From Chitinophagales bacterium (lineage in GTDB: Bacteria > Bacteroidota > Bacteroidia > Chitinophagales > Saprospiraceae): a stretch of 37,515 nt of DNA. Numbering within the stretch: the first letter of the stretch is position 1; each line of letters starts with the position of its first letter. The stretch covers positions 1 through 37,515 of the forward strand of contig JAIXKS010000026.1 of assembly GCA_026928325.1 (NCBI GenBank), in the 5' to 3' direction. Under the pieces are notes generated by a model. It had not been told where the DNA came from and did not search any database. It saw only the letters and a program-made list of their open reading frames with translations. Shown here piece by piece: positions 1 through 37,515 of this stretch. The translations under genes and the position numbers were made by a program.

Positions 1-233
1 ATGTACCCTTCCCACGAGTTACTTACCACTAAATGACTGACTAAAGATTGATAATCAGCTATATCCGTCAAATAATGCAAATTCCCGCTGTCTCTGAAAT
101 AAAATTTCGGCGACTTCACCAAGCGCTTACTGATATTAATAAACCACGGCTGCAAGCGTCGAATAATAAAAGCCTGCTCCAAAAGCCCTATATATTTTTG
201 TACTGTTTTAACAGACATTCCGTATTTCAAACC
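1..233 (-). pseudogene. fragment of AAA+ ATPase, DUF4143 region
   Basis: Read on the minus strand, this stretch encodes a peptide with VKTVQKYIGLLEQAFII, then KSPKFYFRDSG, and SWEG at the window edge. These are the hallmarks of the DUF4143 C-terminal half of the predicted ATPases common in Bacteroidota. The frame opens after a TAA at 236-234. A matching FNKV can be read upstream only in another frame, so the N-terminal side seems lost or frameshifted, and the P-loop half is missing because the M23 gene begins at 273. The left part runs off the window, so the rest of the domain may continue there. An internal start at 218 is possible, but a product lacking the ATPase half is unlikely to work. 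Read as a decaying relic. Confidence 0.6.
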
Positions 234-272
234 TTATTAAATAGCATTAATTTAGGTTTTAAACCCCAATGT

Positions 273-1256
273 ATGAAGCGAGTAAAATACGTGTATAATG
301 AGCATACCTTAAAATATGAGGAGCACAAGCTTACACGCAAAGAGAAAGTAAAAAGGAGTGTAGCGTTTTTCTCTACAGTCATCATTACTGCAGTATTATT
401 GTTTGTAATTGCATATCAATACTTTCCCACACCTAAGGAGAAACTTTTAGAAAAAGAAAGAGAAGTGAGTGAATTTTATCTAGCTCAACTTCAAGAAGAA
501 TATGACATGTTGACAAATAAGATCGAAACCCTTCATGTCAAAGATAATGAAATCAATAGAATGATTCTTGGCGCTAATCCCATCGACGAGTCAGTATGGA
601 ATGGTGGTATTGGTGGACATAATAAATACAAAGGATTAGAAAATTATAATAACGTAGGAGCGCTAATCGTCACGAATTTAAAAAAGGTTGACGAGTTAAA
701 ACTTAAAATCGAAATTCAGAAAAGCTCACTCGATAGTTTATATAAAGTAGCAAAAACGAATGAAGAAAAATTAGCCTCTATTCCATCTATTAAGCCGGTT
801 AAGGAAACATCGCTTAAAAAGGAAGTTAAGTTTTTGTCTGGTTTTGGTATGCGAATTCACCCGATTCACAAACTCAAAAGATTCCATAAGGGTATAGACT
901 TTACAGCGCCCAAGGGTACGGACATTCAAGCAACAGGTAATGGAAGAGTTGTAGGTGTCAATAAAGCGGGTAGTGGATATGGCAAAAATGTGATGATTGA
1001 TCACGGATATGGATATAAAACCTTATATGCCCATATGCATTCAATCAATGTCAAAGAAGGTCAAATCGTAAAGAAAGGACAGAAAATCGGACTAGTAGGT
1101 AGTACAGGAGCTTCTACAGGTTCACATTTACACTATGAAGTTTGGGTAAATGGTTCCGCTGTTAATCCTATTGATTATTGTTTGGATGGATTGACACCAC
1201 AAGAATATCAAGAGCTAGTAAAGAGAGCGAGTACAGATAATCAATCCTTGGATTAA
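273..1256 (+). CDS. M23 family metallopeptidase (LytM domain), membrane-anchored
   Basis: Predicted zinc peptidoglycan endopeptidase of 327 aa. A cytoplasmic N-terminus is followed by one membrane helix at about residues 30-50, a coiled-coil stalk at about 55-165, and a C-terminal LytM/M23 domain at about 185-303. The zinc and catalytic signature is intact: H205xxxD209 (HKGID), H254 in YAHMH, and H285-L-H287. The domain should therefore act in the periplasm on peptide cross-links, as in cell-division or envelope-remodelling M23 proteins. The ATG at 273 was chosen because the longer frame back to 48 is antisense to the DUF4143 relic and carries no signal. The N-terminal MKRVKYVYNEHTLKYE resembles the start of many Bacteroidota M23 proteins. 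The substrate is inferred, not shown. Confidence 0.9.
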   Translation: MKRVKYVYNEHTLKYEEHKLTRKEKVKRSVAFFSTVIITAVLLFVIAYQYFPTPKEKLLEKEREVSEFYLAQLQEEYDMLTNKIETLHVKDNEINRMILGANPIDESVWNGGIGGHNKYKGLENYNNVGALIVTNLKKVDELKLKIEIQKSSLDSLYKVAKTNEEKLASIPSIKPVKETSLKKEVKFLSGFGMRIHPIHKLKRFHKGIDFTAPKGTDIQATGNGRVVGVNKAGSGYGKNVMIDHGYGYKTLYAHMHSINVKEGQIVKKGQKIGLVGSTGASTGSHLHYEVWVNGSAVNPIDYCLDGLTPQEYQELVKRASTDNQSLD

Positions 1257-1344
1257 TCAATGGATGCTCGTTGGCATTTTCAATATTGATGTATTATATG
1301 AAAGATGCGTAAGTAATCCGTCCGTTAAATTAACGTTAATTTCT

Positions 1345-1376
1345 TTTGTAAAAGATACCTAGTTGGTGTATATTGC
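1345..1376 (+). promoter_or_regulatory. possible Bacteroidota-type promoter of the thioredoxin gene
   Basis: TTTG at 1345-1348 is followed after 20 nt by TATATTGC at 1369-1376, an approximate match to the Bacteroidota -33/-7 pattern TTTG-N19-21-TAnnTTTG. The -7 box deviates at its 3' end. The start codon lies about 28 nt downstream. Confidence 0.3.
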
Positions 1377-1404
1377 GTCTTAATTTCAATAAATAGCATA
1401 AAAA

Positions 1405-1902
1405 ATGAATTTTAAAACATTGTTTTCAGTAGTTTGCCTAAGCTTGAGTAGTGTTTTGATTTGGGCTAACAATTCACCATTCCCTTCTATTTCGGTTAAA
1501 ACTTTAGACGGTAAAAGTGTCAATATACAAGACTATACCAAAAATGGTAAGATAACAGTAGTTTCTTTTTGGGCGACTTGGTGTACCCCTTGTAAAAGAG
1601 AATTGGATGCTGTACATGAAATTTATGAAGAATGGTTAGAGAAGTACGATGTTCAAATATTAGCCATCACGATTGATGATGCTCGAGGCCTATCTAAAGT
1701 GCCAGCAATGGTTAAAAGTAAAGGATGGGAATTTACGGTACTTGCGGATTCAAAACAAGAATTACAGCGTGCCTTGAATTTTCAAACCATCCCACAAACT
1801 TTCTTGTTGGATCAAAATGGAGAAATTGTCTATGCCCATAATGGCTATAATTCAGGCGATGAGCTAGAGCTAGAAAAGAAAATTGCAGCTTTAGTAAAGT
1901 AA
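1405..1902 (+). CDS. TlpA-like thiol-disulfide oxidoreductase, exported
   Basis: A 165-aa thioredoxin-fold protein with a signal peptide (hydrophobic residues 6-20, cleavage probably near ANNS). It has a redox-active W-C60-T-P-C63 and the cis-proline loop TIP130Q, so all catalytic parts are present. Proteins of this TlpA/ResA/AhpC-TSA group reduce or shuffle disulfides in the periplasm, often for cytochrome maturation or oxidative-stress defence. No cytochrome gene is nearby to say which. The gene appears monocistronic, and a MITE-like element begins 13 bp after the stop. Confidence 0.88.
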   Translation: MNFKTLFSVVCLSLSSVLIWANNSPFPSISVKTLDGKSVNIQDYTKNGKITVVSFWATWCTPCKRELDAVHEIYEEWLEKYDVQILAITIDDARGLSKVPAMVKSKGWEFTVLADSKQELQRALNFQTIPQTFLLDQNGEIVYAHNGYNSGDELELEKKIAALVK

Positions 1903-1915
1903 GATTTTTTTTAAG

Positions 1916-2086
1916 ACTAGTGCTAACTAAGTCTATAAAAAGACTTAAATAATAATGGAAGTTATTTTTTAAAAGATCAAGGCAAAAAACGCAGGCATAG
2001 TGGTAACTATGACGAGTATTTTTAACGAAGAGATTTGAAAAAAGAACGACATTTCATTAAGCTTTTTTTGTGGACGGAGCACTAGT
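1916..2086 (+). repeat. MITE-like element, copy A
   Basis: A ~171-bp non-coding element ending in ACTAGTGCT on the left and AGCACTAGT on the right. It closely matches, in inverted orientation, the sequence at 9848-10013. The conserved interior runs through AGATCAAGGC, CGCAGGCATAGTGGTAAC, TTTTTAACGA and AGAACGACATTTCATTAAG. The left terminus carries a few extra bases (AACTAA) compared with copy B. No ORF lies inside and no clean target duplication is visible. A non-autonomous transposable element is the simplest reading; a remnant IS end is the alternative. Confidence 0.7.
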
Positions 2087-2136
2087 CCTTATTCATCCTT
2101 GACATAAGAATGTGATTCTGTATCGAGGATAGGGTA

Positions 2137-2862
2137 CTACTGATTATACCAATTGCCTAAATCGAAGACGAATCCTACGTTAAAATAGGTATTGTCATAT
2201 TTGAGATCGCCAGAATTTAATTTTTTCGAAATGCCATATTGAATTTGGGCTTTAATATATTTGTAGCCGCCACGAAGAGTAATTGCGGGTTCAAAAAATA
2301 CCCACAGGTTATCTTCAACAAGATCTTTATGGAGGAATTCCTGATCTAATTCTTCCTGCGAATATCCATCTGCTAAAAAGTCATAGTATTTTAATCCGGC
2401 CAATCGTCCACTAATAGCGATATCGATATATTTTGACGTCCATCCTATATTGGGTTGAACAAATAATCTTGTTCCGTTAGAAGAATAATTTTTGCCGTTT
2501 TCGGTATCCTTATAATCGAGTCTTCCTAAGCCGGCACCAGCATAGGTTTCAAACACGAAGTCATTGAAACGGTCAAAATAGCCAGCTCCAAGTTCAACAA
2601 GTGAACCTTCACCTTTCTTATTACCTGGTCTGTCCGTATCGTCAGCCGATCTATATGTCCAAAATCCATTGGCCATAAGCCCGATATGATTGGTAACGGC
2701 ATATGCTGCTTGGAGGTTGCCACCCGTAGATCCTACTATTTTCAATTCTTTTTCTTCTTGCAATAAGGGAACGTTCGATCCATTAGGTATATAAAGTTTG
2801 GTTTTGCAAGAAGTAATCAAGAGCAAAAGACTTACAAAATACAAAAAGGATATATGCTTCAT
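2137..2862 (-). CDS. outer-membrane lipoprotein, probable beta-barrel
   Basis: A 241-aa protein that I cannot assign to a named family. It starts MKHISFLYF with a lipobox (LLLITSC, Cys about residue 19). The rest is made of alternating aromatic/glycine strands (AGAGLGRLDY, ITLRGGYKY, FNVGFVFDLGN) ending near the C-terminus in strand-like segments, as in small outer-membrane barrels. The start at 2862 is preferred to the frame opening at 2889 because a perfect TATCTTTG box lies at 2887-2894. The gene is monocistronic on the minus strand; its 3' end faces MITE copy A about 50 bp away. Confidence 0.75.
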   Translation of the reverse strand: MKHISFLYFVSLLLLITSCKTKLYIPNGSNVPLLQEEKELKIVGSTGGNLQAAYAVTNHIGLMANGFWTYRSADDTDRPGNKKGEGSLVELGAGYFDRFNDFVFETYAGAGLGRLDYKDTENGKNYSSNGTRLFVQPNIGWTSKYIDIAISGRLAGLKYYDFLADGYSQEELDQEFLHKDLVEDNLWVFFEPAITLRGGYKYIKAQIQYGISKKLNSGDLKYDNTYFNVGFVFDLGNWYNQ

Positions 2863-2886
2863 GGTGATGCGTTTAAATTTTAAAAA

Positions 2887-2894
2887 CAAAGATA
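2887..2894 (-). promoter_or_regulatory. -7 box of the lipoprotein gene
   Basis: TATCTTTG read on the minus strand fits the Bacteroidota -7 consensus TAnnTTTG exactly. It lies 25 nt upstream of the ATG at 2862, which settles the start. No clear TTG is seen 19-21 nt further upstream. Confidence 0.5.
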
Positions 2895-2982
2895 AGACAT
2901 CTCAAAAACCTTTGAGCCTCAAATGACTAATTTATTAACAAGAGTGCCTATACCTTGGTTCAGTTATGGATGGGCATCTCGG

Positions 2983-3003
2983 CTACATTTAGTACAAATG
3001 TAG
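2983..3003. other. perfect palindrome in the 384-nt gap between lipoprotein gene and gcvP
   Basis: CTACATTT-AGTAC-AAATGTAG has 8-bp perfect arms around a 5-nt centre. It sits about 90 bp upstream of the lipoprotein promoter box and could be an operator or a small hairpin. Apart from this, the -7 box at 2887 and the gcvP terminator at 3197, I see no gene or RNA in 2863-3246. Confidence 0.35.
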
Positions 3004-3196
3004 AGGACATTTAGATTAGAAAATACTTGATTTCGAGAATAAAAACGTAAACACAAGAATACCTAATACTCGTATTTCCAACCTCGCAATTGGTTAATTT
3101 ATGTTGTTGTTGAGGGTACTTTGAATTTCGATTCAGTATAAAAATAATACGCAACATTACTAATTCTGATGTCGCAATTAAATTTATACCTTGAAA

Positions 3197-3238
3197 GCAC
3201 GCTCTAAGTGCTCCAAGGATTCAACCTAGAGCGTGCTA
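3197..3238 (-). terminator. hairpin terminator after gcvP
   Basis: AGCACGCTCTA (3197-3207) and TAGAGCGTGCT (3228-3238) form a perfect 11-bp stem around a 20-nt loop, just 9 nt past the gcvP stop on the minus strand. The following tract is only moderately U-rich. Confidence 0.6.
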
Positions 3239-3246
3239 TATAAATG

Positions 3247-6108
3247 TTACATATAACTTTCCATTGGCGGGCACACGCAGACTAAATTTCTATCTCCATA
3301 AGCACTATCTACACGGCTAACACTCGGCCAAAACTTACTTTCCTTAATATAAGGCAGTGGGTAAGCTGCTTTTTGTCTTGAATAGCTATAAGGCCATGCA
3401 TCTCCTGTTAAAATTTCTGCAGTATGTGGCGCATTACCTAAGACATTGGAATCAACAGGCATAGCTCCTGATGCAACTTCGTCTATTTCTTTTCTAATTT
3501 CTAAAAGCGCATCACAGAATCTGTCTAATTCGTCCTTGTCTTCACTTTCTGTTGGTTCGATCATAAGCGTTCCAGCTACAGGAAATGATAGGGTCGGCGC
3601 GTGGAATCCGTAATCCATCAAGCGCTTAGCTACGTCTTCAGCACTTACTCCGGCTGCTTTAAATCCTCTTAAGTCCACAATCATCTCATGGGCAGCCGTT
3701 CCATTGGCTCCGGAGTAAAGGATTGGATATGCTTTTTCTAATCTTGCTTTGATGTAATTTGCATTAAGAATGGCATATTTAGTGGCATTGGTCAAGCCGT
3801 CATGACCTAACATTCGGATATATCCATAAGATATCAATAAGATATTTGCACTTCCATAAGGCGCAGAAGAAACAGCATGAATTGCTTTGTTGCCACCTGT
3901 CGAAATCAAGGTGTGACCAGGTAAGAATGCCGCCAATTTTTCATTGACACATATTGGACCCATACCAGGACCACCACCACCATGAGGGATAGCAAAGGTC
4001 TTGTGTAGGTTTAGGTGACATACGTCCGCACCGATTAATCCTGGACTAGTTAGGCCAACCTGAGCGTTCATATTGGCACCGTCCATATAGACAAGACCAC
4101 CAAAGTCATGGGTGATTTGACAAATCTCACGAATAGAGGTTTCAAACACACCATGGGTACTTGGATAAGTAATCATTAAGCAAGCTAGGTTGTCCTGATG
4201 TTTTTCTGCTTTTGCTTTAAGGTCTTCTACATCTACGTTTCCACTTTCGTCGCAATTGACGACCACGACCTCCATGCCGCATAATACAGCGGAAGCAGGA
4301 TTGGTACCATGGGCAGATGATGGAATTAGAGCAATATTTCTATGAAAATCGTTGCGATCCTCGTGATAAGCGCGAATAGTCAATAAACCAGAATATTCGC
4401 CTTGAGCGCCAGAGTTTGGTTGTAGCGAACAAGCTTTAAACCCAGTTATTTCTGCAAGATAAGCACTCAATTCCTCAATAATCTGTTGGTAGCCTACTGT
4501 TTGATCGGCAGGTGCAAATGGGTGCATCGCTGAAAATTCAGGCCATGTGACAGGTATCATTTCTGAAGCTGCATTGAGTTTCATCGTACAAGACCCTAAC
4601 GAAATCATAGAATGAACCAAAGATAAATCCTTGTTTTCTAGATGCTTGATATATCGCATCATTTTACTTTCGGTGTGGTACTTGCTGAATACAGGATGCG
4701 TAAGATATTCACTTGTCCGAGCCATATTACCTAACTGTGTCGAGTTCGCATGGACCGTTTCCATGGTAATGGCCTTGGCAGATTCAAGGACAGATATGAT
4801 CGCTTGAATGTCTTGGTCTAGGGTCGTTTCATCTATGGATATGGTAACCTTTCCCTCGTTGAAATAATTGAAATTAATGCCTGCTTTGGCACTCGCTATT
4901 TTGATTTTTTCTTTAAGCGTATCATCGACTAATAAAGAAATCGTATCAAAATAATGCTCATTTACGACGTTATAAGCAGAGCCACTTAGCGTTCGTGCTA
5001 ATTTGACGGTTTGATGGTGAATTTGCGTTGCAACATTTTTGATGCCTTCCGGACCGTGATAAACAGCATACATACCTGCCATGATAGCAAGTAATGCTTG
5101 TGCTGTACAAATGTTGGAAGTTGCTTTTTCTCGTCGAATGTGCTGTTCCCTAGTTTGGAGCGCCATACGCAAAGCTTGTTTTCCTTGAGCATCAATAGAT
5201 ACGCCGATGATACGTCCTGGAATCAAGCGTTTGTTATCTTCTTTAGTTGAAAAAAAGGCTGCATGTGGACCACCAAATCCCATAGGTACGCCAAAGCGTT
5301 GTGTATTACCCACAACGACGTCTGCACCCCAATTGCCGGGAGCTTCCAATATGGCTAAAGACATGATATCGGCTGCTACAACTACTTGAATTTCTTTTTC
5401 ATTGCACTTAGCCGTAAAATCCTTATAATCGTGTACTTCTCCTAGTGCATCCGGGTATTGAATTAAAACACCAAAATAATCATCAGAAAAATCGAAAGTT
5501 TGCCAATCTCCTTGGATAATTTCGAAATTTAAAGGTTTAGCCCGAGTGATGATGACATCTAGCGTTTGCTTAAATACGTTTTTATCTACAAAAAACTTGG
5601 TAGCCGGTTGATTTTTTTTCTTTTTATTATGAATGGCTTCTGCCATAAACATAGCTTCTGCCGCAGCCGTTCCTTCGTCAAGTAAGGAAGCATTTGCTAT
5701 TGGTAATCCCGTAAGATCAGATATCATCGTCTGGAAATTCAATAGTGCTTCAAGTCTTCCTTGAGATATTTCAGCTTGGTATGGCGTATATTGTGTGTAC
5801 CATCCCGGGTTTTCAAAGATATTTCTCAGAATGACTGAAGGTACAATAGTATCGTAATACCCTTGACCAATATAATTTTTGAACACTTTATTTTTCGATG
5901 CAATCTCTTTTAGCATACGCAAATATTCATATTCTGTTAATGAATCCGGTATATTGAGTTGCCCTGCCATTCGAATGTTTTCAGGTACTGTTTTGTCTAT
6001 CAGCTGATCTAAACTGTCAAAGCCGATTACCTTTAACATCTCCTTTGTTTCATCGGGACGGATTCCGATGTGTCTTCTAGAAAAGTCCGAAGTTGATTTG
6101 TAAGCCAT
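3247..6108 (-). CDS. gcvP: glycine dehydrogenase (decarboxylating), P-protein
   Basis: Full-length homodimer-type P-protein of 953 aa, the PLP enzyme of the glycine cleavage system. It decarboxylates glycine and passes the aminomethyl group to the lipoyl arm of GcvH. Both halves are present. The PLP lysine is K703 in [14 protein letters not shown], and family landmarks include [20 protein letters not shown] near the N-terminus, LGSCTMKLN, and [11 protein letters not shown]. The ATG at 6108 (MAYKSTSDF) is preferred to a TTG two codons upstream. No gcvT or gcvH lies next to it, as is usual in Bacteroidota where these genes are dispersed. A hairpin terminator follows. Confidence 0.97.
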
Positions 6109-6670
6109 TGTCAAAATATTTTATTATCTGATGTGTTAATAATTGCGTGCGAAGTTATACTTTTTTTTGTATAAATAAAATGATATAGATTATAATCAAA
6201 ATTTTATTGTTCCGGGATTAGGCATTTGATTGCGTTATGAGCACTAAAGGAGTAAAAAAACAGAGACTTTTTGTCGAAAAGCATCGCAATTGCAATGGTT
6301 AGAGAGAATAAGTCAAGAGACGGCTGATTGAGAGCTATTTTTCCACGTAATAGATTTTCTAATGTTTAATTCGAGATTGATATTCTGTTTTTTAGGGCTT
6401 TTAAAAATGCTATTATTATTCGAATGGATCATGAAGCCAAAGGTCTAAATAAAGTGATATTCGTGTATTTAAATGATTGCATCATGAGTTAAAAGGTGTT
6501 TTTTAACCCTTGAAAATGGAGTTGTGAAAAAATATTTTGCGATTATATTATATTGGTTTTAGTCGGAATAGTTGAAGGATTACTTATAAAAAACGAATGC
6601 TATTTATCGTTAAATACTTATTAGGGTGTGTGGATATTCGTTAATCTTATCTTAAAACAAGCCTTTTTTT
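6109..6670. other. 562-nt divergent intergenic region, gcvP / sigma factor
   Basis: Holds the promoters of gcvP (minus) and the ECF sigma gene (plus). CGAAGTTA at 6150-6157 reads TAACTTCG on the minus strand, one mismatch from TAnnTTTG and 42 nt before the gcvP ATG, a weak candidate -7 box. No ORF of note, tRNA, or glycine-riboswitch core could be recognised. The region is A/T-rich and otherwise featureless to the eye. Confidence 0.4.
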
Positions 6671-7264
6671 ATGGATTCGATTAAACTTCAGCCTGAAAAA
6701 TCAGTCTGTCCATTAAAGGACATTTATAACATGGTCAATCGGTCAGATACAGAAGTGATAGCTTTAATCAAGAGCCGCTCCGATGTAGAGCAAGGTTATA
6801 GGTTATTGATATCACAGTATAAAGAACCATTGTATTGGCACATTAGAAGAATGGTCAAAAATCATGACGATGCGGACGATATCCTTCAAAACACCTTTAT
6901 TAAGGTATTTAAAAATATTGAGCAGTTTAAGCAAGAAAGTAGTTTGAAAACATGGTTATACAGAATTGCAACGAATGAAAGCATAAGTTTTCTGAATAAC
7001 CCTAAGAATCAAGGTTTTGATCCTTTAGAAAGTGTTCAGCACGAAGGTGCGGTAGATGATTTGGCAGATTATGATGATATTCATTCGAAATTAAATAAAG
7101 CCATTGACACCCTTCCGGCAAAACAAAAGGCGGTATTCGTGATGCGATACTATGATGAGATGCCTTATCAAGACATCGCAGAGATAACCGGTACAAGCGA
7201 AGGATCATTAAAAGCTTCTTTTCACTTAGCGGTCAAAAAAATTGAAACTTATTTAAAAAGTTGA
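6671..7264 (+). CDS. ECF-family RNA polymerase sigma factor
   Basis: A 197-aa sigma-70 of the extracytoplasmic-function type. Region 2 lies at about residues 43-112 (DADDILQNTFIKVFKNI, then LKTWLYRIATN). Region 4 lies at about 138-190 (LPAKQKAVFVMRYYDEMPY, then a helix-turn-helix through EITGTSEGSLKASFHLAVKK). The internal ATG at 6731 (MVNRSDTEVIALI) is nearer the usual family N-terminus, so the true start may be there. The next gene begins 4 nt after the stop and encodes a single-span membrane protein, almost certainly its anti-sigma factor. This sigma would drive its own operon, including the Spy-like gene, but no target promoter was recognised. Confidence 0.93.
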   Translation: MDSIKLQPEKSVCPLKDIYNMVNRSDTEVIALIKSRSDVEQGYRLLISQYKEPLYWHIRRMVKNHDDADDILQNTFIKVFKNIEQFKQESSLKTWLYRIATNESISFLNNPKNQGFDPLESVQHEGAVDDLADYDDIHSKLNKAIDTLPAKQKAVFVMRYYDEMPYQDIAEITGTSEGSLKASFHLAVKKIETYLKS

Positions 7265-7268
7265 ACGT

Positions 7269-7766
7269 ATGGACACGGAAAATATAGACATACATGCAGA
7301 ATTGGCGGAATTAAGCCCGCTTTTATCCCAAATCTCAAAGGAGAAAGAAGGAATAGTTCCGGAAGGGTATTTTGAAAGTGTCGAGGAGCAGATTAGTGAG
7401 CAGATGGCAGTCATCTTGGTAGATGGTCAAGAGGAGCGTCAAGTTCCAATGGATTACTTTGAGTCGCTTGAAGATAAAATCCTTATGCGTATGAATCACC
7501 GACAAGAAAGTGCAAATAGTCCAATAATTGTGATGATGACGCGTACTTGGGTTAAAATGGCAGCTGCTTTAGTACTGATATTAGGTGCCATGATATTGTT
7601 TAACAATCAGGGACAGTCGAACGAACCAGAATTAACAGCGGTCAATGATTGGGACGAACAAGAGTTATGGGATTTTTTGATCGATAATAGTGACGATATC
7701 AGTTTGATGATGCTTATCGACGAAGGATTAGTAGAGCCGTCCGACTTGATTGTATCCGCAGAATAA
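7269..7766 (+). CDS. putative anti-sigma factor, single membrane span
   Basis: A 165-aa protein with an acidic cytoplasmic half, one transmembrane helix at about residues 95-111 (KMAAALVLILGAMILF) and a short acidic outer tail. The cytoplasmic part repeats a motif twice, VPEGYFESVEEQI (about 30-42) and VPMDYFESLEDKI (about 59-71). This motif is widespread in Bacteroidota proteins encoded after ECF sigma factors. There is no zinc-binding HxxxCxxC, so it is not a ZAS-type anti-sigma. The function is inferred from position (4 nt behind the sigma gene) and topology, not from a recognised catalytic or binding domain. Confidence 0.75.
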   Translation: MDTENIDIHAELAELSPLLSQISKEKEGIVPEGYFESVEEQISEQMAVILVDGQEERQVPMDYFESLEDKILMRMNHRQESANSPIIVMMTRTWVKMAAALVLILGAMILFNNQGQSNEPELTAVNDWDEQELWDFLIDNSDDISLMMLIDEGLVEPSDLIVSAE

Positions 7767-7823
7767 AAGGCAATTTATTTTTTTTTCTATATATTTTTTC
7801 ATAAACATCAAATAATTATAATC

Positions 7824-8318
7824 ATGAACACAAAAAAATTGAAATTCAGAATGCCACTTTTAGTGGTTCTAGCATTGATGGTCATAAATTTATCAGCACA
7901 AAAACGTCAGCCAAAAGGTGAAATGCAACAAAAAATGGCCGAACAACAAGCAACATTTTTGGTCAAAAAGCTCGAATTGAGTGAAGCTGAGTCTCAGAAA
8001 TTCATGCCTGTTTACAATGAATACAAGGCAGAAATACAGAAAAATAGAGCAGCACAACAGTTTGACTTTTCCAAAGATCTTTCGGATAAGGACGCTGAGG
8101 CGCAACTGAATGCCATGCTCAATATGCGTGCAAAGGAGATAGAGATTCAACGTGCGTATATCAACAGATTCAAGGCAGTCATACCTGTCCAAAAAATCGG
8201 TATGGTATTCAGATCCGATCGAGATTACAAACAAGGCGTGATGAAGAATATGAAAAAGCGCAATCACAAAAATAAAGGAGAAAAATTGCAGGAAGGTCGG
8301 CAGGAAAAGACCAAATAA
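7824..8318 (+). CDS. periplasmic Spy/CpxP-like protein
   Basis: A 164-aa exported protein with a signal peptide to about residue 25 (cleavage near LSAQ). The rest is highly charged and helical: FLVKKLELSEAESQKFMPVY, then a second helical part through NMRAKEIEIQRAYINRFKAV. This resembles the LTxxQ-type Spy/CpxP chaperone fold, with the LSEAESQKF segment standing where LTxxQ would be. It is the third gene of the sigma/anti-sigma operon (57 nt after the previous stop), so a plausible role is sensing or buffering misfolded envelope protein and feeding back on the sigma factor. The C-terminus is strongly basic (KKRNHKNKGEK). Confidence 0.75.
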   Translation: MNTKKLKFRMPLLVVLALMVINLSAQKRQPKGEMQQKMAEQQATFLVKKLELSEAESQKFMPVYNEYKAEIQKNRAAQQFDFSKDLSDKDAEAQLNAMLNMRAKEIEIQRAYINRFKAVIPVQKIGMVFRSDRDYKQGVMKNMKKRNHKNKGEKLQEGRQEKTK

Positions 8319-8348
8319 CCTTTGTGGTATTTTAAGTCAATCGCTATT

Positions 8349-8387
8349 TCAGGGTCAGGAAGGGTATTTTCTGACCCTGATTTTTTT
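8349..8387 (+). terminator. rho-independent terminator of the sigma operon
   Basis: TCAGGGTCAG (8349-8358) and CTGACCCTGA (8371-8380) make a perfect 10-bp stem with a 12-nt loop, followed directly by seven T residues. It lies 31 nt after the Spy-like gene. Confidence 0.9.
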
Positions 8388-8596
8388 GGGTTGCTACTGT
8401 TGATTCGGTTGACTGGTTGGAACTCAGTATCAGCCTTGTTTTTCGACAGAGAAAGCTCTTTGCTATACTTAGATTTTGCGGTTTTCATGTTGATACAGGG
8501 TGCTAATTCTTGGCTTTACCAATATTTTTACTAAAATAATCCATCGAAGTCAGATATTCTTCTTACTTTTCGCTTGTTTTGATATGCCGGTTAAAT

Positions 8597-9481
8597 ATGC
8601 TATCCATCCTCATACCTATATATAATCATGATGTTCGCCCTTTGGTTACAACGCTGATGAAGCAATGTAATAAGTTGGATATTCCGTTTCAGATATTGTG
8701 TTTTGATGACGGATCACAGCAAAAATATAAGGATTTGAATAAAGAATTGGCATTTAGAATCAATGTCAACTACACGGAACTTGATGAAAATATGGGCCGG
8801 AGTAAGATTCGAAATTGGTTGGGTAAGGCAGCGTATTTCGAGTATATCTTGTTTTTGGATTGTGATAGTGTCGTAAAAAACAGAAACTTTATTAAAAACT
8901 ATATGGATCGGCTTCCTGTAGATCACGTCATTCAAGGTGGGCGAGCCTATCAGCCTAAAAAACCAAGAGCCAAAAAGAAAATTTTACATTGGGTCTATGG
9001 AACAAAGAGAGAGTCATTGCCGGCTAAAAAGCGCAATCAATCGCCTTATTTGAATTTTCATTCGAATAATTTTTTAATTCCCGAAGCGCTATTTCGAGAA
9101 AACCTCTTCGATGAAGAAGTGAAAGGTTATGGTTATGAAGATATGTTGTATGCTTTTGATTTGGAGCGGAAAGGCATTCGCATCCTCCATATCGACAATC
9201 CGGTCATCCATGACGGGCTTGAGATGAACCATGTTTTTTTAAGTAAAACAAAAAACGGGCTTAATAATCTGGCTACGCTCTATCGATTGAAAAGAATTCG
9301 CCATACTCGGTTGATTGATTTTTATGAGTGGATGGAATACTACCGATTGACACCGTTATTTTTTAAAATGTATAAAAAATTAGAAAAGCGGATAGAAGCC
9401 AATATTCTTTCAGAAAAACCATCAATGACCTACTTCATGATGTGGAAATTGAATTATTTTGTTACTCAAATTGGCCAATAG
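8597..9481 (+). CDS. glycosyltransferase family 2
   Basis: A 294-aa GT-A fold glycosyltransferase. It begins with the typical first strand MLSILIPIYNHD. D37-D38 in FDDGS binds the nucleotide sugar, ENMGRSKIRN at about 64-73 is the usual GT2 loop, and D88-C-D90 in FLDCDS is the DxD metal site. Later GYGYEDMLYAFDLERKG provides the ED acceptor-side motif. No membrane helix is present, so it acts on the cytoplasmic face. The ATG at 8597 is preferred to a TTG at 8579, which would only add MICRLN. The donor and acceptor cannot be inferred; no other sugar gene is adjacent. Confidence 0.92.
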   Translation: MLSILIPIYNHDVRPLVTTLMKQCNKLDIPFQILCFDDGSQQKYKDLNKELAFRINVNYTELDENMGRSKIRNWLGKAAYFEYILFLDCDSVVKNRNFIKNYMDRLPVDHVIQGGRAYQPKKPRAKKKILHWVYGTKRESLPAKKRNQSPYLNFHSNNFLIPEALFRENLFDEEVKGYGYEDMLYAFDLERKGIRILHIDNPVIHDGLEMNHVFLSKTKNGLNNLATLYRLKRIRHTRLIDFYEWMEYYRLTPLFFKMYKKLEKRIEANILSEKPSMTYFMMWKLNYFVTQIGQ

Positions 9482-9847
9482 GGTAGCCTAATCGGGTTAA
9501 ATTATGCTATAAAATAGTAGATTTTGCTTGTGCAAAGGCTTGAACTTTGGAAAAAATCAAAATAAATGATAAAAAAGTTAGCTTCTGTATAATAAAAACT
9601 TAAAATTAACGTCTAATATTTATTGTTAATGATTTGATAATGGTTGGATGGATAAAAGACTATAGAGGCACTCAAATTATTATAATTTTCAATAAAAAAA
9701 TAACAACCCATTTTTTCTTTCGGAATACTCGAAAACATTTCCGAAAAGGATAACATGGAGCACAAAAATAAAATTAACGGTTAGAGGAAGTAGTCAATAA
9801 AACCACTTCTGTATAGCGTTTTTATTGTCGTTATGTTATAACAACAT
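9482..9847. other. 366-nt intergenic region without recognisable gene
   Basis: A/T-rich sequence between the glycosyltransferase gene and MITE copy B. A weak imperfect hairpin (GGAAGTAGT with ACCACTTC, around 9785-9808) is followed by TTTTTA near 9820 and might end transcription. Nothing else is visible. Confidence 0.3.
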
Positions 9848-10013
9848 ACTAGTGCTCTGTCAACAAAAATATCTTAATGAAATGTCGTTCTTTTTTCAAA
9901 TCTCATCGTTAAAAATACTCGTCATAGTTACCACTATGCCTGCGTTTTTCGCCTTGATCTTTAAAAAAATAACTTCCATTATTATTTAAATCTTTTTATA
10001 GACAGAACACTAG
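9848..10013 (-). repeat. MITE-like element, copy B (inverted relative to copy A)
   Basis: A ~166-bp element whose ends are near-perfect inverted repeats. The left end is CTAGTGCTCTGTCAACAAAA; the right end, complemented, is CTAGTGTTCTGTCTATAAAA. The interior aligns with the reverse complement of copy A with few substitutions, by eye around 90 percent identity (not computed). It lies 40 bp upstream of the TPR gene, so it may supply or alter that gene's promoter. No ORF is present. Confidence 0.72.
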
Positions 10014-10053
10014 GCATATTTTGGTCAAAGTCAAACAAAAAAACGTATTAAAA

Positions 10054-11694
10054 ATGAGAAGATTAAATGATTTTAGTGGTCGATTTCGCAGTGTTATTCA
10101 ACAGATATTGCTGCTTGTATTTAGCGGATGTTCAATGAGTCTTATGGCGCAGAATGACTTTTTAGATTGTTTTTTAATGTACACTGAACAAAAATATGAA
10201 GAAACTGCGAATTGTTTAACTTCCATTTTAGATTCCAACCCTATAGATGTCATGGCATTGAATCAAAGAGCATATTGTTATTTGTGGCTGAATCAGCCAG
10301 AAATGGCAATCAGAGATTTGAGTGTTGCGCTTCTATTTTTAGATGAACAGCATAAATATCCATCCAAAGATAACTTATTTATTAATAGGGCGAGAGCTCA
10401 TCGCAAAATCGGCAATTATATCAGGGCATTTGATGATTACGCTGAAGCGCAAAGGATTAATCCTATGAACGTAGATACATATATTGATAGAGGCTTTTTT
10501 TATTTGGATTTAAAATGTTATGATGCTTCGGCTAAAGAATGGCAATTTCTATTCAATGTGGATACTATTACTTATGATCCGTTAATATGGTTAGCAAAAA
10601 TTATGATTGAATTAAAAGAATTGGATAGAGCTATTGAAGTGTTAGACGAGGTGGAAAATAGAGATATTCAACATCCTTTATTATACAAGTATAGAAGTGA
10701 TGCCTTATATATGCAAGGAGATCATAAACATGCAATCGATGATGCTATTGACTATGTTTATTTTGATCAATGGAAAACAAGCGAAGCACAAATGGAACTT
10801 AGCCGATTTTACGACATAGAGCCCGATTATTTATTAGAAAAAATAAGTGAGCGTGTGGATAATGACCCGCATTATAATACTAATTGGCTTTATGTTCGTG
10901 CAGATTTTAATAGATTCAAAGGGCGATATCGTGAGGCAATCGAAGATTATAATACGATTGAAAAACTTAATCCTGATGATCATGAACCCGTCTTATATAT
11001 AAGAAGAGGCAATAATTACTTATCATTAGGTGATTATGACAAAGCAATTACTGAATATGACATAGCCATTAAAATTGAGGAATCGTACTGGCCATTATTA
11101 TATAAAGCAAAGGCAAAATTCCATAAAGCTGATTATCAAGCTGCGATTTTAGATTATACAAAGGCAATATCGTGTGCTCCTGATTTTTATTACAGCTATT
11201 ATATGCGAGGTTGGACGAAAACTTATATCCACGATTATATAGGAGCATTGGAAGATTATAATACTTCAATTGATTTGGATCCGAATTATGCATATACTTA
11301 TTTTGCAAGAGGAGAAGTTTATAAAATGATGATCCATGAGCCACAATTAGCCGAAGATGATTTCAATAAAATATTGACCTTAGAAAATGAAATTTTTCAA
11401 TCAAGCAATTGTCGTCAATATGCTTTACTGCATTTGGGTCGCATCGATGAAGCTATCGCTTTTCAAAATGAAATATTAGAAAAGTATCCTACATCAGGAA
11501 ATTATTACGATGCCGCATGTCTTTATTCCTATTTGAACCGTCAATCAGAGGCAATTGAATCTTTGAATAAGTCATTTGAAAAAGGAAATAGAGATTTTAT
11601 CAAATGTGAACATGATCGATATTTAGAAAATATCCGGAAGAATCCGGAGTTTGAGAGACTGATTAAAAAATGGAAAACTGATAATAAGGATTAA
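10054..11694 (+). CDS. exported tetratricopeptide-repeat protein
   Basis: A 546-aa protein with an N-terminal export signal (hydrophobic stretch about residues 17-30, cleavage near LMAQN), followed almost entirely by TPR helices from about residue 35 to 530. Typical repeat lines are DLSVALLFLDEQ, AIEDYNTIEKLNPDD, AITEYDIAIKIEE, AILDYTKAISCAPDFY, ALEDYNTSIDLDPNYA and AIESLNKSFEKGN, roughly eleven units. TPR arrays bind partner proteins; no partner can be named. The ATG at 10054 is used because the TTG at 10021 adds only a basic stretch before the signal. The gene stands alone, downstream of MITE copy B. Confidence 0.85.
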   Translation: MRRLNDFSGRFRSVIQQILLLVFSGCSMSLMAQNDFLDCFLMYTEQKYEETANCLTSILDSNPIDVMALNQRAYCYLWLNQPEMAIRDLSVALLFLDEQHKYPSKDNLFINRARAHRKIGNYIRAFDDYAEAQRINPMNVDTYIDRGFFYLDLKCYDASAKEWQFLFNVDTITYDPLIWLAKIMIELKELDRAIEVLDEVENRDIQHPLLYKYRSDALYMQGDHKHAIDDAIDYVYFDQWKTSEAQMELSRFYDIEPDYLLEKISERVDNDPHYNTNWLYVRADFNRFKGRYREAIEDYNTIEKLNPDDHEPVLYIRRGNNYLSLGDYDKAITEYDIAIKIEESYWPLLYKAKAKFHKADYQAAILDYTKAISCAPDFYYSYYMRGWTKTYIHDYIGALEDYNTSIDLDPNYAYTYFARGEVYKMMIHEPQLAEDDFNKILTLENEIFQSSNCRQYALLHLGRIDEAIAFQNEILEKYPTSGNYYDAACLYSYLNRQSEAIESLNKSFEKGNRDFIKCEHDRYLENIRKNPEFERLIKKWKTDNKD

Positions 11695-11899
11695 GGTGTT
11701 TAATGGTCAAAGATTAATTGAAATTTTGGATTTTGATTAACGATTTTTGAATGAATAGCTGATATATTCAAAAAATCAGTAGAAATCTAATCTTATAAAA
11801 ATAAAAAATCTATCTTTACGCTCAAATAAAAATGTGAATGATATAAATAAATAATAAAGACATATAAAATATAGCGTTTCGCTTTAAAAATTTTCCCGT

Positions 11900-12019
11900 T
11901 TGTAGAAAACTTGCAAACATTTCTTAAAAGCACGGGGAGAGTAAAAGTGGAAACGCCTGCGGTATAGCGTGGGCGTTCCTTTTTGCTTCGTGCTTTGGGT
12001 TTTGCAAGGACCTCTACAA
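11900..12019. repeat. 120-nt nested imperfect palindrome
   Basis: Four stems nest inside one another: TTGTAGA (11900-06) with TCTACAA (12013-19); CTTGCAAA (11910-17) with TTTGCAAG (12001-08); AAAGCACG (11927-34) with CGTGCTTT (11989-96); and GGAA-CGCC (11949-57) with GGCG-TTCC (11972-79). The whole would fold into one long bulged hairpin on either strand. A minus-strand ORF through it (11793-12026) is probably a by-product. It sits at the border of the accessory region, next to broken terD and RDD genes. It does not show integron attC core boxes. A repeat family or structured RNA is likely. Confidence 0.6.
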
Positions 12020-12021
12020 CG

Positions 12022-12052
12022 AGCAATGGGAATTAGCCCACGTTGCTTTTTT
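12022..12052 (+). terminator. terminator-like hairpin after the nested palindrome
   Basis: AGCAA-TGGG (12022-12030) pairs with CCCA-cg-TTGCT (12037-12047) with a 2-nt bulge and a 6-nt loop, followed by a run of T. It could end transcription coming through the nested palindrome, or be a further part of the same structured element. It lies 54 nt upstream of terD. Confidence 0.45.
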
Positions 12053-12105
12053 ATACGAAACGCCAGATTTGATAAAACGTAAACTTTTTAAAAACAAATA
12101 TCAAT

Positions 12106-12372
12106 ATGGCAATCAATCTACAGAAAGGTCAAAAAATTGACATTGGACTTACCAAAATGACTATCGGTTTGGGTTGGGATCCAAATGAAGGAACAGGACA
12201 AGATTTCGACTTAGACGCTTCGGCATTTATGATTGACGGAAATCGCTTAATTCCCTCGGAAAATTTCTTTGTGTTTTACGGGAATACAGATTCTCCTGAC
12301 GGAGCTTTACGACACACAGGTGATGACCCGACATATAATAAAACATATTACTTAATTTTTAAATATAAATAA
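12106..12372 (+). pseudogene. TerD-family tellurium-resistance-type protein, truncated
   Basis: 88 aa instead of the usual ~190. The N-terminal half is a clear TerD domain: INLQKGQKIDIGL, GLGWDPNEG, DFDLDASAF (calcium ligands), FFVFYGNTDSPDGALRHTGD. After TGDDPT at residue 76 the family sequence stops abruptly and is replaced by YNKTYYLIFKYK before the stop. The second half of the domain, with its other calcium ligands, is missing, so the product is probably inactive. The next relic starts 4 bp after the stop. The break points to a deletion or recombination near 12333. A short expressed half-domain cannot be excluded. Confidence 0.8.
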
Positions 12373-12376
12373 ATGT

Positions 12377-12810
12377 ATGGAAACAATCGAAAATGAATAT
12401 CCACTAAAAGCAGAATGGTGGAGACGCTTAATTGGGCACTTATTGACATCTTTATATTTTCATCATTTGCAGCGATGATTGTAGATGAAACTGTTGTTTA
12501 TGAAAATTTAAAAGGAAAAGCGGTTTTGTATTATGTTTTATTATTTTATTTGTTATTTGAATGGATTTTTAATCGTACTGTAGGAAAATTTATAACTGGA
12601 ACAATCGTAATAAGTACTCGAACTTTTGGACGACCTACGTTTGGTCAAATCTTAAGTAGGACGTTCTTAAGAATTATACCTTTTGAATTTGTATCGTTTA
12701 TTTCAAAAAAACCGTGTGGATGGCACGATTCGATTCCAAATACAATGGTAACTACCATTAGCGAAAGAAGAAGATATCAAATAGAAAGACCTAAATCATA
12801 TCAAAAATAA
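12377..12810 (+). pseudogene. RDD-family membrane protein, frameshifted
   Basis: From the ATG at 12377 one frame reads METIENEYPLKAEWWRRLIG, the expected N-terminus of an RDD protein. The continuation LIDIFIFSSFAAM is in another frame that opens at 12415 and runs to 12810. The shift lies near 12435-12445. Joined, the two give a full RDD domain: the RR pair, D in LIDIFIF, three hydrophobic spans, and RTFLRIIPFEF. The total of 434 nt is not a multiple of three, as expected after a one-base loss. RDD proteins are thought to be transporters or membrane accessories. Either a true pseudogene or a sequencing error; the neighbouring broken terD favours decay. Confidence 0.75.
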
Positions 12811-12859
12811 CAGAACTTCATTCAAAATGGAATTGCAACAATCCCGATTCATTAAAATT

Positions 12860-12960
12860 ATGGATAACACCACCAAAGAAAATCGGTTCTTTTAGCCAAA
12901 ATTGGACAGCAGGTTGAATATCTATTTGACATGATATATGCTGTTTATGACAAAGAGTAA
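12860..12960 (+). pseudogene. possible relic of a small protein
   Basis: The ATG at 12860 opens MDNTTKENR. A shift near 12887 then allows LLAKIGQQVEYLFDMIYAVYDKE to a stop at 12960. The composite looks like a real small helical protein, but I do not recognise the family and the reading needs a frameshift. Confidence 0.25.
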
Positions 12961-13018
12961 AATAAAAGCGGATGCCGAAAAGCGGATAGAGTAGGCGAGA
13001 TAATTAAAAATACACAGT

Positions 13019-13420
13019 ATGAAAACACAATTTTATTTTTTAGCATTTTTTATTTGTACAACATGTCTTTTTTCATGCGAAAAAGATGACATTAGAGATT
13101 CTTATGTTGGTACTTATGTTGGAACGGAAACATACACAAACAACGGAAGAGTTTATACACGAGACACAAGTATTACAGTTACGAAATCATCGAATAATGA
13201 GAGTTCGATTATTATTTCTGCAAGTTTTTTTAAAATAGCACCCGATGCTGTTACGGTTGAGGTAAGGAACGGTAAGTTTTCTGCGGCTTTTACTTCATTG
13301 TTTGACAGCGCTACACGTACTGTAAATATAACAAATGGTTTGTTTAGTGGTCAGAAAATTTCCTATTCATATTCAGCTGATGGATATGTTACAACAAGTG
13401 TCAGTGCTACAAAGCTATAA
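13019..13420 (+). CDS. small lipoprotein with surface-export signal
   Basis: A 133-aa predicted lipoprotein of unknown function. The signal peptide ends in LFSC (Cys20), followed by E-K-D-D. A lysine plus two acidic residues right after the lipidated cysteine is the known Bacteroidota signal for transfer to the cell surface. The mature part is beta-rich: YVGTYVGTETYTNN, ITVTKSSNNESSIIIS, VTVEVRNGKFSAAF, KISYSYSADGYVTTSVSATKL, like small lipocalin-type beta proteins of this phylum. It is followed by a very strong terminator, so it is a single-gene unit separate from the operon at 13546. Confidence 0.75.
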   Translation: MKTQFYFLAFFICTTCLFSCEKDDIRDSYVGTYVGTETYTNNGRVYTRDTSITVTKSSNNESSIIISASFFKIAPDAVTVEVRNGKFSAAFTSLFDSATRTVNITNGLFSGQKISYSYSADGYVTTSVSATKL

Positions 13421-13430
13421 GTTGAATAAT

Positions 13431-13486
13431 ACATTAACCTCACCCTCTCATTCCAGAAACGAGAGGGTGAGGTTAATGTTGTTTTT
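13431..13486 (+). terminator. strong rho-independent terminator
   Basis: A perfect 19-bp stem, 13431-13449 with 13461-13479 (core AACCTCACCCTCTC / GAGAGGGTGAGGTT), has an 11-nt loop and a T tract at 13482-13486. It starts 11 nt after the lipoprotein stop and isolates the next operon from read-through. Confidence 0.92.
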
Positions 13487-13545
13487 ATAATCAAAGGTAG
13501 TAGCCACAACAAAACATAACACTAAATTAAAATGCCGTACCTATC

Positions 13546-14277
13546 ATGAATAAATTCATACTCGTAATAATTTTTTTGGCAATTATGACAATGAGTTTTG
13601 CACAAAATGAGGATTTTGTTAATTGTCCATACGACTTTCAGGTAAAACCTTATGATGTACACAATAGTTTTCAAAGCTTGAATTCTAATAACATTTATGT
13701 TGCATTTCCATACAAATCCTATTTAGATTCAGCAAGTTGGTGGAGTTTTAAAACTATACAATCAACGTTTTCAGAATTAGAAAACATAAGAAAAATTGAT
13801 CACGAGACAGTAAATATTGTCTTACGGAATTGTTTAGTGGATTCACTTTTGTCCAAATGGAATTACAACAATATTGATTCATTGGAATTGTTGCTAATTA
13901 TACTTGAAAAATACCAAAACTATGCTGAAACTAATCCAGTATTATCCGATTTTTTTTACGAAGTTGCAGATAATTATGGAGTATTTGTTGCTAAAAACTT
14001 AACAGAATTAGCAGAAAACAACAAAAATCTAAAATCTACTTTCAAATTCAATTATGTAAGACAACACAGTAAGTGCTTAACGTATCCTCCAAATATTGGT
14101 CTTAGTAATTTGGAAAAAGTAATATTAAACATATCTCAAGGAAATTTCTCGTATTTGTGGGGTAGATTTTGGAATGGAACATCTTTCATTTTCAAATCTC
14201 TTATTGCTTTGCCTATGCTTTTGGTACTAATATTTTTTATCTATGGCTTTATTCTCATTATTCAAAAACATTTTTAA
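13546..14277 (+). CDS. exported protein of unknown function with C-terminal membrane helix
   Basis: A 243-aa protein that I do not recognise. It has a signal peptide (MNKFILVIIFLAIMTMSFAQ, cleavage after Ala-Gln or just before). A mostly helical, Asn-rich periplasmic part at about 21-208 includes ELLLIILEKYQNYAETNP and DFFYEVADNYGVFVAKNL. A single transmembrane helix at about 214-237 leaves a tiny tail. The topology places the body outside the cytoplasmic membrane, anchored at its C-terminus. It is the first gene of the exported-protein run; the next start lies 10 nt after its stop. A role as membrane platform or assembly factor is only a guess. Confidence 0.7.
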   Translation: MNKFILVIIFLAIMTMSFAQNEDFVNCPYDFQVKPYDVHNSFQSLNSNNIYVAFPYKSYLDSASWWSFKTIQSTFSELENIRKIDHETVNIVLRNCLVDSLLSKWNYNNIDSLELLLIILEKYQNYAETNPVLSDFFYEVADNYGVFVAKNLTELAENNKNLKSTFKFNYVRQHSKCLTYPPNIGLSNLEKVILNISQGNFSYLWGRFWNGTSFIFKSLIALPMLLVLIFFIYGFILIIQKHF

Positions 14278-14287
14278 TCTAAAAGAA

Positions 14288-15169
14288 ATGAAAAAATTAA
14301 GTTTTATTATTTTAACAGTAATCACGACATTATGTTCGTTTGTTCTTTTTTCTAATTATGACCCTAAATTTGTGGAAATCTCCAGTGTAAGTGATGGCGG
14401 ATACACCTATAACGTTGTTTATATGAATCGTGGAGGCAGTAAAAACCGTATCAAAGCAAAATACTTTGCTTCCAAGTCCAATGGGACTACAGTGCCGATT
14501 AGATATAATAGCTGGTCTCAAAATAAAAATATGATTGTTGTTTCAAGTGCTGGTTATATGGATAATTGCTTTGACCAATCGGCATCGCCTGTTGGTTTAA
14601 CAATTGATAATGGTATAGTTGTAAATAGAAATTTAGCCACGTTTGACGGATTGTTAATTGTATATGCTACGGGTGGTATTGTTGCTACTGACTTAAGAAA
14701 GGGCGATTTAACATTACAAGGAAGTGGAATTACACCAGGAAGAAAATTCAATATTCGAAATAGTTGGACAGATAGGAACGATTTTATAAAATGGGCACAA
14801 GAACAGGAAGCTACGGTTTTTCAAACTCATTTGCTAATTTACAAAGACCAATTAGCTATAGGAAAGAATGCACCCTCAGATCCAAGAGAGCGCCGATTTC
14901 TAGCAGTGGGAAAAGATAAAATATCAGGAGATCTTTGTCACGTTGTTGTCAATCTACCTGAATATACTTCCTTATATAATGGAGCATTCCGAACGAAAAA
15001 ATTTCTAAATGATACTGGTAACATGGAAATTACATTTATGATAAACCTCGACACAGGTTGTCAAGATGTGTGTACTTTATATAATAAGGATGCTTCTATT
15101 AATACTTTGATTAAAGGGCAATCCCTATTAGGAAATGCCGTCAATTTATTAGCCTACTACTACGAATGA
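14288..15169 (+). CDS. phosphodiester glycosidase-like protein (NAGPA/DUF2233 type), divergent
   Basis: A 293-aa exported protein. The ATG at 14288 gives a clean signal peptide (MKKLSFIILTVITTLCSFVLF); the longer frame from 14243 overlaps the previous gene. Landmarks of the NAGPA-type domain can be traced in order: SAGYMDN at 87-93 (for NAGFF), PVGLTIDNG at 101-109, RFLAVGKD at 203-210 (for the R-x-x-G segment), and INLDTGCQD at 252-260 (for LDGGxS). Domain members cleave sugar-phosphodiester bonds. Several positions here are replaced (NAG to SAG, DGG to DTG), so activity is uncertain. The stop overlaps the next start by 4 nt (ATGA), indicating coupled translation. Confidence 0.6.
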   Translation: MKKLSFIILTVITTLCSFVLFSNYDPKFVEISSVSDGGYTYNVVYMNRGGSKNRIKAKYFASKSNGTTVPIRYNSWSQNKNMIVVSSAGYMDNCFDQSASPVGLTIDNGIVVNRNLATFDGLLIVYATGGIVATDLRKGDLTLQGSGITPGRKFNIRNSWTDRNDFIKWAQEQEATVFQTHLLIYKDQLAIGKNAPSDPRERRFLAVGKDKISGDLCHVVVNLPEYTSLYNGAFRTKKFLNDTGNMEITFMINLDTGCQDVCTLYNKDASINTLIKGQSLLGNAVNLLAYYYE

Positions 15170-16416
15170 AAATGAATTTTAAAATATACATAACTACATT
15201 CATTTGCTTTCTAATATTTTGGGGAAATATATACTCTCAAAAATTGGTAGCCTATTATCCTTTTGACAATGAAAGTGCAGAGGACATCAGCAGCAATAAA
15301 AACAATGGGAAATTAATTGGAAGCGTGACAAGTTACAATGACAGGTTTGGCAACCCTTGTGGTGCATTGTATTTCAATGGTAAAAATAGTTGTATTGAAG
15401 TGCCGAACTCAAAATCGTTAGAATCTATCACAGATTATATGTCGGTATCTGTTTGGTTTTATATTGATAAAACGAGTTACAATAATGTCATGCGAGATGT
15501 TTCTATTATCTGTAAAGCAGACAATTCAGACGAAACTGAAAGCAGCCCTCAATATCGGGTACAAATCTTACAAATGGCTAAACAAAGTGTAATTTCAATA
15601 AACACAGAATTTACAAGAAATGATACTGATTTTTTGAATCACTCTATTGAGTTTGATAAATGGAATTTTGTTTGTGTTACTTATAATGGTAACGAAGTGA
15701 AGATGTATTTGAATGGAAAGATTGTCTGGAGTAATCCATACATCAAGTCATTTATCAAAAACAATTCATCATTATTTATCGGTAAGGATCCTCCGGGAGG
15801 AATGGAATACTTTCGAGGTGCATTTGACGATTTAAAAATATATAATGGTGTACTTAGTCCTCAACAAATTACAACTATGTATAATGACAAGTCAAACAAT
15901 GTTGTATGTGAAGATAGTTATTTGCCGTCTCCTGCACAAACTTCTACAACATCAAATGTAACAAAAACAGTAAAATCCAAAGTAGATAGTATTAAGATAA
16001 TATCCACCTCAACTACTCACAAAGCAGGAAATGATACATTGAATTATCAATACGAACTGTCTTTCAATTCCTGCACACTTACTGCAATTATGTATGATGA
16101 TGCAGAAGAAGATAACGACACAATATCAGTTTACTTTAATGGTAAAATAATTGTGGACTACCAAATGATATATCGCAAAAAAAACAAACCAATTGTAAAA
16201 CTTCTTGAATTGAATTCTGGGTCGGAAAACATACTTGCCTCAAAAGCATGGAATAATGGGAAAATACCGCCAAACACACTGAAAATTGAGTTTTATGAGG
16301 GTGATTGGACACAGAATTTAAATAAACTGAAATACAAAAAACCTATAATAGAAAAGGTAATTCATTCTAAACCTGGTTTAGCAGGAGCTATTAAATTAAA
16401 ATGTAAAGAAATATGA
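15166..16416 (+). CDS. LamG-domain exported protein
   Basis: A 416-aa protein. Signal peptide residues 1-25 (cleavage near IYSQ), then a LamG/concanavalin-like jelly roll at about 26-232: LVAYYPFDNESAEDISSNKN, ALYFNGKNSCIEVPNS, MSVSVWFYID, NFVCVTYNGNEVKMYLNGK, FRGAFDDLKIYNGVLS. A Thr/Ser-rich linker follows. A C-terminal beta domain at about 285-375 (ISVYFNGKIIVDYQ, NNGKIPPNTLKIEFYEGD) recurs in Bacteroidota surface proteins. LamG domains usually bind glycans or other ligands; no catalytic residues are apparent. The gene overlaps its neighbours by 4 nt on each side (ATGA), so it is made together with the two NAGPA-like proteins. Confidence 0.82.
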   Translation: MKMNFKIYITTFICFLIFWGNIYSQKLVAYYPFDNESAEDISSNKNNGKLIGSVTSYNDRFGNPCGALYFNGKNSCIEVPNSKSLESITDYMSVSVWFYIDKTSYNNVMRDVSIICKADNSDETESSPQYRVQILQMAKQSVISINTEFTRNDTDFLNHSIEFDKWNFVCVTYNGNEVKMYLNGKIVWSNPYIKSFIKNNSSLFIGKDPPGGMEYFRGAFDDLKIYNGVLSPQQITTMYNDKSNNVVCEDSYLPSPAQTSTTSNVTKTVKSKVDSIKIISTSTTHKAGNDTLNYQYELSFNSCTLTAIMYDDAEEDNDTISVYFNGKIIVDYQMIYRKKNKPIVKLLELNSGSENILASKAWNNGKIPPNTLKIEFYEGDWTQNLNKLKYKKPIIEKVIHSKPGLAGAIKLKCKEI

Positions 16417-17564
16417 GAACCGCAAAATTTATGAATATTTTTAGTTTGTTGACATTGTCATGTATGTTTTTATCAAACGTTGAAATTCTGGAACAAGAAG
16501 TTACCCAATCGCAAATTGATTTGACTAAATATAATACTATTTCAAGGACAATAGATTCAATATACAATTTGATTGAATGTGACGAACAAAAGATTCATAC
16601 ATATAATAATGAAATAATATCTTTAGAAAATGAAAAAATAAAAATACAAGAAAAATGTAAATCACTTAATAGAGATACTTCAACTTGTTCAATATCTTTC
16701 AATTGTGATACTCTAAGTCAATCATTGAAACGAATTGACAAAAAAATAAAAGACAATTCTTTAAAAATTTCCAATAGCGAACAATCTATTCAAGCGCATC
16801 AAGAGAAAATCAATATTCAAAAAAAACAACTTCAAGATGCAAGCAAATCTATAGTTTCATCAATTAAAAAACATAATGGAAGCCTTAAACTTAAGTTTAA
16901 AGGAATTGACTACCATGTTTTTATTGCCAATACAGACTGTAATGAAATACAAATGCACTGGCTAAATAATAATAAAAAAAGATTTGTCAATATTGGAAAT
17001 TTACTCAATTATTTAAAGAAAAAGAATACAACACCACTAATGATTACTAATGCAGGAATGTACACACCTGAACTAAAACCTCTAGGGTTGTATATTGAAC
17101 AATATGAGCTTCGACCTCTTGATTTGAAATCGCCAAAAACTGATGGTAATTTTTATCTTAAACCTAATGGTGTTTACTATATTGATACATTTGGTGTATC
17201 TCACATCAAAACAACAGAGGAATTTCAAATAGAGTATGATGTTAAGAAAATGAACTATGCAACACAGTCCGGACCTATGTTACTAATAAATGATAAAATT
17301 CATTCATCTTTTAAAGAACGTTCTTTAAATAAAAAAATAAGAAGCGGTGTAGGAATAATTGATGACAAACGTACTGTTTTTGCCATTTCACTGGGAGAGG
17401 TAAACTTTTATGATTTTGCACTTCTATTCAAAGATATTTTTGGTTGTAATGATGCACTGTATTTAGACGGAGCAATTTCACAAATGTATTTGAACGATAT
17501 AGATCCTAATGAATTAGGTGGACAGTTTGGTGCTCTTATTTCTGTAATTGAAAAAAACAAATAA
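16413..17564 (+). CDS. coiled-coil plus phosphodiester glycosidase domain (NAGPA/DUF2233)
   Basis: A 383-aa protein. A hydrophobic export segment at about 7-21 is followed by a Lys/Glu/Asn-rich coiled coil at about 30-150 with three internal Cys (83, 92, 98). A NAGPA/DUF2233 domain occupies about 155-380: ITNAGMY at 211-217, PLGLYIEQ at 223-230, QSGPMLLINDK at 285-295, IRSGVGIIDD at 309-318, and LYLDGAISQMY at 349-359. These keep the NAG, R-x-G and LDG positions better than the upstream paralogue, so this copy is the likelier active hydrolase. The expected reaction is hydrolysis of a sugar-1-phosphodiester outside the cytoplasm. It overlaps the LamG gene by 4 nt. Confidence 0.82.
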   Translation: MRTAKFMNIFSLLTLSCMFLSNVEILEQEVTQSQIDLTKYNTISRTIDSIYNLIECDEQKIHTYNNEIISLENEKIKIQEKCKSLNRDTSTCSISFNCDTLSQSLKRIDKKIKDNSLKISNSEQSIQAHQEKINIQKKQLQDASKSIVSSIKKHNGSLKLKFKGIDYHVFIANTDCNEIQMHWLNNNKKRFVNIGNLLNYLKKKNTTPLMITNAGMYTPELKPLGLYIEQYELRPLDLKSPKTDGNFYLKPNGVYYIDTFGVSHIKTTEEFQIEYDVKKMNYATQSGPMLLINDKIHSSFKERSLNKKIRSGVGIIDDKRTVFAISLGEVNFYDFALLFKDIFGCNDALYLDGAISQMYLNDIDPNELGGQFGALISVIEKNK

Positions 17565-17583
17565 AAGAAATTACAAACAGACG

Positions 17584-18990
17584 ATGAAACTTAGATTTTT
17601 AATATTGCTTTTTTACTTTGGAATTTGTAATTTCGGTATGGCCCAAATGGGAGGATTCGGTAAATGGGAGATTTTGTATTCAGATGCTACTATAAAAGTT
17701 GAGATTTCCTTTCAAATCAAACCATGTAGTGGGATTGGAGAGAGTAACAATAAAAGCAAATATAGGTATAGAGTTACTGGCTTCCCAAAAAGCACATATA
17801 ATAATTATATCAATTGGAAAATGGACTATATTGATTGTAATGGTAATTTATACTATAGAAACAATGCCTTAAATATTGGAAGTAATAACGTTCATTTTAA
17901 ATCAAATGTTACTGATTTCATTGTTTACCCTGGAGATGAAGATTTTACTTGTAAGTCGTTAGAAAAAGCTCATTACGATGTTGTGCTTTCATCTTCAAAA
18001 TCTTATGGAGGAGGAATAAAAAATTCTCAATTAAGAAAAGCAACAACATCTGAAATAACAGATATATGGAATGGAAAATATGGGGATAATCCAGGTCGAC
18101 GTGACAAGTTAATAGCAAAAGGCATTGACCCAGATGATGTACAAAAGCGTATTAATTCAGGAGAAGGGAAACCAGCAAATGCTACGAATGTTGTTAAAAC
18201 ATTATCCGTTTATCCACAAGATTTAATTTTAGAAGTTAATAGTAGTCGAAAATATATTTATGTTACAATAGATGGGAATTCTGACTATGAAATTAAATTC
18301 CTTCCCATTTGGTGTAAGGTAGGAGTGAAAAATAAAGATAATTTTACAATTTTATATGAGACGAACAACTCTCAATTTAAACGTACTGATTGGTTTATAG
18401 TAAAGGCAGGTGAAAAGGAAGTGAGGATTGGAGTAACTCAAGGTGGCAAACCTCAAGCAAGCCCAACAACTATAGCAACAACAACCACATCATCATCATC
18501 AAAAACTTATAACAAGCTTACACAAAGTAATTGCTTTAATTGCCCTAAGATAAAGAATCAGGTAGGGATCTCTTTTTCGTATTTTGAAGACAGTGACATA
18601 CGAAATGGAAAACAGATAGGTCTAAATTATGAAACCTTATTTAAATATGGATTTGGTGTTAGGACAGGCTTATTGGTGGATTTTTATAATAATAAGGAAA
18701 ACGTTGGATTCTTGTTACCACTTCATTTAGAATATAGGCTAAACTTTTCGAAGAGTTTTAATGTATTTGGTTTTTATGGTGCAAGTTTAAATATGATTGG
18801 AAAATCAAATAGATATTCTCTACCATTATTGACTTCAGATTATGGTGCTGGAATACAAATAAATCATTTACAACTAATAATTTGTAATAATAAACAATTA
18901 ATAAACCATACAAGGAAACATAAGTCTGGATTTGAACTTAAACCATATAAAAAAATCAATTTTACTTTATCTTTAATGTTTCCTCTATGA
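17584..18990 (+). CDS. exported fusion: Cpl-7 domain, BACON-like domain, outer-membrane barrel
   Basis: A 468-aa protein starting at the ATG MKLRFL with a signal peptide to about residue 21 (MAQ); a TTG frame from 17548 overlaps the previous gene. Parts in order: a beta-rich N-domain (25-140) with Cys pairs; a Cpl-7/CW_7-type repeat at about 154-193 (IWNGKYGDNPGRR, then GIDPDDVQKRIN); a BACON-like beta sandwich at about 206-287 (LSVYPQDLILEV, YIYVTIDG, WFIVKAGEKEVRIGVTQ); a Thr/Ser linker; and a porin-like barrel at about 326-468. Cpl-7 repeats bind peptidoglycan muropeptides in phage lysins, and BACON domains are thought to bind glycan or mucin. The combination would tie wall, surface and outer membrane together. 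Last gene of the run. Confidence 0.72.
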   Translation: MKLRFLILLFYFGICNFGMAQMGGFGKWEILYSDATIKVEISFQIKPCSGIGESNNKSKYRYRVTGFPKSTYNNYINWKMDYIDCNGNLYYRNNALNIGSNNVHFKSNVTDFIVYPGDEDFTCKSLEKAHYDVVLSSSKSYGGGIKNSQLRKATTSEITDIWNGKYGDNPGRRDKLIAKGIDPDDVQKRINSGEGKPANATNVVKTLSVYPQDLILEVNSSRKYIYVTIDGNSDYEIKFLPIWCKVGVKNKDNFTILYETNNSQFKRTDWFIVKAGEKEVRIGVTQGGKPQASPTTIATTTTSSSSKTYNKLTQSNCFNCPKIKNQVGISFSYFEDSDIRNGKQIGLNYETLFKYGFGVRTGLLVDFYNNKENVGFLLPLHLEYRLNFSKSFNVFGFYGASLNMIGKSNRYSLPLLTSDYGAGIQINHLQLIICNNKQLINHTRKHKSGFELKPYKKINFTLSLMFPL

Positions 18991-19075
18991 TGAAAATAAA
19001 TATGTTGTTATGTCAAATCATTATGGAATGACTCGGCAAAATAAATATAGATAATAATAATGAAATAATTTTTGA

Positions 19076-19303
19076 ATGAATATTTTAACCAAACTAACTC
19101 TATTTATCTCATTAATAACTTTAACATCATTTTGCAAAACAGAAGTATCAAAAGATGTTTATATTTGTGGAGAAAATGGTGCAAAACGATATCATTATTC
19201 CAAAAACTGTCAAGGTTTATCAAATTGTAAAAAGGGGAAATTTAAGGTGTCATTATCAGATGCTAAATCAAAAGGTCTTACACTTTGTGGCTGGGAAGAT
19301 TAA
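19076..19303 (+). CDS. small exported Cys-rich protein
   Basis: 75 aa. A hydrophobic N-terminus (NILTKLTLFISLITLTSF) ends at Cys20, but Phe before the Cys makes it a poor lipobox. The mature part carries VYICGENGAKRYHYSKNCQG, then LSNCKKG and LTLCGWED, a spacing of Cys with a YH...C element seen in many small Bacteroidota proteins and reminiscent of Ada-type or other zinc-binding knots. Metal binding is therefore a reasonable inference. It stands 85 nt after the operon end and may have its own promoter. Function unknown. Confidence 0.65.
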   Translation: MNILTKLTLFISLITLTSFCKTEVSKDVYICGENGAKRYHYSKNCQGLSNCKKGKFKVSLSDAKSKGLTLCGWED

Positions 19304-19517
19304 TTAGTTTTATGATCATTGAATTATTGAATTGATTATCAAATCACAAAGAAGTCTTTTTTGACTAATTATTCGATTTTGTGAAATTTTTCAACCCAAT
19401 TTTTTGTTCATATACATATATCTGTAAAAACGCTTTTGAGCAATTTTACAAAAAAATTAACCAGAATGGTTGGGATGTAAAACATGAATCGTAATTCATA
19501 GTCGTGGTCATGTGCTT

Positions 19518-19802
19518 ATGTGTAAGAATAAAATCAAAATTTATAATAATATGATGGAATCAGTAGATGTGACTGAATTAGAAAAAGTAACAAATACAGA
19601 GGATATGTCGAAATTAGAATATGAAACCTTATGTATTTTTATTTTATTATTTTTGTTAATCATTATGATTACAGAACCATATTCTATTTTGCCCTTTATT
19701 TTAGTACTTGCAGTTAACTATTATTTTGATGAAGATGAAAGTGATGAAAATGAGGGTTACGTTACTCCGATAACTCAGAAAATCTTCGATAAGCATTTGT
19801 AA
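19518..19802 (+). CDS. hypothetical small membrane protein
   Basis: About 94 aa from the ATG at 19518, or 83 aa from the ATG at 19551 (MMESVDVTELEK). An acidic cytoplasmic N-terminus precedes two closely spaced hydrophobic segments (LCIFILLFLLIIMI and SILPFILVLAVNYYF, roughly 40-72). An acidic loop (DEDESDENEG) and a short tail follow. No family recognised. The 209-nt gap before it shows nothing beyond A/T-rich sequence. Confidence 0.5.
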   Translation: MCKNKIKIYNNMMESVDVTELEKVTNTEDMSKLEYETLCIFILLFLLIIMITEPYSILPFILVLAVNYYFDEDESDENEGYVTPITQKIFDKHL

Positions 19803-19865
19803 ACGGAAATTCATTTATCGCACCACTTATAAAGATGGATCAAAAAGTAAAAAATGACCAACATT

Positions 19866-19899
19866 ATTACACCAATAAACGTTTCTGATATGGTGTAAT
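19866..19899 (-). other. small hairpin at the end of module 1
   Basis: ATTACACCA (19866-19874) and TGGTGTAAT (19891-19899) form a 9-bp stem with a 16-nt loop, directly abutting the stop of the gene at 19899-20237. No U tract follows on the minus strand, so termination is doubtful. Confidence 0.35.
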
Positions 19900-20237
19900 T
19901 ACCGCATATACTGTCCCTCAAAATGATTATTGGTAATATAATAGATCAAAAAGCGATTCTCGGATTGCTTAAAAAATATATACCAGGTCGTTCTCTTATT
20001 AGCCTGATAGGCAATGTATTTCATGCCAGATTGGTATTTGGAAAAATATTCGGGAGCAGTGTGGTGTGGAAGGATGTTAATGTTTTGGTCAGTGAAGATT
20101 TTCATTTTGGTTACATAATCCAACGCCGATTCCATAAAACCAAAATAGTTTTCTTCGTATAGAATAGAAACCAAATCATTCGTAAGTTCAGTAGCCAATT
20201 CGGTATAGACAACTTCATTTCTTTGGTTGGGTGGCAT
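19899..20237 (-). CDS. toxin-like protein of two-gene module, copy 1
   Basis: A 112-aa protein without signal or membrane segment. The C-terminal half carries PHHTAPEYFSKYQSG, then MKYIAYQANKRTTWYIFFKQ and YYITNNHFEGQY. The beta strands rich in Arg/Trp/Tyr and a closing NNH are reminiscent of RelE/ParE-fold toxins, but no family is certain. It overlaps the upstream 59-aa gene by 23 nt, the tight arrangement usual for antitoxin-toxin pairs. From residue 55 on it is almost identical to the copy at 20701; the first 54 residues differ strongly (EVVYTELATELTND against NVWYSKEFTGFLNN). The toxin role is inferred from context and size only. Confidence 0.6.
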   Translation of the reverse strand: MPPNQRNEVVYTELATELTNDLVSILYEENYFGFMESALDYVTKMKIFTDQNINILPHHTAPEYFSKYQSGMKYIAYQANKRTTWYIFFKQSENRFLIYYITNNHFEGQYMR

Positions 20238-20394
20238 AGAGTTTTCTTATGTGTTCGTGAACTCTTCGTAAAAACTCATCGCCAGAAATACCATTCGCCC
20301 AATCTTGTTCAAACGTGTCTTCCTCTACTACTTTTTTTGGAGCAGAATGATTAAGGTCTTCCTTATGATCAGGTTTTAGAACTACGGGCTTCAT
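20215..20394 (-). CDS. antitoxin-like small protein, copy 1
   Basis: 59 aa, starting MKPVVLKPDHKEDLNH and ending KLYATQPKK. The middle is acidic (VVEEDTFEQDW) and is followed by NGISGDEFLRRVHEHIRKLY, probably one amphipathic helix. Its 3' end overlaps the next gene by 23 nt. Small, charged and placed first, as antitoxins commonly are. There is no recognisable DNA-binding domain, so autoregulation would need another explanation. A clear -7 box lies 27 nt upstream. Copy 2 at 21020 differs mainly in the last third. Confidence 0.65.
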   Translation of the reverse strand: MKPVVLKPDHKEDLNHSAPKKVVEEDTFEQDWANGISGDEFLRRVHEHIRKLYATQPKK

Positions 20395-20420
20395 AACATG
20401 TTATTGATTACATTAAAACA

Positions 20421-20452
20421 CAAAGCTACAATAAAAAGTTATTAATCAGCAA
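20421..20452 (-). promoter_or_regulatory. promoter of module copy 1
   Basis: On the minus strand TTG (20452-20450) is followed after 21 nt by TAGCTTTG (20428-20421), an exact Bacteroidota -7 box, 27 nt upstream of the 59-aa gene start. Confidence 0.6.
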
Positions 20453-20576
20453 TAAAATTGAGCTGGAAATGGTCAATGCTGATACTGAAAGCCAAAAGAA
20501 CGTATAGCAAACATGATTTCACAAATTTGAACATATAAGCAAATCAACAATTATTTATGAAATCGTTCTGTTCATG

Positions 20577-20626
20577 TTGTCGAGACGACAAACACTAATT
20601 TGAAGCTTAGCGCAGACGCTAAGCTT
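20577..20626. repeat. double-hairpin repeat, unit 1
   Basis: First hairpin TTGTCG-AGA-CGACAA (20577-20591), then ACACTAA, then a perfect 10-bp hairpin AAGCTTAGCG-CAGA-CGCTAAGCTT (20603-20626). It lies between the two module copies. The same two-part layout occurs at 21380 and 21439. Confidence 0.8.
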
Positions 20627-20700
20627 ATCAGGATGTTTTATTACGCTGCCTTACCCTCTTACACCTTTAAACAGCTATTAAGATTCCTGTAAGCAACAAG

Positions 20701-21042
20701 TTAGCGCATATACTGACCCTCAAAATGATTATTGGTAATGTAATATATCAAAAATTGGTTGCCGGATTGCTTAAAAAATATATACCAAGTCGTTCTCTTA
20801 TTAGCCTGATAGGCAATGTATTTCATACCAGATTGGTATTTTGAAAAATATTCGGGTGCAGTGTGGTGTGGAAGGATATGGATTTTTTGTTCAATAAAAG
20901 TAATGATGTCAGCCGTATATTTCTTAGCAGATTCAATAAATCCGAAATAATCATTAAGATAAAGTATCGTAACAAGGTTGTTCAAGAATCCAGTAAATTC
21001 TTTACTATACCAAACATTACTACTTTTTGTTTCGGGAAGCAT
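20701..21042 (-). CDS. toxin-like protein of two-gene module, copy 2
   Basis: 113-aa paralogue of the gene at 19899. The last ~59 residues differ at only two or three positions (KQSGNQFLIYYITNN against KQSENRFLIYYITNN). The first half has diverged to roughly family-level similarity while keeping length and pattern (LVTILYLNDYFGFIESAKKY against LVSILYEENYFGFMESALDY). This uneven divergence suggests either gene conversion of the 3' half or selection for distinct specificity in the N-terminal half. It overlaps its partner at 21020-21199 by 23 nt. Confidence 0.6.
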   Translation of the reverse strand: MLPETKSSNVWYSKEFTGFLNNLVTILYLNDYFGFIESAKKYTADIITFIEQKIHILPHHTAPEYFSKYQSGMKYIAYQANKRTTWYIFFKQSGNQFLIYYITNNHFEGQYMR

Positions 21043-21199
21043 ATAATTTTTCGATGTGCTCGTGAACTCTTTTTACAACTTCATCGCCAGAAATACCATT
21101 CGCCCAGTCTTTTTCAAATGTATCTTCCTCTACTACTTTTGGTGGAGTAGTATGATTAAGTTCTTTCTTATGCTCAGGTTTTAAAACTACGGGCTTCAT
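21020..21199 (-). CDS. antitoxin-like small protein, copy 2
   Basis: 59 aa, MKPVVLKPEHKKELNH to EKLYASRNKK. Same length and layout as copy 1; the shared core VVEEDTFE.DWANGISGDE is kept. Changes cluster in the C-terminal helix (VVKRVHEHIEKLY against FLRRVHEHIRKLY), the part most likely to contact the partner. Co-variation with the N-terminal half of the larger protein would fit a specific pair. No ribosome binding site of note. Confidence 0.65.
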   Translation of the reverse strand: MKPVVLKPEHKKELNHTTPPKVVEEDTFEKDWANGISGDEVVKRVHEHIEKLYASRNKK

Positions 21200-21225
21200 A
21201 ACATGTTATTGATTACATTAGAACA

Positions 21226-21233
21226 CAAAGCTA
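21226..21233 (-). promoter_or_regulatory. -7 box of module copy 2
   Basis: TAGCTTTG on the minus strand, exact match to the Bacteroidota -7 consensus, 27 nt before the start at 21199. The TTG element of copy 1 is changed to TTC here, so copy 2 may be weaker. Confidence 0.5.
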
Positions 21234-21379
21234 CAATAAAAAGTTATTAATCAGAAATAAAATTGATTTGAAAATGGTCAATGCTGATACTGAAAGCCAA
21301 AAGAACGAACAGCAAACATGATTTCACAAATTTGAACATATAAGCAAATCAACATTTTTATGAAATTGTTCCGTTCATG

Positions 21380-21430
21380 TTGTCGAAGACGACAAACACT
21401 AATATCAAACTTAGCGTGGACGCTAAGCTT
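21380..21430. repeat. double-hairpin repeat, unit 2
   Basis: TTGTCG-AAGA-CGACAA (21380-21395), then ACACTAA, then AAACTTAGCG-TGGA-CGCTAAGCTT (21407-21430) with one mismatch in the stem. Loop bases differ from unit 1 while the stems are kept, which argues that pairing matters. Confidence 0.8.
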
Positions 21431-21438
21431 ATCGGGTA

Positions 21439-21493
21439 TTGTCGAGGACGACAAATACTAATGTCCAGCTTTGGGTAGATGCTAAACTTATCG
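21439..21493. repeat. double-hairpin repeat, unit 3 (second hairpin degenerate)
   Basis: TTGTCG-AGGA-CGACAA (21439-21454) is intact. The second hairpin (AGCTTTGGGTAGATGCTAAAC, within about 21464-21488) has lost several pairs. It immediately follows unit 2, giving a short direct array about 40 bp upstream of the rpn promoter. Confidence 0.65.
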
Positions 21494-21528
21494 TATAAAA
21501 GAAGGCACATAGACTATTTAATGAAAAA

Positions 21529-21560
21529 TTTGTATTTCGCACCATATTGATCTATATTTG
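21529..21560 (+). promoter_or_regulatory. promoter of the Rpn-family gene
   Basis: TTTG (21529-21532), 20-nt spacer, TATATTTG (21553-21560): an exact Bacteroidota promoter. The start would fall near 21567, 19 nt before the ATG at 21586, which excludes the longer frame from 21547. Confidence 0.75.
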
Positions 21561-21585
21561 TGCTGTAGCAATTCTGAAATTGAGA

Positions 21586-22590
21586 ATGGGCGAAGATATC
21601 AATAATATACATGACAAATTTGTACGAGCTACCTTTATGGATACTGAACGTGCTGCTGCTTTTTTTGAGCAAATGTTGCCCGTTGAACTTTTGAATGTGC
21701 TTTCTATTGAGACCATTGAAATTATACAAGAGTCCTACATAACAGAAGAACTCAAGGAGTATTTTTCTGATATTGTATATAGCATCAAACTCAAGGAAAG
21801 TATTGAGGAAGACCTTGAAGTTGCCTTGCTTTTTGAGCACAAATCTTATCCGGATAAGAATGTTGCCATTCAGGTTGGGTTATATATGTTTTCTCATTGG
21901 ATGAAATGTATAAGGGAAAAGAAAAAGCTGAAACCGGTAATTCCGATTGTTTATTATCAGGGAGAGAAGGCTTGGAAAGTTCCTGAGATTCACGAGCGAT
22001 TTAGCGAGTATCCCGCGTCAATATTACAATATGTTCCACAATTGAAACATCTTTTCATAACACTAAATACACTATCGAATGAAGATGTTTTTAAGATACA
22101 GAATGGGCTTATGGCTGTGTCAATCATTGCACAAAAAAGAAGATTTGACCCGATTAAATTAATTGAAGATTTTCGGAGGATTTTTGAACTTTTCCCTGAC
22201 AATGTTCAGGATAGAAACTTTTTTGAAACGATTTTCGTTTATATTTTTGAAGTTTCAGATTTAAAAGAGCATGATTTAAAAAATGCAATAGAATTAATAC
22301 CTAAACCATTAAATCAAGAAATTATGACAACATATCAAAGAATAGTAGAAAGAAGTAAGAAAGAGGGTATTGAACAGGGTATTGAACAGGGTTTTGAGCA
22401 AGGTATTGAACGTGGTATCGAACGAGGAATCGAACAAGGAATCGAACAAGGAATCGAACAAAAAGCAATTCAAGTCATTCTCACGGGTCATGAAAATGGA
22501 ATAAGTATTGAAATGTTATCCAATATTACCAATAAGTCTGTAGAAGAAGTTAAGAAGATACTTATAGATAATGGTAGAATTAAAGATTGA
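21586..22590 (+). CDS. Rpn-family recombination-promoting nuclease / putative transposase (PD-(D/E)XK)
   Basis: A 334-aa protein of the Rpn (Transposase_31-like) group. The start HDKFVRATFMDTERAAAFF is typical. The nuclease core shows D62 (YFSDIVYS), then E84-H-K86 (LLFEHKSYPD), the D...ExK metal site, followed by VAIQVGLYMFSHW and PVIPIVYYQGEKAW. A C-terminal region has eight four-residue repeats of the type GIEQ (residues 261-292) and ends in a small helix-turn-helix-like segment (GISIEMLSNITNKSVEEV). Known Rpn proteins nick or cut DNA and raise recombination. The gene follows an array of palindromic repeats and has its own promoter. Confidence 0.92.
   Translation: MGEDINNIHDKFVRATFMDTERAAAFFEQMLPVELLNVLSIETIEIIQESYITEELKEYFSDIVYSIKLKESIEEDLEVALLFEHKSYPDKNVAIQVGLYMFSHWMKCIREKKKLKPVIPIVYYQGEKAWKVPEIHERFSEYPASILQYVPQLKHLFITLNTLSNEDVFKIQNGLMAVSIIAQKRRFDPIKLIEDFRRIFELFPDNVQDRNFFETIFVYIFEVSDLKEHDLKNAIELIPKPLNQEIMTTYQRIVERSKKEGIEQGIEQGFEQGIERGIERGIEQGIEQGIEQKAIQVILTGHENGISIEMLSNITNKSVEEVKKILIDNGRIKD
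22366..22461 (+). repeat. 12-bp in-frame tandem repeat within the rpn gene
   Basis: Eight consecutive units of GGT/A-ATT/C-GAA-CAG/A or close variants, encoding GIEQ or GIER/GFEQ. The last three units are identical at the DNA level, and the first two also. Units are multiples of three, so gain or loss changes linker length without a frameshift. Confidence 0.9.
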
Positions 22591-22683
22591 TTTCACAAAT
22601 TTTAATTACGAATTGAGACTTCCGACTATGGCGTGGCAAATTTATTTGCAAGATATCTAAAGATAAAACTTAAAGACTTTAGT

Positions 22684-23406
22684 TCAATATTTATAAACAT
22701 ATTTCTCGGATTTTATCGAAAGAATATTATTGTTATTATCTGGATTCCTGACAACATAAAGTACCATATTGTTGCAATGGTCGTATTGAAATTCCTCTGT
22801 ATAGCCATATTTTTCATATCTACTTCCTGCCAACCCAAATGTGGCATCTAAAAAATCTATATTTCCATATTTAAACCCAAATTTCCTTGCATCTTCTAAT
22901 TTTTCAACATATTCATCCAAATTTCCTGTTTCGGGATTATTTGTTCTCTTTATGACATTCCCGTCCTTAAATTCAAAAAACGCCTCATCTATACCAAAAT
23001 CATGATATTCTTTATCGGTAATATAATACCTTCGATTTTCAATTCGAGATAATAAACCTATTGAATCATAATAGAAGTCGTAAAGACTTTTTACTGTTCC
23101 ATAGTCAATAATAGATTTTAAGCGACCATCCTCGTTATAATAATACTTTTCAATTCGATTTGATCCTCCTAGTGTATTACCTAATATTCTTTTATGAATT
23201 TTATTGTTTTTATAAATAATAATCCAATCGTGTTTTAGATTTTGATTTGTCATCATCAGATTAACATCAGTATATCTTTCGTCATTATAAATAGTGTTTA
23301 CTTCATATACCTTGTAATAAATAGTATCAATTATACAACCAAATTGACTAAATGCAATAAACCTACCAAAAAAAATGAATATCAAAATTAGTAGAAGATG
23401 TTTCAT
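22684..23406 (-). CDS. exported protein with YD-like repeats
   Basis: A 240-aa exported protein with a signal peptide (MKHLLLILIFIFFGRFIAFSQ). The middle shows repeating short beta hairpins: KYYYNEDGRLKSIIDYG, then YDFYYDSIGLLSRIENRRY, then FFEFKDGNVIKRTN and FQYDHCNNMVLYV. The YxYDxxGxL pattern recalls YD/RHS-type repeats or the DUF4595-like proteins of Bacteroidota, but only a few units are present and there is no toxin tip. It is probably periplasmic or surface-located and stands alone, convergent with the rpn gene. Function unknown. Confidence 0.65.
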   Translation of the reverse strand: MKHLLLILIFIFFGRFIAFSQFGCIIDTIYYKVYEVNTIYNDERYTDVNLMMTNQNLKHDWIIIYKNNKIHKRILGNTLGGSNRIEKYYYNEDGRLKSIIDYGTVKSLYDFYYDSIGLLSRIENRRYYITDKEYHDFGIDEAFFEFKDGNVIKRTNNPETGNLDEYVEKLEDARKFGFKYGNIDFLDATFGLAGSRYEKYGYTEEFQYDHCNNMVLYVVRNPDNNNNILSIKSEKYVYKY

Positions 23407-23737
23407 ATTAAATTTTTTACAAATGATTTAATACTATAAAAATTATCTTATAAGTTATCTTTGAATTGAACTAGCACTAGCCCTAAACAGATATTAATGG
23501 GATGTATTTAAAAATCGATTTTGTTTTTCACTACAAAAGTATAATAATTATGTCGAAAGGACAAAATCTATAATCCCGAATGATGCAATAGGATTCGCTA
23601 TGAGGATCAATAGAGCAATAAATCCCTGATTTGAAACTATTTGGCGCTTAATTGATTTTCTAATGTAAAATTGGACTTTAAAGAAAATATGTCAAGTCGT
23701 TTCTTATATTACACAAGATGCGCAATAGGCCAATCGG
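23407..23737. other. 331-nt intergenic region without recognisable gene
   Basis: A/T-rich sequence between two minus-strand genes. It should contain the promoter of the YD-like gene, but no exact TAnnTTTG box is visible on the minus strand. A short imperfect inverted repeat (AATAGGCC / GGCTATT, 23724-23742) at the methyltransferase stop could be a weak terminator. Confidence 0.3.
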
Positions 23738-24889
23738 CTATTCTAGCAATTTTTCTAGATAATGTTGTTCTATTCCAAAAAAGTCTTTGATTTTTTGTAC
23801 TTGCTTCAAAGCTGTCTTATTGGGCTTTCCTTTTTTGCCGGTGATCATTAAGTTTTTTGGCGTATGTTCTGTGGAAATAAATTCGAAAACCTTAGATTGG
23901 TAGCCATTGGCTTCCATTAATAAGGCCCGAATGCCATCTGTGACTATTTCTGCTTGGCGTTCCTCCAATATTCCGTGTTGTAGGATTGGAGTAAGCAAAT
24001 TGTTGTGTTTAAAGTCGTTGCGGATTTGCTTATGACAGCATGGCGCTACTATGATATAGGTTGCCTTTCCTTGAATGCCTTTGGCGATGGCCATATCCGT
24101 GGCGATATCGCAAGCATGTAGGGCTATGACCATGTCGGTATCATCGGTATTCACCTGGTCGATATCTTTTTGCTGGAAGGTAAGGCCTACAAAACCATGT
24201 TTTGCCGCTACGTTATAACATAGGCCGATGATATCTTCTCGAACATCATAGCCGGTTATCTTACAGCGGATTTTCCGAGTATTGGTGAGAAAATCGTAAA
24301 GGGCGAAAGTTAGATATCCCTTGCCGCTCCCCATGTCGGCAATCGTAAGCATCGCTTCCTCAGGAACATCTTTTAGTAGATTGTCTATAATCTCGACATA
24401 TTTATTGATCTGCTTGTATTTGTCTTGTGCTTTATCATAGATTTTCCCGTCTTTTGAAGCCAAGCCCAAGTCTTGTAACCAAGGCGCACGCTCCGAGATG
24501 TATCTAAATTTAATATTATCGTGACTAGTATCAATTTTTACTTGGGTTGTTGTACCTTTTACGATGACAGTGGCCTTTCCTTTTTTACTTTGGAGTAAGG
24601 TGGTTTCTTCATTTTCAGTAAAAATAACGGCATTATAGAATTTATTACCCAATAGATCATCTAGCAATTCTTGCAATTGAATGTCTTCATAATTTTTGAC
24701 TTCATCTCGACGCTGATACCTATAAGTAACCGAAAACTGCAATTTGTTTTTGATAATCGCAGGCTTCAGATAGGCATTATTGATTGCTTTGTTTTGATGT
24801 CTTTTTTTAGAAAACGTTATTTTAAATTGAATATCCTCATTGAGGTAATCGAATATCTTCTGTAAAAATTGATTTTTATCTTGGCTCAC
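23738..24889 (-). CDS. SAM-dependent methyltransferase
   Basis: A 383-aa cytoplasmic protein. The C-terminal two thirds form a class I methyltransferase: motif I ADMGSGKGYLTFALYDF at 184-200, an acidic strand end GYDVRE at 213-218, DMVIALHACDIATDMAI at about 262-278, and APCCHKQ at 282-288. The HACD...APCCHKQ combination is that of the PF13679-type methyltransferases. The target is unknown; RNA or protein modification is possible. The N-terminal ~130 residues form a separate beta-rich domain. The start codon is GTG at 24889, since a stop lies only three codons upstream and no ATG is available. Confidence 0.88.
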   Translation of the reverse strand: MSQDKNQFLQKIFDYLNEDIQFKITFSKKRHQNKAINNAYLKPAIIKNKLQFSVTYRYQRRDEVKNYEDIQLQELLDDLLGNKFYNAVIFTENEETTLLQSKKGKATVIVKGTTTQVKIDTSHDNIKFRYISERAPWLQDLGLASKDGKIYDKAQDKYKQINKYVEIIDNLLKDVPEEAMLTIADMGSGKGYLTFALYDFLTNTRKIRCKITGYDVREDIIGLCYNVAAKHGFVGLTFQQKDIDQVNTDDTDMVIALHACDIATDMAIAKGIQGKATYIIVAPCCHKQIRNDFKHNNLLTPILQHGILEERQAEIVTDGIRALLMEANGYQSKVFEFISTEHTPKNLMITGKKGKPNKTALKQVQKIKDFFGIEQHYLEKLLE

Positions 24890-25075
24890 AATAGGTGTTT
24901 AATATATTTAAAGCAAAAAAACACGTGGATTGTTTATAATTTCGAATGGCAATATGCGGGTTTGTGTATAAACCAACTGGATTATTTATGGTTATGTTTA
25001 GGTATTCTTTGTGGTTAATGAATTCCGTAAGGATGATAACTGACCATTTTAGTGCGTAAATTTTAAAGCGTTTTC

Positions 25076-27034
25076 ATGGAAAAAGAGGATTTGACTGTTC
25101 CTTTATTGGATCGAGATTTATTTTTTGGTAATCCCGAGATATCCGGGGCACAAATTAGCCCTGATGGGAAGTATTTATCTTTTATGAAGGCCTATGAAGG
25201 CATCATGAATGTTTGGGTTAAAAAGCTTGAAGCGCCATTTGAAGAGGCACTTCCTTTGACGGATAGTAAAAGGCCCTTGTATGGATATTTTTGGAGCGAG
25301 GATGGGAAGTACATTTTGTATGTGAAAGATCAAGATGGCGATGAAAACATCAATGTTTTTGCTGTAAATCCCGATGAAGTCGGTACGGAAAGGATACCCA
25401 TTTCTCGAAATCTGACACCTAAAAAGGAAGTTACAGCACAAATCCTACATGTTAGTCAGGAAGACCCGGACTTGATGATGATTGCTTTGAATGATCGTGA
25501 TAAGGCGTGGCATGACTTATACGAATTGAGGATTTCTACCGGTGCGCTTGAACTGAAATACGAAAATACAAGTCGAATCACGGATTTCAATTTTGATTGG
25601 ACAGATCGGTTGCGCATTTTATATCGAACCGACGAACAAGGAAATACCACATTTTTGCGATTGAATACCGATGGGAGTTTATCGCCAATCTATGAAATCT
25701 CGGTAACAGAGACAGCCTATATTGCGGGTTGGAATGCGGATAATTCCGAATTTTACCTAGTAACTAATCGAGGTGATCTCGATAAACTTACGTTGTATTT
25801 GATGCATCCTGAGACGGAAAAGATGACTTTTTTGGAAAGCGACCCAGAGGATGCTGTTGACTTTGGTAGTCTGTCATTGGATCGCAATACCCGAAAGATG
25901 ATTTCTACGTCTTATACTAGGGATAAGACCAAACATTATTGGAAAGATCAGTCTTGGGAATCCATGTATAATAAAATCGAATTGCAGTTTCCGGATAGAG
26001 AAATTGCTTTTCTAAGTGCTTCCAAGGACTATAGCAAGTTTTTAGTTGCCGTTTATGGCGATAAATATGCATCTGAACATTATCTTTATGTTCGACAGAC
26101 CGACCAACTAAGCTACCAGTTTACGCCTCGACCTAACTTAAAGGTCGTCGAAAATGCGCTAGCTAGTATGCAACCGATACATTATACAAGTAGTGATGGA
26201 TTGAAGATTCCGGCTTATCTGACGCTGCCAGCCAACCATCATCCCATAGGACTTCCGACTGTTATTTTAGTCCATGGAGGGCCGAAAGGACCAAGAGATT
26301 ATTGGGGTTATCATCCCGAAGTCCAATTTTTGGCCAACCGTGGATATGCCGTTTTGCAACCTAACTTTAGAGCTAGCGGTGGCTTTGGAAAGGCATTTAT
26401 GAATGCAGGAGATTTGCAATGGGGAAAATTGATGCAAGATGACATCACATACGGTGTTCAATATTTAATAGAGCAGGGTATTGCAGATCCGGATCGCATC
26501 GCCATTATGGGAGGAAGTTACGGTGGATATGCTACTTTGGCCGGATTAGCATTTACACCTGAGATTTATGCGTGTGGCGTGGATATAGTGGGGCCAAGCA
26601 ATATTTTTACTTTACTAGAATCAATTCCTCCGTATTGGGAATCAGGGAGAGCGTTCCTATATGGTATGGTTGGCGACCCTAATACGGAAGCAGGCCAACA
26701 GAGGATTCGTGAAGCAAGTCCATTATATCGTGTCGATCAGATTATTAAGCCGCTTCTGATTATCCAAGGTGCCAATGATCCTCGCGTAAAACAAGCCGAG
26801 GCAGATCAAATAGTGATAGCTTTGCGGGAGAAAGGCAAAAAAGTGGATTACTTGCTTGCAAAGGACGAAGGTCACGGATTTGCAAAACCGAACAATCGAA
26901 TGGCCATGTATGCCGAAGTGGAAAAATTCTTGGCGGATACCATCGGTGGTCGGCATCAAGACACCATGAATGAGGATGTTCGATCATCTCTTGAGAATAT
27001 GCGGGTAGATGTCAACACAGTGCAACATCCGTAA
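25076..27034 (+). CDS. S9 family prolyl oligopeptidase / acyl-aminoacyl peptidase
   Basis: A 652-aa serine peptidase without a signal peptide, so probably cytoplasmic. A seven-bladed propeller-like N-domain (about 15-370, with blades such as [20 protein letters not shown]) is followed by an alpha/beta-hydrolase domain (about 385-625). The catalytic triad is complete: S481 in GGSYGGY, D568 in GANDPR, H600 in DEGHGF; the oxyanion loop is [13 protein letters not shown]. Such enzymes trim short peptides, often after proline or from acylated N-termini. It lies divergently from the methyltransferase gene with a 186-bp gap. A C-terminal tail of ~25 residues is not part of the usual fold. Confidence 0.93.
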
Positions 27035-27112
27035 AGTTTCAAGTGGTCAATCGCCAGAGATATAATTCACTTGTACGTCTATTGTAGTTAGGTGGGTTGG
27101 GCTTTCGCCAAA

Positions 27113-27880
27113 TTAGATATTGATTGTTAGCTTATCAAATGCAGGATGTATATGTTTTGGGCATTTTGCTAGTAATTGTTCATGAGGTCCTAGGGTATGC
27201 GATAGATGAGTAAAATAGGTTTGCTTTGCGCCAATCTTTTGTGCCATCTCTACCGCTTCATCAAAGGTAAAATGCGAATAGTGTTGATGAAATTGAAGTG
27301 CATTTAGAACCAAGACGTCTAAACCATGAAGTAGCGATAATGCCTGATCATCCAAATAGGAGGCATCCGTAATGTAAGCAAATCGATCGATTCGATAGCC
27401 TAATATCGGCAATTTCCCATGCATCACGCCAATGGTTTGTACTTCAACATGAGGCAAAATAGGATATAATTTATTTTCTGAAATTGGATAGCAGGTGAGC
27501 CGTGGCGCTCCTGGATATGGTTCAGGAGCGAAAATGTAAGCAAATTTCATTTTTAAGTCATCTATCACCCGTTGAGGTGCATAAAGTGGCAACTTACCGC
27601 CTTGCATAAAATTATAAGGCCGAATATCATCCAAACCAGCGATATGGTCATTATGCTCGTGTGTAATCAGAAGTGCATCCAATCTAGGTATCTTATTCGT
27701 GAGCATCTGTTGCCTAAAGTCCGGACCAGCATCGATGACGATGTATTGGTTAGATATTTCTATGATGACGGAAGAACGAAGCCTTTGATCCCGAGTATCT
27801 TCGGACGTACACGTATCACAAGTGCATCCGATGACCGGAACGCCCTGAGAAGTACCTGTACCAAGAAATGTGATACGCAT
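27113..27880 (-). CDS. MBL-fold metallo-hydrolase, PhnP-like
   Basis: A 255-aa metallo-beta-lactamase-fold hydrolase. The dinuclear metal motif H74-E-H76-N-D78-H79 is intact, with D50 in VIDAGPDFR and later HxH elements (FTHLSH). The N-terminal C19-T-C21-D-T-C24 matches the structural zinc site of PhnP-type cyclic phosphodiesterases, and LGTGTSQGVPVIGC is typical of this branch. It probably hydrolyses a phosphodiester such as a cyclic ribose phosphate or nucleotide; no phn genes are nearby. The gene follows the 91-aa gene at 27896 by 15 nt, so the two are cotranscribed. Confidence 0.9.
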   Translation of the reverse strand: MRITFLGTGTSQGVPVIGCTCDTCTSEDTRDQRLRSSVIIEISNQYIVIDAGPDFRQQMLTNKIPRLDALLITHEHNDHIAGLDDIRPYNFMQGGKLPLYAPQRVIDDLKMKFAYIFAPEPYPGAPRLTCYPISENKLYPILPHVEVQTIGVMHGKLPILGYRIDRFAYITDASYLDDQALSLLHGLDVLVLNALQFHQHYSHFTFDEAVEMAQKIGAKQTYFTHLSHTLGPHEQLLAKCPKHIHPAFDKLTINI

Positions 27881-27895
27881 GGATATTGGAATATT

Positions 27896-28171
27896 TTAAA
27901 GCGTGTTTAAATGTGTTTTTAAAAGATTCTTATAAAACTGTTTGGATTTGTCCGATAAGATCGAATCGTCTTCTAAAATGACTTCTAAGATATCCAGCAA
28001 AATACCTACGCGCCCATCTGTATCAAAAAATTTATTGACAACAACGACGTTATTATTTTGCACAATACAATAGCTTGAATTGAAATTGCCTTTTTCGTAT
28101 CTGACAACATAATTCAATTCTTTAAATAATTGTTCGAGCTTTAATAACGTTGGTTTGGTATATTTATGCAT
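27896..28171 (-). CDS. conserved hypothetical small protein
   Basis: 91 aa from the ATG at 28171 (MHKYTKPTLLKLEQLF). The longer frame to 28207 runs into the -7 box. Soluble, with LNYVVRYEKGNFNSSYCIV, QNNNVVVVNKFFDTDGRVG and ILLDILEVILEDDS, followed by a C-terminal helix. Small proteins of this look occur in many Bacteroidota without a known role. First gene of a two-gene unit with the PhnP-like hydrolase. Confidence 0.75.
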   Translation of the reverse strand: MHKYTKPTLLKLEQLFKELNYVVRYEKGNFNSSYCIVQNNNVVVVNKFFDTDGRVGILLDILEVILEDDSILSDKSKQFYKNLLKTHLNTL

Positions 28172-28204
28172 ACCTTTATAGATTTTATTAATACATTTGC
28201 AACA

Positions 28205-28212
28205 CAAAGATA
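28205..28212 (-). promoter_or_regulatory. -7 box of the two-gene hydrolase unit
   Basis: TATCTTTG on the minus strand, exact TAnnTTTG match, 34 nt upstream of the ATG at 28171. No TTG at the expected -33 distance. Confidence 0.45.
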
Positions 28213-28298
28213 AGGTTTGAAGTTTATGAAGTGGGCATTTTGATTTTTTAAATTGATTTTTTGCCGATTTTATTAAGAAGTGAGATAATCCATTTTAT

Positions 28299-28889
28299 AT
28301 GAAGCAGTTGATTTTTTTTACATTTTGCATCCTATTGTGCTACAGTAGTGAGGTTGTTGGGCAACGATTTAAAGCTGCGGCTATCATTGGTGCGAATGCT
28401 GCACAGATAGATGGAGACTCCTTATATGGATTTGAACGCATCGGACTTACAGTAGGCGGACGCTTGTCCTATGCCAATGAAAAATCTTGGGATGTCGCCT
28501 TGGAAATGTTGTATAGCCAACGTGGATCTGCGGATGGCCTATTGAAGAAAAATTCCGATCGAGGGATTGCCTTGCATTATCTAGAGATTCCGCTCCTTTT
28601 CAGCTTGCGAGATTGGTATATTGAAGATGGAAAATACTATAAAGTTCGTGCTGAAGGTGGTTTTTCTTACGGACAATTGTTTCAAACGGATGCAGTTGGC
28701 TACAATGTGGACGAACTTAAAAAATATGATATTAGCTGGATCGTAGGTGCTGGTGTCAATTTTACGAGAATGTTTGGTATGTCGCTCCGATATACGTCCT
28801 CTTTGGTAGATTTGAATCCCAATGCATTGCTGGAAGGCAGTAGATTTAAGAGCTACTTTATTACCTTACGTGGAGAAATTAATTTTTAA
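28299..28889 (+). CDS. porin-family outer-membrane beta-barrel protein
   Basis: A 196-aa barrel of the PorT/OMP_b-brl_2 type. Signal peptide to about residue 21 (VVGQ), then eight or so amphipathic strands with aromatic girdles: RLSYANEKSWDVALEMLY, LEIPLLFSLRDWY, YYKVRAEGGFSYGQLF, ISWIVGAGVNFTRMFG, MSLRYTSSLVDL. The last strand YFITLRGEINF ends in Phe, as the assembly machinery requires. It lies 14 nt before the next gene and is probably coexpressed with that lipoprotein. Confidence 0.87.
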   Translation: MKQLIFFTFCILLCYSSEVVGQRFKAAAIIGANAAQIDGDSLYGFERIGLTVGGRLSYANEKSWDVALEMLYSQRGSADGLLKKNSDRGIALHYLEIPLLFSLRDWYIEDGKYYKVRAEGGFSYGQLFQTDAVGYNVDELKKYDISWIVGAGVNFTRMFGMSLRYTSSLVDLNPNALLEGSRFKSYFITLRGEINF

Positions 28890-28903
28890 ACAATTATATA
28901 CTG

Positions 28904-29398
28904 ATGATGCGATTTTTTGGATTGTTTTTTATTTTAGGTCTTTTGTTGAATGTCGGGTGTAAATCGGACAATAAGCCCGCTTCACCTACAACGCAAGTTC
29001 AAGATAATGTGGATATGTCTTCACCTGAGATTCCGGGAGTTCCAGAAGAAGTTATGCTTCGGCTGATTAATGAATGTACATTTATTGATTATATTTTTAG
29101 TCAGTTGCCATTTTCATTAAGTCAGGACGAACCACCTAGCATCAAGCAAAATATACTCTTTATAGACTATACCAAGCCTGTAGGGCGCATACCTAAACAT
29201 TGCAAACCAGATGGACGGAAGTTTTTCCAAATCCAAGGAGAAATCGTGTATGATGTGGATGTATATATCCTCAACGGATGTAATTTTTACGTCTTTGTTG
29301 ATAAGGAAAATAAGCCGATGTATGCCAATTATATCACGCCAGAAGGTATGAACTTTTACAACAATACCATCAAGCAAGCTGAGGGAATGATGAAGTAA
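28904..29398 (+). CDS. putative lipoprotein
   Basis: A 164-aa predicted lipoprotein (LLLNVGC, Cys19, then KSDNKP). A disordered Pro/Ser/Thr linker leads to a compact domain: PEEVMLRLINECTFIDYIFS, FFQIQGEIVYDVDVYILNG, CNFYVFVDKENKPMYANYIT. The Asn-Glu-Cys-Thr and Asn-Gly-Cys could form a disulfide. No family recognised. Second gene of a pair with the barrel gene upstream. Confidence 0.7.
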   Translation: MMRFFGLFFILGLLLNVGCKSDNKPASPTTQVQDNVDMSSPEIPGVPEEVMLRLINECTFIDYIFSQLPFSLSQDEPPSIKQNILFIDYTKPVGRIPKHCKPDGRKFFQIQGEIVYDVDVYILNGCNFYVFVDKENKPMYANYITPEGMNFYNNTIKQAEGMMK

Positions 29399-29458
29399 TA
29401 AGAGGGTTTTTGTCTTTAAATCACTAATAATTAATAAACTATAATTGGCGATTATTTG

Positions 29459-30190
29459 TTATGTGTTAGCCATTGAAGTTGTTTTGAAATAGAAGCCGGC
29501 GGCAAGACCAAATACAAAACCTCCGATGTGTGTCCACCATGCGACGCTGTCATCTCCTTGAAATGTACTTGATAAGGAGCCGATACCATAAAATAATTGT
29601 TGGAAAAACCAGATTCCTAGAAAGGCTATGGCCGGTAAGTAAAAGGACCTAAAAAGAAACATGACTAGGATCTTGATTTTTGATTTTGGAAACATCACCA
29701 AGTAAGCGCCTAGGACTGCCGCTATGGCTCCGCTAGCTCCAAGCGTCGGAATCGCAGCTGTAGCAATTTGGATTGTTTCGTCATCACAAGGTACCAACAT
29801 AGAGCATGGCAAACATTGTATTTGAGATAGATCTGTACTGTAGGTGCTAAAATAAATATGTGCAAAATTGGCGATGATACCTCCTATGATGTAGAAGATT
29901 GCAAATTTTAAACTACCGATTTTTGCTTCAATGTTATCCGCAAATACCCACAAAAACACCATGTTTCCAATGAGATGGAGCCAGCTACCATGCAAAAACA
30001 TACTTGAGATCATGGTATAAGATTGGTTGCCTTGAAGGATTTCAAACGGAACAGCGGAAAACTCACAAATTAGATTGCCCGGCGTGATGTATTGAATGAT
30101 GAATATGATCGTATTCAGAACGATGAGCGAATAGCTGACATAGGGCTTATGTCCGTCGATAACTTGTGTGTCTCCTATCGGAAATATCAT
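29459..30190 (-). CDS. rhomboid-family intramembrane serine protease
   Basis: 243 aa with six or seven membrane segments. The catalytic serine is S153 in GASG and the histidine H221 in HIGGFVFGLAAGF; oxyanion-side H67 and N76 are in HGSWLHLIGNMVF. So a complete rhomboid that should cleave transmembrane segments of other proteins. An insert with several Cys (QCLPCSMLVPC, about 125-135) lies in the loop before the catalytic helix, which is unusual and may bind metal or form disulfides. Convergent with the lipoprotein gene upstream; own transcription unit. Confidence 0.93.
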   Translation of the reverse strand: MIFPIGDTQVIDGHKPYVSYSLIVLNTIIFIIQYITPGNLICEFSAVPFEILQGNQSYTMISSMFLHGSWLHLIGNMVFLWVFADNIEAKIGSLKFAIFYIIGGIIANFAHIYFSTYSTDLSQIQCLPCSMLVPCDDETIQIATAAIPTLGASGAIAAVLGAYLVMFPKSKIKILVMFLFRSFYLPAIAFLGIWFFQQLFYGIGSLSSTFQGDDSVAWWTHIGGFVFGLAAGFYFKTTSMANT

Positions 30191-30312
30191 GTTTTTTGAT
30201 AGTTGGTTAATAATTGATGATCTTGTAAATGGAAATTGCCCGTTTTATGTAAATGCTACAAGCTATTCGATACGAACTCAATTTTTCGATTGAACAATGA
30301 TTGATATGCGGA

Positions 30313-30359
30313 CAAAAAAAGACGCCTGTCTAATAATTCTTTAATTAAATAGACAGGCG
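30313..30359 (-). terminator. rho-independent terminator of the 30402 lipoprotein gene
   Basis: CGCCTGTCTA (30323-30332) and TAGACAGGCG (30350-30359) make a perfect 10-bp stem with a 17-nt loop. On the minus strand a T tract follows (complement of 30314-30320), 43 nt after the stop. Confidence 0.88.
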
Positions 30360-30401
30360 GTTCCCATTTACGAATAAATATGGCCTATGCCACATTCTTT
30401 T

Positions 30402-31352
30402 TTACAGTTTATTCAAAACTGCTTTTATATTTTCTAGCGTCATTGCTGACCCATTGATAGCAATTCTAGTATCCTTACCTAATATAGCATTAGTCATGCC
30501 AAAATAATATTCATCTTCAGATATTTGGCTAATGACGACCATTTTACCATCTATATTATGATCAAAAATACCTTTTTGAGTATAAAACTTTTGGGTAGTT
30601 TGGTCGTAATCGAGCTTAACAACCATATTTATTTGGCTCGCTATAAAATAGACCATGGAATTAGAATTGGTTAATCCTTTAGGTAAATCCACGGTACATT
30701 GCGTTTGGATTTCTCCTTTATTTCCTAGAGGCTTGCCTAGTAATATTTGATCTTCAGCTTGTGTAAGGCTGAGTTTATAACCTTTGATTTCTTTTTTTGG
30801 TTGCCCATCTTCATGAATAGTCCAATTTCCATAAGCTAGCTCACTCGTTAGGGCAGAAGATAGATTCCATTGTCCATTTGGGCTGTCTGTATTAAGCGTA
30901 TAAACCATCACATCAGGCATGCTTGAGGCAGCCGGAAAATAAATGGTCAATGGTTCAGTCAATTTTATGCTTTCATTATCTTTGGATAATTTCAAGTAAA
31001 AAACACGTTCGCTATTGATCCAACTATTATGGGTTGTGGTTTCAGGACAAGTCATGAGCCCTGTTTTGGGCGCTGTATATTCTTTAAAGTCTATTTTAAT
31101 TTTGCCTGCTAATGGCACATTATTATGCTTGATGATTTTATTTTCTGGAAAGACGAGACTAATTTCTCCGGGCAGGGAGATATGATCCTGTTCATCTATA
31201 TTTACTAGAAAAGATTCAGGGGAACCTACTAAACTTGCTAAAAACAAGTCATTATTAATCATGTATTGCTGATTAGGAATAAAAACCACTCTATCTTCAT
31301 AACACGAAGATAAAAACACGATTAACAAGCTAAAAATACATAAATTTCTCAA
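30402..31352 (-). CDS. lipoprotein of unknown function
   Basis: A 316-aa lipoprotein with lipobox FLSSC (Cys17). The mature part begins with a beta domain in which GEISLVFPENKII, VPLAGKIKIDFKEYT and SIKLTEPLTIYFPAA recall the ZU5-like domain that many Bacteroidota surface proteins carry. A second beta domain and a C-terminal helix follow. The start codon is TTG at 31352, because a stop sits two codons upstream and no ATG fits. Its promoter region is cut short by the IS30 element, whose end lies 106 bp upstream, so expression may be altered. Confidence 0.72.
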   Translation of the reverse strand: MRNLCIFSLLIVFLSSCYEDRVVFIPNQQYMINNDLFLASLVGSPESFLVNIDEQDHISLPGEISLVFPENKIIKHNNVPLAGKIKIDFKEYTAPKTGLMTCPETTTHNSWINSERVFYLKLSKDNESIKLTEPLTIYFPAASSMPDVMVYTLNTDSPNGQWNLSSALTSELAYGNWTIHEDGQPKKEIKGYKLSLTQAEDQILLGKPLGNKGEIQTQCTVDLPKGLTNSNSMVYFIASQINMVVKLDYDQTTQKFYTQKGIFDHNIDGKMVVISQISEDEYYFGMTNAILGKDTRIAINGSAMTLENIKAVLNKL

Positions 31353-31459
31353 GTTCTAAATTTTATTAAGGCTTCTACATATAAGATGACTTAAAAGTCA
31401 ATAACGTTGCCTGCACATAAAATAAATTTATTATTTAGCGTAAATTTATACCGGCGGAT

Positions 31460-32440
31460 TCAAGTCATAAATGCAACTTTTCCGTCATTATTAATTAAAT
31501 GCAAATGTACTTGATTTGGAGATAAAAATCCAAATCTTTTTCTTGGTCTATTGTTTAGTTTATCTTCTACATATTCGATATCATCATTTGTGATTAAATT
31601 AAAGTCGTAATTCTTTGGGAAATACTGTCTTACCAACCCATTAAAGTTTTCATTTGCTCCTCTTTCCCAACTATGATAAGGTCTTGCGAAGAAATAATCT
31701 ATCTCCAATTCTGTTGCGATTTCTTTGTGTAAAGCAAATTCTTTTCCATTATCGGAGGTAATGGTTTTCAAAAAGGACTTCCATTCTGTAAGGATTTCAA
31801 TTGCCTTTTGCTTGGTCTCTTCCGATGACTTTGACTCTAATAATGCCATTTTTGCTTTTCCTGTTACCCTGTCATTTGCCGTCAATATTGCCCTTTTGTG
31901 ATTTTTCCCAATTACTAAATCTATTTCCACATCTCCTATTCTGACTTTTTCTTCTACTATTTTAGGTCGATTTTCAATACTTACTTTATCAGGAATTTGC
32001 CCCCGTTTATCCTTTGAAGCTCCTCTTTTACGGTATCTTTTGCCCTTTGTCCGCAAGTGTGTGTAAAGATTGCCGCCCTGTCTTTTGTCTGACCAAATAT
32101 GTTGGTAAATTCGCTCTATTGACACGCAATCGTCTCCTTGAAGTTTAGAAAATCCTACGACTTGCTCCGGACTGTAATCTTGTCGGAGTAATTCTTCTAC
32201 ATTTTCCTGAATTTCAGCGGTAAATCTGATTTTCTTCTTTTTTGTTTTATGCCTGTTAGCACATTTTCTTTCCGCCAATTCGGCTTTGTACTTACCACTT
32301 CTTTGGTCACAATTCCTTTTCAGTTCTCTACTCACAACTGACTTATCCCGATTAATTCTTTTAGCTATTTCACTTTGTGAAAAACCTTCTTCTTTTAATA
32401 CTTGAATTGTGTATCTTTGTGCTACGGTTAAATGTCCCAT
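31460..32440 (-). CDS. IS30-family transposase
   Basis: A 326-aa full-length DDE transposase. The N-terminal helix-turn-helix is the IS30 type (LTVAQRYTIQVLKEEGFSQS, then EIAKRINRDKSVVSRELKRN). The catalytic triad is D174 (VEIDLVIGK), D230 (TITSDNGKEF) and E264 (RGANENFNGL), with the 33-residue D-E spacing of this family. Nothing is missing, so the element is probably active. The last codons lie in the left inverted repeat. Confidence 0.95.
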   Translation of the reverse strand: MGHLTVAQRYTIQVLKEEGFSQSEIAKRINRDKSVVSRELKRNCDQRSGKYKAELAERKCANRHKTKKKKIRFTAEIQENVEELLRQDYSPEQVVGFSKLQGDDCVSIERIYQHIWSDKRQGGNLYTHLRTKGKRYRKRGASKDKRGQIPDKVSIENRPKIVEEKVRIGDVEIDLVIGKNHKRAILTANDRVTGKAKMALLESKSSEETKQKAIEILTEWKSFLKTITSDNGKEFALHKEIATELEIDYFFARPYHSWERGANENFNGLVRQYFPKNYDFNLITNDDIEYVEDKLNNRPRKRFGFLSPNQVHLHLINNDGKVAFMT

Positions 32441-32484
32441 TTATTGCGAATTTTGGACGAGGAGCAAAATGAGGAAATTTTACC

Positions 32485-32527
32485 ATTCAGAAAAGGAGAG
32501 GAGAGTTTTTCTCTTCTCTTTTCTGAA
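32485..32527. other. long hairpin in the IS30 leader
   Basis: TTCAGAAAAGGAGAGGAGAG, then TTTTT, then CTCTTCTCTTTTCTGAA: about 17 pairs with a bulge and a mismatch, upstream of the transposase start and inside the element. The U tract is not placed for termination in either direction; it may block translation from read-through transcripts. Confidence 0.6.
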
Positions 32528-32615
32528 AAAAATTATCCCTTATTTCTTTCCTACCAAAAGTTGCATTTATTAGTTGAACTCAAGACCTTTAAAAAGAATT
32601 ACAAACCTTTTTTGA

Positions 32616-34052
32616 CTAAAATTTGTATCTCAAGCCTAAATTTAGACCATATCTATTAAATTTTTGGTATAATGGATAGGTAGATACAGTAATTGATTCA
32701 GGTTGAATGCGTGCATAAGGCTCTACCAATAAGTCTGTGTGTGCACCGATATGATAGGCCATACTCAGCGAGCCATAAGCACTTAGACCCAATTGGTTTT
32801 TATATACCAAGCTACCTTCGCCATGATCATCAGATCTGGAGAGTTCTACCGGTTTATGCGTCGCATCGGAGATAATGGTACCTTTTTCAAAGGATGTGAT
32901 ATTGATAAAGACTCCTCCCATGACTGACAAACTTAAATTTCGATTGGCCATGATGGTGTAGCGACCTAAGATCGGAACATCAAGGGTTCTAAATTTATTG
33001 TAGATGGTTATTTCTGTACTACCCGGTACTAAGACTTCTTCTTGTTTTACGATACTATCGACGATTTGCCCATTTTCATAAATGTAATCTTTTACGATGA
33101 CGATTCTTACTTTAGAAGATTCGGGATCGGCATATTCAAACTTTTCGTTGATTTGGCTATAATTCAATCCGGTGTGGATATTCCATCTATAGCTAAGATT
33201 ATAACCGAGCCTTACACCTGCCGAAAATGAAAACATAGGAGATTCCGTCGTCGTGCGCATATCTTTAAGTGCTGCTCCGCCTTCTCTCTCGGTCAATTGC
33301 TTATCTATATAATCATAGGAAAAGTAGATGTCTAAACTTTTGTCTCTATAATCCATATTGAACGGACAAGCTTTGATTGGCTCGGTATATAGACCTTTTA
33401 TCTGAAGGTCTTGGCTCGATAAGTTGCTAGCATACAATATGGATGGTGCCCAATCCAAGGTTGGTATGAAAGACACCGACGGTCTTGATTCTTGATCGAT
33501 AGCTGGATTTGATGCTTGATCTGCTGCCGTCAAGGCAGTTAAGTGATCTGTATTTGTATCAGTCTTAGCTTGGTTGTCCGAAACATGCCTTGTTTTTAAT
33601 GTATTGGCTGTAGCCAATAATTTGTGTTGAGCAGGTCGATTTACCTCAGATGAAGTAATGATAGAATTATTCATCAATGATGATGCTAGGATCTCAGATT
33701 GACGCTCATCTATGGAAGTTAAGACCTGTGTTGAGGTTTGATTTTCCAGATTTATGGCCGAAGCTGTAGGCGGCTGTTGTTGTACATCAGTATTTAAAAT
33801 CTTTTCTTGGATAATTTTTGAATCATTATTGTCGAGTTGGTACTGTGTGTTGGAAAGAGGATTGACAATGAAAAAGCTTACTATTGAAAGAACTACAAAG
33901 ATCCCCATCAGGCTGGCAACCCACCATAGATTAGGTTGCGTCTTTTTAGAGGCATTTTGTAGTTCTTGATCAATATGCTCCCATACGCTGTCTGGAACGT
34001 CAGCGGCATAGTTGCCTAATTTGCTTCTAAATACTTTATCTAACTCATTCAT
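32616..34052 (-). CDS. anti-sigma-like membrane protein fused to outer-membrane barrel domain
   Basis: 478 aa. A cytoplasmic N-terminus of ~40 residues (LDKVFRSKLGNYAADVPDSV, then WEHIDQELQ) is typical of proteins following ECF sigma genes. One membrane helix spans about 43-63 (WWVASLMGIFVVLSIVSFFI). A long Asn/Thr/Gln-rich linker at about 65-260 leads to a C-terminal beta-barrel at about 265-478 (SFSAGVRLGYNLSYRWNIHT, LGLSAYGSLSMAYHIG), ending LGLRYKF. Thus an inner-membrane anchor and an outer-membrane-like barrel share one chain. The start overlaps the sigma gene's stop by 4 nt (ATGA), indicating coupled synthesis. It probably restrains that sigma factor. Confidence 0.82.
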   Translation of the reverse strand: MNELDKVFRSKLGNYAADVPDSVWEHIDQELQNASKKTQPNLWWVASLMGIFVVLSIVSFFIVNPLSNTQYQLDNNDSKIIQEKILNTDVQQQPPTASAINLENQTSTQVLTSIDERQSEILASSLMNNSIITSSEVNRPAQHKLLATANTLKTRHVSDNQAKTDTNTDHLTALTAADQASNPAIDQESRPSVSFIPTLDWAPSILYASNLSSQDLQIKGLYTEPIKACPFNMDYRDKSLDIYFSYDYIDKQLTEREGGAALKDMRTTTESPMFSFSAGVRLGYNLSYRWNIHTGLNYSQINEKFEYADPESSKVRIVIVKDYIYENGQIVDSIVKQEEVLVPGSTEITIYNKFRTLDVPILGRYTIMANRNLSLSVMGGVFINITSFEKGTIISDATHKPVELSRSDDHGEGSLVYKNQLGLSAYGSLSMAYHIGAHTDLLVEPYARIQPESITVSTYPLYQKFNRYGLNLGLRYKF

Positions 34053-34606
34053 ACTGCTACGATATATAGTTTTTGGACTTTGGACTGTAACAAACGTCGA
34101 GCTTTCAGCAATTGTGATCTCGATGTACTTTCATCTATATTTAATAATTCACTAATCTCTCTATGGGAATAGCCTTCTATAGCGTAGAGATTAAAAACGA
34201 CTTTATAACCCTCCGGCAATTCTGATATCAACTTAATCAATTCGGCTTCTGTCAGCATAGATAAAGCCTCGGGATCTATATGATCTTCAACATAGTCTAG
34301 GCTGTTATCCTCATGGGTGAATGATTTTTTTTGTGTATATTTTATGGCGGTATTTACGACAATGCGGCGAATCCATCCTTCGAATGATCCTGCATGCTCA
34401 AAGTTATGCATATTCGTAAAAACTTTGATAAAACCGTCTTGAAGCATGTCTTCTGCTTCTTGGTGATTTCGGGCATAACGCAGACAAACAGCCATCATTT
34501 TTTCGGCATACAAATGGAACATATCCTTCTGTGCCTGTCTGTCTCCTTTGAGGCAGGCTTTAAGGATTTCCTTTTCTGTTCGTCCGTTTACAATTAATGG
34601 AGACAT
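34049..34606 (-). CDS. ECF-family RNA polymerase sigma factor
   Basis: 185 aa. Region 2 (about 24-92) includes CLRYARNHQEAEDMLQDGFI and GWIRRIVVNTAIKY; region 4 (about 122-178) includes SELPEGYKVVFNLYAIEGYS, HREISELLNIDESTSRSQLL and KARRLLQSKV. All parts of an ECF sigma factor are present. It lies 24 nt after the YtxH-like gene and overlaps the anti-sigma-like gene by 4 nt. It is a different lineage from the sigma at 6671 (SHREISELL type against PYQDIAEIT). Confidence 0.94.
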   Translation of the reverse strand: MSPLIVNGRTEKEILKACLKGDRQAQKDMFHLYAEKMMAVCLRYARNHQEAEDMLQDGFIKVFTNMHNFEHAGSFEGWIRRIVVNTAIKYTQKKSFTHEDNSLDYVEDHIDPEALSMLTEAELIKLISELPEGYKVVFNLYAIEGYSHREISELLNIDESTSRSQLLKARRLLQSKVQKLYIVAV

Positions 34607-34630
34607 GAATGTCTATGTTAATTAAAAAAA

Positions 34631-35449
34631 TTATTCCTCGTCCACCACGATCGCATCGTCTATTTGGTCGTTTCCATCGCCGTCTAAATCTTCTTGACCT
34701 GCAATCTTAGAAGGTGCTTTTTCAATCTTATCTATAGGTTCATTTACCGTGATTTTTCCTTCGCTGAAAGCATCGTAATTTCCTTTGCCGTATTGATCAG
34801 CTTTTGCAAAAAAATCATCTTTTCCGCTCAATAAATCACCACCGGTGTTGAGATCTTTATCAGAAAACTCTTGCTTGGGTTTTTTAGCTTCCTCTTCCAT
34901 GTATGCTTCGGCTTTCTTTAAGGTTTCATCAAATTTTTCACCAATTTGATGGGCGATATCCTTAGCCTTGTCCGTGATAACATCTTTGGCATCGCTGATT
35001 TTGTCCCATGCCTTATCGGAAGCGTCTAAAACCTTTTCGCCGACGTTTTCAGAGATTTCACCGGCTTTATTTAAAGCATTTTGTCCGGTTTCGATCACTT
35101 TTGCGCCAACATTTTCGGCGATATCACCTGCCTTTTGCACCCATTCGTTTTCAGCCAATTGATCCTTTGTCTGTATCGCGGCTTCTTTTGCTTTATCTAG
35201 CATATTATCCGCTTTTTCAGATACTTCTTCAGCGATCGTTTTGGCCTTTTCCCAAGATTTATCGGCGAAATCATCTAATTTGTCTTTCGCAATATGGGTT
35301 TTGTCAATCACTGTTTCTTTTAATCCAGCAGCTTGATTACCAAGATCTGTCGCTTTTTCTTTTGCAAAATCTACTGCTTTATCGGTAGCTGATTTAGCCA
35401 CGGATTCTGTTGTAAAGAACAATTTTTTTAAGGAACTAAAAAAACTCAT
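34631..35449 (-). CDS. YtxH/LEA-like amphipathic-helix protein with calcium-loop motif
   Basis: 272 aa from the ATG at 35449 (MSFFSSLKKLFF); the longer frame lacks a rationale. Residues 15-195 are repeating 11-residue amphipathic helices of Lys/Asp/Ala type (DKAVDFAKEKATDLG, KDKLDDFADKSWEKAK, EKVLDASDKAWDKIS), as in YtxH, LEA or apolipoprotein-like stress proteins. A short unstructured part follows. The C-terminus contains D254-L-D-G-D-G-N-D-Q-I-D-D265, a good EF-hand/dockerin-type calcium loop. The same-strand sigma gene starts 24 nt downstream, so the two are likely cotranscribed. A role in envelope or osmotic stress is inferred. Confidence 0.7.
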   Translation of the reverse strand: MSFFSSLKKLFFTTESVAKSATDKAVDFAKEKATDLGNQAAGLKETVIDKTHIAKDKLDDFADKSWEKAKTIAEEVSEKADNMLDKAKEAAIQTKDQLAENEWVQKAGDIAENVGAKVIETGQNALNKAGEISENVGEKVLDASDKAWDKISDAKDVITDKAKDIAHQIGEKFDETLKKAEAYMEEEAKKPKQEFSDKDLNTGGDLLSGKDDFFAKADQYGKGNYDAFSEGKITVNEPIDKIEKAPSKIAGQEDLDGDGNDQIDDAIVVDEE

Positions 35450-35597
35450 AATGATATTATTATTCGCAAAGTGATTATACCTTGTAAAAGTAAGTGTTTT
35501 TCTTGATATTGTGTTTAATATGAGCAATATTTTTTGTTAAAATTGCATTATTTTTACTTAAAAAATGTCTGAAACGATGATTTAAGCCTAAAATGGT

Positions 35598-35605
35598 TAC
35601 TTTTG
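35598..35605 (+). promoter_or_regulatory. candidate -7 box of the flippase gene
   Basis: TACTTTTG, exact TAnnTTTG match in the divergent gap, 84 nt upstream of the TTG start. No TTG at -33. Confidence 0.3.
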
Positions 35606-35688
35606 TACCATTGTCCAAGGCGTTTTTTACTTTGTTGGCAATAGCAATTAAATAGATATATCGCTTTTTATTATATATAATTTTTGAA

Positions 35689-37143
35689 TTGAATATTTAT
35701 AAATCCTTTTTTAAAGATACTGCGATTTATGGGATTGCCTCGGTACTCCCAAGGGTGATAAATGTTGGGCTTGTGGCCATTCACACCAAAGTTTTTTTAA
35801 CGGAAGAATTTTCTTCTATGACGACTTGGTATGTGTATGCTGCTTTTATCAATGTAATCTTGACATTAGGATTAGAAACTTCATTTTTTAGATTTTTTAC
35901 TTCAGAATCAGATAAGACCAAGGTTGTTTCTACTTCATTTACGATACTGGTATTGAGTAGTTTAACTTTTTTATTGGTGGGTTATCTTTTTTCAGGTAGT
36001 TTGAGTGATTTTTTTGGTTTTTCAGACCAGCGATTTCTCAGTATTTTGTTGTGGACTACGGCTTTGGATACCTTGACAGTCATCCCTTTTGCTTACTTGA
36101 GGGTTGTCAATAAATCTTTTAGATTTTTGATGATTAAAACGACCAATATTCTTATTCTTGCTTTTTTCACGGTGTTGTTTTTGATTTGGATACCCAAGTA
36201 TAATCTGTTGTCTTTGACGGAGTCAATGGGTATGACGATGGCACAATATAAACCACAAGTGTTGCATATATTTATAGCCAATGTCATAGCTAGTTTCCTG
36301 ACTTTGGTTTTATTGCTACCAGAATTAAAAAAGATGACTTTGACCTTAGATCGAGCGATATTAACCAAGTTGATGCGCTATGGGATTCCGATCATGATTG
36401 GTGGTGTTGCCTATGTGATCAATGAGAATATGGATAAATTGATTATTCCTGCGCTGATAGGTGACCATGCCAATGGCATTTATGCTGCATGTTATAAGCT
36501 TGGCGTATTTATGACGCTGTATATTACTGCCTTTAGAATGGGGGCGGAGCCTTTTTTCTTTAACAATGCACATCTATCCGATGCAAAGCAAAAGTATAGC
36601 AAAATTATGACGGGCTTTGTAGCTTTTGGCAGCTTGTTTTTACTCCTAGTAGTGGTTTTTGTGGATTTGCTAGCAGGGATTTTTCTGAAGCAAAAGGTGT
36701 ATTTAGAAGCCTTGTATATCGTGCCAATCATTTTGTTAGCCAACTTGTTTTCCGGTATTTATAGTAATTTAGCTGTTTGGTATAAGCTAACCGATAAAAC
36801 AAAATTTGGGATGTATATTAGTATGTTTGGCGGTGTACTGACAATTGTCAGCCTTATGGTTTTAGTACCTTTAATGGGTATTTTGGGTGCGGCTTATGCA
36901 ACCTTGTTTACTTACTTTTCGATGGCGATGATATCTTGGTATTTTGGAAGGCAGCATTATGCCATTCCCTACGAACTACCTAAGCTTTTTGGAATTATTG
37001 CCGTAGGTGTGCTCATCAGCCAATTGAGTTTTTATGTATTTCGAGGTAACTATTTGATGAATATACTATTGGTATTGGGATATATAACTTTCCTATGGGC
37101 ATTATTAAAAAAGGATATTGACAATGTGTTAAATACGAATTAG
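35689..37143 (+). CDS. oligosaccharide flippase / polysaccharide biosynthesis protein (MATE-like)
   Basis: 484 aa with about 14 membrane helices. The N-terminus MNIYKSFFKDTAIYGIASVL is typical of Wzx-type polysaccharide exporters of Bacteroidota. Later segments such as YGIPIMIGGVAYVINENMDK, YAACYKLGVFMTLYITAFRM and GILGAAYATLFTYFSMAMIS confirm the family. It probably flips lipid-linked oligosaccharides for O-antigen or capsule. The start is TTG at 35689, as no ATG lies in frame between the upstream TAG and the conserved N-terminus. No glycosyltransferase cluster is adjacent. Confidence 0.9.
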   Translation: MNIYKSFFKDTAIYGIASVLPRVINVGLVAIHTKVFLTEEFSSMTTWYVYAAFINVILTLGLETSFFRFFTSESDKTKVVSTSFTILVLSSLTFLLVGYLFSGSLSDFFGFSDQRFLSILLWTTALDTLTVIPFAYLRVVNKSFRFLMIKTTNILILAFFTVLFLIWIPKYNLLSLTESMGMTMAQYKPQVLHIFIANVIASFLTLVLLLPELKKMTLTLDRAILTKLMRYGIPIMIGGVAYVINENMDKLIIPALIGDHANGIYAACYKLGVFMTLYITAFRMGAEPFFFNNAHLSDAKQKYSKIMTGFVAFGSLFLLLVVVFVDLLAGIFLKQKVYLEALYIVPIILLANLFSGIYSNLAVWYKLTDKTKFGMYISMFGGVLTIVSLMVLVPLMGILGAAYATLFTYFSMAMISWYFGRQHYAIPYELPKLFGIIAVGVLISQLSFYVFRGNYLMNILLVLGYITFLWALLKKDIDNVLNTN

Positions 37144-37201
37144 TTTAACCTCTTTCCACAACGAATCGAAGAATCTACAATTAAGCGACAAATCTAACAA
37201 T

Positions 37202-37249
37202 GAAAATCCATTTTGTTTGCCCTGACCGAAGGGGTCAAAATTGATTTTC
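37202..37249. terminator. long hairpin between convergent genes
   Basis: GAAAATC-C-ATTTTG (37202-37215) pairs with CAAAAT-T-GATTTTC (37236-37249), 13 pairs with one mismatch, plus GCCC/GGGG inside. It lies between the flippase gene and the converging partial gene and could end transcription from both sides, although no U tract follows. The rest of 37144-37405 is A/C-rich with short near-repeats of CCACCAG- and AATCCA-type words (37296-37385). Confidence 0.5.
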
Positions 37250-37405
37250 GCAGCTGTTGTCCAATCTATTTTCGGCTACCTTTAGGATAATCTTCAATTC
37301 AACAGTTCCACCAATTCCACCAGTTTTACCAGTTTCCACAACAAATCAGCAAATCCAACGAATCCACAAATCAACAATAAAAATTAAACCTTTAATCTTA
37401 AGTAA

Positions 37406-37515
37406 TCACCTAACCAAAGTCACATCCCCCGAAAAAGTCTCCTCTCTGCCATCGCTATGCACGATCTGCGCCGTCCAGATATATACGCCCGGTACTACAT
37501 CCTTGCCGCCAAACT
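37406..37515 (-). CDS. C-terminus of a probable type IX secretion cargo protein (partial)
   Basis: Only the last 36 residues are inside the window: GGKDVVPGVYIWTAQIVHSD, then ETFSGDVTLVR and stop. The pattern G-x-x-V-x-x-G-x-Y-x-W...G-D-V-T-L-V-R is that of the C-terminal sorting domain (gliding-motility-associated CTD, type B) of proteins exported by the type IX secretion system. The N-terminal body lies beyond the right edge. Confidence 0.75.
   Translation of the reverse strand, partial: FGGKDVVPGVYIWTAQIVHSDGREETFSGDVTLVR

Follow-up and report, generated by a model that had tools for sequence, protein, structure and literature searches.

A five-gene cluster with two NAGPA-fold proteins as one copy of a patchy, apparently undescribed cell-envelope system

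Phosphodiester glycosidases are frequent in bacterial genomes and poorly understood. The NAGPA reaction frees a sugar and leaves a phosphomonoester behind. The fold is known from NAGPA, the uncovering enzyme, and from bacterial DUF2233 proteins (PF09992; 3ohg BACOVA_00430, 6pku, and 6u11). The animal enzyme uncovers mannose 6-phosphate (PMC12024695). NAGPA-TelC surface proteins of Bacillota combine NAGPA with diversifying ligand-binding domains; as described in PMC12419801, each is one large Gram-positive protein that includes a TelC enzyme. Cpl-7-type endolysins carry CW_7 repeats, which bind the muropeptide GMDP (PMC5705596).

We analyzed a stretch of 37,515 nucleotides from a Saprospiraceae bacterium (contig JAIXKS010000026.1), here called the window. 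It contains five genes (A to E), which we read as one example of a cell-envelope system that is widespread but patchy and apparently undescribed. The features are as follows.

13431 to 13479, forward strand: terminator-like hairpin with a 19-bp stem, between the upstream gene (13019 to 13420) and the operon
13546 to 14277, forward strand: gene A (P0001, 243 aa), with an export-type N-terminus, a helical domain, and a C-terminal transmembrane-like segment
14288 to 15169, forward strand: gene B (P0002, 293 aa), divergent protein with the NAGPA fold and no Pfam match
15166 to 16416, forward strand: gene C (P0003, 416 aa), secreted protein with LamG and a conserved C-terminal stretch
15379 to 15870, forward strand: LamG domain of C, residues 72 to 235, by Pfam
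16413 to 17564, forward strand: gene D (P0004, 383 aa), with an N-terminal hydrophobic segment with a lipobox-like site, a coiled-coil-like stretch, and a NAGPA domain
17040 to 17492, forward strand: NAGPA domain of D (PF09992)
17584 to 18990, forward strand: gene E (P0005, 468 aa), with a conserved N-terminal domain, CW_7-like and BACON-like segments, and a barrel-like C-terminus
18070 to 18156, forward strand: single CW_7 (Cpl-7-like) repeat in E
18307 to 18441, forward strand: BACON-like segment of E, below the Pfam cut-off
18538 to 18987, forward strand: outer membrane barrel-like C-terminus of E, below the cut-off for OMP_b-brl

An earlier note on this DNA had described five same-strand genes with short gaps or ATGA overlaps, and the ORF check confirmed the coordinates and junctions. 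A and B are separated by a 10-nt gap, and D and E by a 19-nt gap. The B/C and C/D junctions are ATGA overlaps. The B reading frame is already open from an upstream ATG at 14243 and that of E from a TTG at 17548. The 19-bp terminator hairpin proposed upstream is also present, with a perfect stem followed by a T-run. Its stability was -33.3 kcal/mol, compared with a shuffle mean of -11.2 (SD, 2.6; z = -8.5), and none of 200 shuffles was equally stable. The export signals claimed for all five products agree with a hydrophobic export-type segment at each N-terminus. These and the other membrane segments were called by a hydropathy heuristic.

D is the more canonical of the two NAGPA-fold proteins. 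It matches PF09992 with 67.2 bits (cut-off, 25; E value, 2.6e-18), and all 58 aligned D members match at an E value of ≤0.01. The window's D contains N213, S286-G-P288, R310, and D352. Across the D family, N213 is present in 52/58 members, Q285, G287, P288, and R310 are present in 58/58, and D352 is present in 50/58. The D versions of the canonical motifs are NAGM, QSGP, IRSGVG, and LDG; the R and LDG-type positions of NAGPA/DUF2233 are retained. Canonical NAGPA proteins of the same bacteria have N101 (NGGFF), G169-P170, R193 (HPR), and D240 (LDGGGS) in 12/12 cases. Two solved vertebrate NAGPA enzymes likewise have NGGYFD, the R, and NLDGGGS. Coiled-coil-type matches cover approximately residues 24 to 155 of D, ahead of the NAGPA domain. 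This stretch gave the only matches of the operon to the PADLOC anti-phage defense models (E values of at least 7e-4), which do not place it among those systems. The window's D has a lipobox-like pattern, which is present in just 13 of 67 D proteins.

The D-type domain is shared with stand-alone NAGPA genes of the same bacterial family. PF09992 is present in 87 of 298 family genomes and is commoner than B. Five stand-alone examples (L119 to L123) have no homologue of A, B, C, or E within the surrounding 13 to 14 kb. One short contig (L124) carries two D genes and C, with neither A nor B in view.

B is more divergent. The claim of two divergent NAGPA-fold proteins depended on a NAGPA-type fold for the product of the gene at 14288, and the fold computed for B is indeed that of NAGPA/DUF2233. 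In the model of a natural A-B fusion, the part that corresponds to B likewise has the NAGPA fold. The pair therefore stands, D by Pfam and B by fold. B gave no Pfam match when scanned by itself and does not reach the PF09992 cut-off. Eight of 42 aligned B members match PF09992 at an E value of ≤0.01 (best, 1.5e-4), and the other 34 have no Pfam match at that threshold; the family is mostly missed by Pfam. Three landmark pairs between B and D are genuine (SAGYMDN/ITNAGMY, RFLAVGKD/IRSGVGIID, and INLDTGCQD/LYLDGAIS). FQTHLL in B also corresponds to TQSGPML in D, with a register that varies among alignments.

The conserved residues of B were counted in 64 rows, which include fused copies and second copies. 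All 64 rows have Q179 and R202; N253 is retained in 63/64, D255 in 62/64, and G257 in 63/64 (one row is gapped). In alignments, R202 corresponds to the R of HPR in canonical NAGPA, and N253-L-D255-x-G257 corresponds to its NLDGG. Position 87, the site of the NGG/NAG Asn, is Asn in none of the 64 rows; it is Ser in 50 and Thr in 8. B has no SGP counterpart and contains FQ[TS][HQ]L instead (His in 48 rows and Gln in 16). Eight of 10 A-B fusions have Gln at the [HQ] position. Because the NGG Asn and SGP are absent, the reaction of B may be different or lost, and we file B as a divergent NAGPA-fold subfamily and not as NAGPA proper. The same losses would fit a noncatalytic NAGPA-fold adaptor, with D as the sole enzyme. 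We regard that as unlikely, since Q179 and R202 in every row and D255 in nearly every row, across phyla, are typical of an active site in use. The active site of B looks maintained but altered. B may be a new subfamily that is possibly NAGPA-like in action, as judged by its computed fold and retained motifs, and we treat both B and D as putative phosphodiester alpha-glycosidases.

Gene A was not used in the earlier reading. Its product gave only a chance-level match in Pfam, and the family has no credible Pfam match. Unfused A proteins have an N-terminal hydrophobic segment in 38/41 cases and exactly one later segment in 35/41. The later segment is C-terminal in 10 of 12 proteins inspected. 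A lies directly 5' of B in 37 of 54 loci and is fused to B in 10. Three of the 10 fusions have a hydrophobic stretch between the two parts. A confident model of one fusion (L070) contains a helical domain at approximately residues 22 to 204 and a NAGPA domain at residues 209 to 476.

A is a near-constant partner of B. In the window's family, B was found in 12/298 genomes and A in 14/296, in draws that differ by two genomes. All 12 B genomes carry A, always at the B locus. Ten of them have a D-type PF09992 match next to B. One of the others (G046) has it on a separate contig, and none was found in the other, on a short contig (G139). Two genomes have A only. The A match in G615 has an E value of 3.9e-4, with no other family member nearby. 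G601, from the window's genus, contains a 226-bp stretch that is 91% identical to window positions 13527 to 13752, with unrelated sequence on both sides. It looks like a cassette remnant at another site; it stops 84 bases short of the contig end, and a contig-end artifact is possible. Four other sampled congeners have neither B nor a DNA match to the window.

The same genes occur together elsewhere. The genome_contigs collection (84,980 species) was scanned with the B profile A1, which gave 54 loci. Runs were defined as contiguous same-strand genes around B with gaps of up to 300 nt, and 53 loci were evaluated (L051 was left out). A is present at 47 of the 54 loci, D at 42, and A, B, and D together at 40. 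C is present at 27, and all of these also carry A, B, and D. E is present at 21, and all five genes are present at 15. The loci were picked by B and include near-duplicates (L042 to L044, L023/L037, L060/L061, and L053/L054), so these 54 are not independent events. Six of the evaluated runs lack A and 11 lack D, and some end at contig ends. The gaps between members are ≤20 nt in 118/160 cases (median, 6), including 55 overlaps, a count inflated by taking the first start codon of each ORF. E-A-B-C-D is the arrangement seen most, frequently with a second D; in the window, E comes last. The expectation that the gene set would recur in other genomes was thus borne out across genera and, by bin labels, phyla.

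The B loci are mostly from Bacteroidota, for example, Dokdonia, Adhaeribacter, Hymenobacter, Flammeovirga, Aureispira, and Roseivirga. Others are from bins named Thiotrichaceae, Thiomargarita, Campylobacteraceae, Verrucomicrobia, Chlorobi, Cyanobacteria, and Proteobacteria. B was found in 1 of 395 phylum-wide genomes, the window's own, with the small A1 profile, which indicates that the system is rare. A tree built from 54 B rows puts the window's B in one group (support, 95/83) with Dokdonia and with one bin each of Chlorobi and Bacteroidia. Saprospiraceae copies are scattered over several places, and the tree does not follow families. This suggests lateral transfer of B but does not prove it, because bins may be contaminated and paralogues exist. 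Pairwise distances correlate for all ten family pairs (r = 0.55 to 0.84; 0/999 permutations as high), which fits joint inheritance, although shared descent contributes. No B was found in the viral contigs and plasmids searched.

We lean slightly toward a reading in which the products of the operon form a two-enzyme complex, tethered to the envelope, that hydrolyzes sugar-phosphodiester linkages in a glycan of the envelope or cell wall. A would be a helical protein anchored in the inner membrane, with a periplasmic domain that holds B. B would be the divergent enzyme, and D would be the more canonical one on a coiled-coil stalk. Their targets might be a single polymer or two related linkages. 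Binding to glycan, peptidoglycan, or surface may come from C, through LamG, and from E, which together would be the variable part. Unlike described NAGPA/DUF2233 proteins, B and D belong to an apparently membrane-tethered multigene set with A, C, and E, and B alters the NGG and SGP motifs. The surface complex proposed in the earlier note keeps its NAGPA pair, operon, export, and synteny. It loses Cpl-7 as a feature of the system, and its BACON is a match below the cut-off. The competitor's wall that it suggested is a possible target.

The complex might serve the producer itself. It would uncover or trim a phosphodiester-linked sugar on its own capsule, lipopolysaccharide, or surface glycoprotein, which we hold to be possible but doubtful. 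A looks tethered to a membrane, as does D from its N-terminal segment, which implies action near the producer's envelope. Animal NAGPA is known for its uncovering chemistry (PMC12024695). A glycosyltransferase gene and a polysaccharide synthesis gene are present on the window contig as well, though both are outside the operon. Against this, a Stealth-type phosphotransferase (PF11380) is present in 0/12 B genomes and in 1/100 family genomes, of which 5 are B genomes; other transferases could serve. No cluster of flanking genes, with functions judged by eye, is common to more than 8 of the 54 loci.

The enzymes might instead attack wall or capsule polymers of neighbors, such as teichoic acid-like polymers, with E and C recognizing the target. 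The patchy distribution of the system in the family and phylum and the departure of the B tree from family lines favor such antagonism, as do the varying binding modules of C and E. Aureispira, one of the carriers, is predatory. Several phage proteins with the NAGPA fold are named as cell-wall hydrolases, muramidases, or CHAP proteins; other viral entries are named phosphodiester glycosidases, and some are from giant or insect viruses. NAGPA-TelC proteins are read as conflict systems in PMC12419801. The genes here differ in being separate, in encoding two NAGPA-fold proteins and a helical membrane partner, and in being mostly from Bacteroidota. In the five window proteins, Pfam matched no TelC-type lipocone domain. 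A seems to be anchored in the producer's own membrane, and no recurrent toxin or immunity gene was recognized by eye in the flanks; both count against antagonism. We find this reading as doubtful as the previous one, and self-glycan processing and attack on neighbors' walls are about equally likely.

Scavenging of phosphorus or sugar from environmental phosphoglycans is improbable. Most named carriers live free in water or soil, as judged by record titles and in part by general habitat knowledge, and NAGPA chemistry would yield a free sugar and a phosphomonoester. However, no steady transporter or phosphatase neighbor was seen, and the only transporter-like cluster, judged by eye, is at 3 of 54 loci.

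Returning to the envelope-tethered two-enzyme complex, we tentatively extend it, short of an even chance, to an undescribed envelope system spread laterally in Bacteroidota and into bins labeled Pseudomonadota, Campylobacterota, Verrucomicrobiota, Chlorobiota, and Cyanobacteriota. Its enzyme, from a new subfamily with the NAGPA fold (signature, F-Q-[TS]-[HQ]-L / R-R-x-L / N-L-D-x-G), would function only with its own helical membrane partner, on a yet-undescribed phosphodiester-linked bacterial glycan, and interchangeable surface modules would pick the target. A search of open-access literature found no paper on this gene set, which is weak evidence because most subscription journals are not covered. 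The near-constant A and B core, the second enzyme, and the swappable binding proteins make a defined unit for study, and the analysis also delimits A and B as two protein families. The system may point to unrecognized phosphodiester glycan chemistry at Bacteroidota surfaces.

A and B, usually with D, persist while the domains of C and E differ, which marks the recognition parts as the variable portion. C is a LamG protein, as the earlier note had it (PF13385 Laminin_G_3; 86.3 bits; cut-off, 27.6; E value, 3e-24). Among aligned C proteins, LamG is present in 27/27, HYR in 14/27, and OmpA in 3/27. For CW_7 in the window's E, the score is 23.4 bits when the full-length protein is scanned and 28.6 bits for the stretch alone (cut-off, 25); the stretch was picked after the first match and then scanned separately. 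The Cpl-7 call is a single repeat that straddles the cut-off, and this CW_7-like repeat is the resemblance of E to CW_7 endolysins. That CW_7 repeats bind GMDP (PMC5705596) would favor antagonism. However, CW_7 occurs in only 1 of 25 scanned E proteins, the window's own, and in none of 24 aligned relatives, and Pfam detects no lytic domain in E. The BACON call was not upheld. It appears only when the segment is scanned in isolation, with 18.8 bits against a cut-off of 25, and is a resemblance. OMP_b-brl, likewise seen only with an isolated segment, scores 18.0 bits against 28.7.

A single-sequence search with the window's E found it in 0/149 other family genomes; the E profile does find E-type genes in some of them. 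The N-terminal approximately 150 residues are the part common to E proteins. Ig_7 is present in 16 of the 25 scanned, and in most relatives the Ig_7 repeats would be the binding modules, in place of the CW_7-like and BACON-like segments of the window. Part of the barrel-like C-terminus of the window's E aligns with the C-terminal part of E in locus L033, and several E proteins, judged by eye, finish in barrel-like strands.

A second B-type protein lies after the first B, the divergent NAGPA-fold protein, or after the A-B fusion, in which A and B form one protein, at five loci from other genomes (L058, L060, L061, L062, and L065). As judged by eye, it contains an N-terminal membrane segment. 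Four of these loci (L058, L060, L061, and L065) contain no D-type NAGPA gene in the run of contiguous same-strand genes around B (gaps up to 300 nt), so the second B-type protein may stand in for D there. In one genome (G589), about 10 kb of contig C129 (L118) hold four D-type NAGPA genes along with both a separate B gene and an A-B fusion. This cluster also includes an SH3-like protein, judged by eye.

The C (LamG) proteins share a conserved C-terminal stretch with the pattern D-x-x-x-E/D-D-G-D-x-I-S-...-N-G, to which Pfam assigns no name. It is located in the window as follows.

15166-16416, C-terminal third of the product: conserved stretch of the window's C, with this pattern.

By eye, two proteins of locus L056 have the same pattern. 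Visual inspection of the sequences also pointed to caspase-like genes at L056 and L066, close to B or to the fused A-B gene. Serine/threonine-kinase-like genes, likewise recognized by eye, were found a few kilobases from the fused or single B gene in L060, L061, and L071, and they form one sequence cluster.

A 226-bp stretch of L125 (6938-7163; contig C80 of G601, a congener of the window bacterium) was 91% identical to A, the operon's first gene. Both of its flanks were unrelated, and the contig end was close by. It looks like a remnant of A.

On the 5' side of the operon, the window encodes a TerD-like ORF of 88 aa (12106-12372). Its profile match is confined to positions 1-83 of 187, and the TerD gene is short or truncated. 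Directly 3' of the operon is an ORF of 75 aa (19076-19303) with five cysteines, which is secreted or lipoprotein-like and had no match in a Pfam scan. A PF04754 gene (YhgA-like putative transposase; 21547-22590) is located about 2.5 kb 3' of the operon. The GC content drops to about 29 to 30% in the operon's second half.
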